Source: Verrucomicrobiota bacterium (lineage in GTDB: Bacteria > Verrucomicrobiota > Verrucomicrobiia > Verrucomicrobiales > DEV007). Taken from it: DNA of 64,000 nucleotides. Of this stretch, positions 1-64,000 are shown in pieces. The position numbers and the translations under genes were made by a program. The first letter of the stretch is position 1. The number at the start of each line of letters is the position of its first letter. Location of the stretch: NCBI GenBank assembly GCA_030625775.1, contig DAOUQC010000013.1, forward strand, positions 1 to 64,000, given 5' to 3'. A model generated the notes under the pieces. That model saw only the letters and a program-made list of their open reading frames with translations. It did no database searches and was not told the DNA's origin.

Positions 1-92
1 CTCAACAAAATCCACAAATCGAAACTCCGTGGTTGAAATCGTTTAAGAAATCTTAAATGATAAGGGACTAAGGCTGAAAAGCTTGAGACACC
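1..92 (+). promoter_or_regulatory. Leader region upstream of parE
   Basis: Short non-coding stretch at the window edge. It contains a 7-bp perfect inverted repeat (TTTAAGA at 42-48, TCTTAAA at 51-57, separated by two bases), which could be an operator or a weak hairpin. No clear promoter pair or strong Shine-Dalgarno sequence precedes the ATG at 93. Whatever lies to the left is outside the window. Confidence 0.25.
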
Positions 93-1997
93 ATGGCTAA
101 AAGAGAAGCAGGCAGCTACACAGAAGACGACATCAAATCCCTCGACTGGAGGGAGCACATCCGTCTGCGACCGGGCATGTACATCGGTAAACTCGGTGAT
201 GGATCGTCCAATGACGATGGCCTCTACATCCTGCTGAAGGAGGTGGTCGATAACTGCATCGACGAATTTGTCATGGGTTTTGGCAAATTGATCGAAATCG
301 AGATCGACGGCAGTTTTGTCCGGGTGCGCGACCATGGGCGCGGCATTCCGCTCGGCAAGCTGATGGATTGTGCCGCCAAGATCAATACCGGAGCTAAATA
401 CGATTCCGAAGCCTTCAAAAAATCTGTCGGGCTCAATGGCGTCGGCATCAAGGCGGTCAACGCACTGTCGAATTTTTTCGAGATCCAATCGGTGCGCGAT
501 AGAAAAACCAAATCGATCGTTTTCAGCCGGGGGGAAGTAACCGACGAGGCCAAGCGGGCCACTAGCACCAAAGAAGGAAACGGCACCGCCATTTGTTTTG
601 ATGCCGACCCGGATATCTTCGGTGAGTTCAAATGGAATATGGCTTTTGTCGAGCGGATGTTACGCAACTATGCCTATCTGAATACCGGCCTGACGCTCAG
701 TCTCAACGGCAAAAAATTCAAATCCAAAAACGGGCTGCTGGATCTACTGACCGAAAACCTTGGTGAACAGGAGCTGCTCTACCCGATCGCCCATCTCTCG
801 GACCACGACATCGAAGTCGCCATCACCCACACCGAACAAAGCGGGGAAGAATATTACGCCTTTGTCAACGGTCAGCACACCACTATGGGAGGCACTCACC
901 TCTCAGCTTTGCGCGAAGGCATTGTCGCTACCATCCGTACCCACTTTAAAAAACAGTACGAAGCCGCTGACATCCGCAACGGAATTGTCGCTGCTATCAG
1001 CATCAAGGTTGAAGAGCCTGTCTTTGAGTCCCAGACCAAAACCAAACTCGGCTCGACCCTGATGGCTCCCAAGGGCGAATCGGTGCGTGCTTTTGTCGGC
1101 AACTTCCTCGGTCAACACCTCGACAACTACCTGCACCGCAACCGCGATGCCGGCAAGGCCCTGATGGAAAAAATCACCCGCTCCGAACGTGAGCGCAAGG
1201 AGCTCAAAGGTATCAAAAAACTGTCCCGTGACCGGGCACGGGCATCCAAGGTCCACAACAAAAAATTGCGTGACTGTCGAGCACACTTGAATACCCGCCA
1301 CAAAAAACGTGAAGCCAGCACCCTCTTCATCACCGAGGGGGATTCAGCCAGCGGCTCGATCACCAAAGCCCGCGATGTGGAAACCCAGGCGGTGTTCAGT
1401 TTGCGTGGCAAACCTAAAAACACCTTCGAGCTGACGCGTAAGATCGTTTATGAAAACGAGGAGTTCAATCTATTGCAAGCCGCCCTCGACATCGAGAACA
1501 ACATGGAGAACCTGCGCTACAACAAGATCGTTATAGCAACCGATGCCGACGTGGACGGCATGCACATCCGCTTGCTCCTGTTGACTTTTTTCCTCCAGTT
1601 TTTCCCTGACCTGATTCGCGAGGAACATGTTTACATCCTGCAAACCCCACTCTTCCGGGTACGCAATAAAAAAGAAACCCGCTACTGCTATTCGGAAGAA
1701 GAACGCATCGAAGCGATCAAAGCACTTAAACCCAATCCCGAGATCACCCGCTTCAAAGGCCTGGGTGAAATATCACCGGATGAGTTCAAAGACTTCATCG
1801 GCAAAAACATGAGACTGGAACCCGTCGTCATGCCACCCTCACCGCGCGCGATTGACGAGTTGTTATCATTTTACATGGGAAAAAATACTCCCGAGCGGCA
1901 GCAATACATCATCAAAAACCTGCGCGTGGAAACCGACATCATCGACGATGACCCCGCCTCAGACACTACGGGTCAAAGTGCAGACAACGCTGCCTGA
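93..1997 (+). CDS. parE: DNA topoisomerase IV subunit B (ParE/GyrB family)
   Basis: ATPase subunit of a type IIA topoisomerase, which with ParC relaxes and decatenates DNA. The N-terminal GHKL ATPase shows Glu50 and Asn54 in the Bergerat fold, GRGIP at 82-86 and the ATP-lid motif [11 protein letters not shown] at 116-126. The TOPRIM domain has EGDSASGS near 413 and the metal-binding DADVDG near 484, followed by RFKGLGEI. At 634 residues it has the usual length for ParE or short GyrB and lacks the long GyrB insertion. parC follows 26 bases downstream in the same direction, which favours topoisomerase IV over gyrase. The short acidic tail ([10 protein letters not shown]) is not conserved in the family as far as I know. 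Naming it parE rather than gyrB rests on the pairing with a short ParC. Confidence 0.9.
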
Positions 1998-2023
1998 ACT
2001 TATTTTATAGACTTTTCTGATTC

Positions 2024-4009
2024 ATGGCCGACGGCAACCCACCTGCAAACACCAGTATCTCGATGAAGGGGATGTACTCCGACTGGTTTCTCGATTACGC
2101 GAGTTACGTCATCCTCGAACGTGCGGTGCCGCACATCGATGACGGACTGAAACCGGTGCAACGACGCATCCTGCATTCGTTCAAGGAAAAGGACGACGGA
2201 CGTTTTAACAAAGTGGCCAACATCGTCGGCCACACCATGCAATACCATCCGCATGGCGATGCCTCCATCGGAGCCGCCATCGTCAACCTGGGACAAAAAG
2301 AGCTGCTGATCGAAACCCAGGGAAACTGGGGCAACCTGTTGACCGGCGACAATGCCGCCGCCCCCCGCTACATCGAAGCACGTTTGTCAAAATTTGCCAA
2401 TGATGTGCTATTTAATCCCAAGACCACCACTTGGGCCGCATCTTACGACGGACGTAACAAAGAACCCGTCACCCTGCCCTCGAAGTTCCCACTCACCCTG
2501 GCGCAAGGGGTAGACGGCATCGCCGTTGGCCTCGCGTGTAAATTCCTGCCGCACAACTTCATCGAGCTGATCGATGCAGCGATATGCTGCTTGAAAAAGG
2601 AACCCTTCGAACTTTTTCCCGACTTCCCTCAAGGCGGCATTGCCGATGCAGCGGACTACAACGACGGCCTGCGCGGCGGTAAAGTCCGGGTGCGTGCCCG
2701 CATCACCGCTACCAAACGCAAGCAACTGACTATCACCGAGCTGCCCTACGGCACGACGACTGTCAGCCTGACTGACTCCATTCTCAAAGCCAACGATCAA
2801 GGCAAGGTCAAGATTTCCAAGATCGAAGACAACACGGCAGACCGGGTCGAGATCCAAATCTACCTGCCGCCAGGCGTGGATGCCGAGCAAACCATCCAGG
2901 CACTCTACGCATTCAGTGATTGTGAAATCTCACTCTCACCGAACTCCTGCGTGATCGAGGACAACAAACCAAAATTCCTCACTGTCACCGAAATTCTTCA
3001 GCACTCCGCCAAACGCACCCGCAACCTGCTGAAAATGGAGCTGGAAATCCGTCTCGCCGAGCTGGAGGAAAAATGGCATTTCTCCAGCCTGGAAAAAATA
3101 TTTATCGAAAAACGCATCTACCGCCGCATCGAAGAATGCGAAACCTGGGAAGCTGTGATGGCGGAAATCTGGGAAGGATTAAAACCTTATTTGAAACTTT
3201 TTAAACGCAAGGTCACTGATGAAGACGTCGCACGCCTAACCGAGATCAAGATCAAGCGCATCTCAAAATATGATGCTTTCAAAGCTGACGAGCAAATTCG
3301 CAATATCGAAAAGGGAATCGCCGAAGTTAAGAAAAACCTGCGCAATCTCACTAAATACACCATCGCCTGGTTTGAAAACATCAAAGAAAAGTATGGCAAA
3401 GGGCGGGAGCGCCTGACCGAACTGTCAGCCTTCGACAAAGTAGACGCCAAACAAGTGGTGGTAGCGAACGACACCCTCTACATCAACCGCAAGGAAGGCT
3501 TTGCCGGTTGGAGCATGAAACGCGACGAGACGATCTGCAAATGTTCGCGTATGGATGACATCATCGCCTTCAGCCGTGACGGCAACATGCGCGTGGTGAA
3601 GGTCGCCGATAAAGTATTTGTCGGAAAGAACAATATCCTGGTTAATATTTTCAGAAAAGACAGCCCTAAGTTTTACAACATGATCTATCGTGACGGGCGT
3701 CAGGGCAACGCCCTGGCCAAACGCTTCCAGGTCACTGGCGTCACCCGGGAAAAACTCTACGACTTGGCCAAAGGCACCCCCGGCACCCGGGTGATGTGGC
3801 TGTCCGAACACGACACGGAAGAAGAGGCCAACATCAAAATCCGCATCCACCTGAAACCCGCCCTGCGACTGCGCAATGTTCAAATCGATTTTGATTTCGG
3901 TGAATTATCTATCAAAGGACGCGGTTCCAAAGGCAATATCATCACCCGCCACACCATTGACCGGGCGGTGCGCATTTCGAAAGCCGAGCTTGAACTTGAT
4001 AATTCTTAA
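2024..4009 (+). CDS. parC: DNA topoisomerase IV subunit A (ParC/GyrA family)
   Basis: DNA-cleaving subunit partnered with the upstream parE. The winged-helix/breakage-reunion domain has PHIDDGLKPVQRRIL (36-50), YHPHGDASIG (74-83) and the active-site tyrosine Tyr116 in AAAPRYIEARL. A charged coiled-coil segment lies around residues 320-475. The C-terminal part (about 480-661) is short and does not show a clear GyrA-box, consistent with a ParC that decatenates rather than a supercoiling GyrA. The length of 661 residues is on the short side (E. coli ParC is about 750). The stop codon overlaps the convergent acpS stop by four bases. Confidence 0.88.
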   Translation: MADGNPPANTSISMKGMYSDWFLDYASYVILERAVPHIDDGLKPVQRRILHSFKEKDDGRFNKVANIVGHTMQYHPHGDASIGAAIVNLGQKELLIETQGNWGNLLTGDNAAAPRYIEARLSKFANDVLFNPKTTTWAASYDGRNKEPVTLPSKFPLTLAQGVDGIAVGLACKFLPHNFIELIDAAICCLKKEPFELFPDFPQGGIADAADYNDGLRGGKVRVRARITATKRKQLTITELPYGTTTVSLTDSILKANDQGKVKISKIEDNTADRVEIQIYLPPGVDAEQTIQALYAFSDCEISLSPNSCVIEDNKPKFLTVTEILQHSAKRTRNLLKMELEIRLAELEEKWHFSSLEKIFIEKRIYRRIEECETWEAVMAEIWEGLKPYLKLFKRKVTDEDVARLTEIKIKRISKYDAFKADEQIRNIEKGIAEVKKNLRNLTKYTIAWFENIKEKYGKGRERLTELSAFDKVDAKQVVVANDTLYINRKEGFAGWSMKRDETICKCSRMDDIIAFSRDGNMRVVKVADKVFVGKNNILVNIFRKDSPKFYNMIYRDGRQGNALAKRFQVTGVTREKLYDLAKGTPGTRVMWLSEHDTEEEANIKIRIHLKPALRLRNVQIDFDFGELSIKGRGSKGNIITRHTIDRAVRISKAELELDNS

Positions 4010-4395
4010 TTGCCCATTAACGCAATCGCCTGGGCTACGGCGTAATGATCGGAATGGGACAGAGTAATCATGACTTTTATGATACCATTTTCCTCGGCAA
4101 AACGTTTCCCGTCACCGCTCAACACAATTTGAGGCTCACCGCTTTCCTTGCGAAACACCTCGGCGTCCGACCAAGCCAGATCCTTACCAAATCCGGTGCC
4201 AAAACTCTTTGCCACCGCCTCCTTTGCCGCAAAGCGAGCCGCGTAATGAATCTCCGCATTTTTCATACGCCCACAATAATTCTGCTCTGCCTGGGTGAAT
4301 ATGCGATTCAAAAACCCCATGCCATGCCGCTCAATTGATTGCCTAATCCTCTCGGTTTCTACAATGTCGACGCCTATGCCAAAAATTCCGCTCAT
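4006..4395 (-). CDS. acpS: Holo-[acyl-carrier-protein] synthase
   Basis: Transfers the 4'-phosphopantetheine arm from CoA to acyl carrier protein, making holo-ACP for fatty-acid synthesis. The 129-residue protein has the family signature GVDIVE (Mg-binding Asp10) and RFAAKEAVAKSFGTG with Glu59. The reading frame is open for another 37 codons upstream, but the conserved family start is MSGIFGIGVD at 4395, so that start is chosen. It lies 14 bases downstream of the zinc-ribbon membrane protein gene and converges on parC with a 4-base overlap. Confidence 0.92.
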   Translation of the reverse strand: MSGIFGIGVDIVETERIRQSIERHGMGFLNRIFTQAEQNYCGRMKNAEIHYAARFAAKEAVAKSFGTGFGKDLAWSDAEVFRKESGEPQIVLSGDGKRFAEENGIIKVMITLSHSDHYAVAQAIALMGN

Positions 4396-4409
4396 TAAAC
4401 TTCGGGTTA

Positions 4410-5003
4410 TTACGCAACTGAATCCACAATGGCTGCGATCCACAATACCAACAAGAACAGCCAAGCCAAAGCAAATCCTACACTTAAAATCAAAGCCAAC
4501 CACCAACGAAACTTACTTCTTGGCACGATACCCCGCGAAGAGTTGCGATAGCGAATCAAATAATACAAAGCGATGGGTGCGGTAAATAAACTCAAGGGTG
4601 ACAGGAACAAAATCAATCCCAATGCGATATTGTCATACAGAGTCCGCTTCGCCAAAAATTCATCTTTGCCCCTGGTTTCTCTCAAAATATGCAGGCAGGG
4701 CATGCAAAGGTCACGCCCGCCCCAGGACACTGCGGCTTTCTGTGAGAGAAAACAGCCACACTCATCACACACTGTCTCAGCTTTCAATTCAGGATAAAAA
4801 CGACACACAGCATCCCCGTCTCCTGATAACGCCGCCGCGGGGTTTGCCAACCCCCCGCTCTGCTTACGCAAGCGAGGGTAAACCCTGGTATAAAGCGAAG
4901 AATCACAAAACGGACAGGCCCGGGGTTCAGAATGATGCTCCAGGATTTCATCCGGTAAAGCTCTATGGCATTTCGGGCAAGCGACATGGGCAAGGGTCTG
5001 CAT
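4410..5003 (-). CDS. Zinc-ribbon/B-box-like membrane protein, unknown function
   Basis: A 197-residue protein I cannot assign to a named family. The N-terminal half has two CxxC pairs of a zinc ribbon (CPKC at 9-12, CPFC near 30-33), then a second cysteine cluster (CDEC and CMPC, about 79-102) resembling a B-box-type zinc site. The C-terminal half has two hydrophobic segments (about 125-147 and 167-195), so it is probably anchored in the inner membrane with the zinc modules in the cytoplasm. Its start is only 5 bases from the stop of the upstream GYF/RDD protein gene, so the two are likely co-transcribed and possibly translationally coupled. Such modules often mediate protein contacts; no catalytic motif is visible. 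Confidence 0.7.
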   Translation of the reverse strand: MQTLAHVACPKCHRALPDEILEHHSEPRACPFCDSSLYTRVYPRLRKQSGGLANPAAALSGDGDAVCRFYPELKAETVCDECGCFLSQKAAVSWGGRDLCMPCLHILRETRGKDEFLAKRTLYDNIALGLILFLSPLSLFTAPIALYYLIRYRNSSRGIVPRSKFRWWLALILSVGFALAWLFLLVLWIAAIVDSVA

Positions 5004-5008
5004 ACGCG

Positions 5009-5977
5009 TTATTTAGGCACTTTCTTTTTCACCACCCTGGTCGCGCACACCCTGTCATGCAAAGTGCGTTTTTCGGCATCCCTTCCACACATCCAGTAGG
5101 GGAACAAAGCCAGAGGGTACAATACCAACACACTCCCAAACATCAAAACCATCATTCCAATCATTCCCTCGGGATCCACAGAACTCCCTTTCCCCGCCAT
5201 GCTTCCTGCCCCGATAACGGCAAACAAGATCACCGGAACCATCACCGCAGTCATGACAATCGTCCCATTTAATAATTTCTTGGCAGCCCAACGACCAAAA
5301 CTCCTGCCGTAGGTGATACGCCCTCCGTCCGGATTGACCACCACGGCCCCGATAGCCATCTTGCCCACCGTCGCCTGGTACTTTCCCACCATCCAGGTAT
5401 CATAAAAAATGCTGATCGATAACTGCCCTACCAAAGCCAGGGCATACGCGGCAATGACCCCCGCCGTCCACATTGACAAGGGATCGGGATTTTCCGGATC
5501 CATTCCTTTCCCCGCAGCTTCATTGGCAAACAAGGCAATATAGTAGGGAATCTGACAAAGCATCACCGGAATGATTTTGACAAAATAGTCAATCACAGCC
5601 CCCAGCACACGCCACCAGAACCCGACGTAATCCAACGCATACTCTCCGGCATCACTCAGCTCCAGGCGCTCACCCTCCATCAAACGCTGAACAAAAGCCT
5701 CCTTGTGTTCCGGAGCGACCCACGCTTCGCCGTAGGGCACCATCTCATTTTTTGACAACACTTTACCTGAATGCGCACACACTGCCGTTTCCGCATTCCC
5801 CTTCCCCGCCGCCGCAAAAATTTCGTCCGCCACCTCTCGGAATTCCTTCCAATCAGCTTGCCCTTCCCTCCATACCAAAGCATCCCCGGAAATGGCTTCA
5901 CTCTGCTGCAAAGCAATTAATTCATCCGGACGCACCGGACCCATTTGTTTGTTATCTTTCGAATAGTACCACTCCAT
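5009..5977 (-). CDS. GYF_2 domain and RDD domain membrane protein
   Basis: 322-residue membrane protein. The first 50 residues (MEWYYSKDNKQMGPV onward, with WREGQADWKEF) match the GYF_2 domain, thought to bind proline-rich peptides in bacteria. After a linker containing HSGKVLSKNEM, an RDD-type membrane domain follows from about residue 115, with at least three hydrophobic helices and the RDD-like segment ending in HDRVCATR. The frame is open 44 codons further upstream, but the sequence before MEWYY looks non-coding, so the start at 5977 is chosen. It sits in a minus-strand run between the moaD-like gene (61 bases upstream) and the zinc-ribbon protein (5 bases downstream). RDD proteins have been linked to transport, but nothing here proves that. 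Confidence 0.75.
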   Translation of the reverse strand: MEWYYSKDNKQMGPVRPDELIALQQSEAISGDALVWREGQADWKEFREVADEIFAAAGKGNAETAVCAHSGKVLSKNEMVPYGEAWVAPEHKEAFVQRLMEGERLELSDAGEYALDYVGFWWRVLGAVIDYFVKIIPVMLCQIPYYIALFANEAAGKGMDPENPDPLSMWTAGVIAAYALALVGQLSISIFYDTWMVGKYQATVGKMAIGAVVVNPDGGRITYGRSFGRWAAKKLLNGTIVMTAVMVPVILFAVIGAGSMAGKGSSVDPEGMIGMMVLMFGSVLVLYPLALFPYWMCGRDAEKRTLHDRVCATRVVKKKVPK

Positions 5978-6038
5978 TGCTCTGGGATTGTGCCGACTAA
6001 TTCCAAAATTCTCAATTCTTAATTTCCACTTCCTTGCC

Positions 6039-6290
6039 TCACCCTCCCTGCACCGGCGGCATGATCGCCAGTTCCTGGCCATCAGACAACTCCTCGCCCC
6101 GCTCCACATATTCCATATCCAGAGCCACTAGAATTTTCCCATCCCAGACACGCAGCCCTTCGTATCTCTCATACAAAACGGCGAGTAAATCCGATACCAG
6201 CCAGCGGCGATCACCCGGCAGCACTTCCTCTATTTCAGGGGCGCCCACCAGATCTTGTAAAACTGAAAAAAACAAAATGCGAATCTTCAT
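6039..6290 (-). CDS. moaD: MoaD/ThiS family sulfur-carrier protein
   Basis: 83-residue beta-grasp protein ending in the diagnostic Gly-Gly (PPVQGG), which is adenylated and thiocarboxylated to donate sulfur. The sequence MKIRILFFSVLQDLVG and the length favour MoaD, the small subunit of molybdopterin synthase, over ThiS. The ATG at 6290 has an AGGA ribosome-binding site at a good distance, so it is preferred over the start eight codons upstream. No other molybdenum-cofactor gene is nearby; its neighbours are hpt (29 bases upstream) and the GYF/RDD protein. A role in another sulfur-transfer pathway cannot be excluded. Confidence 0.75.
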   Translation of the reverse strand: MKIRILFFSVLQDLVGAPEIEEVLPGDRRWLVSDLLAVLYERYEGLRVWDGKILVALDMEYVERGEELSDGQELAIMPPVQGG

Positions 6291-6319
6291 TATTTTTATC
6301 CTAGAGCACAACACTAAGC

Positions 6320-6886
6320 CTATTTTGTGACTTCCTGATTCAAAACAGCAATAAAGGGAAGGTTACGGTATTCACCCTGATAATCCAGACCATATCCCAC
6401 CACAAATTCATCGGCGACATCAAACCCGCAATAACGCAAATCGACCTCAAAACCAGCCTCACGCCTTGTAGGTTTTCGCAAAAGCACTGCTACCCCGATT
6501 GAGGCCACTTGTATTTCACAGGTAAAATAATCAATCAGCCGCCTTAAGGTGCGGCCCGTGTCCAGCACATCATCAACCAGCACCACATGCCGATCTACCA
6601 AATCACTTAAAGAAAAATCATCAATTCCTGACAATACGACTGAACCACGGCTCGCCTTGCCCCCATGATAACTCGATGCCTGTATCGGAATCATTTTCAG
6701 GGGAGCATCAACCGCCCTCACTAGATCCGCCGCAAAAAACAATGCCCCCTGCATCACTACCACAACCGTCAGCGGCAGCCCTTCATAATCAGCTGTGATT
6801 TGCTCACCCAACTCAACAACACGCCGCTGCAAAGTTGCCTGGTCAATGAGCACTTCCGCTACTTTAGACTCGTACCATTCCCGCAT
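6320..6886 (-). CDS. hpt: Hypoxanthine phosphoribosyltransferase
   Basis: Purine salvage enzyme that converts hypoxanthine (and often guanine) with PRPP to IMP or GMP in the cytoplasm. The PRPP-binding loop VVLVDDVLDTGRTL and the upstream VVVVMQGALFF and SSYHGG segments are clear. Two in-frame ATGs exist: the one at 6895 sits directly on the GGAG, while the one at 6886 has GGAG nine bases upstream, so the latter is chosen (188 residues). It precedes moaD by 29 bases and follows ispE. Confidence 0.9.
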   Translation of the reverse strand: MREWYESKVAEVLIDQATLQRRVVELGEQITADYEGLPLTVVVVMQGALFFAADLVRAVDAPLKMIPIQASSYHGGKASRGSVVLSGIDDFSLSDLVDRHVVLVDDVLDTGRTLRRLIDYFTCEIQVASIGVAVLLRKPTRREAGFEVDLRYCGFDVADEFVVGYGLDYQGEYRNLPFIAVLNQEVTK

Positions 6887-6952
6887 TCCACTCATCTCCT
6901 TTCAAGCCTTCAACATTTGCCATTTTTCCTGCAAATTCCAACCTCTTGCTCA

Positions 6953-7810
6953 TTAAACACTGCCCAGCGTATGCCCGAGATATGACCACATAGTTCCCCC
7001 AAAACGCTCTTTCATTCTTGCCTGCAACCTTTCTCCTCCATCCGCGGCCGCCAGAATTACCAACAGTGTGGATCCTGATCCCGAAAGCAGGGCGACATGG
7101 GTTTCCACTTGATCCAGTAACCACATTTTGAGCCGTGCCAGGAAAATAAATTTCTCGAAAACCGGACGCTCCAGATCATTAACCATCTCCCCCCAGGCAC
7201 ACAACTGGGGAGCATAGACAACTCCCGGAATCTCAATCGAAGCCGCCCGGTTTTGATAAGCCCAGGCCGCCGAAACACCAAAGCCAGGTTTCACCAGCAA
7301 AATGGGAAGTTCCTGCTTGAACTCAAGCGGATTGACAATCTCTCCACGCCCACTGCAATCACAAGGCGAGTCATGAATAAAAAACGGAACATCCGAACCA
7401 ATGCCTGCCGCCAGATCTGACAAAACCTTTTGATCAAACTTCAAATTGAACAATTGATTCACCCCCTTTAACAAAGCCGCAGCATCACTGCTGCCACCAC
7501 CTAAACCCGCTGCTATAGGAATTTTTTTATCCAAATGCATACGTAAAGCAAAACGCCTGTCACAGTGCTCCTCTATTAGGCGTAGAGCTCGCAACACCAG
7601 GTTATCCTCTCCCATACCGAGCGTTTTGTCACTACACGATAGGCTCGTTTCCTGAGCCTCGGGAATTACTTCCAAAGTCAAGCGATCCGCCAAAGACAAA
7701 GCCACCATCCGGGTATCGATGTCGTGAAAACCATCCTCACGCTGTCCCAGAATACGAAGCCAAAGGTTCGTTTTCGCAGGAGCAGTTACTTCGATTTTTC
7801 TATTCAACAT
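6953..7810 (-). CDS. ispE: 4-diphosphocytidyl-2-C-methyl-D-erythritol kinase
   Basis: Fourth enzyme of the MEP isoprenoid pathway; phosphorylates CDP-methylerythritol. It is a GHMP kinase with the start block VTAPAKTNLWLRI, the ATP loop IPIAAGLGGGSSDAAALL and the C-terminal LLSGSGSTLLVI. I chose the ATG at 7810 (285 residues, normal length). A TTG at 7846 lies directly after the pgeF stop (TAG TTG) and would add 12 residues; a GGAGGAG sequence lies between the two candidate starts but is badly spaced for either, so the start is not certain. Likely in one operon with pgeF. Confidence 0.9.
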   Translation of the reverse strand: MLNRKIEVTAPAKTNLWLRILGQREDGFHDIDTRMVALSLADRLTLEVIPEAQETSLSCSDKTLGMGEDNLVLRALRLIEEHCDRRFALRMHLDKKIPIAAGLGGGSSDAAALLKGVNQLFNLKFDQKVLSDLAAGIGSDVPFFIHDSPCDCSGRGEIVNPLEFKQELPILLVKPGFGVSAAWAYQNRAASIEIPGVVYAPQLCAWGEMVNDLERPVFEKFIFLARLKMWLLDQVETHVALLSGSGSTLLVILAAADGGERLQARMKERFGGTMWSYLGHTLGSV

Positions 7811-7846
7811 CAATTGATTTCGTCTGGCTATGCTACGCTCCTCCAA

Positions 7847-8539
7847 CTAATTGTCTACGACTGTCTGTTCTATGCTACAGCTCTTCATGCCCCATCCCAA
7901 AACCGCCAGCATGCGTCCCGTCCGGCCTTTCTCCCTACGATAAGAGTAATAGCGATCAACCTCTTGTGCAGTGCAGATTCCAGCGTCATGAATATTTTCG
8001 CTTGCCAGGCCTGACGCTTTGCATTGCCCACGAATGATTTTTGCAAAATCAATCTCGTACCACGGCGGGCGGATACAAGGACTCAGTTGGGCGATTAATT
8101 TTCCTGGTTTAGTCCCGTAATGACTTCGCATCCTCTCAATTGCCTGTGGCACAATTTCCAGTTCCGTGCCGCACTTCCCTGAGTGAAGCAGAGCACAAGC
8201 CCTGTTTTCGATATCGACCAGAAACACCGCACAGCAATCCGCCACATAAATCCCCAAATACACCCCCTGCTCTGATGTCATCAGGCCATCGACTCCAAGC
8301 TGGTGCCGGTCAGCGGGATTACCGCGACATTCTACTATTTCACAGGCATGAACTTGCTCCGCCGTCCACAAATTTGAATGTGAAATTCCCAACTCCCCTA
8401 TGGCTTTACCATGCGCCGGGCGCAATCTCTTCATCGCCGCCTCTCTTTCCACCACCACGTCCACGGTCGAAATACGAGGCACAAAACCATGCCCCAGGCC
8501 TTCGATCCCTGACAAAGCTGCAAAAGACTCGATCAACAT
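7847..8539 (-). CDS. pgeF: Peptidoglycan editing factor PgeF (YfiH/laccase-domain family)
   Basis: Cytoplasmic Cu/Zn-site protein of the YfiH family, which removes wrongly incorporated L-Ser from peptidoglycan precursors or acts as purine nucleoside hydrolase/phosphorylase in homologues. The three metal/catalytic residues are present: His64 in EQVHACE, Cys102 in VADCCAV and His119 in LLHSGKCGTE. The C-terminal CTAQEVDRYYSYRREKGRTGR is typical. An oddity is that the family block HAGWRGT after the last histidine reads HSGKCGT here, losing the Trp and Arg. 230 residues is slightly short. The TAG stop abuts a TTG that could start ispE. Confidence 0.85.
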   Translation of the reverse strand: MLIESFAALSGIEGLGHGFVPRISTVDVVVEREAAMKRLRPAHGKAIGELGISHSNLWTAEQVHACEIVECRGNPADRHQLGVDGLMTSEQGVYLGIYVADCCAVFLVDIENRACALLHSGKCGTELEIVPQAIERMRSHYGTKPGKLIAQLSPCIRPPWYEIDFAKIIRGQCKASGLASENIHDAGICTAQEVDRYYSYRREKGRTGRMLAVLGWGMKSCSIEQTVVDN

Positions 8540-8564
8540 TTCTATCTATTGTCAAATTCAGGGT

Positions 8565-8602
8565 AAAAAAAATCCGTCTTCGCTCTCAAGCGACGACGGA
8601 TT
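8565..8602 (-). terminator. Rho-independent terminator of marR
   Basis: Inverted repeat with arms of about 14 bases (AATCCGTC plus TCGCT, one mismatch) around a CTCA loop at 8571-8602. Read on the minus strand, the hairpin is followed by a run of six T residues. It sits 65 bases after the marR stop and before the pgeF start, so it should separate the two units. Confidence 0.85.
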
Positions 8603-8666
8603 CCTTCCACAACCAATTAAAAGAAATCAATCAACTATGATTACCAAAAAATCAAATATCGGCATT

Positions 8667-9122
8667 TTAGCTGCCCGACATGAATTCGCGTAATTGAGAC
8701 GAAACCGATTCTTTTTCTTCAGAATCTCCACCCCCGTCAACCATCACCGAAGTGACACTTTTTGCGATCACATCGCGCAATCGCTTCACCAACTCTATCC
8801 CCTTGCGAGTGATCTGAACCATCACCTTGCGGCGATCCTCTGCCGCATGGAGACGCTGCACGTAACCCAGTTTTTCCAAACGATCCACCAGCCCTGTCGC
8901 AGCTGCTGTTGAGTGACCCATCTTTTTTGCGATGTCGGTCATCGTCAAATACTCTTCCTTGGCCAAATAACCCAGCAGAAAAAATTGTGCGTAGGAGACA
9001 TTGCCATCGTTCAGCTCATTCGAGAGATCGAGTAAAAATGATCTCTGGGTGAACATGATGAAATCCGCCACTTGGTCCACGCGATTTGCCACTTCCTTTT
9101 TTTGTTCTTCAATTACCTGCAT
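8667..9122 (-). CDS. MarR family transcriptional regulator
   Basis: 151-residue winged-helix DNA-binding protein. The helix-turn-helix is visible in LTMTDIAKKMGHSTAAATGLVDRLEKLGYVQRL-like sequence (residues about 60-95), followed by the wing DRRKVMVQITRKG. A long N-terminal helix (VANRVDQVADFIMFTQRSF) and a C-terminal helix form the dimer domain. The ATG at 9122 has an AGGAGA ribosome-binding site about eight bases upstream. It has its own terminator, so it is probably monocistronic; its target is unknown. The AT-rich upstream region with an inverted repeat at 9204-9234 is a possible operator. The divergent side carries no intact gene. Confidence 0.88.
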   Translation of the reverse strand: MQVIEEQKKEVANRVDQVADFIMFTQRSFLLDLSNELNDGNVSYAQFFLLGYLAKEEYLTMTDIAKKMGHSTAAATGLVDRLEKLGYVQRLHAAEDRRKVMVQITRKGIELVKRLRDVIAKSVTSVMVDGGGDSEEKESVSSQLREFMSGS

Positions 9123-9593
9123 TGTCTTGATCTCCTAATGAGTATTTTTTCTTAGTAACAAGAGAATTTAATCAGAAATCCTCAGCTCTCGCAAGTATAA
9201 TTTTAAAATAATCATAATTACCAGAGTTATTTTAGTGATATGCTTAATTTATATTAAAAATATCGACCTTCATCAAGGTTTCTTTCGCAAAAATTAAATA
9301 TAAATCCGATTGTATTGTCATATTTGAGAAACTTTTGGGCAAAACCAGGGAATAGGCGGTGAATAAATTTATAATAAAATAATTGCTGTTACCTGGGTAG
9401 AGCATGGCAATTCGATTTCACCGGACATCGTGAAAAATGTAATAATGAGCGCATTGTCACATGGACGGGTTCCCCATGAACCGGGGTCAGAATTGATTTT
9501 TCGACAGGAGAGTGAATTGACTCTTGAAGGCCGCCCGTGATACAAACACTAAAAAGCATGTTGTTCCCCCCTCTGAACGTTCTCTAAAAGTTT
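9123..9593. other. AT-rich non-coding stretch upstream of marR
   Basis: No gene is supported in these 470 bases. The first 240 bases are strikingly AT-rich and include an 8-bp inverted repeat (TAAAATAA at 9204-9211, TTATTTTA at 9227-9234) that could be a regulator site. The remainder may be eroded coding DNA, given the sulfatase remnant directly next to it, but I could not recognise a family in any frame. Confidence 0.4.
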
Positions 9594-9866
9594 TTAGAAA
9601 CCACTACGATGAAGACTTATCCCCCTGGTCGAGGTTCCGATGTAAGCATGGGTAAAACGAATCCCGTCTTTTACCAATTGATCAATATTCGGGGTCTTGG
9701 CCCAATCGTAGGCTTCCGGATAACAGCTGACGGTGCGATGAGATTGATCGTCAGCATAAATAAAGAGGATATTGGGTCGTTCGTCCTTCTTCTTTTCAGC
9801 AGCCAGAATCGGCAGGACTAACTCAAGCGAAATGGCAGCAAGTAAAAAATATCGGATTATTGTGTT
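9594..9866 (-). pseudogene. Sulfatase remnant, N-terminal end only
   Basis: The minus strand encodes a signal-peptide-like stretch (IIRYFLLAAISLELVLPILA) followed by the start of a sulfatase: RPNILFIYADDQSHRTVSCY, then KTPNIDQLVKDGIRFTHAY and IGTSTR. Homology ends just before the place where the catalytic Cys-x-Pro-Ser-Arg motif should appear, and the frame runs to a stop after nine unrelated residues. No ATG precedes the signal peptide; the codon at the expected start position is TAA. The gene has therefore lost both its start codon and everything after the first 75 or so residues. It lies in line with two intact sulfatase genes on the same strand. Confidence 0.8.
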
Positions 9867-10008
9867 TTATACAAATATTGAAAAGGTAATTGCAGTGAAC
9901 GTTCCGCCTTATTCTTGAAAGATTAACCCCTGGTGCAAGATTTTTTAAATTAAGAATCCTACAAAGTGGTGAAAGTGATCCCAATTTCAAAGCTGAATGA
10001 CTGTCAGC

Positions 10009-11856
10009 CTAAAATTCCCAGCTCAGCAGCGCTTCTTTTCCTCGTAGAATCTCCATTTTCCCGATCTCAGTTTCTCCCCCACCACCTGGCGGATCGAAGC
10101 GAAACCCGGTAATCGGATTTTTTGCAGTGAAAGGAATCTCCAGCACCTGCCATTCAGACTGCAATGCCGCTGAGCGAACCCAACGATCTTTGAAATAGAG
10201 TGGCTTCACTCCCTTTTCCGCCCATCGCAGGTTAATGATTCCTTTCGCCGTCGAGCGAACGCGGATCCGAAACTTCAGTTTGCCGCCCATAATCGGTTTG
10301 GGCCAGGACACATTCACGTTGGGTGCCTTGCCAGTTGGCTTAATGAAGAGTGAGCCATCCTTTAATTTAAGGCCGCAATCTTTTCCTGCTTTCCAACCCA
10401 TGCTGGTTATTTTTTTATCTTCGGGGGCCCAGGCAGAATTCAACTTCGGATAGACGGCATGACTTTCTTTTAAAAACTCGGTCAGTCGGGCGTTCATTTT
10501 AAGAACACGTCCAGGGTGTTGTGATGCGACTTCGGAATGCTCTCCAATAGCTTCAGCCAAATTAAAAAGCCTTAACTCATCCTCTCCGTCATCAAGATTG
10601 TGAAAGAGTCGAAGCAACTTCCAATCTCCCTGATATATTGCAGCCGAAGGAGGCAGCGTATCCGGCACTCTCGTTGCATGTGGAAAGAAAGTGAAGATGG
10701 CATTTCTATCCAATTCACCCCCCTGTAAGGCGGGGAGAATACTGACCCCGTCGAAATTCTGATTCGGCGATGGATCCAGATCCAGCATTTCCAATATGGT
10801 GGGATATAGATCTGTACTGGTGATCAAATTGTTGTTTCGCGCACCCGCTTTGACTTTACCCGGCCACACCACGACTGCAGGGACACGAACGCCTCCATCC
10901 CAATTATTTCCCTTACCGCCACGCAACGGTCTATTTGAGGTGGGCGTGGTTCCATCCACCTCGTTATACATATTTCCTCCATTGTCGGAATAAAATATAA
11001 TGATCGTCTCTTTCGCCAGATCCAATCGATCCAATGCATCAAGCACCTTGCCCACATTATCATCCAGCGTTTCAACCATGGCCGCGTATGTGGGGCTGCG
11101 CTGTTCGTCGGTCGAGTCGATCCGCTTGCGGTGCTTCTCAATCAACTTTTCTTTGGCATTAAAAGGAGCATGAACGGAAAATTGCCAGTAGTTGATGAAA
11201 AATGGCTCACCGCTCCCCTTTTGTGCTTCCAAATACTTCACGATTTCATCACCCATGCGATCCTCAATGTGTTCACCGGGGTAGGCTTCCTTAAACGTTT
11301 TGAATTTCCAGGGTGCCACGTAGCTACCGGCTGGGCCCGGCCCATGCCAATGTGGAATATCTATGTCAAAACCATTTTCAAGGGGTGAGTAAGGTTCACT
11401 GCCAAGGTGCCACTTGCCAAAATGAGCCGTGGCGTAGCCTTCCGACTTTAATCGCTCACTAAGTGTTTCGTATTTTGGATCAAGACGCGTGACTGAGTTT
11501 ATATTGGTGAGCCTCCTGTTCGGAGCCGCTGAATCTCGAATAGTTGCCTTTAAATTTACTTCTGGTCCATGACAATTCGGAGTAGTCAGTCCAGTACGAG
11601 CTGGGTGCAATCCTGTGAGAATGCTGGAACGCGTGGGCGAACAAAGCGGACTGGAAGTGTAAGCCCTTTCAAAGGTCATTCCGCGTGCCGCTAAGCGCTC
11701 TAATTGAGGCGTCTGGTATAATTTGGTTTGCCCGTATAGGGTTGTGTCAGCCCAACCCAAGTCATCCGCGAGAATGAAGAGGAGGTTTGGTTTTTCTGCA
11801 GCTTGAAGCAGACAGGGAACACAAAAAATCAGAGCAACTAGTCTTAAAAAAGTCAT
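10009..11856 (-). CDS. Secreted sulfatase (family S1, Cys type) with C-terminal beta domain
   Basis: 615-residue sulfatase expected to hydrolyse sulfate esters on carbohydrates outside the cytoplasm. A signal peptide (MTFLRLVALIFCVPCLLQAA) leads into the metal-binding block LLFILADDLGW. The catalytic motif is LCSPTRSSILTG with Cys72, which must be oxidised to formylglycine. Further sulfatase blocks are GKWHLGS, FSVHAPF and FYSDNGGNM. The core ends near residue 480, followed by about 125 residues of a beta-rich, carbohydrate-binding-like domain (GGKLKFRIRVRSTAKG onward). It lies 55 bases downstream of another sulfatase that carries a similar extra domain, so the two may be an operon and an old duplication. 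No maturation enzyme is encoded in the window. Confidence 0.92.
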   Translation of the reverse strand: MTFLRLVALIFCVPCLLQAAEKPNLLFILADDLGWADTTLYGQTKLYQTPQLERLAARGMTFERAYTSSPLCSPTRSSILTGLHPARTGLTTPNCHGPEVNLKATIRDSAAPNRRLTNINSVTRLDPKYETLSERLKSEGYATAHFGKWHLGSEPYSPLENGFDIDIPHWHGPGPAGSYVAPWKFKTFKEAYPGEHIEDRMGDEIVKYLEAQKGSGEPFFINYWQFSVHAPFNAKEKLIEKHRKRIDSTDEQRSPTYAAMVETLDDNVGKVLDALDRLDLAKETIIIFYSDNGGNMYNEVDGTTPTSNRPLRGGKGNNWDGGVRVPAVVVWPGKVKAGARNNNLITSTDLYPTILEMLDLDPSPNQNFDGVSILPALQGGELDRNAIFTFFPHATRVPDTLPPSAAIYQGDWKLLRLFHNLDDGEDELRLFNLAEAIGEHSEVASQHPGRVLKMNARLTEFLKESHAVYPKLNSAWAPEDKKITSMGWKAGKDCGLKLKDGSLFIKPTGKAPNVNVSWPKPIMGGKLKFRIRVRSTAKGIINLRWAEKGVKPLYFKDRWVRSAALQSEWQVLEIPFTAKNPITGFRFDPPGGGGETEIGKMEILRGKEALLSWEF

Positions 11857-11911
11857 TATTATTGGAACGGTTTATCATCAAACGGCATTTGAATGATGTG
11901 GTGTTTCATTA

Positions 11912-13687
11912 TTATTTCGAAAAATCCCAGATTTTCACTGGCTTTCCCTTCGCATTCTCAAACTGAATTTTCTTAACCTCCGCCCCACCAGGCGGTAAAA
12001 ACAATCGCAGATGTATCACAGGAGTATCCGCCGTGAGCACCGCCTCGCAGTCTTGCCAATCAGGCGATGCTGCAAGTTCCAATGCAATCTTCTGCTGCGG
12101 CAAAAAATCCTTTTGCCCCTCACAGCGCCAGGCAATGCTTGCCTTCCCTGACACCGTTTTCAGACTAACTTTGACTTTAAGTGGAGTTGATAACTTAAAA
12201 CCGGAATTCACAATGAAAGGTGTCTGTTTTTTGTTGGCCTTCGGCTTGATATGCAATGCGCCTTGCTTGATGGCCACACTGCAATTTCTTGAAATCCATC
12301 CCCGGGTACCGGTTGATTCCTCAGCTGCTTTCCTGATAACAGGAGCCGGTTTACCATCGAGATAAAAATCATAGTATGCTTCCCAGACTGAAGACATAGC
12401 TCCGGAGCTCAGACCAGGAGGACTTAATTCGTTGGACCAGTTTTGGAGTTTTTGACGGAGTTGCTTGGCGATTTTCGGATTTTGACTGAGCAAGTTTGTT
12501 TTCTCACTCGGATCGGATTCAAGATCAAAAAGATACGCACGCTCACCACCTTGAAGTAGCTTCCATTTCCCCTCGCGAATCGCAGCTTGAGCAATCCAAC
12601 GCCACGTTAACGCTCGTTCGGGAGCGGTTTGTATCTTTCCGCTGAGGTAAGGCAGCAGGTTCACTCCATCCAGCAATTCATCCTTTGGCAATCCTGCTAG
12701 CTCAACTGCAGTGGCCGCCACATCCAAGGCCGAAAGCGGATGATTATAAACTTGACCACCAGGAATAGCTCCTGGCCAGGATACCAGAAATGGAACGCGA
12801 ATCCCGCCTTCCGCCAACATGCCCTTTTCACCATTCATCGGCTCGTTGAGCGAACCGTCCCAACCGGGACCACCACCCGGCGCATCGGTTTTATGAATTT
12901 TTAGCGGAGCGCCATTATCGCCGATATAAAAAATGAGCGTCTTCTCAAGCAGTCCTCGCTGTTTTAGATTGGCGACAATTTGACCAACGCCGTCATCCAT
13001 CGCAGAAATCATCGCAAGAGCCTGTCGCCGCCGCTCTGGCATTTTTCCGGGAAATCGATCCAGATATTTTTTGGGAGCATCAAGTGGAACATGTGGCGCA
13101 CGATAAGCCAGGTAGAGAAAAAATGGTTCGTCTCCATGGCGTTGAATGAATGTTGTCGCCGCTTGGGAACAGGCATCCAAGTGATAAAGGCCATCATCAA
13201 CCTGCTGCATCGGGATCGTCTTGCCGTCCAAGGTGTAATTTGCGTGGCAGGGACGATTCGCGTTCTTTGAATAAACGTCGTCGAAACCATGATCCGTAAT
13301 TTTTGAAGTCAGACCCAGATGCCATTTTCCAATCTGTCCCGTTGCGTAACCTGCCGACTTCAATCGCTCAGCAATCGTCAACTCTGCATCAAATCCATCC
13401 AGCGATACGCCATTGCTTTCCACTCCAAATCGATTCTGAAATTTTCCCGCAAGCAAACCGGCACGGGATGGAACACATTGTGGCGCAGAAGAGTAACCGT
13501 TGGTGGCGCGAACTCCTGATGCTGCCAATGCGTTAATGTGTGGAGTCTTGAGATCATCATAAATTCCAGCCGCACCTATATCAGGCCAACCATGATCATC
13601 GGTGTAGATGACGATAATGTTGGGTTTGCTTGGAGTTGCAAAAGCGAGATACGGAAACGCGATAAGGACGAATAGAATTTTCTTCAT
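11912..13687 (-). CDS. Secreted sulfatase (family S1, Cys type) with C-terminal beta domain
   Basis: 591-residue sulfatase. The signal peptide MKKILFVLIAFPYLAFA is followed by IIVIYTDDHGWPD. The catalytic motif is QCVPSRAGLLAG with Cys71 (formylglycine precursor). GKWHLGL, YRAPHVPLDAP and IFYIGDNGAP are the usual metal- and sulfate-binding blocks. After residue about 460 a beta-rich domain follows (ALHIKPKANKKQTPF, then LRLFLPPGGAEVKKIQFEN) that resembles the tail of the next gene downstream, including a shared PPGG-x-E/K-hydrophobic ending. Probably the first gene of a two-sulfatase unit. The substrate cannot be read from sequence. Confidence 0.92.
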   Translation of the reverse strand: MKKILFVLIAFPYLAFATPSKPNIIVIYTDDHGWPDIGAAGIYDDLKTPHINALAASGVRATNGYSSAPQCVPSRAGLLAGKFQNRFGVESNGVSLDGFDAELTIAERLKSAGYATGQIGKWHLGLTSKITDHGFDDVYSKNANRPCHANYTLDGKTIPMQQVDDGLYHLDACSQAATTFIQRHGDEPFFLYLAYRAPHVPLDAPKKYLDRFPGKMPERRRQALAMISAMDDGVGQIVANLKQRGLLEKTLIFYIGDNGAPLKIHKTDAPGGGPGWDGSLNEPMNGEKGMLAEGGIRVPFLVSWPGAIPGGQVYNHPLSALDVAATAVELAGLPKDELLDGVNLLPYLSGKIQTAPERALTWRWIAQAAIREGKWKLLQGGERAYLFDLESDPSEKTNLLSQNPKIAKQLRQKLQNWSNELSPPGLSSGAMSSVWEAYYDFYLDGKPAPVIRKAAEESTGTRGWISRNCSVAIKQGALHIKPKANKKQTPFIVNSGFKLSTPLKVKVSLKTVSGKASIAWRCEGQKDFLPQQKIALELAASPDWQDCEAVLTADTPVIHLRLFLPPGGAEVKKIQFENAKGKPVKIWDFSK

Positions 13688-14081
13688 AAGAATTGTTGGC
13701 GTTTATCAGGGATAAACAATCGCATGTTCACACTTCGTGATCACAATGCAATGTCCGACTCCACCGGATTCGTAGCGCAATCACGCTACAATAATCACGC
13801 GATAATTTCTTTCACCACGTGACCGTGAACATCGGTGAGTCGGAAACGCCGCCCTTGAAAGCGATACGTGAGTCGCTCGTGATCAATCCCAAGCAAGTGA
13901 AGAAACGTGCCCGGGATCAGTCAACAAATATTGACTAAGAGATAACAAAATTTCATTTCCTGCTAGGAATTTGTTTTCTCATTTCGTTACCCCGCCAGGG
14001 TTGGAGAGGTGCAGTAATTCGAGCACATGTTTTGATGTCAAACCGAGCCGTAACAGGATAGGCTTAGGAACAGAATATTAT
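13688..14081. other. Intergenic region with gene debris
   Basis: About 390 bases between divergent genes. The middle holds the decayed DUF1501 tail listed separately. The rest should contain promoters for the leftward sulfatase pair and the rightward ligase gene, but no convincing -35/-10 pair was seen. The reading frame of the ligase extends back to 13971 without family similarity. Confidence 0.4.
13795..13920 (-). pseudogene. DUF1501 protein remnant, C-terminal 41 residues
   Basis: The minus strand between 13920 and the TGA at 13795 encodes [18 protein letters not shown] followed by [18 protein letters not shown] and a stop. This is the characteristic C-terminal end of DUF1501 proteins, Tat-exported proteins that are very abundant in Planctomycetes and Verrucomicrobia. 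The codon immediately before the remnant is TGA, and no further homology continues upstream, so more than 90 percent of the gene is missing. In PVC genomes these genes are usually paired with DUF1553/cytochrome genes and often lie near sulfatases, which fits this location. Confidence 0.8.
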
Positions 14082-15536
14082 ATGAGGCCTGCAGCAAACA
14101 ACTTGATTACTAGCTTGGAAAGGGAGTACGAAGAGCAACGTCGCTGGTGTCTATTGGCAAAGTGTTCTCAAATGAAGCTCTTTGATCGTTTAGTAGAAAA
14201 TGAGTTTTTGCCTCCTGAAATCCATGAACAACGGCAACTAAAAAATTTTCAAGCGATCCTCCAGTATTCTCGAAATCACGTGCCTTACTATCAGGCGAAC
14301 AACTCATTGAGATGCCAGGTAGCAGTTTTAGGCGATCTCGCACAATTGCCAATTCTCTCGAAATACGAGGTCATTGAGCATTTTGAAAAACTTCAATATG
14401 ATCATTCATCAAAGGCAAGGGGGCCGGTAATCATTTTCTCATCATCAGGAACCACAGGACGCCCAGTCAAGGTTGCTCATACAAATCAATCGATGGAAAT
14501 GTTTTCCATATTCTGGCAACGACAGGCTCGTTGGTTCAGGCAGGACCCGATGGCACTGGCTGCACGCATACGACTGCCTGAAAGCCTCCCGCCGAGAAAG
14601 GATGGTTCACTATTAACTGAGGGGCAAACCTATACCCGAAAGCGTTGGTCGCACATTGGGATGTACTTTCAGACAGGACCGGAAATTGGTTGTACTCTTG
14701 GCAATTCACGGGATTGGCAAATACGCTGGCTTCAGAAACACCAGCCTAAATACCTGCAAAGCTTTCCTGGTTTTTTTGAAGAACTGGCGCTTGCAAACGA
14801 ATGTAAAAAAATTGCCGATAGTATCGAATGTCTAATCGGAGTGGCATCTCTACTTACCGACTCGATGCGAAATTTGATCGAACGTGTTTTTGAAGCACCC
14901 GTCAATCAGAATTATGGAATGAATGAAGTGGGCATTGTTGCTGCCCGTTGCTTATCCGGACGATATCACATCCACTCAGAGCATTGTTTGGTCGAGATTG
15001 TTGATATGGAGGGTTTGCCTGTCCAACCTGGAGATGTGGGGCGAATTATAGTAAGCACTTTCAACAATCTGCGCATGCCTTTATTGCGTTACGATACAGG
15101 CGATATGGCCGTGGCGGCAAAAGGGCCATGCCCCTGTGGCCGCACTCTGCCAAGCATTGGCGAAATCGCTGGTCGATACCGGAGGTTTGCCCATTTACCA
15201 GAGGGCACACGCCCCCGTTACCACGCTATTTTTGGCGCCATCGAAGCTATGCCTGACAAGTTGCTCAAAAACCTGCGTCAATATCAAGTTCACCAGTATC
15301 GGGACGGGCGATTTGAATTGAGGATTCGAACTGCAGGAGCGCTTCCTGGCGAATTTCAGCAAACTATTGTTAATGCGTGGCTCAACACGGTCGATGAACA
15401 TGAAAAAGAATTACTCAATATTAAAGAGGTTGATAAAATCGAAGGTGCTCCAGGAGGGAAAATTTTGGAATTTTCCTCTGATTTCTTTCCAGATGAAGAC
15501 AGCGATATCATTCATCCCGATTTTGAGCACTCGTGA
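14082..15536 (+). CDS. Phenylacetate-CoA ligase-like (PaaK/CapK) adenylate-forming enzyme
   Basis: 484-residue member of the PaaK/CapK branch of adenylate-forming enzymes, which activate a carboxylic acid with ATP for transfer to CoA or another acceptor. It shows the ATP loop FSSSGTTGRPVKV (about 120-130), the NYGMNEVG block (A5-like) and LLRYDTGDMA with a following CPCGRTLP zinc-like cluster typical of this branch. I chose the ATG at 14082 because the 37 codons before it are unlike the family. The gene converges on a second adenylate-forming ligase, which is followed upstream by a TauD-type oxygenase. The substrate is unknown; polysaccharide-modifying CapK-like roles and small-molecule biosynthesis are both possible. 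Confidence 0.8.
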   Translation: MRPAANNLITSLEREYEEQRRWCLLAKCSQMKLFDRLVENEFLPPEIHEQRQLKNFQAILQYSRNHVPYYQANNSLRCQVAVLGDLAQLPILSKYEVIEHFEKLQYDHSSKARGPVIIFSSSGTTGRPVKVAHTNQSMEMFSIFWQRQARWFRQDPMALAARIRLPESLPPRKDGSLLTEGQTYTRKRWSHIGMYFQTGPEIGCTLGNSRDWQIRWLQKHQPKYLQSFPGFFEELALANECKKIADSIECLIGVASLLTDSMRNLIERVFEAPVNQNYGMNEVGIVAARCLSGRYHIHSEHCLVEIVDMEGLPVQPGDVGRIIVSTFNNLRMPLLRYDTGDMAVAAKGPCPCGRTLPSIGEIAGRYRRFAHLPEGTRPRYHAIFGAIEAMPDKLLKNLRQYQVHQYRDGRFELRIRTAGALPGEFQQTIVNAWLNTVDEHEKELLNIKEVDKIEGAPGGKILEFSSDFFPDEDSDIIHPDFEHS

Positions 15537-15580
15537 GTGCGGATCTGTATAATGGACAATGCCAAAGCTGTATCAGTTCA

Positions 15581-17128
15581 TCACTGCTCTAAATTCAACA
15601 GCCATTGCCGCAGCACTTTGCGGGAAATTTTGCCACTTACTCCTTCAGGCATTTCCTCCAGGAAAATAATTTTGCGGGGCAGCTTGTAGTCACTGAGCTT
15701 TTTCATCAAATGATCATTGATGATTTGTTTGGTAACGTTTGAACGATCTCGAATAACAACTGCCCAAGGAAGTATGTGATGTTGATCGCTATCTTCGAGC
15801 AAGGTGGGCATGCCCAAAACCACACATTTGATTATACCGGCAATTTCTGTAATTACCCTCTCTACTTCCAGCGGAGCGACCAGATCTCCAGTAGCTAGCG
15901 CGATCATGTCGTCGATTCTACCAGCATACCAGTAGTAGCCATCTTTATCTTGATAGGCTAAATCTCCACTGGAGATCCATGTTTCCTGTCCGGGGTCGGT
16001 GTTAAGCGGACTACCAGGTTTATTCAAGTAGCCAAGCATTGCCTTTGGACTGGATGCTACAATTTCACCAACGGATCCTTGTCCGACTTCTATATTATTT
16101 TTTCCAGTAAGGCGGATTTTCACCCCAGGTGCAGCTTGACCCAGAGAGGTGCTTTTGGCGGGGAGACCTGATTTATTGATCAGCATCCAGCTCAACTCTG
16201 TCATGCCGTATGTGACAGCCAGTGTTAGTCCGGTAAGAGAACAATAATCTTTTTGTAGTTGATCGGGTATACGATCGGCACTTGCTGCGGCAAACTCAAT
16301 ATTAGCGAAACTTTCAGCGCTGATTGATTTTGAGGCCAGTATTTTTTCGAATGCAGCGACCACCATGATCAAGTGAGTAGGTTTGTAATTATTTATTTTT
16401 TCCACCAATGCTGGAATATCATAATCTTCCAGTAACTCGAAAAATGCACCGGCAGACAGGAAAGCGAGAGCCTGGTATAATCCAACGCTGTGGGAAAGGC
16501 TTGAGGCAATAATGCTTGTGCTGTTATGGTTTATTTCAGCGCAATCCAACCTCCCGCGAACAATGTGTTGCAGCGAAGACAGGGAAATGATTACACCCTT
16601 TGCCTTGCCGCTGGATCCGGATGTGTGAAGAATGAGTGCGGCTTTTTCATCAGAGGGTGAACAGCGGATTTTGCGGTTACTCGCTTTCTGCTCATGCGAA
16701 AATTCCAGATAGGGTTCTAGCCTTTCCTTGCCAATAACCCATATATGCCGCAAAGCGGTCGCATGAAATTTTTCGGAAGATATTTTTCTTGCCTGGCTCT
16801 CATTGATGATTAAATGATGGCACTCAGCTCGATGAATGCATTCGATGAGTTCGGGAGTTTTTGACTCGGGATTGATTGGCATTGGGACGATTCCTGAACG
16901 GAATCCTGCCATACAAGCGCAGAGTAGGTCCGGACAGTTAGGCAGCCATAGTGCAAGAATCTCTCCTTCTTCAAACAGGTCTAGGTATTGCTCTAGTAGG
17001 GAAGTGGTTTTTTCAGATATGCGTCTATAGCTGTAGGTCTCTTCATTGAAACGCAGCGCGATCTTATTCAGTAGCTGATCATCCACATTGTTTTCCCAAT
17101 CCCAAAATGAGACGACTTGTTTGGTCAT
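15581..17128 (-). CDS. Acyl-CoA synthetase/AMP-dependent ligase
   Basis: 515-residue ANL-superfamily enzyme activating a carboxylate as acyl-adenylate. Motifs: ATP loop LHTSGSSGKAKGV (168-179), AVTYGMTELSW (A5), SSGDLAYQDKDGYYWYAGRIDDMI (A7-A8) and the C-terminal catalytic lysine in EGVSGKISRKVL. The length is normal for a free-standing ligase and no carrier-protein domain is attached. Its start lies 43 bases downstream of the TauD-like gene on the same strand, so the two are probably co-transcribed. With the convergent PaaK-like ligase this makes three genes of likely shared purpose. The natural substrate is not evident. Confidence 0.85.
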   Translation of the reverse strand: MTKQVVSFWDWENNVDDQLLNKIALRFNEETYSYRRISEKTTSLLEQYLDLFEEGEILALWLPNCPDLLCACMAGFRSGIVPMPINPESKTPELIECIHRAECHHLIINESQARKISSEKFHATALRHIWVIGKERLEPYLEFSHEQKASNRKIRCSPSDEKAALILHTSGSSGKAKGVIISLSSLQHIVRGRLDCAEINHNSTSIIASSLSHSVGLYQALAFLSAGAFFELLEDYDIPALVEKINNYKPTHLIMVVAAFEKILASKSISAESFANIEFAAASADRIPDQLQKDYCSLTGLTLAVTYGMTELSWMLINKSGLPAKSTSLGQAAPGVKIRLTGKNNIEVGQGSVGEIVASSPKAMLGYLNKPGSPLNTDPGQETWISSGDLAYQDKDGYYWYAGRIDDMIALATGDLVAPLEVERVITEIAGIIKCVVLGMPTLLEDSDQHHILPWAVVIRDRSNVTKQIINDHLMKKLSDYKLPRKIIFLEEMPEGVSGKISRKVLRQWLLNLEQ

Positions 17129-17171
17129 GGAAGCGAGCCGTTCTGAATTGCTTAAACCGCGAGTTTGGATG

Positions 17172-18251
17172 TCAGCTTTTCAGCATGAATTCATCTTTGA
17201 CACCGCCACGTCTTTTTGCGCCAGCTTCAACATTACCAAAAAAACATGCCATTGATTTGGCAAGTGGTCTGGAATTGGGCATAGAAAGCCAAGCGCGGTA
17301 TAATTGCCGACAATCTTCGAGTTTATCGCCATTAACGAACTCGGTTCGCGAGTGCAACACAATATGGTTATTGAGCAGCAACACATCCCCTGGTTCAAAG
17401 TCTCTTTGATATTGCCATTTTTCTTCATCTGCAAGAAGTCCATCCAGTGTGTCTAGTGCGTCGATTTGCTCGGATGACATCTGAGGGATACCAGGAAAGT
17501 CCTGTGCGCGATCAATGTAGAAGCGTGAATAGCGTGTGCATAATTTGCCTTGTTGCATACTGAACACAGGAGCTTTCCATGTTCGGGGTAATTCTGTATT
17601 TTCAGTATTTTTCCCTCCCGGATACATGTAATCCTGCCACGCTTGATGGAAGGGTTGATAAAGAATTTTCAAGACTTGTGGATGAGAGTTTAGTAATTCG
17701 TTGTGAATTGCCGAGGCACTAACAAGAATTGTATGACCGCCGGAAAGTGGAGTGCGTCGACAGAGAAACCCAACCACATCGCAACCATCGGTATGAATCG
17801 GTAGGCCCAGGTTATGCTTGCTCCCCCTGCGTTCGTCCAATTTGGCCTGTCCTTCGTCCTGTACGGGTTGCAAAATTTCACCGTAAACAGTCTGCGGTTG
17901 AGAAATGCCTATATAAGAGAGCAATCCGGAAAACATCAAACGGTGATCATTTTCGCTGATATCCATTGGAAAATTTTTAAACAACCGAACGCCATAGCCG
18001 TTTTCCAGATCGTTGTGTGCTTTTGCCAATAATATTCCAAGTGTGGGGAGAGGAAATTCCTCTTTTGACGGCTGAACATTCTCAATATTTTCACCGTGAT
18101 TGGCTTCCTTCATTCCCGCCAAAGCATTTTTTAATTCCTCCTGATGCGTTTCAGTTAATGAAATTACCCATGCTGGATCGTTCGCGAGTTCTGAAACTGT
18201 CCAAGCTTCTTTGCTGGGCTGAATGATTGGGTTTGAAGAATGTTTTTCCAT
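17172..18251 (-). CDS. TauD/TfdA family Fe(II)/2-oxoglutarate-type dioxygenase
   Basis: 359-residue protein of the clavaminate synthase/TauD superfamily. The iron facial triad is visible as His153-x-Asp155 in LPIHTDGCD and His300 in NHIVLHSRTEF; Arg319 in QLYRAWLS is placed to bind the 2-oxoglutarate carboxylate. Such enzymes hydroxylate, desaturate or otherwise oxidise small molecules. It is the first gene of a probable two-gene unit with the AMP-dependent ligase. The ligase/oxygenase pairing suggests a tailoring step on an activated acid rather than sulfonate use, because no taurine transport genes are present. The exact reaction is unknown. Confidence 0.85.
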   Translation of the reverse strand: MEKHSSNPIIQPSKEAWTVSELANDPAWVISLTETHQEELKNALAGMKEANHGENIENVQPSKEEFPLPTLGILLAKAHNDLENGYGVRLFKNFPMDISENDHRLMFSGLLSYIGISQPQTVYGEILQPVQDEGQAKLDERRGSKHNLGLPIHTDGCDVVGFLCRRTPLSGGHTILVSASAIHNELLNSHPQVLKILYQPFHQAWQDYMYPGGKNTENTELPRTWKAPVFSMQQGKLCTRYSRFYIDRAQDFPGIPQMSSEQIDALDTLDGLLADEEKWQYQRDFEPGDVLLLNNHIVLHSRTEFVNGDKLEDCRQLYRAWLSMPNSRPLAKSMACFFGNVEAGAKRRGGVKDEFMLKS

Positions 18252-18653
18252 GTTTTTCGAGATGTAGTCGTATTCTTGCAGATCATTTATAACCTTGATT
18301 ACCTACACTCGATTCTCTAATGAATCAGGAAACATAGGAAACATTATTTTTAGCATTACGAGTTGAAATGCAAACAAAATTTTGGAGTTGAATAAAATGA
18401 AACTTGCCCTGTTGAAATTTTTATTCACGGTTGACCTACCCCTTGCGCTGGGAGTATGAGGGTTACCTCATTACTACTGACTACCGCTAGAAATTTATTT
18501 TCCCACCCTCCCTGCCTTTTTGTTACCGAACCGGGGCTGAGGGGTCAAATTCTCCCTACTCCCACGCTGCCAATTCGGCTTAAGGACTGACTAGATACCA
18601 CGGCGCGCAATATTCCGTTGCATGACAGCGGATCTTTGCTTAGCTTGTTTATT
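18252..18653. other. Intergenic region between divergent TauD-like and Gfo/Idh genes
   Basis: About 400 bases with no supported gene. It must carry the promoters of two divergent units. A 20-codon frame (MKLALLKFLF at about 18398) looks like a signal peptide stub but leads nowhere. The codons before the ATG at 18654 are open to 18618 but are unlikely to be translated. Confidence 0.4.
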
Positions 18654-20030
18654 ATGAAAACGGAACAACCTCCTGCGCAGTCACGTCGTAATTTTTTGAA
18701 AGGAGCAGCGGGCATTGCTGGTGCAGGTATCGGTGCTCCGATGATTGTACCGTCATCGGTATTGGGAAAAGGAAATCGTGCCGCACCCAGTGAAAGAATC
18801 ACGGTAGGCGTGGTTGGCCTCGGAGCACGCGGCTTTGTGAACCTGGAAGGAATGATGAAGCTGGACGATACACAAATCGTTGCGCTTTGTGATGTGGACA
18901 CTTTTCACTATCGTGAAAATGAAAGCCGCAAAGGCCGGGCCTATGGACTCGAACCAGCAAAGATGACGGTAGAAGAGTATTACGGAAAAAACAGCGCCAA
19001 GGAAAAATACAAAGGCTGCGATACCTATTCCGACTACCGCGAACTGTGCGCACGGGATGACATCGACGCAGTTGTCGTTGCAACCCCGGATCACTGGCAT
19101 GCACTGTGCGCCTTGGAAGCACTGCGATCAGGCAAGGATGTGTATTGCGAAAAACCGGTGACTCATTTGTTTGCCGAAGGACAAGCGGTGTATCGAGAAG
19201 TCGAAAAACAGCAAGGGATTTTTCAGACTGGATCCCAGCAACGTTCGAGCAAGGAATTTCACCAGGCAGTAGAACTGGTGATGAACGGTCATCTTGGTAA
19301 AATAAAAAGCGTTGAAGTAGGATTACCCACTGGCTATCCGGAACCAAAGGGCAATACAAAAGTGGAGGAACCTCCCGCGCATCTCGACTACAACATGTGG
19401 TGCGGACCGAGCCCGGTGCTGCCCTACATGAGGGCAAGACATCATCGCTGGTGGCGTGGACACCTGACTTACGGTGGCGGCAATATTATGGATTTCATCG
19501 GCCATCACAATGACATCAATCACTGGGCTCTCGGAATGGACAGCAGCGGCCCCTTAAGCGTTGAAGCCGTGGGCTGGAAATTTCCTCAGACTAAAATTTA
19601 TAATACTCCGGTGGATTACGAGATCCTTTGTGAGTATCCGGACGACATCGAAGTATCGATTGCGTCGGGACACAAAAGCGGGATCAAGTGGGTCGGTGAA
19701 GACGGTTCCTGGATTTATGTGACCCGCGGCAAGTTGGAAGCATCCAAGCCAGAATGGGTAACAAAGGATTTTGATACAGGTTCAAAAAAAGCTTACAAAT
19801 CTCCCGGCCATCACCGCAATTTTGCTGACGGGATAAAATCACGGGAAGTCTGCGTGGCTCCTGCCGAAACCGCCCATCGCTCGGTCACCCCGGGACACCT
19901 GGCTTACATCTCACAGGCAACAGGCAGGAAGTTGAAGTGGGATGCAAAAAAAGAACAAATCAGCGGCGATGCCGAAGCACAGAACTTGCTCATGGAAGTT
20001 CCCTATGTCGGTGACTGGAAGTTGATATAG
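18654..20030 (+). CDS. Tat-exported Gfo/Idh/MocA family oxidoreductase
   Basis: 458-residue NAD(P)-dependent oxidoreductase. The N-terminus carries a twin-arginine signal (SRRNFLKGAAGIAGAG), so it is exported folded. The Rossmann fold starts at ITVGVVGLGARG; the catalytic Lys lies in the motif YCEKPVTH. The C-terminal alpha/beta domain shows HHRWWRGHLTYGGGNI and GHHNDINHW, which resemble the sugar-binding face of this family. These exported members are greatly expanded in Verrucomicrobia and Planctomycetes and are presumed to act on sugars or their derivatives. The start at 18654 (MKTEQP) is preferred because it gives a standard Tat leader. No co-directional neighbour is close, so it is probably monocistronic. 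Confidence 0.88.
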   Translation: MKTEQPPAQSRRNFLKGAAGIAGAGIGAPMIVPSSVLGKGNRAAPSERITVGVVGLGARGFVNLEGMMKLDDTQIVALCDVDTFHYRENESRKGRAYGLEPAKMTVEEYYGKNSAKEKYKGCDTYSDYRELCARDDIDAVVVATPDHWHALCALEALRSGKDVYCEKPVTHLFAEGQAVYREVEKQQGIFQTGSQQRSSKEFHQAVELVMNGHLGKIKSVEVGLPTGYPEPKGNTKVEEPPAHLDYNMWCGPSPVLPYMRARHHRWWRGHLTYGGGNIMDFIGHHNDINHWALGMDSSGPLSVEAVGWKFPQTKIYNTPVDYEILCEYPDDIEVSIASGHKSGIKWVGEDGSWIYVTRGKLEASKPEWVTKDFDTGSKKAYKSPGHHRNFADGIKSREVCVAPAETAHRSVTPGHLAYISQATGRKLKWDAKKEQISGDAEAQNLLMEVPYVGDWKLI

Positions 20031-20189
20031 AATACCTTCGAATTGAAGGCAGCAACCGTGGGAAGAGGTGGATGCAGTCAACGACCTCCCGTCTATTTCC
20101 TGTGAAAACAAGCAATCGGATTGGTGCGTTCCATACAAGAAATTCCAATGGGGGCCAAGTGAACGAGGCTCTTGGACTCACCCCTCATT

Positions 20190-20471
20190 TCATCGTTTTT
20201 TCTGAATCATTACAATAATCAAAAGAAAAAGCATGGCCCCCAGAAAGGCGGCGATCAAATCCTGAAGACTGATAGCAAAGGTTCCGAGGCCGAGATCAAT
20301 TTGGAATAATTTGAACAGCCCACCTCCGATCAATGCCCCCACCAGCCCGATCCCCAAATTGCGCCACCGGCCATAACCTTCCCGGCTGCGTTTCACCAAC
20401 ATCCCTACCACAGGGCCCGTCAAGGCTCCCACCAAGAGCCAAACGATGATTTCACTGATAGAAAATTCCAT
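20190..20471 (-). CDS. GlsB/YeaQ/YmgE-like small membrane protein
   Basis: 93-residue protein with three hydrophobic segments and a glycine-rich pattern (GALTGPVVGMLV, GIGLVGALIGGGLF) matching the transglycosylase-associated/GlsB/YeaQ/YmgE family. Members are small stress-related inner-membrane proteins of unclear function. It ends in the basic sequence QKKR. It stands alone, converging on the oxidoreductase gene across 159 bases. Confidence 0.7.
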   Translation of the reverse strand: MEFSISEIIVWLLVGALTGPVVGMLVKRSREGYGRWRNLGIGLVGALIGGGLFKLFQIDLGLGTFAISLQDLIAAFLGAMLFLLIIVMIQKKR

Positions 20472-20841
20472 AGCCGTTAATCAGAACACGAAATATCGTA
20501 AAATAAAACAGTAAAATAGCTATGCCACGCAAATCTTCAGCCCACATGCTGCAAGCATTAACAATGACTGACTTCCTCGAGTCAGAGGGTAATCCAAGTT
20601 CTCTGTTATTTATTTAACAACCTTTTTTAAAATGTGAATACAGTTTTTTCTTGCTTCTTTTTGATAATTCATGGGACACTCCGTTGAATTTCCTTGGGGG
20701 GAAATATCAGCCTCACTCAGGTGAAAACCTGGTGGGGCTGTAATTTTTTCAAGCCTTCCCTCCATCAAGTTACTCCAGTGAATAATTGTCCACTTGCAAA
20801 TAACACTGGAGATTAGTCCCTAATCAGGCCAATATCCCATT
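20472..20841. other. Non-coding, structured region upstream of the RelE-like gene
   Basis: About 370 bases without a gene. The plus strand contains an inverted repeat CTGACT/AGTCAG at 20568-20585, a hairpin-forming ATTTCC/GGAAAT pair near 20688-20706, and a strong terminator-like hairpin at 20708-20749. Because no plus-strand gene precedes the terminator, this stretch is a candidate small RNA or a transcribed leader of the gene at 20842. Confidence 0.4.
20708..20749 (+). terminator. Orphan rho-independent terminator or attenuator
   Basis: Hairpin with a 14-bp stem (one bulged C and two G-U pairs), GAAA tetraloop at the apex (AGGT GAAA ACCT), closing with CAGCC/GGCTG, and followed by TAATTTTTT. 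It has the form of an efficient intrinsic terminator on the plus strand, but the nearest plus-strand gene ends at 20030 and a minus-strand gene lies between. It sits 93 bases before the GTG at 20842, so it may act as an attenuator for that gene or end a small RNA. Confidence 0.6.
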
Positions 20842-21204
20842 GTGTTCCAAGTTATTTTCAATGAAATCAGCGCTGCGGAATTATCCCAGCTACCCACTTT
20901 GACTCAACTGGAGTTACTGGATGAGTTTCAGGTGATGCCCGAAGACCTGGAGAATCCTGATGGCGATAAGTTCGGACGTTTGGAGCGTGATGGAATGACT
21001 CTGTTTAGATACCGAGCCAAGGATGTTCGCATTTATTTCGAAGCAACTACTGAAGGTGTTCTCGTCCACCGTGTGCTCAACAAAAATACTTTCCAGGATT
21101 TTCTCTTCAGAACCAATCTGCCTCTTTCGGAAGATGAAGCATTGAGCCAATCGAAAGTTTTCTGGGAATTGATCGAAGAGGGGGAAAACGCACGACGCGT
21201 GTAA
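20842..21204 (+). CDS. RelE/ParE-like fold protein, possible orphan toxin
   Basis: 120-residue protein starting with GTG. The middle resembles RelE-family ribonuclease toxins or their cytotoxic-repressor relatives: FGRLERDGMTLFRYRAKDVRIYFE and VLVHRVLNKNTFQDFLFR match the usual pattern of a basic strand, R-x-R-x-x-D-x-R-x-Y-F and a final HR-x-x-N/K-x-x-F. An acidic C-terminal extension (LPLSEDEALSQSKVFWELIEEG) is longer than in typical toxins. No antitoxin gene is adjacent: upstream is non-coding and downstream is an aminotransferase. It may be a domesticated or solitary family member. Confidence in the coding frame is high, in toxin activity low. Confidence 0.65.
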   Translation: MFQVIFNEISAAELSQLPTLTQLELLDEFQVMPEDLENPDGDKFGRLERDGMTLFRYRAKDVRIYFEATTEGVLVHRVLNKNTFQDFLFRTNLPLSEDEALSQSKVFWELIEEGENARRV

Positions 21205-21246
21205 ACGATTTTCATCCCAGCTTGCGGATCAGAGCATAATTTGGCT

Positions 21247-22416
21247 ATGGACTACTTCGAACAATTGGACAGCGACTCCTCGTTTCGTCAGCAAGCCTTC
21301 CCTGTCACCCGGGATCGTATTTTTCTCGCTCACGCAGCGATCACCGTTTTGCCTGCCGTCGTGGAACAAGCCATGCACGATTTTAATCACGCCTACGCTA
21401 CTGGCGATATTGATTTCACTGCTGTTCATCTGGGCGAAATGGACGCCGCCCGCGAATCCGCAGCACAATTACTAGGTGCGTCTGCAAACGAGATTGCCCT
21501 ACTGGGCCCGACCTCCCTGGGACTGAATCTGGTCGCCAACGGACTGAGCTGGCAAGCCGGCGATGAAGTGGTCTGTTACCTCGACGATTACCCGGCCAAT
21601 GTTTACCCCTGGCAACACCTGCAGCAACAGGGAGTGAAGGTGGTTTATCTGCAACCCGAACAATCCGGAGAGATCACCCCCGAATTACTCGCAAGCGTTC
21701 TAACCCCGCAAACACGCCTGGTTTCTCTGGCTTCCTGCCATTTCCTCAGCGGTTACCGCATCGATGTCGATGCCATTGGGCGCCTCTTGCACCAGCACGG
21801 CATCCTTTTTTGTCTCGACGCCATCCAGACCTGCGGAGCCTTTCCTATACCTATAGAGCATGTGGACTTCCTTTGTGCGGATTCTCACAAATGGATGCTC
21901 GGACCGGCTGCAGCAGGTATTTTTTATGTGAAGGAAAAACATTTCGAAACCCTGCGCCCCACCCTGCACGGAGCCTGGAACGTGAAGTGTCCGGATTTTG
22001 TCGCTAATACCGAAATTGAATATGAAAATGGCGGACGACGTTACGAGCCGGGCGTATTGAACTTTTCCGGCATCTTCGGAATGAGGGCCGCCCTCGATTT
22101 GATCAACGATCTGGGTGTCGAAAATATAGCAAAACGCATCCTCACTCTCAAAAAACACCTGATTATCGGTTTGGAAGAGCGAGGCTACCGCATTCTACCA
22201 CCTTGCCATGGTGAACCTGCAACTGGAATTACGACTTTCGAGAAGGAAGATCCAGCCTGGATGCGGCGTTGTTTCCGCTATTTGACAAAAAAACGAGTGG
22301 CTGCCTCGTTGCGCAATGACCGGCAAGGACGGTCTTACATCCGTTTCAGCCACCATTTTTACAACAGCCAGGCTGATTTTGATCAGGTATTGTCCTACAT
22401 GGACGAAGTGGAATAA
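21247..22416 (+). CDS. Class V aminotransferase (cysteine desulfurase-like)
   Basis: 389-residue PLP-dependent enzyme of fold type I. The Schiff-base lysine is Lys215 in CADSHKWMLGP and the PLP ring-binding Asp191 in FCLDAIQTCG. The C-terminal half has YEPGVLNFSGIFG, a class V signature. It lacks a NifS-type active-site cysteine loop that I can recognise, so it could be a desulfurase, a kynureninase-like enzyme or an isopenicillin-epimerase-like enzyme. The start is taken at the ATG 21247; a TTG two codons earlier would also be in frame. It stands between the RelE-like gene and accB without clear operon partners. Confidence 0.85.
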   Translation: MDYFEQLDSDSSFRQQAFPVTRDRIFLAHAAITVLPAVVEQAMHDFNHAYATGDIDFTAVHLGEMDAARESAAQLLGASANEIALLGPTSLGLNLVANGLSWQAGDEVVCYLDDYPANVYPWQHLQQQGVKVVYLQPEQSGEITPELLASVLTPQTRLVSLASCHFLSGYRIDVDAIGRLLHQHGILFCLDAIQTCGAFPIPIEHVDFLCADSHKWMLGPAAAGIFYVKEKHFETLRPTLHGAWNVKCPDFVANTEIEYENGGRRYEPGVLNFSGIFGMRAALDLINDLGVENIAKRILTLKKHLIIGLEERGYRILPPCHGEPATGITTFEKEDPAWMRRCFRYLTKKRVAASLRNDRQGRSYIRFSHHFYNSQADFDQVLSYMDEVE

Positions 22417-22513
22417 ACGCGTCACCGCCTTGGGAAAGGGCAAAATTATTCCCCTCTTAGGGACTTGACGAGGCCCGTGACAGAACTAGCTTCCATCGCG
22501 TCCTGTTTTCCGC

Positions 22514-22519
22514 TATAAT
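22514..22519 (+). promoter_or_regulatory. Possible -10 element of the accBC operon
   Basis: A perfect TATAAT hexamer lies 60 bases before the accB start. No good -35 box is seen at 17 bases (TTCCAT there), while a TTGACG at 22465-22470 is too far away to pair with it. The call rests on the -10 match and on position only. Confidence 0.35.
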
Positions 22520-22578
22520 GGGCCGCGTAGCTGCATGGCTGCTCATATCATTTAATCAAATTCCGCAAGGTCGAAACC

Positions 22579-23058
22579 GTGGATATTAAAGAAATCAAAC
22601 AAATCATCGAGCTCATGAATGAGAATGAGCTCACTCATTTTCATCTCGAACGTGATGGCGACAAAATCAAGCTCCAGAAGGGCGGCGATCTTGAAGCCTT
22701 GCAACAAGCTCTGGCAATGGCCCAACCGGCGGCACCCGTAGCTGCTGCACCTGTAGCCAACGCCCCGGCAGCAAACGCCGGAGCACCCCCAGCAGATGCT
22801 GATGCACTGCCCGCCGGAGAACTTGAGATCACCTCACCCATGGTGGGAACTTTCTACCGGGCATCAGGTCCCGACTCCGATGTTTTTGCAGACATCGGCA
22901 GTGAAGTTGGTGAAGACACCGCCGTTTGCATCATCGAAGCCATGAAGGTCATGAACGAGATCAACGCCGAAGTCAAAGGCACCATCACCAAAATCCTGGT
23001 GGAAAACGGCACCCCGGTACAATATGGCGAACCTTTGTTCCGGGTTAAATCATCCTAG
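22579..23058 (+). CDS. accB: Acetyl-CoA carboxylase biotin carboxyl carrier protein
   Basis: Carries biotin between the carboxylase and carboxyltransferase of acetyl-CoA carboxylase, the first committed step of fatty-acid synthesis. It has the N-terminal start block IKEIKQIIELMNENELT, a flexible Ala/Pro-rich linker (about 48-80) and the C-terminal biotinyl domain with EAMKVMNEI (biotinylated Lys123). 159 residues is normal. Translation begins at GTG (22579). accC follows after 46 bases, so the two form the classical accBC operon. Confidence 0.95.
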   Translation: MDIKEIKQIIELMNENELTHFHLERDGDKIKLQKGGDLEALQQALAMAQPAAPVAAAPVANAPAANAGAPPADADALPAGELEITSPMVGTFYRASGPDSDVFADIGSEVGEDTAVCIIEAMKVMNEINAEVKGTITKILVENGTPVQYGEPLFRVKSS

Positions 23059-23104
23059 TTGGCTACTCGCCGATTAACGATCTCATCTCTACGACTCATC
23101 TGTC

Positions 23105-24484
23105 ATGTTTCAAAAAATTCTCGTAGCTAATCGTGGAGAAATTGCTCTCAGGGTGATCCGCGCCTGTAAAGAGTTAGGCCTCAGCACTGTGGCTGTGTAT
23201 TCAGAAGCCGACAGTGACTCCATGCATGTGCAACTGGCCGACGAAGCTATCTGCATCGGACCCGGCCCCAGTGCTGAGAGCTATCTGAAAGTTGATGCCA
23301 TCATGAGTGCGGCAGAGATCGCCAATGTTGATGCTATTCACCCAGGCTATGGCTTCCTAGCGGAGAACGCACGCTTCGCTGAAATCTGCGGTAGCTGCAA
23401 TATCAAGTTCATCGGCCCATCCCCTGAGGTGATCACTATGATGGGCGACAAAAACATGGCAAGGGCAATGGCTGTCAAAAACGGAGTTCCTGTGACTCCT
23501 GGCAGTGCAGGAATTGTCCCTACTGTAGAAGAAGCTCTCACCATTTCAGAAGATCTTGGTTACCCGGTGATGATCAAAGCCACCGCAGGCGGTGGTGGGC
23601 GAGGCATGCGCCCCGCTATGAATAAAGATGAATTGCCATCAATGTATCAAGCTGCGAGAGCAGAGTCCCAGGCTTGTTTTGGTGAAGATGATGTTTATAT
23701 CGAAAAGCTGGTTCTCAACCCACACCACATCGAATTTCAGGTGATCGGTGACAGCCACGGAAACGCAGCCGAACTTGGTGAACGCGATTGCTCGATGCAA
23801 CGGCGAAACCAAAAAATCATCGAGGAAACTCCATCCCCCTTGTTAAGCAAAGAACTCCGCCAACGCATGGCCGAGGCATCGGTCAATCTTACACGGAAAA
23901 TCGGCTATGAAAACTGCGGCACCATCGAATACCTGGTTGATGATGAGGGCAATTTCTACTTCATGGAAATGAACACCCGCATTCAGGTTGAACACCCGAT
24001 CACAGAAGAAGTGCGTGGTTGCGATTTGATCAAAGAGCAAATTCAAGTCGCCGCCGGGGCCCCCATCTCCGAACATGTACGCAACAGTATCGTTAGGGGG
24101 CACTCAATCGAATGCCGAATCAACGCCGAAGATCCCTATAACAATTTTGCTCCCAGCCCTGGAAAAATCGAACTTTTTTACGCATCGGGCGGGCGCGGAG
24201 TGCGCGTCGACACACACGTTTACAGCGGCTACAGTGTCCCCCCTTATTACGACTCGATGATTGCCAAGCTGATCGTCACCGCCTCCTCACGCGAAGGCGC
24301 GATCGCTCGCATGAACCGAGCCTTGAATGAATTTTTAATCGAAGGCATCAAAACCACGATCCCTTTCCAATCCGAAATCCTCAATCATCCCGATTTCAAG
24401 TCAGGAAATTACAACATCGGCTGGGTAGAGAACTACATTGCCTCGCAATCTGATTCCCCAACTCCTGCAGAATCGGGCTCCTAA
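23105..24484 (+). CDS. accC: Acetyl-CoA carboxylase biotin carboxylase
   Basis: ATP-dependent carboxylation of the biotin on AccB. The sequence opens with ILVANRGEIALRVIRAC, contains the ATP-grasp glycine loop TAGGGGRGMR, the active-site ERDCSMQRRNQK block and MEMNTRIQVEHPITEE, and ends at 459 residues as expected. Second gene of the accBC operon; thiE begins 46 bases after its stop and may be transcribed with it. Confidence 0.96.
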   Translation: MFQKILVANRGEIALRVIRACKELGLSTVAVYSEADSDSMHVQLADEAICIGPGPSAESYLKVDAIMSAAEIANVDAIHPGYGFLAENARFAEICGSCNIKFIGPSPEVITMMGDKNMARAMAVKNGVPVTPGSAGIVPTVEEALTISEDLGYPVMIKATAGGGGRGMRPAMNKDELPSMYQAARAESQACFGEDDVYIEKLVLNPHHIEFQVIGDSHGNAAELGERDCSMQRRNQKIIEETPSPLLSKELRQRMAEASVNLTRKIGYENCGTIEYLVDDEGNFYFMEMNTRIQVEHPITEEVRGCDLIKEQIQVAAGAPISEHVRNSIVRGHSIECRINAEDPYNNFAPSPGKIELFYASGGRGVRVDTHVYSGYSVPPYYDSMIAKLIVTASSREGAIARMNRALNEFLIEGIKTTIPFQSEILNHPDFKSGNYNIGWVENYIASQSDSPTPAESGS

Positions 24485-24530
24485 CCCCCCATCGATCGGA
24501 CTTGCTTTTCACCACGGCAATCATTGCGAC

Positions 24531-25154
24531 ATGAAAGCGATTAAAGACTGCTCCTTATATGGCATTCTGGACGGCGACTACTCTGATCGGAAAGCCGCCT
24601 GTCAGACAGTAGCCAAAATGCTCACCGGAGGGATTGACATTCTCCAGTTACGAGCAAAAAACTGGACCTTGGATGAAATAACCGATACCGCACAAAGAAT
24701 CCACCCACTGACTAAAGAAGCAGGAGTCCCACTCATCATCAATGACCACCCGGAAATCGCCCTAAGCATTGGTGCAGAGGGAGTTCATGTAGGGCAGGAC
24801 GACTTGTCGGTGCAAGCTGTTCGGGAAATGGTCGGGCCTCAAATGCTGCTGGGACTTTCAACTCATAGTGTGGAGCAAGCTGACATTGCTACGACTCAGC
24901 AAATTGACTACATCGGCTTTGGCCCGCTATTTAGCACACCTACCAAACCTGATTACCAGGCAATTGGAACAAACGAGATCACCCAGGTTCACCAGAATCA
25001 CCCCCATCTCCCTGTTTTTTGCATCGGCGGCATCAAATTGGAAAATGCAGCTTCTGTCATCGAATCCGGAGCGCGGCGTATAGTGGTAGTTTCCGGAATC
25101 CTTCAAGCAGAGGATATTGAAAAATACACCCGCAGCCTCAAAAATTTACTCTAA
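24531..25154 (+). CDS. thiE: Thiamine-phosphate synthase
   Basis: Joins the pyrimidine and thiazole moieties of thiamine. The 207-residue TIM barrel shows ILQLRAKNW, LIINDHPEIALSIGAEGVH with GQDDL, the pyrophosphate loop IGFGPLFSTPTKP and the phosphate-binding FCIGGIK. The frame extends back into accC, but the conserved start is MKAIKDC at 24531. It is placed between accC and a PfkB-family kinase; no other thi gene and no TPP riboswitch were seen here. Confidence 0.9.
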   Translation: MKAIKDCSLYGILDGDYSDRKAACQTVAKMLTGGIDILQLRAKNWTLDEITDTAQRIHPLTKEAGVPLIINDHPEIALSIGAEGVHVGQDDLSVQAVREMVGPQMLLGLSTHSVEQADIATTQQIDYIGFGPLFSTPTKPDYQAIGTNEITQVHQNHPHLPVFCIGGIKLENAASVIESGARRIVVVSGILQAEDIEKYTRSLKNLL

Positions 25155-25180
25155 ACCAAAACTATTCCCATCTAACTATC

Positions 25181-26092
25181 ATGAGTGTACTAATATCAGG
25201 CTCCATCGCCATTGACCACGTCAAAACTCCACACGACGAACATGAAAATCTATTAGGAGGCTCGGCGTCCTTCGCCGGAATCGCAGCCAGTTTTTTTAGT
25301 CCGGTTAATATGGTGAGCATTGTCGGCAAGGATTTTCCCGAAAAACACATCGAGCTCTTCAAGTCTCGCAATATCAATCTGGACGGCGTGCAGTTTTCCG
25401 AAGGCGAAACCTTTCGCTGGAGTGGAGAGTATTTTGGTGACATGAACACCCGCGAAACTCTGGACGTTGCCCTCAATGTTCTGGAAGACTACCAACCCAG
25501 GCTGCCTGAATCGACTCAAAACTCCCGCATCGTTCTGCTTGCCAATGACAGCCCGGATAATCAACATTCAATTCTCGACCAAATCGGTGACAGCCCGGAT
25601 TTTGTCATCGCTGACACCATGGATCTGTGGATCACTGTGGCCCGGGAACGCTTGATGGAACTTTTACCCCGACTCGACCTGCTGGTTCTTAATGATGGCG
25701 AAGCCAAACTGCTGCTCGACACCGGCAACCTGGTAGAAGCAGGTCATCGCTTGCTCGAAATGGGCCCCGAATTCGTGATCATCAAAAAAGGCGAGCACGG
25801 CGCCATGCTGTTTGGAAAAAATCGCTTTTTTACTTGTGGCGCCTATCCTTTACGTCAACTCCACGACCCAACGGGTGCAGGGGACTCATTCATCGGCAGT
25901 ATGGCCGGATACCTTTGCAGTCTGAACCATTCCGAGCTGGACTTCGACCACCTCACTGGAGGCATCGCCAGAGGAACCATCATTGCCGGTTATTCCTGTG
26001 AATCGTTCAGCACCCACCGGCTACAAGAACTCTCCAAGGAAGAATTCGAAACCCGGCTAGAGGAATTCCGTCAGTATTCGACCTTTTCCTAG
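25181..26092 (+). CDS. PfkB family carbohydrate/nucleoside kinase
   Basis: 303-residue ribokinase-like kinase. The N-terminal signature GGSASFAGIAASFFSPV and the C-terminal DPTGAGDSFIGSMAGYL (catalytic Asp in GAGD, about residue 235) are clear. It begins 26 bases after thiE and could share its transcript. The substrate (sugar, nucleoside or a pyrimidine precursor) cannot be told from sequence; it lacks the compact form expected of ThiD, so the thiamine link is only positional. Confidence 0.85.
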   Translation: MSVLISGSIAIDHVKTPHDEHENLLGGSASFAGIAASFFSPVNMVSIVGKDFPEKHIELFKSRNINLDGVQFSEGETFRWSGEYFGDMNTRETLDVALNVLEDYQPRLPESTQNSRIVLLANDSPDNQHSILDQIGDSPDFVIADTMDLWITVARERLMELLPRLDLLVLNDGEAKLLLDTGNLVEAGHRLLEMGPEFVIIKKGEHGAMLFGKNRFFTCGAYPLRQLHDPTGAGDSFIGSMAGYLCSLNHSELDFDHLTGGIARGTIIAGYSCESFSTHRLQELSKEEFETRLEEFRQYSTFS

Positions 26093-26157
26093 AAAAACCC
26101 TTTGCCCACAGAGCGGTTTATCAATCACATGCGAAGATCCTGTCGCCGCTTAATTAC

Positions 26158-26895
26158 CTACTGCCCGTCCTGCTTTAAAGCGGGATCAAATTTAGGTGCG
26201 GCCGGTTCATCCGTCTTACCCTTCCCTGTAGTTGAGCCCCTTAGGGTAATCTCAACCGGCTCCCCTAGGTTTTCGGGGCGAGTATCAAACACATACAAAT
26301 CCAATACCACCAGAACTCTGGCAAGATACTCTCTGAGCCGGGTCTTGGTAGAGTACTTCAATTTGACCGGCTGACTACTGAAGGCGATCGCATCCAGGCC
26401 CACCTTGCGTGCAATGAACAAGGCCCTGCCAACGTGAAAGCCATCGGATATAATCGTGATTTTTTTCAGCTGATAAATTTCTTCTGCCCGAATCATCGAA
26501 TCGAGAGTTCGAAAGCCTGAATTGTCAGAAGTGATAGCCTCCTTGTTTACCCCCAGGGCCATCAATTTGGCTGTCATGTCACGCGGCTCATTGTAATACT
26601 TGGATCCCCCGTCACCACTGACGAGCAAGTGCTTGATTTTACCCTTGCGGTAGAGTTCCGCCGCCGCTGCCATTCGGTGCTCGAAATGCGGATTCGGTCG
26701 GGTAGGGGCCACTTTTTTAGAGGTTCCCAAAACCAGCCCGATCTGATTACTTTTTATCTCATCAATTGAATCATATATCTTTGATTTCGTCGAAAGAACC
26801 ACCCACAGATTGCAAAACAAAACGAACGCCACTATTAGCAATAGGGGGATTACCACTAGCCTGAACAATATGGAACGTATCTTCTTGAGCGACAT
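26158..26895 (-). CDS. SanA/ElyC-like DUF218 membrane protein
   Basis: 245-residue protein with one N-terminal membrane helix (VVIPLLLIVAFVLFCNLWVVL) and a DUF218 domain: IGLVLGTSKKVAPTRPNPHFEHR, HLLVSGDGG, and IISDGFHVGRALFIARK. This matches the SanA branch, which in enterobacteria affects envelope permeability and vancomycin resistance. A low-complexity Pro/Lys tail follows from about 220. It converges on the PfkB gene and diverges from the ABC exporter. Confidence 0.8.
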   Translation of the reverse strand: MSLKKIRSILFRLVVIPLLLIVAFVLFCNLWVVLSTKSKIYDSIDEIKSNQIGLVLGTSKKVAPTRPNPHFEHRMAAAAELYRKGKIKHLLVSGDGGSKYYNEPRDMTAKLMALGVNKEAITSDNSGFRTLDSMIRAEEIYQLKKITIISDGFHVGRALFIARKVGLDAIAFSSQPVKLKYSTKTRLREYLARVLVVLDLYVFDTRPENLGEPVEITLRGSTTGKGKTDEPAAPKFDPALKQDGQ

Positions 26896-27019
26896 TTAAC
26901 CTTCCTGACTTGCTGTGTGATGAGTTGCGATAGCCTGAAAATCCGCTCCATCGATACGGAACATAGATTCCCTACTGGAAACTACACAATTTCTGTCATA
27001 TTTCATTATTTACCTTGCT

Positions 27020-28768
27020 ATGAAAACCACCTTTCGTGTCTTCGCCTACCTGCGCCGCTACCCTCTGTTGGGGTCGGTGCAACTGATTTGCGCCATTCTG
27101 ATGGTCCTGCTCATGCTGGTTTTCCCCGAGGTCGCCACCCACATCGTCGATGAGGTGGTTCCCAACGGTAATACCGGTGAGTTGATTACTGCCGCAGCGA
27201 TTGCCCTGGCAGCCTTCGCCGGCACCAATCTATTCAATTCACTACGTATTGTGATCAACAATACCTTTGAGCAACGCGTGATCTACGATATCCGCTCTGA
27301 CCTCTACCACAAACTGCAACGCCTGCCGATGCGCTGGTTCGACAACAAACGCACCGGCGATGTCATGACCCGGGTCACCGAAGATGTCACTGCCATGGAA
27401 CGAGTGCTGATCGACGGTATCGAACAGGGCCTCGTGGCTATTTTACAAATTATTGCCTTCGGCATCTGGATGGCGTCAAAAAGCCCCGCTTTGGCAGGTA
27501 TTGCCCTCATCCCTATCCCTCTTCTCGCCCTCGGCGCCTTCATTTATACGATAACCGCTCCCGAACGTTACCGTCAGGTGAGACGGACTACTTCAGATAT
27601 GAACTCCCTGCTGCATGACAACCTCGATGGCATGCAGCAAATCAAAACCTTCACCCGTGAGGACACCGAGCTGAAAAGATTCAACAAAGCCAGCGATCTG
27701 GTTCGCCGTGCTGCCCTGCGGGTAATGAAGGTCTGGGCAGTTTACAGTCCCAGCATGGAACTCAGCCGTAACCTTGGCTACGTTCTGGTGCTTGGCTTTG
27801 GTGGTTACTGGATGATCACCGGCCAACATGGTTTCCAACCGGACAGCGGCGGAACTTTAACTGGATTCCTTGTTTCCTTGTCCCTTTTTTATGAACCCAT
27901 CACACGTCTGCACCAACTCAACCAGATCGTCCAGCAGGGACGTGCTGCGGGTGAGCGTGTATTCGAGATCATCGATGCTGAAGAAGAACCTGGAATCGAC
28001 GAAGGGCTTGAACTCAAACAGCCCGTGACCGGGCATGTGGTCCTGAAATCCGTAGGTTTTTCCTATAACGAGAACATGCCGACCCTGAGCGACGTCTCCA
28101 TCGAAGCCAAACCCGGCGAAACCATTGCTCTCGTCGGTCACACCGGTGCGGGCAAATCGACCATCATCAATCTGCTCAATCGTTTTTACGAATACAATTC
28201 CGGAACGATCAGCATCGATGGTGTCGATATCCACACCTTAAAAAAATCCTCCCTGCGCTCCGCCATCGGCTACGTCACCCAGGAATCTTTTCTTTTTAAC
28301 GGCACCGTTCGCCACAATCTCGAACTGGCTAATCCCGGTGCCAGCGACGATGAAATCTGGCATGCCCTCGAGGTGGCCAACGCCCGGGATTTCGTCGAAC
28401 GCCTGCCCGAAAAACTCGAAACCAATGTCGGCGAACGCGGAGTCAAACTCTCGGTTGGCGAAAAACAACGCATATCCATTGCCCGGGTCGTTTTGAAAGC
28501 TCCACCCCTCCTGCTGCTGGACGAGGCCACTGCCAGCGTCGACACTGAAACGGAAAAACTTATCCAGGAAGCGCTGGAAAACCTGATGACCGACCGCACC
28601 AGCTTTGTCATCGCCCATCGTCTATCCACGGTTCGCAATGCCGATCGCATCTACGTCATGGATCGTGGCCAGGTGATCGAACAGGGCACACATGAGGAAC
28701 TAGTGAAAAAGAATGGTCATTACGCCACCCTCTCGCGTACCTCCTTGATCGCTGAAGCAAAAGAATAA
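27020..28768 (+). CDS. MsbA-like ABC transporter, fused permease and ATPase
   Basis: 582-residue type I exporter half-transporter working as a homodimer in the inner membrane. The first 330 residues form six membrane helices. The ATPase has Walker A GHTGAGKST (about 374-382), signature LSVGEKQR (about 477), Walker B PLLLLDEATASVD and the switch histidine in VIAHRLST. Lipid or multidrug export is likely from the family; the substrate is not defined by neighbours, and there is no kdtA or lpxK alongside as would be expected for MsbA proper. Confidence 0.9.
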   Translation: MKTTFRVFAYLRRYPLLGSVQLICAILMVLLMLVFPEVATHIVDEVVPNGNTGELITAAAIALAAFAGTNLFNSLRIVINNTFEQRVIYDIRSDLYHKLQRLPMRWFDNKRTGDVMTRVTEDVTAMERVLIDGIEQGLVAILQIIAFGIWMASKSPALAGIALIPIPLLALGAFIYTITAPERYRQVRRTTSDMNSLLHDNLDGMQQIKTFTREDTELKRFNKASDLVRRAALRVMKVWAVYSPSMELSRNLGYVLVLGFGGYWMITGQHGFQPDSGGTLTGFLVSLSLFYEPITRLHQLNQIVQQGRAAGERVFEIIDAEEEPGIDEGLELKQPVTGHVVLKSVGFSYNENMPTLSDVSIEAKPGETIALVGHTGAGKSTIINLLNRFYEYNSGTISIDGVDIHTLKKSSLRSAIGYVTQESFLFNGTVRHNLELANPGASDDEIWHALEVANARDFVERLPEKLETNVGERGVKLSVGEKQRISIARVVLKAPPLLLLDEATASVDTETEKLIQEALENLMTDRTSFVIAHRLSTVRNADRIYVMDRGQVIEQGTHEELVKKNGHYATLSRTSLIAEAKE

Positions 28769-28839
28769 GTTTTTATATTACAATCATTTAGAATAGCTTT
28801 TAAGTTGGATGCCAGACTCTTATCTGCCAACATCCAAGG

Positions 28840-29364
28840 ATGAATAAAATTATAACATGCCTATTAGCCTGCATTCCATTACTTCTGCTCATTCAGAAAA
28901 CCTCCGCTCAAGAATTAGGCAATCCCCCAATTTTTAAAACGTCCGATACCCAGGCTATCATCGCCAAAACAGGACAGGAAATTACTGTTAAAGGAATGGT
29001 CACGACCGTCAGGAAATCAAACAGTGGCACCAATTTCATTAATTTCGAAAACAGCGAATTTTATCTAGTTACCTTTAAAAGCGATCTGGAGGCTTTTGAA
29101 AAAGGAGAACCCGCCGACCTCTACCGAGGACAGCACATCGCTGTCACCGGCGTTGTTTCACTCTACAAAGGTAAAACCCAGATGAAACTGAACCATCCGG
29201 GCATGATCAAAGTCAGCAGTGCGGATGAGCCTGTGCCCGCTACGGAAAAGGCTGGAAAGAACAGGACTGCCAAGGAAAAAACTGAGATAAAACAACCTGA
29301 AACCGTCACTCCGGAAAAGAAGAAAAAAAAGGCTCCAGTGGATGCCAAAAAATATTTCAAATAA
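28840..29364 (+). CDS. Secreted OB-fold-like protein with lysine-rich tail
   Basis: 174-residue protein with a signal peptide (MNKIITCLLACIPLLLLIQKTSAQ). The central part, about 45-130 (GQEITVKGMVTTVRKSNSGTNFINFEN and GQHIAVTGVVSLYKGKTQMKLN), has the spacing of a nucleic-acid-binding OB fold as found in exported OB proteins. The last 45 residues are rich in Lys, Glu and Pro. It lies 71 bases after the ABC exporter on the same strand. Function unknown. Confidence 0.7.
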   Translation: MNKIITCLLACIPLLLLIQKTSAQELGNPPIFKTSDTQAIIAKTGQEITVKGMVTTVRKSNSGTNFINFENSEFYLVTFKSDLEAFEKGEPADLYRGQHIAVTGVVSLYKGKTQMKLNHPGMIKVSSADEPVPATEKAGKNRTAKEKTEIKQPETVTPEKKKKKAPVDAKKYFK

Positions 29365-29468
29365 AGTTTCCCGAGATTTGTTTATCCACTACCCCACCCC
29401 TTCTGCTATCAGGCGCTGAGGGGATCTGGTAGGGATATACACCCCGCTTAAAAAACAGAGCACTGCTT

Positions 29469-32400
29469 TCACTCGCTTTGCCCCCAAATCTTTGGCACCT
29501 TGAAATCGGCGGGCGCTCTGTTCGGGGCGATGTTTGCTTTGACTGCTTCGTTTGCCAGTTCGGCGAGCTTTGCCTGCAGCTTCTTGAAAACCTCGGGCTG
29601 CTGCTTGCTGCGATCCATTTTTTCTGAAGGATCATTCTCAATGTCGAACAACTCCCAGCTTTCGATTTTACTGGCTGTTGTGATATTTGCATGGACGTGA
29701 CCATTGTGCACCAGCTTCCATTTGCCCATTCGGATAGCTCCGTGAAAGGGCGTGACGTTGTGCAGGATGAATTTATGCGGTGAAGCCTCCCCTTTGGCAA
29801 TCGTAGCCCAGACATCCTTGCCATCGAGTGATTTGAATTGTTCGGGCTCAGCTCCAGCCAGCCCCAGCAGAGTTGGAAACATATCCACTATATGCAGCTG
29901 TTCTTCAACGATCGAGCCTGCCTGAAGTTTGCCCTCCCATACTGCGATTGCCGGAACCCGGACGCCGCCCTCGTAGAGCGTGCCCTTTCCTTCCCGCAAC
30001 TCACCGTTTGAGCCGAGCTTCTTGATGCCTCCGTTATCGGAGCAGAAAAAAATGAGCGTATTGTCAGCGGAATAGTGATGTTCTTGCAAAGCTTTCACAA
30101 TACGCCCGACCGCGGTGTCCATGCTGCTTACCATGGCTGCGTACGTTCGACGCTGTGGTTTTTTCATGGCGGAATACTGATCGATGTATTCCTGCGGCGC
30201 CTGAAGTGGCGTATGCGGAGCATTGAATGGCACGTAGAGGAACAGTGGCTCGGATTTATCGTGCCCAGCGATGATTCGAACCGCTTGTTCTCCAATTAAA
30301 TCGGTGGAATATCCTTCGTCGTAGTTTGCCTTGTCGTCTTCATGCCAGTCGTGCCCGCCGTCGCGAATGTGGGTGAAATAATCGAGAGCACCATTGTAAT
30401 GCCCGTATTGTTGGTGAAATCCACGACGGGTCGGGAGGTAGTCGGCGCTGAGATGTCCAAGGTGCCATTTGCCTACAATGGCAGTTTTATAGCCAACTTT
30501 GGCAAGAGCCTCCGGCAAGGTCAGTTCGTCGAGTGGCAGACCGTGCGCCGCCCAGGGCCGGACGACCCCGCATTGCAAGCCGAGGCGCATCGGATAGCGG
30601 CCTGTCATCAAAGCGCCACGTGTGGGTGAGCATACGGGCTGGACGTAAAAATGATTCAATCGCACTCCTCGTTTGGCGAGATTGTCGATGTTGGGAGTGG
30701 CAATTCGGCTGCCATGATAACCGACGTCTCCCCATCCGAGATCATCTGCCATCAGAAAAATGATATGTGGTTTTTTGGATACGACAGGCTTTGTTTTTTT
30801 TGATTTGATTTGAAATGCAGGATCACTTGCATCTAGCGGAAGCCCGGCGTTCCATTTTCGAATGGCCTTTTCCAATCGAATGACGACATCGGGATTCTCT
30901 CTGGCTAGATTACGGCTTTCTGAAATATCGGCATTGAGATCGTAGAGTTGCGGATCACTGCCATCGTGATTGATAAGCAATTTCCATTTTCCGTCACGTG
31001 CAGCGAGGTCGGGATTGTCTTCCTCATTTGTCCCGGGGCGATCGGGCGGTCGTCTCCAGAAAATGGGAGTCTGGCGGCTGTTTTTTGATTTACCCAACAG
31101 CGTATCAATGAGATTCTCTCCATCGAGATCGCTGCCTGGGGGAAGTGGTGTGCCGGTCAGGCTGTAAAGAGACCGGTTCAAATCGAGTGCACAAAGAATA
31201 GATTCATTATTCATCGTGCCTGCTGCGGTCGAGTCAATGAGTCCCGGCCCCCAAACGATCAAGGGAGAGCGAACGCCGCCTTCGTAGAGCCATGTTTTGG
31301 CACCGCGCAAGGGATCAGATGAGCCCGCCCCTTCATCGTGGCCGTTATCGGATGCGATCAAAATTAAGGTATTGTTTTTCAACTTTTCATCGTCCCTCAC
31401 CCGGTCAAATAAGATACCAAGCTGTTGATCCATCGCATCAAGAACAGCGTAGTAGAGCGCCCGTTTGCTGCCGTCACCGGCCTTGCGAAGAACTTCCGGT
31501 GGAAAAAACGGCGCATGAACGTCATCGGGCCATAGGTTTATGTAGAATGGCTGACCCGTTACTTGGGCATGATCAATAAATTCGACTGCTTCTTTCACAA
31601 ACTCGGCAGTGATGACCGACCGATCCTTCCAAAAAATCGGACCTTTGCCGAGATCTCCTGATCCGAGATCATGTTTCCTGGGTGCTTTGCCGTCATAGGC
31701 ATCTTTCAGTGGAAGAACGCGCGGACCGAGCCCCTCGAAATTGGTCAGGCTACGATCAAACCCATATTTCGAAATCAAAGGAGCATTGCCGACATCGCGT
31801 TGTCCGCCCATGTGCCATTTTCCGAAATGACCAGTGGCGTATCCTGCATAACGAAGTTCACGCGCCAGTACCGGGGCTTTAGGGTCGAGCCACTGCGCCA
31901 TGCCTCGCTCGCGGTTCAGTTTGCGTTTGGCTAAGTAGGAACTGATCTTCCAGCGTTGCGGATACTGCCCAGTGGTCAGGGCAACCCGCGACGGTGAACA
32001 AATCGGAGAATTAACATAAAAATTAGAAAACTTGATGCCCTCCGCTGCGAGCCGATCAATATTTTCTGTCTCGACTCTTTTGCCGCCGAAGCAGGAGAGG
32101 TCGGACCATCCCATGTCATCAATAAAAACCGTAATAATGTTCGGTTTACCTGATTCAGCGATGTGTTTGGGGGTTCCATAGATTGCCTTTTGATCCTTGG
32201 TTGAAGCCATCCAGACATCAACTTTTTTGCCTAGGTCAACGATTCGACCTACCTGGGTCTGATCATCAATGAGATTGTGTTGTTCGTAGGGATCATCCGT
32301 GATGCGATAGAGTTCTTCCGAGGGCCGTTGTTGGTAGCGGGTTACCGTTTGTTTTGCCTCGGGGGAGGCCATTGCCTCTTTTACCCAGCTTTGCCAGTAT

Positions 32401-33497
32401 CCACTGTCGGCATGAGATTTGGTGACATGACTGGTGAATCGAAACTCCGGGTGAAGATTGCGAATGTATTTCCATCCGTCCTGCGTCATGGCCGCACGGA
32501 TGGGATAGACATTGTTATTTCCGTCACCACTATGGCTTGTGAAAATGATCTGCCGGTGGGTATCGGATTTACCCTCTAGAACAGGGAGAAAAGAACGCCC
32601 ATCAATATGCTCCGGCTTCCTCCCTCCGGCAACATCCACAAGAGTCGGCAGAATATCGATCCATGAAACCATGGCTTCGCTTCGGGTTCCCCCTTCAATG
32701 TGGCCAGGCCACGACACCATCATCGGTGTGCGGATGCCATCTTCGTAGAGGTTCCATTTTCCGAAAGGCCATTGCGCGCCATGATCACTGGTGTGGAGAA
32801 AAAAGGTATCATCACCGAGTTTTTTGCGGGCAAGATTGTAAACTTGTCCCAGTTCGGTATCCATCTTTTGAATCGCGGCGACATAGCGAGCCCTCCATTT
32901 TCGGGTGGTTTTACTGCTAACGTGATTTGGTGGAATTTTTAACTGTGCCGGATCGATATCACCAATATCTTCCGGCCAAGGAACGTGAGGCCAGTTTGTC
33001 CCTACAAAAAGGCACAGCGGCTTTTTGCTGTCGCGTGCCTCCAGCCATTGCAAAGCTTTTGGAATGGCGATGTCTTCGTGGTAGTTAAAATGACGAGCCA
33101 CATCAAATCCATAATCCGGCGTCTGCTTGTAGTGCCCCACTTTTCCAAATGAAACGACTTCATAACCAAGTTCCTGAAGATAAGCTGGCAATTTTTTAAT
33201 CTCTGGCCGGGGACGCGAATGATTTGGTTCGGCTCCATTGTTCGCTGGATAGAGCCCCGTCAAAAGAGCTGCCCGACTCGGTGCGCAGGAAGGCGAAGCG
33301 ACATAGGCCTTGTCGAAAGTCATTCCTGCCTTCGCCAGTCGGGCCATGTTGGGAGTTTCAATGTCAAATGAGCCGTAAACCGACGAATCCCGCCAAGTAT
33401 GATCATCTGAGAGAAAAACGACAATGTCGGGACGTTCATTGGCGAAAACCCCAAAGGCAACTAAAGTAAGGAGGACAATTAAACTGGACTTGAACAT
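29469..33497 (-). CDS. Triple-domain secreted sulfatase (three complete S1 domains fused)
   Basis: One uninterrupted frame of 1342 residues encodes three full sulfatases behind a single signal peptide (MFKSSLIVLLTLVAFGVFA). Domain 1 (about 22-445) has SCAPSRAALLTG with Cys71 and resembles heparan N-sulfatase-type enzymes. Domain 2 (about 449-895) has ICSPSRVALTTG with Cys500, GKWHMGG and ASDNGHDEG. Domain 3 (about 909-1342) has VCSPTRGALMTG with Cys956 and resembles arylsulfatase B (GKWHLGH and LPTRRGF). All three keep the metal-binding DD pair (SDDH, IDDMGW, ADDLGW), so all may be active after formylglycine formation. The linkers are short (for example IKSKKTKPVVSKK) with no internal signal peptide. 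The frame is open to 33647, but the signal peptide fixes the start at 33497. Confidence 0.92.
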   Translation of the reverse strand: MFKSSLIVLLTLVAFGVFANERPDIVVFLSDDHTWRDSSVYGSFDIETPNMARLAKAGMTFDKAYVASPSCAPSRAALLTGLYPANNGAEPNHSRPRPEIKKLPAYLQELGYEVVSFGKVGHYKQTPDYGFDVARHFNYHEDIAIPKALQWLEARDSKKPLCLFVGTNWPHVPWPEDIGDIDPAQLKIPPNHVSSKTTRKWRARYVAAIQKMDTELGQVYNLARKKLGDDTFFLHTSDHGAQWPFGKWNLYEDGIRTPMMVSWPGHIEGGTRSEAMVSWIDILPTLVDVAGGRKPEHIDGRSFLPVLEGKSDTHRQIIFTSHSGDGNNNVYPIRAAMTQDGWKYIRNLHPEFRFTSHVTKSHADSGYWQSWVKEAMASPEAKQTVTRYQQRPSEELYRITDDPYEQHNLIDDQTQVGRIVDLGKKVDVWMASTKDQKAIYGTPKHIAESGKPNIITVFIDDMGWSDLSCFGGKRVETENIDRLAAEGIKFSNFYVNSPICSPSRVALTTGQYPQRWKISSYLAKRKLNRERGMAQWLDPKAPVLARELRYAGYATGHFGKWHMGGQRDVGNAPLISKYGFDRSLTNFEGLGPRVLPLKDAYDGKAPRKHDLGSGDLGKGPIFWKDRSVITAEFVKEAVEFIDHAQVTGQPFYINLWPDDVHAPFFPPEVLRKAGDGSKRALYYAVLDAMDQQLGILFDRVRDDEKLKNNTLILIASDNGHDEGAGSSDPLRGAKTWLYEGGVRSPLIVWGPGLIDSTAAGTMNNESILCALDLNRSLYSLTGTPLPPGSDLDGENLIDTLLGKSKNSRQTPIFWRRPPDRPGTNEEDNPDLAARDGKWKLLINHDGSDPQLYDLNADISESRNLARENPDVVIRLEKAIRKWNAGLPLDASDPAFQIKSKKTKPVVSKKPHIIFLMADDLGWGDVGYHGSRIATPNIDNLAKRGVRLNHFYVQPVCSPTRGALMTGRYPMRLGLQCGVVRPWAAHGLPLDELTLPEALAKVGYKTAIVGKWHLGHLSADYLPTRRGFHQQYGHYNGALDYFTHIRDGGHDWHEDDKANYDEGYSTDLIGEQAVRIIAGHDKSEPLFLYVPFNAPHTPLQAPQEYIDQYSAMKKPQRRTYAAMVSSMDTAVGRIVKALQEHHYSADNTLIFFCSDNGGIKKLGSNGELREGKGTLYEGGVRVPAIAVWEGKLQAGSIVEEQLHIVDMFPTLLGLAGAEPEQFKSLDGKDVWATIAKGEASPHKFILHNVTPFHGAIRMGKWKLVHNGHVHANITTASKIESWELFDIENDPSEKMDRSKQQPEVFKKLQAKLAELANEAVKANIAPNRAPADFKVPKIWGQSE

Positions 33498-33920
33498 GGA
33501 TTTAACAGAGCAACTGCTGTGGATTTGTTTTTTCACCCACCGGGATCTTTTTGTTGCCGGACCGGGCTTGAAGAAAGCTGAGCAGAGAGCAAACCTTTTA
33601 TCCCCGCCGCTTTTTCTGATTTGAACACTGGATTTTCCTGTCGTCAAGCCCGATGACCGCCCGAATCGAGATCTTCGATGTTTTGCCCTTACTTCAATTC
33701 AAAAAAATGAGGCGTTTTGTTATTGTCACACACCTCTTGAATGCTTTTAACATCCGGCCAGCTTGATACAAAATCGACGAGGCACCTTAGAGTGATTGTA
33801 TTCGACTGAGCATTTTTTATTTGCACTGGATCTATAATTACCAGGAACTTACTTCTCCCCGCTTCTTCTCTCTATCAATAAAGAAAAGGCGTTCATCGCT
33901 ACCAGGAGCTAAGCCGGACG
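33498..33920. other. Intergenic region upstream of the triple sulfatase
   Basis: About 420 bases. On the minus strand, positions 33689-33820 read as an open frame of about 42 codons without a start (for example LVDFVSSWPDVKSIQEVCDN, ending FFELK and TAA), which looks coding and may be the tail of a lost gene, though I do not recognise it. The promoter of the triple sulfatase should also be here, but no clear boxes were found. Confidence 0.3.
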
Positions 33921-34517
33921 TCAGCCGACATCGCTTCGAGCATTCAATTTTTCCAAATACTTCGCCAGCATATCAAACTCCAGATTCACGCACTCCCCCG
34001 CTTGGCGTTGCTGCAAGTTGGTGATCTCCATGGTGTGCGGGATTAGCCAGATCGTGAAGCTGTCATCGGTGACCTCCGCTGCAGTCAGGCTCATGCCATC
34101 GACACAAATCGATCCTTTGTCGATGAGGTAGCGTGAAAACTGATCTGGCAAAGAAACTTTCAGTCGGTAATCCTGCCCCACCGCTTCCAATTCCAAAATC
34201 TCACTGGTGCAATCGACATGCCCCTGAACAAAATGCCCGCTCAAGCGAGCATCGGCTTTCAAAGCACGTTCCAGGTTCACTACCCCACCCACCTTCAGAT
34301 CGCCTAGATTGGTCACCCGACAGGTCTCCGCGAGCAAATCAAAAATGACTTGCCCATTGCCTATCGCCGTTGCCGTCAAACAACAACCGTTGACCGCCAC
34401 ACTCTCTCCTTCAACCAAATCTGCAGCAAAGGGGATACCCAATGACAGCCTGACTCCACCCTCCACGGCTTCGATCTCCAAAACTTCACCACAACACTCC
34501 ACTATTCCTGTAAACAT
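33921..34517 (-). CDS. ribE: Riboflavin synthase, alpha subunit type
   Basis: Converts two 6,7-dimethyl-8-ribityllumazines to riboflavin. It begins with the invariant MFTGIVE and shows two lumazine-binding repeats (about 1-95 and 96-190; second repeat HFVQGHVDCTSEIL). The length of 198 residues is typical. A strong GAAGGAG ribosome-binding site precedes the ATG. It follows the last Mrp gene by 42 bases on the same strand, so riboflavin synthase may be transcribed at the end of the antiporter operon. No other rib gene or FMN riboswitch is nearby. Confidence 0.93.
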   Translation of the reverse strand: MFTGIVECCGEVLEIEAVEGGVRLSLGIPFAADLVEGESVAVNGCCLTATAIGNGQVIFDLLAETCRVTNLGDLKVGGVVNLERALKADARLSGHFVQGHVDCTSEILELEAVGQDYRLKVSLPDQFSRYLIDKGSICVDGMSLTAAEVTDDSFTIWLIPHTMEITNLQQRQAGECVNLEFDMLAKYLEKLNARSDVG

Positions 34518-34559
34518 TTTATCTCCTTCTTTCCAATTCCTGTCTGCGAGTCACTCTCA

Positions 34560-36341
34560 TCATGCAATTGCCACCAGATACACAATTGCCAACATCATCA
34601 CCGCCAGGCATGCGGTAATCCCAACGGGAAAGGCTCCCCGTTTGGCCCGAAGCACCAGTTTCTCCTTGCGGTCGGCAATATCATCCGCTTTCAAGCCTAT
34701 AGCAGTCCAATAAGGAACCAACAAAACACCCAGGATCTCGGCTGGTGCATTGCGGAAAAACTTACCCAACCAGGCCGTGTAACGAACGGCGATCAAATCT
34801 GCCACCTTTGCATTGATACCATTCAAGCTTTTATCCATAGCGCGATAAAACAACGGCCCGCCTTTGCGATAAAACCAGTCCGAATCCAGACTGATTGTTG
34901 CTGTGCGTTTGAGCATTGGCAGGAAAAGAAAAAATACCAGCGCAGAGAACATCAACAACTGCATCTGCGTCACCAGATGACTGGCTGTGTAGGCTTTGTA
35001 ATCCACCGCATAAGGCAGGATATCATAAAGCATCTGGGGCTGAACCCCTAACCAGATACATAAAAATGATAAAATCCCCATCGCCCACAACATTGTTTTT
35101 GGTGCTTCTTTGGGACGCAGTCCACGGTCCCGATTAAAAAAGACAAAGTAGGGGAATTTGATGCCTGCATGAAGAAATACCCCCGCCGAAGCCAATTCCA
35201 AAACCAACCAGGTCCAGAACAAATGCTGGTGTTCGGTCGCTGCAATGATGATGGTCTTGCTGGTGAAACCACTGGTCAAGGGCACCGCCGAAATCGCCAA
35301 AGCGCCTATCCCACCGAACAACAAAGTCCACGGCATCGTTTTGTAAAGCCCTCCCAATTCGGTGCAGCGGCTCTTTCCGGTGCGATACAACACCGCTCCA
35401 GCTGACATCCACAACAGTGATTTGTAAATGATGTGACAAAAGGCGTGTGCCACTGCACCACTGATCGCCATCGGGGTGCCAATGCCTGCTGCGCAAACCA
35501 TGAAGCCCACCTGGTTGATGATCGAGTAGGCCAGAATCCGGCGCATGTCGTTTTCCAACAATGCATACAAAATGCCAAAAACGGCCATCACACAGCCGAT
35601 CACCATCAGTGGCTCCCAGCCGGGGAATCCGCGTAACAATGTGTAAACCGCAGTCTTGGTGGTATAAGCACTCAAGATCAATCCCCCCGTCACACTGGCC
35701 TCGGGATAAGCATCCGACAGCCAGGCGGAAAATAATGGTGCCGCCGTATTCACCAGAAATCCTGCCAGAATCAAACAGGTGCCCAAATTGGCATCGGCGT
35801 AATCAAAACTATCAAAGGCGATGCTGCCACCCGACGAAACCGTCATTACAATACCGGCCAGTAATAACAAACCACCAAAGATATGCACCATCACGTAGCG
35901 GAAAGCCGCCTGTTTGGCACGCAGGGTATTGCGGGCGATGATCACAAAAGCTGATGAAATCGCCATCAGCTCCCAATAAACATACAAGGTGATCAGATCA
36001 CCGGCAAAAATCACTCCCAGTGCCGCACCGATATAAATCAAAGCCCAGACATGTTGAAACGCTTTTTTGACATAAAATGCGAACAGGAAAGCCACCGCCG
36101 CATTCAGGGTGAAAATATAGCCAAAGGCCTTACTCAGTTTATCTACTCGCAGCGGTTCAAGCGCATCAAAAGTTGGCAGAAAGGCAATCGATGTCCCTTC
36201 ACCAAAGGACAGCTGAGAGACGTGCCAAAAGGTGAATGCCGGCAAAACCACCAGAAAGACATTCCGTGCACGGCCGCGCAGCAGCATCGTGATCAATGCC
36301 CCGGCAAACAACAATAGAGATGGAGGGATGTCAGTCAGCAT
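34560..36341 (-). CDS. mrpD: Mrp-type antiporter subunit D homologue (third copy)
   Basis: 593-residue polytopic protein of the proton-translocating NuoL/M/N-MrpA/D family. The key residues of the ion channel are present: Glu in TLYVYWELMAISSAF and Lys in AYTTKTAVYTLLRG. The extra C-terminal length (after about 450) includes an amphipathic segment and a final pair of hydrophobic helices. Last antiporter gene before ribE; its start overlaps the small 101-residue protein by 11 bases, suggesting translational coupling. It is longer than MrpD (about 490) but far shorter than MrpA (about 800) and lacks the MrpA C-terminal domain. Confidence 0.85.
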   Translation of the reverse strand: MLTDIPPSLLLFAGALITMLLRGRARNVFLVVLPAFTFWHVSQLSFGEGTSIAFLPTFDALEPLRVDKLSKAFGYIFTLNAAVAFLFAFYVKKAFQHVWALIYIGAALGVIFAGDLITLYVYWELMAISSAFVIIARNTLRAKQAAFRYVMVHIFGGLLLLAGIVMTVSSGGSIAFDSFDYADANLGTCLILAGFLVNTAAPLFSAWLSDAYPEASVTGGLILSAYTTKTAVYTLLRGFPGWEPLMVIGCVMAVFGILYALLENDMRRILAYSIINQVGFMVCAAGIGTPMAISGAVAHAFCHIIYKSLLWMSAGAVLYRTGKSRCTELGGLYKTMPWTLLFGGIGALAISAVPLTSGFTSKTIIIAATEHQHLFWTWLVLELASAGVFLHAGIKFPYFVFFNRDRGLRPKEAPKTMLWAMGILSFLCIWLGVQPQMLYDILPYAVDYKAYTASHLVTQMQLLMFSALVFFLFLPMLKRTATISLDSDWFYRKGGPLFYRAMDKSLNGINAKVADLIAVRYTAWLGKFFRNAPAEILGVLLVPYWTAIGLKADDIADRKEKLVLRAKRGAFPVGITACLAVMMLAIVYLVAIA

Positions 36342-36636
36342 GGCCGTCGTCTATGTCTTCAGGGATCACGTCATCTTCAGTGTGATCGTTGTAATAATTT
36401 TCGTCCCGCTTCACCAGCTTCCCCAGGCCCTTGGCCAACAAGATCATCGCCGTGCAGCCGATAAAACCCAACATCGCATAAAAACCAAAAAACCCATCGA
36501 TGCCAAAATGCGGATGCCGGTGAACAAACAACTCGGCCACCACCGTCAAGACACACGCCCCCCACAGCAGACGCCATAAAAGGCGCCGTGAGGACGGACG
36601 GTCAAACCAATCAAATTCTTTTTTTTGCCCGGCCAT
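36331..36636 (-). CDS. Small two-helix membrane protein within the Mrp operon
   Basis: 101-residue protein with two hydrophobic helices (LLWRLLWGACVLTVVAELFV and FYAMLGFIGCTAMILLAKGL) and a charged, acidic C-terminus (DHTEDDVIPEDIDD). It is wedged between two MrpD-type genes, five bases after the preceding gene and overlapping the next by 11 bases. This tight packing argues that it is a real accessory subunit of the complex. I know no named family for it. Confidence 0.7.
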   Translation of the reverse strand: MAGQKKEFDWFDRPSSRRLLWRLLWGACVLTVVAELFVHRHPHFGIDGFFGFYAMLGFIGCTAMILLAKGLGKLVKRDENYYNDHTEDDVIPEDIDDGHAD

Positions 36637-36640
36637 TTTT

Positions 36641-38137
36641 TTATCCAGTACCAGTCACCATCAAACTAGCGAGCTTCAATAGGAGTTGAGGTTTCACAAA
36701 CAATACGATTGCCAATGCAGCGGTAATACAAATCGGCACTACACAGGCCCAGGGTGCTTCTGCTGTTGATTTCCATGAAAAAGGCTGACTGGCCAATTGC
36801 CGGTCTTTGGGGAAAAAAGCACGGTAAGCAATCGGCAGCAAATAAGCTGCATTCAATAGCGTGCTGACCAAAAACACGGTAACTAATAACGGTTGCCCCG
36901 CATCCATTGCCCCGGTCACCAGATAGAATTTACTGATCAAACCACCTGTCGGAGGCAAGCCGATCACACTCAAGGCCCCGATCGTGAATGCCGCAAAAGT
37001 GAAGGGCATCTTGCGGCCCAAACCGTCCATTTCACTAATATATTTCTTGCCTGTTGCCACAAACACTGCTCCCGCACACATGAACAAAGTGATTTTTCCT
37101 GCAGCGTGCATCGCAATATGTGTCATCGAACCCATTACTGCCCGGTCCGTCAAAAGGGAAACACCCAGAATAATGTAAGCCAACTGACCAATCGTTGAAA
37201 AAGCCAGTCGTCGCTTCAGATTATCCTGCGTCAAGGCAATCAATGATGATGTGATCACTGTGAATGCGGCGATCCACGAAACCACAATGGCGATGTCCAG
37301 CTCCTTCAAAAATTCCAGGCCAAACACCCCGGTGAAAACCCGGATAATGCAAAACACCCCTACCTTCACCACGGCCACGGCATGCAATAAAGCCGACACC
37401 GGCGTCGGCGCCACCATCGCTCCCGGTAACCAGGAATGAAAAGGCATCAAGCCAGCCTTGGAAAAACCAAAGGTAAACAACAGTAACAATACGAGAGCCG
37501 TCGCCCCCTCTACACTGCCCACAAGAAATCCCGCAGTCGAAAACTCAAGCCCGGTCGCAGACGCTTTTACATAACAAAAAATGAGAGCCGGCAAAGCGAA
37601 ACCCACTGAGGTGCCCAACAAATAAGTGAGATATTTTCGACCACCGCTGCGGGCCTCTTTATCCTGATGATGAGTGACCAAAGGCCAGGTCGCCAGGGAC
37701 AGTATTTCGTAAAACAAATAGAGTGTCAGCAGGTTACCCGCAAAAGCAACGCCCATCGTCGCTGTCAGCGAAACTGCAAAGAATGCAAAAAAACGAGTCT
37801 GTGAATGCTCTTTCAATCCCCGCATGTACCCGACTGAATACAGCGAAGTAACGATCCACAAAGTCGACGCCACCAAGGCAAACAGCAAGCCCAGGCCATC
37901 CACACGGAACTTGATCGGAACGTCCCTGGTGATCTGCACCAGCATGCATTCCAGCACCTTGCCCGACAACACCTCCGGCACCATCGAGATCACAAAACCG
38001 AGCATGACAATCCCGGCCACAAAGGTGGCCCCTTCACGCAAAAATGATTCCTTGCGCAACAAAATAATTGGAATAACTGCCAGCAAAGCACTCAGGCAAG
38101 CCCACAAAGGTGTGTATGTCTGGATCACTTCCGGCAT
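36641..38137 (-). CDS. mrpD: Mrp-type antiporter subunit D homologue (second copy)
   Basis: 498-residue proton-antiporter membrane protein with about 14 helices. The conserved Glu lies in LYLFYEILSLATW and the Lys in VAVVKVGVFCIIRV; PTPVSALLHAVAVV is a typical family block. The ATG at 38137 overlaps the TGA of the preceding mrpD by one base (TGATG), showing translational coupling; a TTG one codon upstream is less likely. Confidence 0.88.
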   Translation of the reverse strand: MPEVIQTYTPLWACLSALLAVIPIILLRKESFLREGATFVAGIVMLGFVISMVPEVLSGKVLECMLVQITRDVPIKFRVDGLGLLFALVASTLWIVTSLYSVGYMRGLKEHSQTRFFAFFAVSLTATMGVAFAGNLLTLYLFYEILSLATWPLVTHHQDKEARSGGRKYLTYLLGTSVGFALPALIFCYVKASATGLEFSTAGFLVGSVEGATALVLLLLFTFGFSKAGLMPFHSWLPGAMVAPTPVSALLHAVAVVKVGVFCIIRVFTGVFGLEFLKELDIAIVVSWIAAFTVITSSLIALTQDNLKRRLAFSTIGQLAYIILGVSLLTDRAVMGSMTHIAMHAAGKITLFMCAGAVFVATGKKYISEMDGLGRKMPFTFAAFTIGALSVIGLPPTGGLISKFYLVTGAMDAGQPLLVTVFLVSTLLNAAYLLPIAYRAFFPKDRQLASQPFSWKSTAEAPWACVVPICITAALAIVLFVKPQLLLKLASLMVTGTG

Positions 38138-39687
38138 CAACCCAGGCCTCCTTCCCCTGACAAAACTGCCGATCCGATCACCTCTGCCCCCTTCAATGAG
38201 CGTTCGATCAAGTCTACGAGATCCTGATTGAAAATACCCAGCAATATAATGATCACCGCCGTCGTCAATAGCGGAACCAAGGCACTCAAGCGGGCCTCTT
38301 TAATCACACTCCTTTCAGAATGATCAGCATGGTGCCCGTGCCCCTCAACCGGCTTTTTACCAAAGTAGGCAATTTCAAAAATCCGGAAAAATAACACCGC
38401 ATTGACTAGGCTGGAAATCAACAATGCGACCACGTAACCCCAATGGCCAGACTCCATGCCGCCACGGATCAGATACAGCTTGCTGAAAAAACCGCAGGTC
38501 GGCGGGATGCCGATCATCGCCAGGGCCCCGACCACAAAACCTGCCATCGTCAGCGGCATTTTGCGAAACATGCCGTCCAATTGATCAATGCGGACCACAC
38601 CCGCTTGTTTGAGAAAAATGCCTGCTGCTAAAAACATGCACAAGGTCATGAAGGCATCGCTCATGATGTGATAAACCGTACCCACCATGCCCCAGTGATT
38701 TGCCAACCAGGCACCGCCGACCATATACCCCACCTCGGCAACAATGATGTAACAGAACATTTTTTTCAATTCCACCTGGGCCAGCGCCATCACCGAACCC
38801 GCCAGAATGGCAATAACGGCCATGCCCACCATCCACTGACTGTATTGCAGATTCTCGAATACCCACTCGGTGCCAAACACCGTCAACATCATGCGAACCA
38901 TCACATACACTCCGACTTTTGTCATCAAGGGAGCCACCACACAAGAGGTCGACGAAGGGCAATAGGAATAAGCATTGGGCAGCCAGCCAAAAAGCGGAAA
39001 AAAAGCCATCTTGATCATCAAGCCTACTATGATCATCACAAAAGCAACAACAATGGCAGACGATACCCCTTCGAGGCCGGTAATTGCCTGATGAATTTCC
39101 ACCATATTCAAAGTTCCCGTCCGCAAATACAGGTAACCCACGCCGAGCAGATAAAACGACGCACCGATCGTTCCCATTATGATGTAGCTGAAAGCCGCTA
39201 CCGCCGCACGTCTCGACTTGCCCATCGCAATCAGTGCATAGGAGGTTAGTGAAGAGACCTCAAGCAAGACATACAAATTAAAAGCATCCCCGGTGATCAC
39301 CATGCCGGACAAACCCATGATCAAGAGCAAATAAAGTATATAGAACAATGGGGTCTTTTCAGTCTTGTCCTCCTTCACCCGGCGAAATGAAAACACTGCT
39401 GCCAACAATCCCACGGTCGTGATCGTCAATAGCACCAGGGCGTTGATCGTATCAATTCTCAGCTCAATCCCGATACCCACTGGGCGACTCCAGCCAGCAA
39501 CAAAATATCTGATCACGCCCTCATTGATCACCCGCTGCAAAATGCCCAGGGACACCGCAAGCGCAAGCGCCAATGCCGTCACTGTCACCGGAAAACAAAT
39601 GCGCCGGTCTGCCATACCGGCCAGACCTACCAACAAGGCACCAAACAACAGCACCAAGAGAACCAGAATGGGGTATTGCTCAGCCAT
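38137..39687 (-). CDS. mrpD: Mrp-type antiporter subunit D homologue (first copy)
   Basis: 516-residue polytopic subunit. Conserved Glu in NLYVLLEVSSLTSYA and Lys in MTKVGVYVMVRM. A His-rich loop (EGHGHHADHSERS) sits near residue 455, ahead of the last helix. Its start overlaps the MrpC-like gene by eight bases, and the next mrpD copy follows with a one-base overlap. All three MrpD-type proteins of the operon therefore keep the residues needed for ion conduction. Confidence 0.88.
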   Translation of the reverse strand: MAEQYPILVLLVLLFGALLVGLAGMADRRICFPVTVTALALALAVSLGILQRVINEGVIRYFVAGWSRPVGIGIELRIDTINALVLLTITTVGLLAAVFSFRRVKEDKTEKTPLFYILYLLLIMGLSGMVITGDAFNLYVLLEVSSLTSYALIAMGKSRRAAVAAFSYIIMGTIGASFYLLGVGYLYLRTGTLNMVEIHQAITGLEGVSSAIVVAFVMIIVGLMIKMAFFPLFGWLPNAYSYCPSSTSCVVAPLMTKVGVYVMVRMMLTVFGTEWVFENLQYSQWMVGMAVIAILAGSVMALAQVELKKMFCYIIVAEVGYMVGGAWLANHWGMVGTVYHIMSDAFMTLCMFLAAGIFLKQAGVVRIDQLDGMFRKMPLTMAGFVVGALAMIGIPPTCGFFSKLYLIRGGMESGHWGYVVALLISSLVNAVLFFRIFEIAYFGKKPVEGHGHHADHSERSVIKEARLSALVPLLTTAVIIILLGIFNQDLVDLIERSLKGAEVIGSAVLSGEGGLG

Positions 39688-40159
39688 CGTTTTCTGCCGC
39701 CTTTATTTTGGCTAAAATCTCACTCTCTTCCAGAGTGCCGTAATTTTTATAAATCACCTGGGATACCGCCAGTGCCACGCCAAGTGTCGCCACGCCAACC
39801 ACAATCGCCGTCAGCATCAATACGTGCGGAAGCGGATTGGAATAATCGTCTGGATTGATGGCGTGGCTTTCATGCCCCGATGCTGCGTGTTCAGACGGCG
39901 AATGCCCCGCAGCAGCAGCAAGCATTTCGACCTGCTCTACCTCCACCGCATGATGTTCCAAAATTGGGATCGTCGCTCCGTCTTTCACTCCAGCGGACAC
40001 ATAAAACAAAATAATTGCAGTCTGAAAAATCGACATGCCGATCAGCTTTTTGATCAGATTATTTTTCGTAATCATGGCATACAAGCCGATCATCATCAGG
40101 ATAACTGCTATCCAGAAGTTGAAGTGATCTATTACGTATTGCTTGAATATTTCACCCAT
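39680..40159 (-). CDS. mrpC: Mrp-type antiporter subunit C (NuoK-like) with His-rich loop
   Basis: 159-residue NuoK/MrpC homologue with three helices (about 13-30, 38-57 and 112-133). Family blocks include MIGLYAMITKNNLIKKLIG and NPLPHVLMLTAIVVGVA. Between helices two and three there is an insertion of about 40 residues (68-107) with histidines at 69, 70, 86, 91, 96 and 99, where typical MrpC has only a short loop. The loop could bind metal or be a flexible extramembrane element. It lies nine bases after the MrpB-like gene and overlaps the following mrpD by eight bases. Confidence 0.85.
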   Translation of the reverse strand: MGEIFKQYVIDHFNFWIAVILMMIGLYAMITKNNLIKKLIGMSIFQTAIILFYVSAGVKDGATIPILEHHAVEVEQVEMLAAAAGHSPSEHAASGHESHAINPDDYSNPLPHVLMLTAIVVGVATLGVALAVSQVIYKNYGTLEESEILAKIKAAENDG

Positions 40160-40168
40160 GACTAAAAA

Positions 40169-40930
40169 CTAAAGTCCTCCTTCCAGTTCGCCCTTGCTTG
40201 CCAGGTTAGCGTAGATTGCAAACATGATGGCCGACACCGTAAAGGCGACGCCAACCTCAACTCCCAACATGCTGTGCGAACGCGCCTCGGCCGCATCGAT
40301 GCCCGGCAACAGCACATGGAGCACCCCGTAATCGAGAAAATTCTCTCCCAGAAGCAAACACATCACCCCGAATCCCGAGTAGATCACCACTCCTGCAAAA
40401 GCGAGTTTCACATAACTTTTTTCGGGCAACCTTTCCAATGCGGGGTCCAAGCCTTGCGCAATAGCGGTTAAAATAAAACTCGCCCCCAGAATCACTCCCC
40501 CTTGAAAACCCCCACCCGGGCTGTGGTGACCATGAGCGATCACATAAAGCGCAAACAACTGCAAAACCGGAATCAGCAAACGGCAAGTGGTGCCGATAAT
40601 GATATCATGATGGTCGCCAATTTCATGCCGTGGTGAAGGCCGTGCGCCTCCCGGGATCTGGTTCATCACTCGCAAAATGGCCATGATGGCGATTCCCGCA
40701 ATCAATACCACCACCGTCTCAAACATAGTATCATAGCCACGATAGTCAGCCAGAACAGCAGTCACCATATTGGGGACCCCGGAATCTTCTATTGTTTTTT
40801 CAATGTAATATTGCGATACCGGACTGGCATTGGCAGGAGAATGCGCATCCCCCCATTTGGGAAAATCATCCATTGCCGAAAGCAAAAGCCCTCCTGTGAA
40901 TAATACCGCTATCAGTCCGACCCACTTCAT
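40169..40930 (-). CDS. mrpB: Fused MbhE-like/MrpB antiporter subunit
   Basis: 253-residue membrane protein made of two parts. The first about 95 residues (SQYYIEKTIEDSGVPNMVTA, then VLADYRGYDTMFETVV) match the MbhE segment, which corresponds to the last helices of MrpA in other bacteria. From about 110 onward it is MrpB (LIPVLQLFALYVIAHGHHSP, GGGFQGGVILG). The ATG at 40930 is chosen: a TTG 15 codons upstream lies inside the neighbouring gene, whose TGA ends only four bases before. This fusion helps explain why no full-length MrpA is present. Confidence 0.85.
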   Translation of the reverse strand: MKWVGLIAVLFTGGLLLSAMDDFPKWGDAHSPANASPVSQYYIEKTIEDSGVPNMVTAVLADYRGYDTMFETVVVLIAGIAIMAILRVMNQIPGGARPSPRHEIGDHHDIIIGTTCRLLIPVLQLFALYVIAHGHHSPGGGFQGGVILGASFILTAIAQGLDPALERLPEKSYVKLAFAGVVIYSGFGVMCLLLGENFLDYGVLHVLLPGIDAAEARSHSMLGVEVGVAFTVSAIMFAIYANLASKGELEGGL

Positions 40931-40934
40931 ATCT

Positions 40935-41180
40935 TCAATCCGATGAATCCCTCCTGGTATTATAAACGGTAGCAATCAGAATAACCGCACTGATCCCCGC
41001 TCCGACGGTCGCCTCGGTGAAGGCCACATCCACGGCCCCCATGCCTGCCCACAACAGACAGATAAGAAAGCTGTAAGTTCCAAAAACCATCGAAGCCGCC
41101 AGCAAATCCTTCACCCTCAAAGAGATCACCGCCGTGACCACGAGAAAAATAAGAAGGATAATGTCGAACTGCCAAATCAT
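40935..41180 (-). CDS. MbhD-like antiporter subunit (DUF4040)
   Basis: 81-residue protein with three hydrophobic helices. The segment AVDVAFTEATVGAGISAVIL is the hallmark of the MbhD/DUF4040 domain, which in standard Mrp systems is part of the C-terminal region of MrpA. Here it is a separate gene, as in the archaeal Mbh hydrogenase operon. It is four bases from the next gene and 13 from the previous one. Confidence 0.85.
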   Translation of the reverse strand: MIWQFDIILLIFLVVTAVISLRVKDLLAASMVFGTYSFLICLLWAGMGAVDVAFTEATVGAGISAVILIATVYNTRRDSSD

Positions 41181-41193
41181 GGGATGAAATCTT

Positions 41194-41571
41194 CTAGCCT
41201 CTACCTTTCACTTTTGGTTCCCTCAAAGCATTGCCTTTTTTATGTGTCAACGGCTCAATACCATCCTCGTAACCCGCATCCATCAGCGCATGAGTCGCCG
41301 TCGGCGAAGTCAGCATGATGAAAGCACAGATAGCGAGCAATTTGATCACTACCAATAAATCGGCCCAGACAAAATCCATCCAATGGATTTGGCCCAGGTG
41401 ATAAACAGCAAATCCCATGATCACCAGCAAGCTGGACAAAGTATCACCCTTCCCCGCCGCATGCATGCGGGTGTAAAAATCAGGAAAACGCAGCACTCCG
41501 ACCACCGAGCCAAAGAAAAACAGCAGGCCGGTCAGGATCAAAATAATGCTGATGGTATTGATGATGATCAT
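41194..41571 (-). CDS. mrpG: Mrp-type antiporter subunit G
   Basis: 125-residue protein with three helices. The sequence GVLRFPDFYTRMHAAGKGDT is diagnostic for MrpG/MnhG. The ATG at 41571 is four bases after the mrpF stop; the frame is open upstream into mrpF, but the family start is MIIINTISI. The tail (HKKGNALREPKVKGRG) is basic and variable. Confidence 0.9.
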   Translation of the reverse strand: MIIINTISIILILTGLLFFFGSVVGVLRFPDFYTRMHAAGKGDTLSSLLVIMGFAVYHLGQIHWMDFVWADLLVVIKLLAICAFIMLTSPTATHALMDAGYEDGIEPLTHKKGNALREPKVKGRG

Positions 41572-41575
41572 ATCC

Positions 41576-41887
41576 TCAAAATTCCTCCGCCTCCCCTTCA
41601 ACATCAATCTCCCCACCGAGTGCTTTTGAACGGTGAAAAAATCTGGCGGCAGCCAGCGACCCGATAAAATTCAGCAGACCATAGGCCAAGGCAAAATCCA
41701 CAAACATTTCAATCCGTCCTCCGGGAAAAATCGTGCCTATAAAAACCAGCAATACCGCCGTTTTGGTACCGATCACATTAACCGCCACAATCCGGTCGAT
41801 CGCCGTCGGCCCAATGTTCATCCGATAAAAAACCGGCACCATCATGAGCAACAAAGCTATACCTGCCCATACAAAAAAAGCATTCAT
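41576..41887 (-). CDS. mrpF: Mrp-type antiporter subunit F
   Basis: 103-residue, three-helix protein. RMNIGPTAIDRIVAVNVIGT and the downstream DFALAYGLLNFIGSLA are typical of MrpF/MnhF. The start MNAFFVW at 41887 is one base from the MrpE stop, so the upstream extension in the frame is excluded. Small stabilising or assembly subunit of the complex. Confidence 0.9.
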   Translation of the reverse strand: MNAFFVWAGIALLLMMVPVFYRMNIGPTAIDRIVAVNVIGTKTAVLLVFIGTIFPGGRIEMFVDFALAYGLLNFIGSLAAARFFHRSKALGGEIDVEGEAEEF

Positions 41888-41888
41888 C

Positions 41889-42419
41889 TCAGCTGCCTCC
41901 TTTCCGCTGTGACCCATCCTCAGGTGCCCTCGCCTCGGAGCGATAGATGCGGGCAATACGACGCTCCATCTCACCATCCAGTCCAGCTGCCGCCGCTTCA
42001 TTGATCGCATGCACGTAAAAATCAGCCCCCTTGATTTTGATCGTTACCGTTCCCGGGGTCAGGGTGATCGAATTGGCGAGCAGGAACTTGGCGAAGTCTG
42101 ATTTCAACTTGGTTTTGAAATGCACAATGCTCGGATTGACCTGCTCCATGGCATTGGGTGACAGAGAGAGTTTTAAAATTGCTATATTTGCCAGAAAAAT
42201 TTGCCCCAGCATCCATAGAAAATACCAGGCCAGCTTCCAGCCTTCATGAACACGCTCCCATATCGAGTCTTGCCGGTTACGGAATAATAAATCAGACGAC
42301 ATCCACGTCACCAAAGCGCAGGAGATCAAGCCAAGCGCCAAATGGAATGCATCAAACTGGCCTGAGAGCACCACCCAGGTAATCAATAACAATACAAAAA
42401 TAAAAGTGCGGTTTCCCAT
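41889..42419 (-). CDS. mrpE: Mrp-type antiporter subunit E
   Basis: 176-residue subunit with N-terminal helices (FIFVLLLITWVVLSG) and a soluble C-terminal domain bearing the family block LLANSITLTPGTVTI. First gene of the operon that runs E-F-G-MbhD-(MbhE/B)-C-D-D-small protein-D and ends with ribE. The same gene order is known from the sodium/proton module of archaeal Mbh hydrogenases. The operon start should be near 42420-42500, where no strong promoter was recognised. Confidence 0.9.
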   Translation of the reverse strand: MGNRTFIFVLLLITWVVLSGQFDAFHLALGLISCALVTWMSSDLLFRNRQDSIWERVHEGWKLAWYFLWMLGQIFLANIAILKLSLSPNAMEQVNPSIVHFKTKLKSDFAKFLLANSITLTPGTVTIKIKGADFYVHAINEAAAAGLDGEMERRIARIYRSEARAPEDGSQRKGGS

Positions 42420-42513
42420 CTCTTAATCCGGCCCGAGCATCTTTTCAAAAAACATAAAACAAGCTGCTACCGTTTATAAGAGAAGAGCCCCGAAGTCAAT
42501 TCCAGAAGTGTTC

Positions 42514-44067
42514 TCAGGCCTCACCATTCTTCACTTTTTTGAGCAATTGGGACAGCTCCTTAACCACCTCGGGTTTCTCATCCCAGAGATTTTTTGTTTC
42601 TGAAGGGTCATCCTTCAAGTTATAGAGTTGCCCGGCCGGCCCGCCCTCTTTTGCAGGGTCAATCTCTCGAGGACGGGTAAAACCACCGGAACCACGATGC
42701 TCAATCAGTTTCCAGTCCCCTTTGCGAATAGCGAACATTCCCCAAAGCGAATGATGCACCGCGTATTCCCTTAAAGGCTCCACTGTTTTTTTCCCCAACA
42801 AGGCAGGCAGAATGTTCCGACTGTCCTCGCCTGCTGATTGCTGCAATTCGGCTCCCGTGATCGCCGCACAGGTTGCCAGCAGATCCGTCAATTCGATCAA
42901 CTCGTCTGAAGTCGAACCTGCAGGCGTTTTCCCCGGCCAGCGCACGATGAAAGGAACACGGTGACCGCCCTCCCATATATCCGCCTTGGTGCCACGCAGA
43001 TGAATATTCCCCTGATGGCCAAAGTCTTTCGCATATTGACCGCGCTTATTAACCCGGTAATACTTCAGATCATCCACCTCTTGAGGTTGCCACCAATGAT
43101 AAAGCCCTCCATTGTCAGAGGTAAAAATGACCAGAGTATTATCAGCCATTGCCGTGCGATCCAAAGCATCCAGCACCGCTCCCACAAAAGCATCTGTCTC
43201 CACCACAAAATCACCATACTCGCCAGCCTTGCTTTTACCGCGATACTCCACATTCGGAGCCAGGGGCAAATGTGGCGAGGTCAGCGGCGCGTACAAGAAA
43301 AACGGGCGCCCCGTTTTTTGCCGGGCATAATTTTCAATAAGACCTATCGCCTCTCCGGTAAGGCGCGGCATGACCCCGGTAATCGTAAAATCCGGAGACC
43401 TCATGCCTTCGTCAACCGACACAAAATCAGTGCTAATTCGATCCTGCTTCCATATTGGCAAATAGAGGGGCCTATCATTTTTCAGGTAGCAAAATGGCGA
43501 CATGTTCAAGGAGGCCGATATCCCGAAATATTGGTCAAAGCCTACTGCGGTAGGCCCGCCCTTGATGGCAATCTTATAGTCCACCTCAAATCCGTTTCGC
43601 GGACGTTTTTTCTTTTCAGTCGGAATCCACGGTACGGCATTCCCTTCTTTATCCGTCCACTGCATGCCAAGATGCCATTTACCCACACAGGCTGTATCAT
43701 ACCCTCGCCGCTTTAATAGCGCCGGCACGGTGAGCCTGTTTTTTTCGATCAAAGGAGGATCAAAACCATCCAGCACACGCTCCTTTAATCGCGTACGCCA
43801 ACTGTAACGTCCGGTTAGAATTCCGTAACGAGTTGGTGTGCACACCGCCGAAGGGGTATGCGCATCAGTGAACCGCATGCCCTCTTTTGCCAATCTGTCG
43901 ATATAGGGCGTATCGATTTTTGAATTTGGATTATAACAACTGGTGTCCCCGTACCCAAAATCATCAGCTAGAATATAAACGATATTCGGAAATTTTGTTT
44001 CAGCTGCTGACAAGCTGAAACAAACAGAAAAAATAAGACCGAGACTTATAGCGGGAATTTTTTTCAT
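42514..44067 (-). CDS. Secreted sulfatase (family S1, Cys type), arylsulfatase A-like
   Basis: 517-residue sulfatase with signal peptide MKKIPAISLGLIFSVCFSLS. IVYILADDFGYGD binds the metal; the catalytic motif is AVCTPTRYGILTG with Cys76. GKWHLGM, SPHLPLAP and FTSDNGGLY complete the active site, and the C-terminal LIEHRG and YNLKDDPSETKNL blocks are typical. No C-terminal accessory domain is attached, unlike the two sulfatases at 10-13.7 kb. It lies between the Mrp operon and a divergent thioredoxin-fold gene and is probably monocistronic. Confidence 0.93.
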   Translation of the reverse strand: MKKIPAISLGLIFSVCFSLSAAETKFPNIVYILADDFGYGDTSCYNPNSKIDTPYIDRLAKEGMRFTDAHTPSAVCTPTRYGILTGRYSWRTRLKERVLDGFDPPLIEKNRLTVPALLKRRGYDTACVGKWHLGMQWTDKEGNAVPWIPTEKKKRPRNGFEVDYKIAIKGGPTAVGFDQYFGISASLNMSPFCYLKNDRPLYLPIWKQDRISTDFVSVDEGMRSPDFTITGVMPRLTGEAIGLIENYARQKTGRPFFLYAPLTSPHLPLAPNVEYRGKSKAGEYGDFVVETDAFVGAVLDALDRTAMADNTLVIFTSDNGGLYHWWQPQEVDDLKYYRVNKRGQYAKDFGHQGNIHLRGTKADIWEGGHRVPFIVRWPGKTPAGSTSDELIELTDLLATCAAITGAELQQSAGEDSRNILPALLGKKTVEPLREYAVHHSLWGMFAIRKGDWKLIEHRGSGGFTRPREIDPAKEGGPAGQLYNLKDDPSETKNLWDEKPEVVKELSQLLKKVKNGEA

Positions 44068-44271
44068 CTATTCGTAATTAGCAGATAGAAAGTTGAGCGC
44101 TTTTTGAACGTTGAGTGCTTTTTATTTGTGCGCCGACTAACACACCCAAGGTATCTCAATACACAATACCTCGTCGCAATTCAAGCCGAACAGCGTAATA
44201 CCACCCAAGCCTGAGTGCCTCCAGCAAGAACCTGATATTGAGTTTAGAGCAGACAGGACTATCATTGCCCT

Positions 44272-45093
44272 GTGGTGAATTTTTCTATCTGCCATTGTCA
44301 TTTTCCTGATTTGAATCGCCTGATCCTGGCGATGACAATCAGCGTCTTCATGCTGACTCCCCTCCTGGCCCAGTCACAGGGAAAAAAAACCCCCATCGCC
44401 AAGCCTATTACCAATCCCGAAGGTTTGATCAAACGGTCAGGTGTGATCCCTACCGAGATTCCCCTGCAACCAAACACTTCAAGCGATCCGAATGCCGCCA
44501 CCTGGGAACGCAATCCCCACCGGGCATTCTCTATAGCCAAAACCAAGCAAAAACCCATGCTGCTGCTCTTTACCGCACAATGGAATACTTTGTGCCAGCA
44601 ACTCAGCTCAGAAGTGTTTTCATCAAAAACCTTCAATATCTATGCGAAAAAAAATCTAGTTCTTTGTTATCTCGATTTCCCCCGCGACCCACTCGACATC
44701 CCAGACGCATTACGCGACTTGAAAGAAAAATTCAAAATTCGCGGACTTCCTGTGCTGCTGGTTTTTGATCCCAATGGCCATGTGGTTGATCAAGTCACCG
44801 GCTACCGCAGTGGCCGTCCGGTGGATTATTTTAAAAAACTGAAATTGGTGACCGATATTCAACTCGCTGATATTGCGCAAAAGCGTAAAATTCTGGCCGA
44901 CCGGGGCTACCGAGAATGGATAAATAACAAAGGTCAGACCTTTTTTGCCCTGTTTGTCCGGCGAAATGAATCTTCAATCACGTTAAAAGCCGTTTCTGGT
45001 GAAAAATGGAATCTTAAAATCAAAGACCTCTCTCCCTCTGACCAATCCTACACCCGATCCTTCCCCTCCGATCCACCAGCAAAGCACAAATAG
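44272..45093 (+). CDS. Exported thioredoxin-fold protein with C-terminal SHD1-like domain
   Basis: About 273 residues, start uncertain: GTG at 44272 gives the full length, while TTG 44311 or ATG 44332 would start directly at the signal sequence (LILAMTISVFMLTPLLA). The middle (about 85-200) is a thioredoxin fold of the DUF255/thiol-disulfide type (KPMLLLFTAQWNTLC, then KFKIRGLPVLLVFD with cis-Pro). The CxxC site is reduced to NTLC, so it has one active-site cysteine and cannot form a standard disulfide. The last 55 residues (YREWINNKGQ, then LSPSDQSYTRSF) match the SHD1-like domain common in PVC proteins. Role unknown; perhaps chaperone-like. Confidence 0.75.
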   Translation: MVNFSICHCHFPDLNRLILAMTISVFMLTPLLAQSQGKKTPIAKPITNPEGLIKRSGVIPTEIPLQPNTSSDPNAATWERNPHRAFSIAKTKQKPMLLLFTAQWNTLCQQLSSEVFSSKTFNIYAKKNLVLCYLDFPRDPLDIPDALRDLKEKFKIRGLPVLLVFDPNGHVVDQVTGYRSGRPVDYFKKLKLVTDIQLADIAQKRKILADRGYREWINNKGQTFFALFVRRNESSITLKAVSGEKWNLKIKDLSPSDQSYTRSFPSDPPAKHK

Positions 45094-45200
45094 GTAGTAT
45101 CGCTTTCCATAAGAGCCTTCAAGAATGAAAGTTTCTAGTCGACACTTCGCAAGAGATGGATAGATTGCTTTTTTTTGAGGCGACCACCACCCTTTATTTC

Positions 45201-46325
45201 ATGAAAATCTTCGCTCCTAAGGAAACAGATCCTGACGAAACCCGCGCCGCGCTGGATCCTGTCGGCACAAAAAAACTCACCGATCTTGGAATCACTGTTG
45301 TCGTTGAATCCGGCACGGGTGAATCCTCAGGCCATGCTGACGAAAAGTATAGGGAAGCCGGCGCAGAGATCGCAGATGACCGGGCTGCGGCTCTGGGAGA
45401 AGCCGATGTTGTTATCCGGGTTCGCAAACCTCCGGCCGATGAAATTGCCAAACTTAAAAAAGGCGCCATCCACATCAGCTTTCTGGATCCTTTCAACGAA
45501 TCCGGCCTGATCGAAGATTTTGCCAAAGCAGGTGCTACAGCCATCAGCTTGGAAATGCTGCCGAGAACAACACTGGCTCAGAAAATGGACGCATTGAGCT
45601 CACAGGCCAACCTGGCCGGTTACGCTTCGGTCATTCTCGCAGCCTATCGCATGAAAACCATCCTGCCAATGATGATGACCCCGGCGGGAACCATTGCTCC
45701 GGCAAAATTTTTCATCGTCGGCATCGGAGTTGCCGGACTGCAGGCGATTGCAACCGCAAAACGCCTCGGAGCTCGGGTAACCGCCTTTGATGTTCGCCCC
45801 GAAGCTCTCGAACAAGCCGAGTCCCTGGGTGCCAAGGCCCTGCGCATTGATCTCGGTGAAACTAAAAGTGAAGGCGGTTATGCCAAGGAGATGACCCCTG
45901 AGCAAATCAAGATTCAGATCGATGCCCAGGCAAAGGTTTGCGCCCAGTCTGACGTAGTGATCACCACCGCCAAGGTTTTTGGCCGCAAACCTCCCGTGCT
46001 GATCAAAAAAGACGTCGTCGAGCAGATGCAGAATGGCAGCTTGATCGTTGACTTGGCAGCAGAAGGCGGTGGCAATGTCGAAGGAGTTGTGGCTGGCGAA
46101 GAAATCATCACCGACAATGGAGTGACTCTGATCGGCTTGACCAACTACGAAGGTCTGGTGCCTCAAAATGCAACCCAGGTTTACTCGGCCAACATCACCA
46201 GCATGGTGGAGCACTTCCTGGACGAAGAGAGTAAAACATTTCCAATCGACCTCGAAGACGAACTACTTAAAGGCTGTGTGATCACCCACGACGGAAAGAT
46301 TGTGCACGAACGTTTCACTTCCTAA
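45201..46325 (+). CDS. pntAA: NAD(P) transhydrogenase subunit alpha, part 1 (soluble domain)
   Basis: NAD(H)-binding domain I of proton-translocating transhydrogenase, which makes NADPH from NADH at the expense of the proton gradient. It has the start MKIFAPKE, the signature RTTLAQKMDALSSQANLAGY and the Rossmann motif GIGVAGLQAIATAKRLGA. The ATG at 45201 is the family start (374 residues); a frame from 45156 adds an unlikely leader. Three genes (pntAA, pntAB, pntB) form a compact operon, the split-alpha arrangement found in many bacteria. Confidence 0.93.
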   Translation: MKIFAPKETDPDETRAALDPVGTKKLTDLGITVVVESGTGESSGHADEKYREAGAEIADDRAAALGEADVVIRVRKPPADEIAKLKKGAIHISFLDPFNESGLIEDFAKAGATAISLEMLPRTTLAQKMDALSSQANLAGYASVILAAYRMKTILPMMMTPAGTIAPAKFFIVGIGVAGLQAIATAKRLGARVTAFDVRPEALEQAESLGAKALRIDLGETKSEGGYAKEMTPEQIKIQIDAQAKVCAQSDVVITTAKVFGRKPPVLIKKDVVEQMQNGSLIVDLAAEGGGNVEGVVAGEEIITDNGVTLIGLTNYEGLVPQNATQVYSANITSMVEHFLDEESKTFPIDLEDELLKGCVITHDGKIVHERFTS

Positions 46326-46343
46326 CCCCGAACTCTGCTCATT

Positions 46344-46628
46344 ATGTTAATTCTTCTACTCTTCATTTTTGTACTCGCAGGCTTTCTCGGTTTTGAGCTG
46401 ATTCAAAAAGTCCCCTCACAACTGCACACCCCGCTGATGTCGGGCTCCAATGCCATCTCCGGCATTACTATTGTGGGAGCGATCATCGCCTCCGGTGCCC
46501 TAGACGGAAAAATGGGAATCATCCTCGGGGTTATCGCCCTGATCCTGGCCACTATCAACGTAGTTGGCGGCTACATGGTCACCGACCGTATGCTCGCTAT
46601 GTTTCACTCCAAAAAAGACGATAAATAA
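46344..46628 (+). CDS. pntAB: NAD(P) transhydrogenase subunit alpha, part 2 (membrane domain)
   Basis: 94-residue membrane part of split PntA with three to four helices. VPSQLHTPLMSGSNAISGI is the typical conserved block, ending with a TDRMLAMF-type tail. Located 18 bases after pntAA and 50 before pntB. Confidence 0.93.
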   Translation: MLILLLFIFVLAGFLGFELIQKVPSQLHTPLMSGSNAISGITIVGAIIASGALDGKMGIILGVIALILATINVVGGYMVTDRMLAMFHSKKDDK

Positions 46629-46678
46629 TTTTCTCTTCTGCCGCTCTTTTTGCCACTCTTCTACCGACCTGACACAAG

Positions 46679-48037
46679 ATGGAATCGCTCATTAATTTTG
46701 CCTACATCATCGCATCGATCCTGTTTATTTACGGAATCAAAATGCTCGGCTCTGCCAGCACTGCCCGGCGCGGCAACCAAATCTCCTCCCTAGGCATGCT
46801 AATCGCCGTGGTGGCGGTTCTGCTCACCAAAGACATGAGCTACACGTGGATCATCGTCGGCCTTGCCATCGGAGCCATCATCGGAGCGATTGCCGCCAAA
46901 CGGGTTCAGATGACCGGCATGCCGGAACTTGTTGCCCTTTTCAACGGCTTTGGTGGACTGGCTTCGCTGCTGGTTGGCTGGGCGGAATACGCAGCCAGAC
47001 CTGAACCACCCGCAGTGACAGGTGCAGCCATGGTGCTAGCCATTCTAATCGGCGGCATTACTTTCACCGGTAGTTTAATCGCCTATCTCAAGCTTTCTGG
47101 AAAAATGGGTGGCAACGCCATCAATTTCGGAGGGCAAAAAGCACTCAATGCCCTGATCGCCCTTGCCATAATAGCCCTGGGATTTGTCTTTGTCACCAGC
47201 CACGCCTCATGGGCTTTGTATGCTCTGATCGGCCTCTCACTCCTTCTCGGTGTTCTGGCGGTCATTCCCATTGGTGGTGGCGACATGCCGGTCGTCATAG
47301 CCATCCTCAACAGCTTTTCTGGTCTGGCCGCTTCTGCCGCTGGTTTTGTGATCGAGAACAACGTGCTCATCGTCGCCGGTTGCCTTGTCGGAGCCAGCGG
47401 ACTGATTCTCAGTATCATCATGTGCAAAGCAATGAACCGCACCCTGGGTAACGTTCTTTTTGGTAGTTTTGGAGCCGCCACCGGTAAAACTGGAAAAGCT
47501 GTTGAAGGCGAAATGAAAGCAGCCTCAGTCGAAGACGCTTATTACGTACTGGAAGCCGCCCAAAGTGTTGTATTCGTACCGGGCTACGGAATGGCTGTCG
47601 CCCAGGCACAACACGCAGTTAAAGAATTAGCTCAAATCCTTGAGGACAACGGCGCAGAAGTTCTTTTCGCCATTCACCCGGTGGCCGGCCGCATGCCCGG
47701 CCACATGAATGTGCTGCTGGCTGAAGCCGACGTCCCTTACGAGCAACTAGCCGAAATGGACGATGTGAATCCCATCATGAGCACGGTTGATGTAGCCATC
47801 GTAATCGGTGCCAACGATGTTGTTAATCCTGCTGCAGTGGAGGATGAATCAAGCCCCATTTACGGAATGCCCATCATTAAGGTCTACGAAGCACGAACTG
47901 TTTATGCTCTCAAACGTGGTCAGGGTGCAGGATTCTCAGGACTGGTCAATACCCTGTTCTTCGGCGAGAACACCCGCATGCTCTACGGCGATGCCAAAGA
48001 AACCATCACTGGGCTGGTTGCCCAGTTTAAGGATTGA
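46679..48037 (+). CDS. pntB: NAD(P) transhydrogenase subunit beta
   Basis: 452 residues. The first about 265 form the membrane channel domain (MTGMPELVALFNGFGGLAS); the remainder is the NADP(H)-binding domain III with VPGYGMAVAQAQHAVKEL, HPVAGRMPGHMNVLLAEA and GANDVVNPAA. Complete and of normal length. A short hairpin (GTTGCTA/TAGCAAC at 48104-48120) lies after the stop without a T-tract, so termination there is doubtful. Confidence 0.95.
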   Translation: MESLINFAYIIASILFIYGIKMLGSASTARRGNQISSLGMLIAVVAVLLTKDMSYTWIIVGLAIGAIIGAIAAKRVQMTGMPELVALFNGFGGLASLLVGWAEYAARPEPPAVTGAAMVLAILIGGITFTGSLIAYLKLSGKMGGNAINFGGQKALNALIALAIIALGFVFVTSHASWALYALIGLSLLLGVLAVIPIGGGDMPVVIAILNSFSGLAASAAGFVIENNVLIVAGCLVGASGLILSIIMCKAMNRTLGNVLFGSFGAATGKTGKAVEGEMKAASVEDAYYVLEAAQSVVFVPGYGMAVAQAQHAVKELAQILEDNGAEVLFAIHPVAGRMPGHMNVLLAEADVPYEQLAEMDDVNPIMSTVDVAIVIGANDVVNPAAVEDESSPIYGMPIIKVYEARTVYALKRGQGAGFSGLVNTLFFGENTRMLYGDAKETITGLVAQFKD

Positions 48038-48157
48038 TAATCCTTCTACTAAACTCATAAATCCGGAGTGTTACGGCTTCAGCCCGAAAACCTTTCAGAA
48101 TGTGTTGCTACCTTAGCAACGTCTGGTCAGCCCCCAGTTCTGTCATTGAGTCCTTAC

Positions 48158-48197
48158 ACAAAAAACCTGGAACCAGCCCCCATGCCAGTTCCAGGTT
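48158..48197 (-). terminator. Rho-independent terminator of the histone-like gene
   Basis: Ten-base arms AACCTGGAAC and GTTCCAGGTT at 48164-48197 flank a 14-base loop; read on the minus strand the hairpin runs into a T-rich tract. It lies 23 bases after the stop of the histone H1-like gene. Confidence 0.8.
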
Positions 48198-48219
48198 GAT
48201 CGAATTCAATTAATTTAAA

Positions 48220-48474
48220 CTAACGTTTACGAGCTCTTTTTTTTGCAGCTTTCTTTTTAGGAGCGGCTTTCTTCTTAGCTGCCTTTTTCTTCACAGCTTT
48301 CCTTTTAGGTGCTGCTTTCTTTTTAGGTGCTGCTTTCTTTTTAGCTGCTTTTTTCTTCACCGCTTTCCTTTTAGGAGCCGCTTTCTTTTTAGCTGCTTTC
48401 CTTTTGGGAGCCGCAGTCCTCTTCACGGCTTTCCTTTTCGGAGCTGCCTTCTTCCTTGCTGTTTTTTTCTTCAT
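48220..48474 (-). CDS. Histone H1-like lysine/alanine-repeat protein
   Basis: 84-residue protein composed almost entirely of Lys, Ala, Pro and Arg in repeats such as KKAAPKRKAVKK and KKKAAPKKKAA. The composition matches the tail of eukaryotic H1 and bacterial H1-like DNA-binding proteins (for example Chlamydia HctB/HctA-type) that compact DNA. There is no folded domain. The repeat units at the DNA level (TTTTAGGAG/CTGCTTT pattern) are nearly identical, so the length is likely variable by slippage. Monocistronic with its own terminator. Confidence 0.8.
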   Translation of the reverse strand: MKKKTARKKAAPKRKAVKRTAAPKRKAAKKKAAPKRKAVKKKAAKKKAAPKKKAAPKRKAVKKKAAKKKAAPKKKAAKKRARKR

Positions 48475-48864
48475 AGTTGGTTTGTTTTTGGCGCAGAGGG
48501 CCTTGTTTTGTGGGGATCGATAAAAGTCTTAATATTTTCTACTTTGAAATTCCATAAGCTAGCACCTGCTCAAGTCACACAGATTGCTGCCAATCAAACC
48601 AGCACGAGGATCAAATCGAAGGCCATCAAACAAGGGGCTTTCACCATGAATGCAACCACATGCGCCGCCCCCAAATCTCCCATGCAAGCTAACTCCACAA
48701 CTGGGCTCACTACTGAGAATTAACATTTCGTTATTTGCATTCGATTTAATCAGAACAATAAAGAGGTCAATAGGAATCGTTGTTACAGAAAAACACTGCA
48801 TTTGGCAAGTGTAAATCACACTCTCCTTGATTACTGCTAAGCCAAATATTTTACAAAACCTGAT
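48475..48864. other. Intergenic stretch between histone-like gene and trmL
   Basis: About 390 bases in which I see no supported gene or RNA. Open frames on both strands are short and unlike any family I recognise. The promoter of the histone-like gene should lie at its left end. Confidence 0.35.
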
Positions 48865-49320
48865 TCAGCCAACACTATTCAGCTGTCTAACAGACTCATA
48901 AAGGACAATCCCAACAGAAGTTGCAAGGTTCAAACTGCGACCGGATTTTTGTGGAATCGTCAAGCACTTTGATTCAAACTCTGCTAACAAGGACTGTGGC
49001 AAACCTCTGGTTTCCGAACCAAAGACAATATAGTCGTTAACTGAAAATTGAGCATTCCAATAGGGCTGTTTTGATTTTGTGGTTAAAAAGTGAAAGTCCG
49101 CTTGTTCGCCCGCTTGACTTTCCAGCTCTTCAAATGAATCCCATCTGAACAAATCGAGCTCAGGCCAATAGTCCAGTCCGGCACGTTTCAAGGAGCGATC
49201 ATCCAGCGAAAAACCCAGCGGCCCCACCAAGTGCAACCTGGCTCCTGTCGCCATGCACAATCTGCCAATGTTTCCAGTATTCGGAGGAATCTCGGGCTCT
49301 ATAAGAACGACGTTCAGCAT
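48865..49320 (-). CDS. trmL: tRNA (cytidine/uridine-2'-O-)-methyltransferase TrmL
   Basis: 151-residue SPOUT methyltransferase modifying the wobble base 34 of tRNA-Leu. It has the N-terminal MLNVVLIEPEIPPNTGNIGRL, the trefoil-knot motif FGSETRGLP and the SAM-binding IPQKSGRSLNLATSVGIVLYE. The length is normal. It stands alone, 144 bases downstream of rpmA and separated from it by a terminator. Confidence 0.93.
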   Translation of the reverse strand: MLNVVLIEPEIPPNTGNIGRLCMATGARLHLVGPLGFSLDDRSLKRAGLDYWPELDLFRWDSFEELESQAGEQADFHFLTTKSKQPYWNAQFSVNDYIVFGSETRGLPQSLLAEFESKCLTIPQKSGRSLNLATSVGIVLYESVRQLNSVG

Positions 49321-49394
49321 GGCCTATAATTTCACAGCATTCCTATTTTTGCAATAAAACCGCAACAGCTCACTTCTGACGGCAACTCCTCTAC

Positions 49395-49423
49395 AAAAAA
49401 ACAGCAGGCATTTACACCTGCTG
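49395..49423 (-). terminator. Rho-independent terminator of the rplU-rpmA operon
   Basis: CAGCAGG and CCTGCTG arms at 49402-49408 and 49417-49423 with an 8-base loop; on the minus strand they are followed by seven T residues. It lies 42 bases after the rpmA stop. Confidence 0.85.
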
Positions 49424-49464
49424 AAATCCTCCCGGCAAAAAAGCCGAATTATACGAGTGGAAAC

Positions 49465-49716
49465 TTAAGCTTCCACTGCGTCGACATTCACCCGCCGACC
49501 ATTGCGATCAAAACGAACCACACCGTCAACCAGAGAAAAAATCGTATAATCTTTTCCCAATCCAACATTCACTCCTGGCTGCCACTTGGTGCCGCACTGA
49601 CGAATGATGATATTTCCTGCAATTACTTTTTCACTGCCGAATTTTTTCACCCCACGGCGCTTCGCGTTACTGTCGCGACCGTTTTTAATACTTCCCTGTC
49701 CTTTTTTATGAGCCAT
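49465..49716 (-). CDS. rpmA: 50S ribosomal protein L27
   Basis: 83 residues starting [20 protein letters not shown], the classical L27 start that reaches the peptidyl-transferase centre, and continuing with the [15 protein letters not shown] block. It is encoded 58 bases after rplU on the same strand, as in nearly all bacteria. Confidence 0.97.
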
Positions 49717-49774
49717 TGCTAAAAATAATTGAGATTTGAATTCAGATCCAAAAATCTGAAAAAGTTGCCCGTTT

Positions 49775-50089
49775 CTAAGCAGAAATTTTCTTGATCTCCA
49801 AGCGCGTTAGATGCCTGCGATGCCCCTTGGTTTTGTGAAACCCTTTGCGGCGCTTGAATTTAAAGGCGATCACCTTCTTGTCGCGGTGCTGCTCGACCAC
49901 TTCGGCTTCTACCGTTGCCCCTTTGATAAAAGGATCCCCTACGGTTGTGCTAGTTCCATCATTCAACATCAGCACTTCGGGAAATGAAGTGTTGTCTCCG
50001 ACTTCAGCGTCAATGTTTTCCACATCAATGCTGTCGCCTTCGGAGACCCGATACTGTTTACCACCTGTTTTAAAAATCGCGTATGCCAT
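49775..50089 (-). CDS. rplU: 50S ribosomal protein L21
   Basis: 104 residues; start [15 protein letters not shown] at 50089 is the family start although the frame is open to 50200. The C-terminal [19 protein letters not shown] binds 23S rRNA. First gene of the rplU-rpmA operon. Confidence 0.97.
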
Positions 50090-50220
50090 CGCTTTACCTC
50101 GGTTGAGAGGGGCGCAAGAGTTCCACAGCTTCCCCAATCCGGCAAGCGATATTTTCATGATAAACGAATCTCCGGTACCTGACATACTCAATACGCGCAT
50201 TTAATCAGCATTTTCGCCCA

Positions 50221-50520
50221 CTAATCGTTATCGGGCAGGGTTTTTAGTGCTTTGCGGTAAGACCGAAGTGCCGCTTCATCATCTCCTTGGCGTGAGTATT
50301 CGTTGGCCCGCATTGCTGCGGCATCAGCACGGCGCATCTGCTCCTGCCGTCGGATCACCTCCCGTGCGGCTATTGACGAAAGTCCGGTCTCATTCGCTTG
50401 GATGTTTTCTCCATACTGATTGCGATGCACCTCTTGCTGCCTTTTTCCCGAAGATGAACTCGAACAAGCAGTCGAAGCCATCAGCAGGCAAAAAACCATG
50501 AAAAGGGATATCTTAGGCAT
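50221..50520 (-). CDS. Small lipoprotein with TPR-like C-terminus
   Basis: 99 residues. A lipoprotein signal (MPKISLFMVFCLLMASTAC, lipobox Cys near residue 19) leads into a Ser-rich linker and a single helix pair (REVIRRQEQMRRADAAAMRA, then YSRQGDDEAALRSYRKALKT) that looks like one tetratricopeptide unit. An ATG five codons earlier (50535) is also possible. Unknown function; it lies 37 bases downstream of the SDR gene on the same strand. Confidence 0.65.
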   Translation of the reverse strand: MPKISLFMVFCLLMASTACSSSSSGKRQQEVHRNQYGENIQANETGLSSIAAREVIRRQEQMRRADAAAMRANEYSRQGDDEAALRSYRKALKTLPDND

Positions 50521-50557
50521 CACATCAGGATTCATTCAGCGATAAGACAAAAAAACA

Positions 50558-51217
50558 CTAACACCAGGAACGCAAGCGACTGTCCAATTGAAAAAACTGC
50601 CCTGATACAGCCTCCATGCTATCCAGAAAAACCACGAACCGTGCCGCATCAGCCACACTATTAAATCGCTCCAGCACATGCGCCCGCAATGCTCGATTTC
50701 GAGCTTCCTCACTCAGCTCCCTGGTCATCCGGGTCTCTAGAAAACCTGGCAAAACACAATTGACCCGAACTCCCCGACTGCCAGCCTCCGCTGCCAGACT
50801 CTGGCTCAGACCGATCAGGGCAGCCTTGGCTGCTGCGTAGTTGGCCTGCCCAATAGGCGGGCGCAGAGCAGAATAGGAGCCTATGTTGATAATATGCCCG
50901 GATCGTTGCCTCATCATTTTCAGCAACACACTTTTAGCACAAAAAAACGCCCCCTTGAGATTGACTGATATAACATCATCCCAATCACTTTCATTCATGC
51001 GCAGGATCGGCTGATCCTTGGTAAGGCCTGCATTATTGATCAACAAATCAATTTGATCGCAGTTTTTGATAAAATCCTCCACCGCACCGGTATCCGACAC
51101 ATCGAGCTCAATGCGAGAGGGAGCCTTGATTTCGTAGCCTGCCACCAGCAGTTGCTCACACAACTCAAGGGCAAGATCCCCCGCACCACCGGTAATCAAG
51201 GCAAGTTTTGGCTTCAC
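50558..51217 (-). CDS. Short-chain dehydrogenase/reductase, FabG-like
   Basis: 219-residue SDR. It has the NNAG block (LLINNAGLTKDQP), catalytic Ser in INIGSYSALRP and the Tyr-x-x-x-Lys pair in ANYAAAKAALIG. The nucleotide-binding loop reads TGGAGDLALELC, deviating from the usual TGxxxGIG: the third glycine is Asp. The enzyme may use its cofactor atypically or have changed specificity. No acyl-carrier or fatty-acid gene is adjacent apart from the more distant acpS and accBC, so a role in fatty-acid synthesis is only a family-based guess. Confidence 0.82.
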   Translation of the reverse strand: MKPKLALITGGAGDLALELCEQLLVAGYEIKAPSRIELDVSDTGAVEDFIKNCDQIDLLINNAGLTKDQPILRMNESDWDDVISVNLKGAFFCAKSVLLKMMRQRSGHIINIGSYSALRPPIGQANYAAAKAALIGLSQSLAAEAGSRGVRVNCVLPGFLETRMTRELSEEARNRALRAHVLERFNSVADAARFVVFLDSMEAVSGQFFQLDSRLRSWC

Positions 51218-51295
51218 TGTGATTATAACAAATACATCTGGTTCGCTAGTAGCACCTTCTATGCCTTATACCGTCAAATGAAATAACTTCTCCTG

Positions 51296-51952
51296 CTATT
51301 TTGCAAAAGGGTCTTTTACCTTGTCATCAAACTTTGGCTTGTTGGATTCAGCCGCTGTTTGCTTCAGCAATATTTTTCTGCTGGCATCTGCTCTGGCAGC
51401 ACCAGCCGCAGGAATACCTACCACCGCATATTCTTCATATTTAAACTTGGTCCCCGTCAATTGCCCCACATAACGGATCACTTCTGTCATCGGAACAGTA
51501 CCAAGCTTCAACGTAACCGTCTTCGACTCCTTGTCCTCTCCAGGCCCCTTGTAGATGAAATTCGCCACCACCTTGCCGCCTGATATCTCTGCAGATTTCT
51601 GTGACAGGAAACTCATCACCGTGCCCAGACTGGCATTATCAAATTCCACACTCTGCACTTTCAGCTGCGCCAATTTACTTTCGAGCGAAACGACCACTTT
51701 CCCCTTTTTGATCATCGCCTCGGTTTGCGACAAATACTTACGTGCGTATACATAACCAGGTTGATACTTCAGCACTTTGCGAAATCCAATCGCCGCCTTT
51801 TCAAAATCTCCCGCATCATAAGCGCTCTTCGCATCATTAAACACTTGCTGCAAATTTGCCGGCCCAGCCACCGCCGCAACCATCATTCCCACGCCCATCA
51901 TCACACCCGCCACGATAAATTTCAATCCATCCCATTTTGTCGTTGTTTTCAT
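51296..51952 (-). CDS. Exported TPR protein with STN-like domain
   Basis: 218 residues with an N-terminal hydrophobic leader (FIVAGVMMGVGMMVAAVAG), one TPR-like helix pair at about 36-80 (FNDAKSAYDAGDFEKAAIGF) and a C-terminal fold resembling the secretin/TonB short N-terminal (STN) domain: LKVQSVEFDNASLGTVMSFL and TVTLKLGTVPMTEVIRYVGQ. STN domains usually precede secretin pores or TonB receptors; here the domain ends the protein with a basic tail. It could be a free periplasmic adaptor of a type II/IV pilus secretin. It is upstream of the SDR by 78 bases on the same strand. Confidence 0.7.
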   Translation of the reverse strand: MKTTTKWDGLKFIVAGVMMGVGMMVAAVAGPANLQQVFNDAKSAYDAGDFEKAAIGFRKVLKYQPGYVYARKYLSQTEAMIKKGKVVVSLESKLAQLKVQSVEFDNASLGTVMSFLSQKSAEISGGKVVANFIYKGPGEDKESKTVTLKLGTVPMTEVIRYVGQLTGTKFKYEEYAVVGIPAAGAARADASRKILLKQTAAESNKPKFDDKVKDPFAK

Positions 51953-52220
51953 ATTTTCTCCTTTTTCTGATTGCCACCAATCTTTATCATCCTACTTCAC
52001 AGTCACTTACAGTGATCGCTCCACAGCACTTCTGCCTTCCCCCTCAGTGAGTAAGGCTGGATTACCCTGAGAATCAGCGTATCAAAAATGCCTCTGAGTG
52101 TAAAATATTTCTTCCTACCCTGATTTATGTGGCATTCTGCGGCACCAAGTCAAAAATATGATCCCCGGAGCATCAAATTTTCCATAGCTCCGCCCTGCAA
52201 GCCCTCCATTCAACACCGCC

Positions 52221-53579
52221 ATGCTACCTGAGCTCCAGACTGAAATCCCCGGTCCAAAATCGCGTTCCCTCGCAGCGAGGCTAGCCGCCCATGAATGCCG
52301 TAATGTGACTTTCATGAATCCGGATTTTCCAATTTTCTGGCAGAGAGCCGCAGGCAACAATGTTTGGGATGCCGACGGCAACCGCTATCTGGATTTCACC
52401 AGTGCTTTTGGAGTCACCGGGCTGGGGCATAGCCCGCCCTCAGTGGTATCTGCCCTGCACCATCAAGCTGACCAACTCATCCACGGAATGGGAGACGTTC
52501 ACCCAACCGAACTCAAAGTCGCTGTTTGTGAAAAAATCAGCCATCTGACTTTCGAGCGCTGGGGATGCGGACCTGGAAAAACCATACTCGGCAATACTGG
52601 TTTCGAAGCCATCGAAGCCGCTCTGAAAACCAGTCTGCTCGCCACCGGAAAACCCGGGGTGATCACTTTCGAAAATGCCTACCACGGGCTCGGTTATGGA
52701 ACTCTGGCTGCAGGAGCCATGGATCGCTTCCGCCGCCCCTTTGCCTCCCAGCTCCCTGATTTTGGTTACAGCCTCCCCTTTCCACACTGCACCTGTGGGC
52801 AGAGCCGGGAATGCACCCCCACCTGCCTTTCCCAACTCGACTCGCTGGAAGCTGCTCTACGCAAGAAAATCAATAAGTATCCGGTCGGCGCCATTCTGGC
52901 CGAGCCCATTCAGGGCCGTGGTGGCAAAGTCGTGCCTCCTTCGGGTTTCCTCCCGATGTTGAGACTTATCTGCGATGAAACTGGCACTCTACTGATTCTG
53001 GATGAAATCCTCACCGGCCTGAATCGCTGCGGCAGCTTGTTTGCCTGCGAAGCCTCCACCACCATTCCCGATTTGGTCTGTCTCGGCAAAAGCCTGGCCT
53101 CCGGCCTGCCCTTGTCCGCTTGTGTCGGGCCGGCTGAACTCATGGATCGCGCCTGGCCAGCCTCAGACGGCGAAGCCCTCCACACCACCACCCACCTGGG
53201 CAATCCTCCTGCCTGCGCCATGGCCCTGGCTGCATTAGACCTTCACAGTGCCCCGGAGCTTGCTCGCCAGGTCTGTGACCGCGGGGAATACTTCCGCTCA
53301 CAAATCAAAAAAATCGACCTGCCCTCATGTGGTCGAATTCGTGGACGGGGCCTGTTGTTGGGAGTAGAAATCCTTGATGCCGATGGTCGCCCCGACCGCG
53401 CAGCGACCTCCGGTTTTGTCGTTCACTCACTCAAAAAGGGGCTTATTGTACTCGCTGATTCTCCCACGGGAAATGTATTGTCCATCGTCCCCCCCTTTGA
53501 TATCAGCGAAGATGAAATGAACTGTTTTGCGAGCTGCCTTCAAGAGTATTTGACGTCCTTGCCCGGCTCCATCTCGTAG
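52221..53579 (+). CDS. Class III aminotransferase with Cys-rich insertion
   Basis: 452-residue PLP-dependent aminotransferase (GabT/ArgD/DGD family), transferring an amino group from an amine or omega-amino acid. Markers are NTGFEAIEAALK, the PLP-binding LLILDEILTGLNRCG (Asp and Glu) and the Schiff-base Lys in CLGKSLASGLPLS. A segment with five cysteines (HCTCGQSRECTPTC, about residues 196-210) is inserted after the PFPH block; it may bind a metal. The 3' end overlaps the convergent Dabb-type gene by 40 bases. The substrate is unknown. Confidence 0.87.
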   Translation: MLPELQTEIPGPKSRSLAARLAAHECRNVTFMNPDFPIFWQRAAGNNVWDADGNRYLDFTSAFGVTGLGHSPPSVVSALHHQADQLIHGMGDVHPTELKVAVCEKISHLTFERWGCGPGKTILGNTGFEAIEAALKTSLLATGKPGVITFENAYHGLGYGTLAAGAMDRFRRPFASQLPDFGYSLPFPHCTCGQSRECTPTCLSQLDSLEAALRKKINKYPVGAILAEPIQGRGGKVVPPSGFLPMLRLICDETGTLLILDEILTGLNRCGSLFACEASTTIPDLVCLGKSLASGLPLSACVGPAELMDRAWPASDGEALHTTTHLGNPPACAMALAALDLHSAPELARQVCDRGEYFRSQIKKIDLPSCGRIRGRGLLLGVEILDADGRPDRAATSGFVVHSLKKGLIVLADSPTGNVLSIVPPFDISEDEMNCFASCLQEYLTSLPGSIS

Positions 53580-53857
53580 ATACACTCCATGCAGTCACTG
53601 GTATTCGGCTGAATCACCTCCTGCGCAAACTTGAGCAATACCGGATCTTCGCGAAACATCTCCAGTTTATCGAGATTCTCAAAATCGATCGCCAGAAAAA
53701 AGGGCCACTCACATTCCTTGTGAATGCGAATTCCCGAACGCACATTCAACACCTCAGTGATCTTGAGCAACTGACTGCGGCTCATGCGAATCATTTCCTC
53801 CGCTCTGCCCTCTGGCAGATCAGTTTTTAATTTGTAGAGTGCGATAAAATGAACCAC
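53540..53857 (-). CDS. Dabb/stress-responsive alpha-beta barrel-like protein
   Basis: 105-residue small protein resembling the Dabb dimeric alpha/beta barrel family: VHFIALYKLKTD start, IHKECEWPFFLAIDFENLDK and FREDPVLLKFAQEVIQP. Family members bind small ligands or act in stress and aromatic metabolism. It starts at GTG without a clear ribosome-binding site and its last 40 bases overlap the end of the aminotransferase gene on the other strand. Confidence 0.65.
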   Translation of the reverse strand: MVHFIALYKLKTDLPEGRAEEMIRMSRSQLLKITEVLNVRSGIRIHKECEWPFFLAIDFENLDKLEMFREDPVLLKFAQEVIQPNTSDCMECIYEMEPGKDVKYS

Positions 53858-53942
53858 GGGAGGAAAAATTCTTTAATGACTGCTCGCCAACGAGCCATCT
53901 TTGGATTTTTTTAAAAAAATTGGAAATGTTCCAGCTAACAAC

Positions 53943-54326
53943 TCAATGCCTTGGTTTCCAGTCAAGGGCACCCTTTTTCAAGGCGTAGAGGTAAGCCACA
54001 AAAAGAATTCCGGCAAAACTCAACATGCTCCAGAAAAACATCTTTGTTTCCGCATCTTCCATCAAATCCCTGAATACAACGGCCCAAGGGTAGAAAAAGA
54101 CGACTTCAATATCAAATAATACGAACAACATCGCCACCAGATAAAATTTCACACTGAATCGGGACTGCCCCTCACCCACCGGTAACATTCCGCACTCGTA
54201 GGCGCTGTCCTTTAACTTGTTCCGCCTGGCTCGTTGCCCAAGCAACACAGAGATCAACAAAGTCACGCCGGCAAAGCCCCCTGCCAGTAAAAACTGTAAT
54301 AAAACTGCTTCGTAGTTATCCGTCAT
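53943..54326 (-). CDS. nuoA: NADH-quinone oxidoreductase subunit A
   Basis: 127-residue membrane subunit of respiratory complex I. It has three helices and the conserved loop YECGMLPVGEGQSRFSVKFY, followed by LFDIEVVFFYPWAV, both diagnostic. nuoA normally starts the nuo operon, but here nuoB and other nuo genes are absent from both sides; the gene stands alone between a Dabb-like gene and a small conserved protein. The rest of complex I must be encoded elsewhere. Confidence 0.93.
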   Translation of the reverse strand: MTDNYEAVLLQFLLAGGFAGVTLLISVLLGQRARRNKLKDSAYECGMLPVGEGQSRFSVKFYLVAMLFVLFDIEVVFFYPWAVVFRDLMEDAETKMFFWSMLSFAGILFVAYLYALKKGALDWKPRH

Positions 54327-54419
54327 GATTGTCTGTTGCTAGCTGCATAAAAATCGACTTTCATCGTGGCCGAAGCCAGGCCTGTCTTCCCCGTAGAACT
54401 TGCCCGCTGTACCCCAAAC

Positions 54420-54461
54420 GAAAAATCGGTGTGCCAGCTCTATTAGAGCCCACACACCGAT
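54420..54461 (-). terminator. Rho-independent terminator after the 106-residue protein gene
   Basis: Arms ATCGGTGTG (54425-54433) and CACACCGAT (54453-54461) form a nine-base stem; read on the minus strand, five T residues follow. It separates the small conserved protein from nuoA. Confidence 0.75.
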
Positions 54462-54546
54462 GAGTTTAATTCGATTCCCGATTTCGTCCAGATGAATGTT
54501 TCAAAGAAACACGTCTGACTCAAATCAGGCAAATGTTCGGGGAGCC

Positions 54547-54867
54547 CTATTTAGCAGCTTCTTTTGGAAGAATAGGCTTGGGAGCAGCTTCAGTAATCGC
54601 ATCTTTGATGTTGTCGAGTGCCGTGTACTGTTTGCCCTCTTTATTGACCAAACCACGGGTCACCAAATTCTGTAACTTCTCATAAGCACGCAAACGAAGC
54701 ATTTCTTCGCCACCACTCACTGCATTTCTAGCTTTCAAATTTTCATAAACGACCACAAAAAGGTCTTTAAAGCCGAAGGTTTCTTTGTCGGATAACACTG
54801 CAACGAGTTCATTCGTCACATGATCAGGCACACGTCGTGAAAATCTGGTTCTTCTTGGATTAGCCAT
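54547..54867 (-). CDS. Small conserved protein, possibly winged-helix
   Basis: 106 residues beginning MANPRRTRFSRRVPDHVTNE. The predominantly helical part ending LRLRAYEKLQNLVTRGLVNK followed by EGKQYTALDNI could form a winged-helix-like fold, but no named family is recognised. The start is placed at 54867 because the codons upstream are unlike a protein start. Followed by a terminator; 99 bases separate it from the next upstream gene. Confidence 0.6.
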   Translation of the reverse strand: MANPRRTRFSRRVPDHVTNELVAVLSDKETFGFKDLFVVVYENLKARNAVSGGEEMLRLRAYEKLQNLVTRGLVNKEGKQYTALDNIKDAITEAAPKPILPKEAAK

Positions 54868-54966
54868 AGAGTTGAACTTTACCACATTCAGCCCGACTAA
54901 GCCACCCTTTTCCCAGCTCTCACATAAATTTTTATCAATTTTTATAAAATTTATGAAAATTATCAA

Positions 54967-55602
54967 TTACCTGCCGATATTACCAATCACCTTGAAGCCT
55001 TTTTCACCCACTTGGAAGATTTCCAAGCTTACTGGCTGCCTGGTCACCCGGTATTGCTCTGCCAGAACCGCCCCATATTCATTCAATTTCCCCCCTGAGT
55101 CAGGAAATACATAAATCTCGTGGCGGTCTAAAATGATTACTCTCACAGTTTCTCCCAGGTTTTTTTTAAATTTTGGCAAAAACTGTTTCGACAGCAGAAT
55201 ACTCGACAAAAACGGATCTTTCGACCTGATCACGGCATACAGCACTACCCCGCGCGAATCACGAATCCATTCAGGCTCTACTTTTTCCATGACCGCATCC
55301 GCGACCACTTCGGATTTCTGCACAAATCCCTCCTTTTTGAAAGCCCGCTTCTTCCACTCCTCCGCCGTGAACAGCTTCACGCCGTAATCCCACTCGTGAA
55401 CCGGCACCATTACTGACTTTTTGGCTCCTTCCACCCGGGTGAACACTTCCGGATCAATCGCCTGTGTCTCAAATACGATCCCTACCCGCATTTTTTTTGC
55501 AGCAGCTTTTTCTTCCCCGACTGGCTTTTCTTCTGCAAAAGCACCCCCTAGACTGACAAGACACACCATTCCAAACCAAAGCAGTGCTATAATTTTTTTC
55601 AT
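54967..55602 (-). CDS. Secreted protein of unknown function
   Basis: 211 residues with a clear signal peptide (MKKIIALLWFGMVCLVSLGGAFA). The mature part, about 190 residues, has mixed alpha/beta character (MRVGIVFETQAIDPEVFTRV, WIRDSRGVVLYAVIRSKDPF, RVIILDRHEIYVFPDSGG) and no cysteines. I recognise no family. It diverges from ruvA; both starts are within 92 bases. The frame extends 18 codons further upstream, but the signal peptide fixes the start. Confidence 0.65.
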   Translation of the reverse strand: MKKIIALLWFGMVCLVSLGGAFAEEKPVGEEKAAAKKMRVGIVFETQAIDPEVFTRVEGAKKSVMVPVHEWDYGVKLFTAEEWKKRAFKKEGFVQKSEVVADAVMEKVEPEWIRDSRGVVLYAVIRSKDPFLSSILLSKQFLPKFKKNLGETVRVIILDRHEIYVFPDSGGKLNEYGAVLAEQYRVTRQPVSLEIFQVGEKGFKVIGNIGR

Positions 55603-55693
55603 GCAATTAAGTAATTTTGACAAGCAAAATAAGGTTTGACCATTATTATCGTCCACTAAACTCTATATTCTACTTCCTCAGTCACAGTTTTCC

Positions 55694-56305
55694 ATGATTA
55701 CCTTTCTACACGGCGAACTCGCCGAAATTCTTCCCAACCGAATCACTCTGGATGTCCAGGGCGTCGGTTACCAAATCACCATGCCACTGGGCGGCCCCGA
55801 ATCGCTTGGAAATACCGGTGACCGTGTTCGTGTGCTCACTCATCTATATGTGCGTGAGCAAGAGTTGACCTTGTATGGTTTTAAGTCCGGTGAAGAGCGC
55901 GATCTCTTTCTCCTGCTCATCAACCGGGTATCCGGGGTCGGCCCCAAGGTTGCCATGTCGATACTCGGCAGTGTCGGGCCATCCGATTTTAAAAATGCCG
56001 TTGTAGCAGAAGACCTTGAGACCCTCTCACGCATCAAGGGGCTAGGTAAAAAAACCGTCGAACGCATTGTGCTCGAATTGAAAGACAAAGTTGGCGTGAC
56101 CAGCGCCTGGGAACAAGCCGCAAGCACCGACGGACAGACCCCTTCGGAAAATTCGCTTAAAAATGATGCTGTGCTGGCCCTCATCTCTCTTGGCTTCAAA
56201 CAAGTCGCCGCTCACCGTGCGGTGAGCAAAGCCTGCAGCGAAAACCCGGATACAGCAAATAGTGCCGATGACATTTTGCGTGCCGCCTTGCGCTTGTTGC
56301 AATAA
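55694..56305 (+). CDS. ruvA: Holliday junction DNA helicase subunit RuvA
   Basis: 203 residues. The N-terminal OB fold (MITFLHGELAEILPNRITLD, GVGYQITMP), the two helix-hairpin-helix motifs (LINRVSGVGPKVAMSILG, LSRIKGLGKKTVERIVLEL) and the C-terminal domain that contacts RuvB (VLALISLGFKQVAAHRAV) are all present. It acts with RuvB in branch migration during recombination. The downstream gene begins 10 bases after the stop. Confidence 0.95.
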   Translation: MITFLHGELAEILPNRITLDVQGVGYQITMPLGGPESLGNTGDRVRVLTHLYVREQELTLYGFKSGEERDLFLLLINRVSGVGPKVAMSILGSVGPSDFKNAVVAEDLETLSRIKGLGKKTVERIVLELKDKVGVTSAWEQAASTDGQTPSENSLKNDAVLALISLGFKQVAAHRAVSKACSENPDTANSADDILRAALRLLQ

Positions 56306-56315
56306 TACGCCCCCC

Positions 56316-57704
56316 ATGAGCCCCGTGCCACCACAACTTAGTCGCCCGAATCAGACCTCCCGTGAGGATGCCGTGACCGCTATCCAAAAAGCCTTTCCCC
56401 GGCAAGGCCTGTTCTCCGGTAAAGACTGGCGACTTTCCCCTCAGGCCTTCCCACTCTCACCAAAAACCGTCCGGCATCTCGAGCACATCGGCCCTCTGCT
56501 GCACCGTTTCCAACGAGCCAGTGATACACTTTACCGGCGCAGTCGCAATGGTTCCCTGCCCGCCTGGCTCCATCATTACCTGGATCGTGGTAAACCCCAG
56601 CCGCTCATTGAACTCGGTGCGGATCCACGCATTCAAAACCAATTGCCGCGAGTCATACGGCCCGATTTGATCCTCACTGAGGACGGCTTCACCATGGCCG
56701 AACTCGACAGCGTGCCCGGCGGCATCGGCCTGACCGCCTGGATGAACCAAACTTATTCCACGACGCTCGGTGATGCCCACATTATCGGTGGAGCAGACGG
56801 AATGCTCACCGGCTTTGCTTCCATTTTTGATGGTGCTGCCGACCTGGTGATTTCAGAAGAAGCCGCCGACTACCGCCCCGAGTCCGATTGGTTGGTAGAG
56901 CAATTGAATGCCAGACAATCAGCATCAGAGCAACACTGGCAAGTCCACTCAGCAGAGGGTTATCAGCATAACGGTAAGCGAGCGATGTATCGTTTTTTTG
57001 AATTATTCGACCTGCCCAACCTGCCCGGCATGGACAAACTAGCCCAAACCTCAGCCGCAGGAGACCTCGATCTGACAGCCCCTTTCAAAGCATTTCTCGA
57101 AGAAAAAATGTGGCTCGCCCTGTTCTGGTCCCGCCCGCTGCAGGAAGTTTGGCGGCGCGAATTGCGCGCAGGCAACTGGCAACGCCTGCAAAAAATTATA
57201 CCACGCAGCTGGATTCTTGACCCTGCTGCGCTGCCCCATCACAGCGTCATTCCCAAGCTGGAAATCAACAGCTTCCAGGAGCTTAAAAAATTCAGCCAAC
57301 GAGAGCGGGAATACGTTTTGAAAATCAGCGGCTTTTCAGAAATTGGCTGGGGCAGTCGCAGTGTCAGCATCGGTCACGATCTTTCGCAGCATGCGTGGAG
57401 TGCTGCCATCGACACTGCACTGGAATCCTTTGATCACCACCCTTATGTACTGCAGGAATTTCACAACGGCAAACTCGTCCACCACCCCTACCTCGATCCC
57501 GAATCGGGAAAAATCGTCGAGATGGAAGGCCGGGTAAGGTTGTGTCCCTACTATTTCACTCCCCCCCCTCAATCAGCTACAGGGATTTCAGAAGTCAAAC
57601 TTGGTGGCGTGCTCGCCACCATCTGTCCCGCTGATAAAAAAATCCTCCACGGTATGAGCGAAGCAATCATGGCGCCCTGTCGCGTGAGTGAGGATGGGTA
57701 TTAG
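56316..57704 (+). CDS. Conserved protein, possibly ATP-grasp-like
   Basis: 462 residues. The C-terminal half (about 310-440) shows features that recall ATP-grasp ligases: YVLKISGFSEIGWGSRSV, a YVLQEFHNGK block and IVEMEGRVRLCPYYF. The N-terminal half has GFTMAELDSVPGGIGLTAWM. I do not know a named family. The start MSPVPP at 56316 is chosen because a start at 56262 would overlap ruvA. It sits 10 bases after ruvA, so it is probably cotranscribed, but a functional link with recombination is not implied. Confidence 0.6.
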   Translation: MSPVPPQLSRPNQTSREDAVTAIQKAFPRQGLFSGKDWRLSPQAFPLSPKTVRHLEHIGPLLHRFQRASDTLYRRSRNGSLPAWLHHYLDRGKPQPLIELGADPRIQNQLPRVIRPDLILTEDGFTMAELDSVPGGIGLTAWMNQTYSTTLGDAHIIGGADGMLTGFASIFDGAADLVISEEAADYRPESDWLVEQLNARQSASEQHWQVHSAEGYQHNGKRAMYRFFELFDLPNLPGMDKLAQTSAAGDLDLTAPFKAFLEEKMWLALFWSRPLQEVWRRELRAGNWQRLQKIIPRSWILDPAALPHHSVIPKLEINSFQELKKFSQREREYVLKISGFSEIGWGSRSVSIGHDLSQHAWSAAIDTALESFDHHPYVLQEFHNGKLVHHPYLDPESGKIVEMEGRVRLCPYYFTPPPQSATGISEVKLGGVLATICPADKKILHGMSEAIMAPCRVSEDGY

Positions 57705-57721
57705 ATTCCTTAGATTCCTAG

Positions 57722-58138
57722 CTAACGCCAATAACGACGGATAAACGGGTTGGAAGCTGTCAAACGACTCCGCGTGGAAGTGAAAGCCAGCGGACGATGA
57801 GAGTTCATCCTCCCCACTATGCAATACCAAATAAAAAAAGCTGCTGTAATAAGCGTAGCAAGGTGACCGGGGTCAGTAATAAAAAGAACGGCTCCCGCCC
57901 ATGCAGACGAAGAGTTTTCCAAAAAAGGAAGCAGTTTTGGAAACAGGGTCCTCACCAGCAAATGCGGCACATTGACAGCAAGACCAGACATGATCCAGAG
58001 AGGAACGATCACCATCGGAGCCATGATCCCGGTGATAATTCCTGCCACCACACTGCGCTTGGCATAAATACACCCCACTATACAGACCCCGGTAAGAATC
58101 CAGGTGATTGGGGATTCAACTACATCTATCATTTGCAT
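57722..58138 (-). CDS. Hypothetical membrane protein
   Basis: 138 residues with about four hydrophobic stretches (ITWILTGVCIVGCIYA, VVAGIITGIMAPMVIVPLWIMSG, AGAVLFITD, ATLITAAFFIWYCIVG). No family recognised. The start is placed at ATG 58138; a TTG eight codons upstream is also in frame. It converges on the ATP-grasp-like gene and diverges from the SDR gene at 58245. A competing frame on the other strand is basic and low-complexity and was rejected. Confidence 0.55.
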   Translation of the reverse strand: MQMIDVVESPITWILTGVCIVGCIYAKRSVVAGIITGIMAPMVIVPLWIMSGLAVNVPHLLVRTLFPKLLPFLENSSSAWAGAVLFITDPGHLATLITAAFFIWYCIVGRMNSHRPLAFTSTRSRLTASNPFIRRYWR

Positions 58139-58244
58139 AAAAAAAATTACACTATCCCTCAATCTCTTCGATTATAATTTGAAGTGCATTTTATAACAAG
58201 GTGACGGTTAAAAACGACCGCAAAAAAATGAAAGGCTTGGCCAC

Positions 58245-59012
58245 ATGGATTTAGGACTAAAAGATCAAACAGCGATCATCGTAGGAGGTGCCCAGGGAAT
58301 TGGCAGGGCAATTGCAGATGCCTTTACCTGTGAGGGGGTACAAGTCGGGATCGTAGATTGCGCAAGGGACATGGATGGATTTTCAGGAGCAGTTCGCCAG
58401 GCCGATGTGGCGAATTTTGATGAAGTCAAAAAGGCAGCGACTGAACTTGCCTCTCACTTTGGCAAAATCGATCACGTGGTTTTCAGTGTGGGCATCGGTT
58501 CGGGAAAAGTAGGCTTCCCTTTCTTAAACGTAGCCCCTGAAGATTGGCTGAGGGTTCTGCAAGTTAATTTGCTGGGTGCGGTTCACACAGCCCAGGCATT
58601 TGCTCCGCTCATGCAGAAAGGCACATCGAAGGGGCGCTCCCTGCTGTTTATCACTTCGGTTGCCGGACAGGTCGGATCGCAAACAGATCCCCCTTACAGC
58701 GCCTCAAAGGCAGGGTTGATCAATTTTATGCAATGCGTTGCACGTGATCTTGCCAGTGATGGAATCCGGGCCAATGCCTTGTCACCGGGAATGGTGAAGA
58801 CGTCACTCAACCGCTCGGTATGGGCGGCATCAAAGGTGGAGGAAAGTTATGAGGACTGGGCGGAAAATAAAATCAAGCGTATTGCACCTTTGGGTCATTG
58901 GCAAAGTCCGGAGGAATATGGCGCGATGGCAGTGTATCTGGCCTCAGTCCAAGCAAAAAACATCACCGGCCAAACCCTCAATATTGATGGTGGCCAGGTG
59001 ATGCACTCTTAG
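58245..59012 (+). CDS. Short-chain dehydrogenase/reductase
   Basis: 255-residue classical SDR. Full nucleotide-binding motif (IIVGGAQGIGRAIADAF), catalytic Ser in LLFITSVAGQVG, and Tyr/Lys in PPYSASKAGLINF; PGMVKTSLN and the C-terminal ITGQTLNIDGGQ are standard. NAD(P)-dependent; substrate unknown. Its stop is 14 bases from the stop of the convergent 1046-residue cytochrome gene, without overlap. Confidence 0.88.
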   Translation: MDLGLKDQTAIIVGGAQGIGRAIADAFTCEGVQVGIVDCARDMDGFSGAVRQADVANFDEVKKAATELASHFGKIDHVVFSVGIGSGKVGFPFLNVAPEDWLRVLQVNLLGAVHTAQAFAPLMQKGTSKGRSLLFITSVAGQVGSQTDPPYSASKAGLINFMQCVARDLASDGIRANALSPGMVKTSLNRSVWAASKVEESYEDWAENKIKRIAPLGHWQSPEEYGAMAVYLASVQAKNITGQTLNIDGGQVMHS

Positions 59013-59026
59013 CACAAACCCCGTCC

Positions 59027-62000
59027 CTACTTCAACGATTTCAGGAATACCACCAGGTCGGCCAGTTCCTGTTCACTCATCACCGCATCCAGGCCCTGGG
59101 GCATCAATGACACCGCACCCGGTTCAATTTCGGTAATCTCCGCTCTTCCGATGCGTTGCTCGGCCCCCGGTCCCATCATGAGGGCCACATGATCCGACGA
59201 AGCTTCTTTCAAAATCCCATAAAGCACACCCCCGGCTTTTGTCTTCAATGTCACCGGTTCATAACTGCGGACAAAATTCGAACTGGGGTAGATGATCGCT
59301 TCCAATAAATCGCGCTCGGTGCGAACCTTTCCAATGTGGGTGAGGTCAGGTCCAAACTTGCCTCCGACGTAACCAATGGCATGGCACACCGAACAGGCAC
59401 TTTTTTGGCTATTATAAACAAGGTGGCCACGTTTTTCGTCGCCCTTGACCACCACTTTTTCCAGCGCATCAAGTTTTGCTTTCTGCTCCTTGATACCCAC
59501 ATTCACCTCCGCCAGCAAGGCTTCGCCTTTTTGGCGAACAGGTTCAGGGAACTTGGCCAACAAGGGCTCAAGATTGTCAGAGCGAAGAGCTGACTTCGCT
59601 TCGGAGAGGGCAAGTGAATCAATCAGTTGGCTGCCAATTCTTTCATCCTCACAAGCTTTGAAAGCAGCCAATAAAGTCGACAACTCCATCGGGTTGATGT
59701 TTTTCATAACCACAGCCAGATGCTGCAATTGCCCGTCACTCAATTTCGAACGCTCCAACACCCCGGCGGCCACGCTGCGTTCCATTGGCGGGCGCGAAGC
59801 GTCAACGCTGCTGATCAAAAAATCGAACAGGGCTTGCGACGGGGTAGCGCGCGACATGGATGCCAAAACATTCAATGCAGCTAACCTCAAGCCTGCTGCT
59901 TGCCCGGTATTTCCAGCGATCTTCAATAAAGGTTCTTTTAAGACTGCGAAAGATCCTTTTGAAGTCCGCACCGCTTTCAAAGCGGCTATAGCTTGGCTTA
60001 GCACCTTGGCATCAGGCGATGCCAGGGATCCCCTAACGCCATCGGTCCAGCTCGCTGGCATCTGCTTCAACGTTGACCGGGAGATAGCATTCAGCAATAC
60101 CAGTTGCGCGGCCTTGCTCGCTTTTTTCGCAGTCAGATCACTCGCGATCAATTTCTGCACCGCCCCTGTGGCGGCTGATTGTCCAATCTGGTCCTGCAGT
60201 TCCTCTCTTTCCGCTTCACTAAGCTGCTCCACCCTGGCCAGCTGTTGGCGGTAATACTCGGTCAGCTCTCCACCCCATTCTGGATGAAAGTTGATGATCC
60301 ATGCGGCCACTTGTTTCAACGCCGCTTGCTTGGAAGTCAGCAAAGGAACCACCTCTGCAGCTTGCAGATTTCCTTCGCCCATCTGATCCAGGGCAATCAA
60401 AGCAGCCCGATGTTTTAGCACGGCAACTTCGCTTGTCTGACCCGCAAGCTTCGCAACAGCCTTGCGCAATGCATCTGCATCACCAATCTCTATCAACGCA
60501 TAGATCAAAGCGTGTTCCAAAAGCCGGTCCGTAGATTGCCCGATACCGTCAAGCAATCCAGCAACTGCATTTTTTGCTCGCAGTTGACCCAGCGACGTAG
60601 CTGCCTTGCGACGGAGATGCTCCGATTTGGACTGCAGGCATTTTGCCAAACCGGCAGCTGCAGCTGAATCCTGATGAATACCTGCCGAGTGACAAGCCGC
60701 CTGCCTTACTGTGTCGGAGGCATCGTTGAGTGCAAAACGCACCGAAGCACGTGCCGCGGCTCCATCAATGCGGGTAAGTGCCCAGACGGCATTGAGCCGT
60801 ATCTGCTCTTCCCCCGATTGTTTCAGCAAATCCGCCAAAACCCCAACCGCAGGCTCACCCTGTTTGCCAAGACCGGCAATCGCCCGTTTTTGCACAGCCA
60901 CCCGTGAATCGCCCAAACGCTTGGCTAGTTCAGCGGCGCCCTGTCCTTGCCACTTCAACTTCAAGCCGCGCGGATCAGTCATTTTTTTGCCGTCTGTGCG
61001 GGTAATTCTGAAAATCCCCCCCATTACATCCGGCTTGGCAATCTGCGAAGTCGGACAGCAAATTCGATACCAACCACCGGTATTGATCACCACCAAACTT
61101 CCGTCTGCGTCTTCAAACACATCAGTCGGGTGGAATTCCGGATTATCCGAAACAAGAAAATCGCTGTCTTGCGTTTCAAAAGTGGAACCCGTGGGTTTCA
61201 GAATATGCCTTTGCACCCGGCGCAGATTAAAATGGCAAGTAAACAAGTTATCCTGAAACTCTTTACCTAGAACCTGTGATTCATAACGCGTCACTCCACA
61301 AGGCACGGCCGAACCCAACTGGGTCATCGGTGGCATCAAATCTCCTGTGCGGGTCAAGCCGTCCAGCACACCGTTCACCTTCCCATACACACTGCCATAG
61401 ATCGTATGCACCAGGGCATCCTTCTTACCCGCATGCGGCCGATAGAAAAAAGTGCAGGTGAACATCGGATCCCCCGTAGCCGTGAAGGCCACCCCTACCG
61501 GGTTATCCATCCCTCCACTCATAATAGAATCACTGGCCGTGCCATCCGCCCGCCGCCTGAAAAGATGCCCCGCCGAGTCCTTCAACTTGGGCTGTCCCGG
61601 ACGGGAATAGGTCTGTTCCGCAAAAGCCCCCTTATTCCAGTAGAGCCAACCATCCGGCCCGAGATAAGGCCCGTGCAAATCATTCGCACAGCCAGTCATG
61701 GTCTTGCCATTATGCCAGACCGTACGTTCGTCTGCGACCCCATCGTCATCCGTATCCACCAATTTCCAGATCACCGGCACCGCCGAAACATACACCGCCC
61801 CATCATGACAAAGCACCCCTTCCGGGAACATCATGCCATCGGCAAAGACCGTGCTCTTGTCAAAAACCCCATCTCCATCGGTGTCCACCAGACGCATGAT
61901 ACGGTGATCCTTTTTTTTGTACTGTTCCTCCGATTTTCCAGAGAATCCCGATGAATCTGAAACAAACAACCGCCCCTGCTCATCAAAATCAGCCTCGATC

Positions 62001-62167
62001 GGGCGGTTGACCAGAGGTGGCCCCGCAATTTGTTCCACTTCGAAACCCTTGGGCACCGTCAAGATCTGATCCTTGAATTTGAATTCACCAGCCAGAGCCT
62101 GCAAGCTCATGCTCATGCCTATAGCCAGAAAAATGGAAAAATTAAGGGGGAATCGAATCGGTTTCAT
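59027..62167 (-). CDS. PVC-type heme-binding CxxCH protein with beta-propeller and HEAT repeats
   Basis: 1046 residues, exported (signal peptide MKPIRFPLNFSIFLAIGMSM). Residues about 30-390 form the N-terminal propeller-type domain often labelled membrane-bound dehydrogenase (LVDTDGDGVFDKSTVFADG). About 400-870 is a series of HEAT-like helices (VAVQKRAIAGLGKQGEPAVG). The C-terminal cytochrome c domain has one heme site, CSVCH at 925-929, with FGPDLTHIGKVRTERDLLE and a likely axial Met in SLMPQGL (about 1022). This architecture is characteristic of the PVC superphylum; the electron donor and substrate are unknown. It is divergent from the dimethylformamidase-like gene. Confidence 0.92.
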   Translation of the reverse strand: MKPIRFPLNFSIFLAIGMSMSLQALAGEFKFKDQILTVPKGFEVEQIAGPPLVNRPIEADFDEQGRLFVSDSSGFSGKSEEQYKKKDHRIMRLVDTDGDGVFDKSTVFADGMMFPEGVLCHDGAVYVSAVPVIWKLVDTDDDGVADERTVWHNGKTMTGCANDLHGPYLGPDGWLYWNKGAFAEQTYSRPGQPKLKDSAGHLFRRRADGTASDSIMSGGMDNPVGVAFTATGDPMFTCTFFYRPHAGKKDALVHTIYGSVYGKVNGVLDGLTRTGDLMPPMTQLGSAVPCGVTRYESQVLGKEFQDNLFTCHFNLRRVQRHILKPTGSTFETQDSDFLVSDNPEFHPTDVFEDADGSLVVINTGGWYRICCPTSQIAKPDVMGGIFRITRTDGKKMTDPRGLKLKWQGQGAAELAKRLGDSRVAVQKRAIAGLGKQGEPAVGVLADLLKQSGEEQIRLNAVWALTRIDGAAARASVRFALNDASDTVRQAACHSAGIHQDSAAAAGLAKCLQSKSEHLRRKAATSLGQLRAKNAVAGLLDGIGQSTDRLLEHALIYALIEIGDADALRKAVAKLAGQTSEVAVLKHRAALIALDQMGEGNLQAAEVVPLLTSKQAALKQVAAWIINFHPEWGGELTEYYRQQLARVEQLSEAEREELQDQIGQSAATGAVQKLIASDLTAKKASKAAQLVLLNAISRSTLKQMPASWTDGVRGSLASPDAKVLSQAIAALKAVRTSKGSFAVLKEPLLKIAGNTGQAAGLRLAALNVLASMSRATPSQALFDFLISSVDASRPPMERSVAAGVLERSKLSDGQLQHLAVVMKNINPMELSTLLAAFKACEDERIGSQLIDSLALSEAKSALRSDNLEPLLAKFPEPVRQKGEALLAEVNVGIKEQKAKLDALEKVVVKGDEKRGHLVYNSQKSACSVCHAIGYVGGKFGPDLTHIGKVRTERDLLEAIIYPSSNFVRSYEPVTLKTKAGGVLYGILKEASSDHVALMMGPGAEQRIGRAEITEIEPGAVSLMPQGLDAVMSEQELADLVVFLKSLK

Positions 62168-62337
62168 AGTTTATCGAGGGTTTAGCGAGTTTTTAAAACT
62201 AATGGAGCCTCTTTACAACATCTCGCAATTTATTTACAAAATCCCCTAATCCCTTTTTTTGTAAAAATACCAGTATAGATTTAAAGCAAGCCCCCCTTCT
62301 GTTTGCTGCGCGTTAATTATTCCCCCTCTCATTACCC
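62168..62337. promoter_or_regulatory. Divergent promoter region between the cytochrome and dimethylformamidase-like genes
   Basis: 170-base intergenic gap with AT-rich segments (for example around 62212-62280) that must contain both divergent promoters. I could not identify convincing boxes or operators. Confidence 0.3.
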
Positions 62338-63840
62338 ATGAACGACTTCACCCGACGCGACACCTTGAAACAAATGACCGTGGCTGGCACGGCCGCACTG
62401 ACCAGTCATTTATCCAAAGGTTTTGCCTCTACGACGGAAAAACCCCTGCCCGGAATCGTCACCGATGAAAATGCCAAACCCGGCACTCGTGACTGGATGT
62501 TAAAAAAAACCAAAATCGATCCTGATAGCAAATACCGCTGCCCCTGGGTAGAAGGTTACGCCTCGAAAGCCAGTGTCCGGGCTGGTGAGAGCATTTCATT
62601 TCATGTCAGCACTCACGAAGACTCGCCCTTCACCATCGACCTCTATCGTCTCGGTTATTATCAGGGCTTAGGCGGTCGCCTGATAAAACAACTTGGATCC
62701 TTCGCAGGGAAAACCCAGCAGGATCCGCCCATCGGAGAAAAACGTGTGCGGGTCTGTGACTGGAAAGCCTGCACCGAACTGACCATCCCCGAAGATTGGC
62801 TCAGCGGGGTCTATGTCGGGAAAATCACTGAAAGCAAATCCGGATTGCAGAGCTACATCACCTTTATCATTCGTGATGACCGCAAGGCGGATTATATTTT
62901 CCAATGCAGTGACAACACCTGGCAGGCATACAATCGTTGGCCCTCCCAGTTTGCCCTCTACGACAACGGCAAACACAAGTGGTTCTGGGGCAAGGATGTG
63001 AAAGTCAGCTACCGGCGCCCCTACGGCAAGTATTGCCAAATCATAGATGCACCGCTTTCAACTGGATCAGGAGAATACTTCCTATGGGAGTTTCCCTTCG
63101 CCTACTGGATGGAATCCCTCGGTTATGACCTGACATACATCTCCAACCTCGACACTCATCACGACCCCGCAGGATTGAAACGCGCCAAGGGTTTCCTCAG
63201 CATTGGCCACGATGAGTATTGGACAATTGAAATGTATAACAACATCAAGAAGGCTATCGATGAGGGACTCAATGTCGGCTTCTTTTCCGGAAACGCTGTT
63301 TGCGGAAAAATCATTTTTGACGAAAAAAACAAAGCCTTCGAGCGTGTCGGAGTTTTCGGCCCTCCCGGAGGCACCAGAGAATTCGAACAGATGAAAAGCC
63401 TCGAACATGTGCCGCCCTACGGGAATGCCCTGATGGGTGCCCACAGCACCGGACCGGTCACCGGCGGAGCTGACTGGGTCTGCAGCAAACCAGAACACTG
63501 GATCTATGCCGGCACTGGCATGAAGCAGGGTGACCGTGTGCCCGGCATCATCGGCTGGGAGTGGCACGGTGATCCTGCCGATATTCCCGGATTGGAAATT
63601 GTCGCCACCGACGCCACCCAAAGCGCACCCGGCAAGACTAATGGTGGTGTTTACACCGCAACTGTTTATCCTGGACCACATGATAATTTTGTCTTCAATG
63701 CCGCTACCTGCTGGTGGGCGGACGGCCTCAGTGCCCCTCCAGGCTACGTGCGCCCCAAAGCCTACACCTCCCCCAAGGGGCCTGATGCTCGAATCCAACA
63801 GATCACCAGGAACATCCTGAATCGTATGGTCAAAGTATAA
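62338..63840 (+). CDS. Tat-exported N,N-dimethylformamidase beta-like protein
   Basis: 500 residues with a twin-arginine leader (TRRDTLKQMTVAGTAALTS). The mature protein resembles the large (beta) subunit of N,N-dimethylformamidase: an immunoglobulin-like strand region (about 70-180; SFHVSTHEDSPFTIDLYRLG), then NTWQAYNRWP, DLTYISNLDTHHDP, FLSIGHDEYWTIEMYNNI and FNAATCWWADGL. Tyr, His and Glu in these blocks are candidates for the unusual iron site known from that enzyme. No alpha-subunit gene is adjacent, and the export signal differs from the cytoplasmic amidase. The substrate is probably not DMF; the enzyme is common in PVC bacteria without known function. Confidence 0.75.
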   Translation: MNDFTRRDTLKQMTVAGTAALTSHLSKGFASTTEKPLPGIVTDENAKPGTRDWMLKKTKIDPDSKYRCPWVEGYASKASVRAGESISFHVSTHEDSPFTIDLYRLGYYQGLGGRLIKQLGSFAGKTQQDPPIGEKRVRVCDWKACTELTIPEDWLSGVYVGKITESKSGLQSYITFIIRDDRKADYIFQCSDNTWQAYNRWPSQFALYDNGKHKWFWGKDVKVSYRRPYGKYCQIIDAPLSTGSGEYFLWEFPFAYWMESLGYDLTYISNLDTHHDPAGLKRAKGFLSIGHDEYWTIEMYNNIKKAIDEGLNVGFFSGNAVCGKIIFDEKNKAFERVGVFGPPGGTREFEQMKSLEHVPPYGNALMGAHSTGPVTGGADWVCSKPEHWIYAGTGMKQGDRVPGIIGWEWHGDPADIPGLEIVATDATQSAPGKTNGGVYTATVYPGPHDNFVFNAATCWWADGLSAPPGYVRPKAYTSPKGPDARIQQITRNILNRMVKV

Positions 63841-63882
63841 ACACTGGACAAGTAGCGTGAATGGATTTCCTTTGGCCATCGC

Positions 63883-64000
63883 ATGAACGCTTATCAAATT
63901 TTCCAGCAAATCTCTCCACAACTCGCTACGGAGATATTCACCTACCTTCGCAGCGATGAAAAAGAGACTTACCAGGGCCTGATCGCCTCTCTGGCCGAGC
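63883..64000 (+). CDS. Start of a gene cut by the window edge
   Basis: An open frame starting with ATG at 63883 encodes at least 39 residues (MNAYQIFQQISPQLATEIFT then YLRSDEKETYQGLIASLAE) and continues out of the window. The sequence looks coding and helical. Family not recognised. The start is 42 bases after the dimethylformamidase-like gene in the same direction. Confidence 0.55.
   Translation, partial: MNAYQIFQQISPQLATEIFTYLRSDEKETYQGLIASLAE

Follow-up and report, generated by a model that had tools for sequence, protein, structure and literature searches.

In the degradation of algal sulfated polysaccharides, desulfation is a bottleneck step. Fusion of two sulfatases has been described in the planctomycetes P1 and P2, which carry a two-sulfatase fusion gene (Kim et al. 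2016, PMC4807772). In planctomycetes, sulfatase genes often stand side by side, and their partners change (PMC4807772). Sulfatase-glycosidase fusions, namely S1_7-GH10 and S1_15-GH29, are known from Pontiella F1/F21 (PMC6388578). In the lambda-carrageenan pathway of Pseudoalteromonas distincta, S1_8 and S1_15 sulfatases act sequentially on differently placed sulfates (PMC12549532).

The window, which is the whole 64,000-nucleotide stretch of a Verrucomicrobiota genome analysed here, contains a gene that an earlier note had read as three S1 sulfatases in one stop-free frame, and our analysis confirmed this reading. The gene lies on the minus strand at 29469..33497, with the coding part at 33497-29472 and the stop codon at 29469-29471, and encodes 1342 residues. 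The profile search (PF00884, cut-off 25 bits) gave three domains, each spanning profile positions 1-300/301: D1 (residues 19-446; 32160..33443, minus strand) with 142.1 bits, D2 (residues 447-903; 30789..32159, minus strand) with 145.3 bits and D3 (residues 904-1342; 29472..30788, minus strand) with 211.2 bits. The three catalytic cysteines are at the residues previously assigned, Cys71 within CAPSR of D1 (33285-33287), Cys500 within CSPSR of D2 (31998-32000) and Cys956 within CSPTR of D3 (30630-30632), all on the minus strand. The C-x-P-S/T-R cysteine and the Asp-Asp, GK..H, His, Asp-Asn/His and Lys motifs are present in D1, D2 and D3, and the active-site motifs were also seen in alignments to solved sulfatases. 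By profile and motifs, each domain is an S1 (type I, formylglycine) sulfatase with predicted activity. Reading the sequence by eye bore out the single signal peptide: one hydrophobic leader, MFKSSLIVLLTLVAFGVFA, is located at the N-terminus (residues 1-19; 33441..33497, minus strand) and none precedes D2 or D3.

The pairwise identity among the three domains is only 27.7-29.0%, and they are therefore no recent duplicates; recent tandem duplication is ruled out by this 27-29% identity. Their nearest solved relatives also differ, in agreement with the proposal that the domains belong to different subtypes and do not represent one recently duplicated subfamily. D1 is closest in sequence to the S1_8A sulfatase 9bb9 (∼26% identity) and closest in fold to human sulfamidase (4miv) and the S1_8C sulfatase 9bep, with Z of 41-43 within about 1.5 Z of each other; by best match among solved sulfatases it fits the SulfAtlas subfamily S1_8. 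This subfamily includes sulfamidases (PMC6388578) and also galactose-2-sulfate sulfatases (PMC12549532), so N-sulfatase activity of D1 should not be assumed. The designation of D1 as heparan N-sulfatase-like thus holds in the sense of SGSH/S1_8-like and is too specific as a function. D2 matches in sequence 7stt, a Pedobacter sulfatase, and then 9fo1 (S1_16); by fold, S1_19 and other structures tie. For D3, human arylsulfatase B (1fsu) comes first and S1_19 carrageenan sulfatases next, both by sequence and by fold; D3 fits the S1_19 or arylsulfatase-B group by best match among solved sulfatases, as the arylsulfatase B-like label had anticipated. The solved relatives of the domains are all distant (about 25-37% identity). 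Galactose-type sugars are the substrates of the characterised relatives nearest to D1 and D3, which is a hint only as to a possible substrate of the domains. A structure model of D1-D2 (885 residues; mean pLDDT 89, pTM 0.88) has the two domains appear to pack together as one unit. D3 was modelled alone; a joint D2-D3 alignment had put D3 homologues on D2.

We scanned about 85,000 species, each represented by one genome, with a D1-D2 alignment and added genome searches. D1 and D2 are fused in 35 of the 47 sampled loci that have both domains. Many Planctomycetota have D1-D2 in one frame, among them Rhodopirellula, Rubripirellula, Blastopirellula and Bythopirellula, and the arrangement is also found in Verrucomicrobiota; in more distant relatives (f4 genomes and others), D1 and D2 are separate, often adjacent genes. 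In a quick tree, from which the root was not inferred, a single branch (SH-aLRT 88) parts the fused from the separate rows, so that one origin of the D1-D2 fusion would be the simplest reading. The window D1-D2, a single frame with orthologues of both domains, sits within the fusion clade. It pairs with that of a species of the same genus, Dive96_bin10.62 (G002), at 82% identity, and the position of this pair inside a group that is otherwise planctomycete suggests that D1-D2 may have moved between phyla. One of the planctomycete sequences that cluster with the window and with the G002 sequence L121 is L129, which belongs to the Dive96 sample series, as does G002; the clustering may reflect either interphylum transfer or a binning mix-up. 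Of the 35 fused rows, 19 have a C-terminal GH43 domain, and some of the others end at contig ends. The nearest structures of this GH43 are of arabinofuranosidase and xylosidase types. The long association of D1 and D2 supports a shared substrate for this pair. One very long, multi-enzyme case is a 3017-residue stop-free frame in genome G086 (L101:2987-12037, plus strand), comprising GH2, TraB/PrgY/gumN and GH5-like domains, two sulfatases (D1-D2), GH43 and a 3-keto-disaccharide-hydrolase.

The third domain is where the window gene departs from G002. In G002, the D1-D2 frame terminates with AFQKKRK-TAG, and D3 is a separate gene 174 bases after this stop with its own signal peptide, starting MKRIILFLLMLITCQVQA-AEKPHIIF. 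The corresponding stretch in the window reads AFQIKSKKTKPVVSKKPHIIF uninterrupted, without a stop or a signal peptide, and the D2-D3 linker comprises residues 894-906 (30780..30818, minus strand; comparison with G002 locus L061). The last aligned D2 residue and the first aligned D3 residue are 18 bases apart in the window versus 231 in G002, a difference of 213 bases or exactly 71 codons. Within the family, close relatives of D3 stand as genes of their own, which makes a fusion in the window lineage likelier than a separation in G002. The D2-D3 join is known from one assembly only and appears to be recent. Comparison of the window gene with G002 gave dN of 0.11, 0.11 and 0.17 for D1, D2 and D3, with dS of 1.9 or saturated. 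Between the two species, each of the three domains is under constraint, and D3 has no visible decay; this comparison spans time both before and after the join and so is no proof that the fused D3 is selected as part of the fusion.

The window genome is a 4.88 Mb draft assembly of 158 contigs with 131 PF00884 matches. It contains a strongly matched FGE gene (277 bits) and no anSME above the cut-off (best match 41.7 bits versus 349), from which an FGE-type route of formylglycine formation is likely; anSME-type maturation was not supported at that score. Next to the three-sulfatase gene are an ABC transporter on one side and, on the other, riboflavin synthase and antiporter genes. The close neighbours of the gene in the window are housekeeping genes, and no recognisable polysaccharide cluster was seen around it. 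The window and G002 loci have no flanking genes in common; with different flanks and housekeeping neighbours, synteny was rejected as a guide to the substrate. The order of the window genome and G002 also includes Haloferula and Verrucomicrobiaceae genomes. Elsewhere in the window, a short PF00884 piece below the cut-off (profile 1-54; 9615-9776, minus strand) lies beside two complete sulfatase genes at 10009-13687 and is perhaps a gene remnant. The same genome carries frames joining a sulfatase to cytochrome c (L069:2742-5801), to DUF7133 and HEAT repeats (L067:3932-8569), to DUF5722 (L066:2025-5915) and to a glycosyltransferase (L068:5300-9364); a frame in G020 (L078:1860-5534) contains sulfatase, multicopper oxidase and redoxin domains.

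The assumption that two-sulfatase fusions are rare was not sustained: D1-D2 is fused in 35 sampled genomes, a fusion of two sulfatases was published in 2016 (PMC4807772), and other two-sulfatase frames are frequent in relatives. Among the best 150 sulfatase domains of each genome, at least four such frames of a domain type unrelated to D1-D2 occur in G086 (L204:896-8683, L205:3732-7370, L206:3207-6728 and L207:3258-6782) and at least two in G162 (L217:2089-7029 and L218:2027-4858), with at most two sulfatases per frame. Two-sulfatase frames are also present in G008 (L065) and G038 (L077). The latter (L077:1408-4302, minus strand), from another family of the order, has a D3-type sulfatase (53%) behind a different sulfatase and is an independent fusion of a D3 relative. 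The searches recovered D1-D2 in both Verrucomicrobiota and Planctomycetota and no other three-sulfatase frame, either in about 220 loci selected for D1-D2 or in the sulfatase lists of four genomes (the best 150 domains for G086 and G162). A limited literature search found no published protein with three sulfatase domains, which is weak evidence. The surprise of the triple fusion is smaller than claimed because a two-sulfatase family of planctomycetes and Verrucomicrobiota has been joined by one neighbour. The three-domain protein is genuine and extends a common architecture in an unusual way without being a novel type of enzyme; its novelty lies in the third domain alone, D1-D2 being already common to dozens of related bacteria.

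We consider it probable that the gene encodes a secreted multi-modular sulfatase built stepwise, whose three sites would desulfate one polysaccharide. An S1_8-type D1 and an S1_16-like D2, which more distant relatives have as separate and often adjacent genes, would have fused into a two-sulfatase protein that Planctomycetota and Verrucomicrobiota now have in common and that is often followed by a GH43 glycosidase. In the window lineage, a downstream S1_19/ARSB-like D3 gene with its own signal peptide would have become part of the same frame when a net 213 bases were lost, and with them the stop codon, the spacer and the signal peptide. The product would be exported once, its three cysteines converted into formylglycine via the FGE of the genome, and the three active sites would take sulfates off different positions of one sulfated polysaccharide. 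Within this scheme, the anatomy, the intact catalytic motifs, the conservation of D1-D2 and the separate D3 gene of G002 are observed; which way the D3 step went is a part that we infer, as are maturation, activity, the substrate and the co-operation of the sites; multi-site desulfation of one polysaccharide by the fused chain is plausible but unproven. That D3 would share the D1-D2 substrate is inferred from its adjacency in two species and from the fusion itself.

An assembly error at D2-D3, with a D1-D2 gene and a separate D3 as in G002 from which some 210 bases were dropped, would suit a draft assembly of 158 contigs, an A-rich D2-D3 linker and a three-domain fusion seen in one genome only. 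We regard such an error as improbable. The loss is exactly 71 codons and the frame stays open, and no trace of the stop, spacer or leader is left; a simple base error is therefore no explanation, since a misread stop codon would still be followed by spacer and leader. The order of D2 and D3 is independently supported by their being neighbours in G002 too, and the D1-D2 join is present in dozens of independent assemblies. Still less credence can be given to a three-domain form ancestral in the genus from which G002 later split D3 off: G002 would then have had to gain a stop, a spacer and an entire signal peptide in the right position, and elsewhere the relatives of D3 are genes of their own, although D3 adjoins D1-D2 in both species and a tree of two species alone cannot give the direction.

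A neutral origin, in which chance loss of the spacer in a sulfatase-rich genome linked domains that remain independent and the linkage has no functional meaning, is unlikely though far from negligible. These genomes contain many kinds of two-sulfatase and sulfatase-plus-other fusions, adjacent planctomycete sulfatase genes are common and swap partners (PMC4807772), and the D3 join is recent and single. Against it, D1-D2 has been kept fused in two phyla and the model appears to pack D1 and D2 together, which argues for a function of at least that pair. The stepwise-built multi-site sulfatase stays our preferred reading. A stricter version, a one-chain desulfation machine with three position specificities, at least two sites in fixed arrangement, ordered action on one polysaccharide strand and stepwise build-up from neighbouring genes within the genus, is put forward tentatively and is more doubtful than not. 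Separate genes, a two-domain protein, a version with added GH43 and a three-domain protein make up a natural series of these enzymes, on which it could be tested directly whether multi-site desulfation becomes faster when sulfatases are linked. The two species of one genus, in turn, would show the step that turns a neighbouring exported gene into a domain.

The closest counterparts are the D1-D2 clade members, including Rhodopirellula maiorica (L124), Blastopirellula marina (L155), Akkermansiaceae UBA2381 (L152) and Dive96_bin10.62 (G002/L121). They have D1 followed by D2 in one frame, 59-84% identical, whereas they lack the third sulfatase and about half (19/35) have GH43 in that place. The P1/P2 fusion likewise joins sulfatase genes that are unrelated and were probably neighbours once, but it has two domains, described as arylsulfatase A-like and then iduronate-sulfatase-like (PMC4807772). 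The Pontiella fusions and the Formosa GH78-S1_25 protein (6hr5) resemble the window protein as multi-modular secreted sulfatases of marine polysaccharide degraders and differ in having one sulfatase per chain. The P. distincta pathway resembles what we propose for the window protein, with several S1 sulfatases including S1_8 directed at one polysaccharide; there, however, the sulfatases are separate proteins, and D1 is ∼26% identical to S1_8A.
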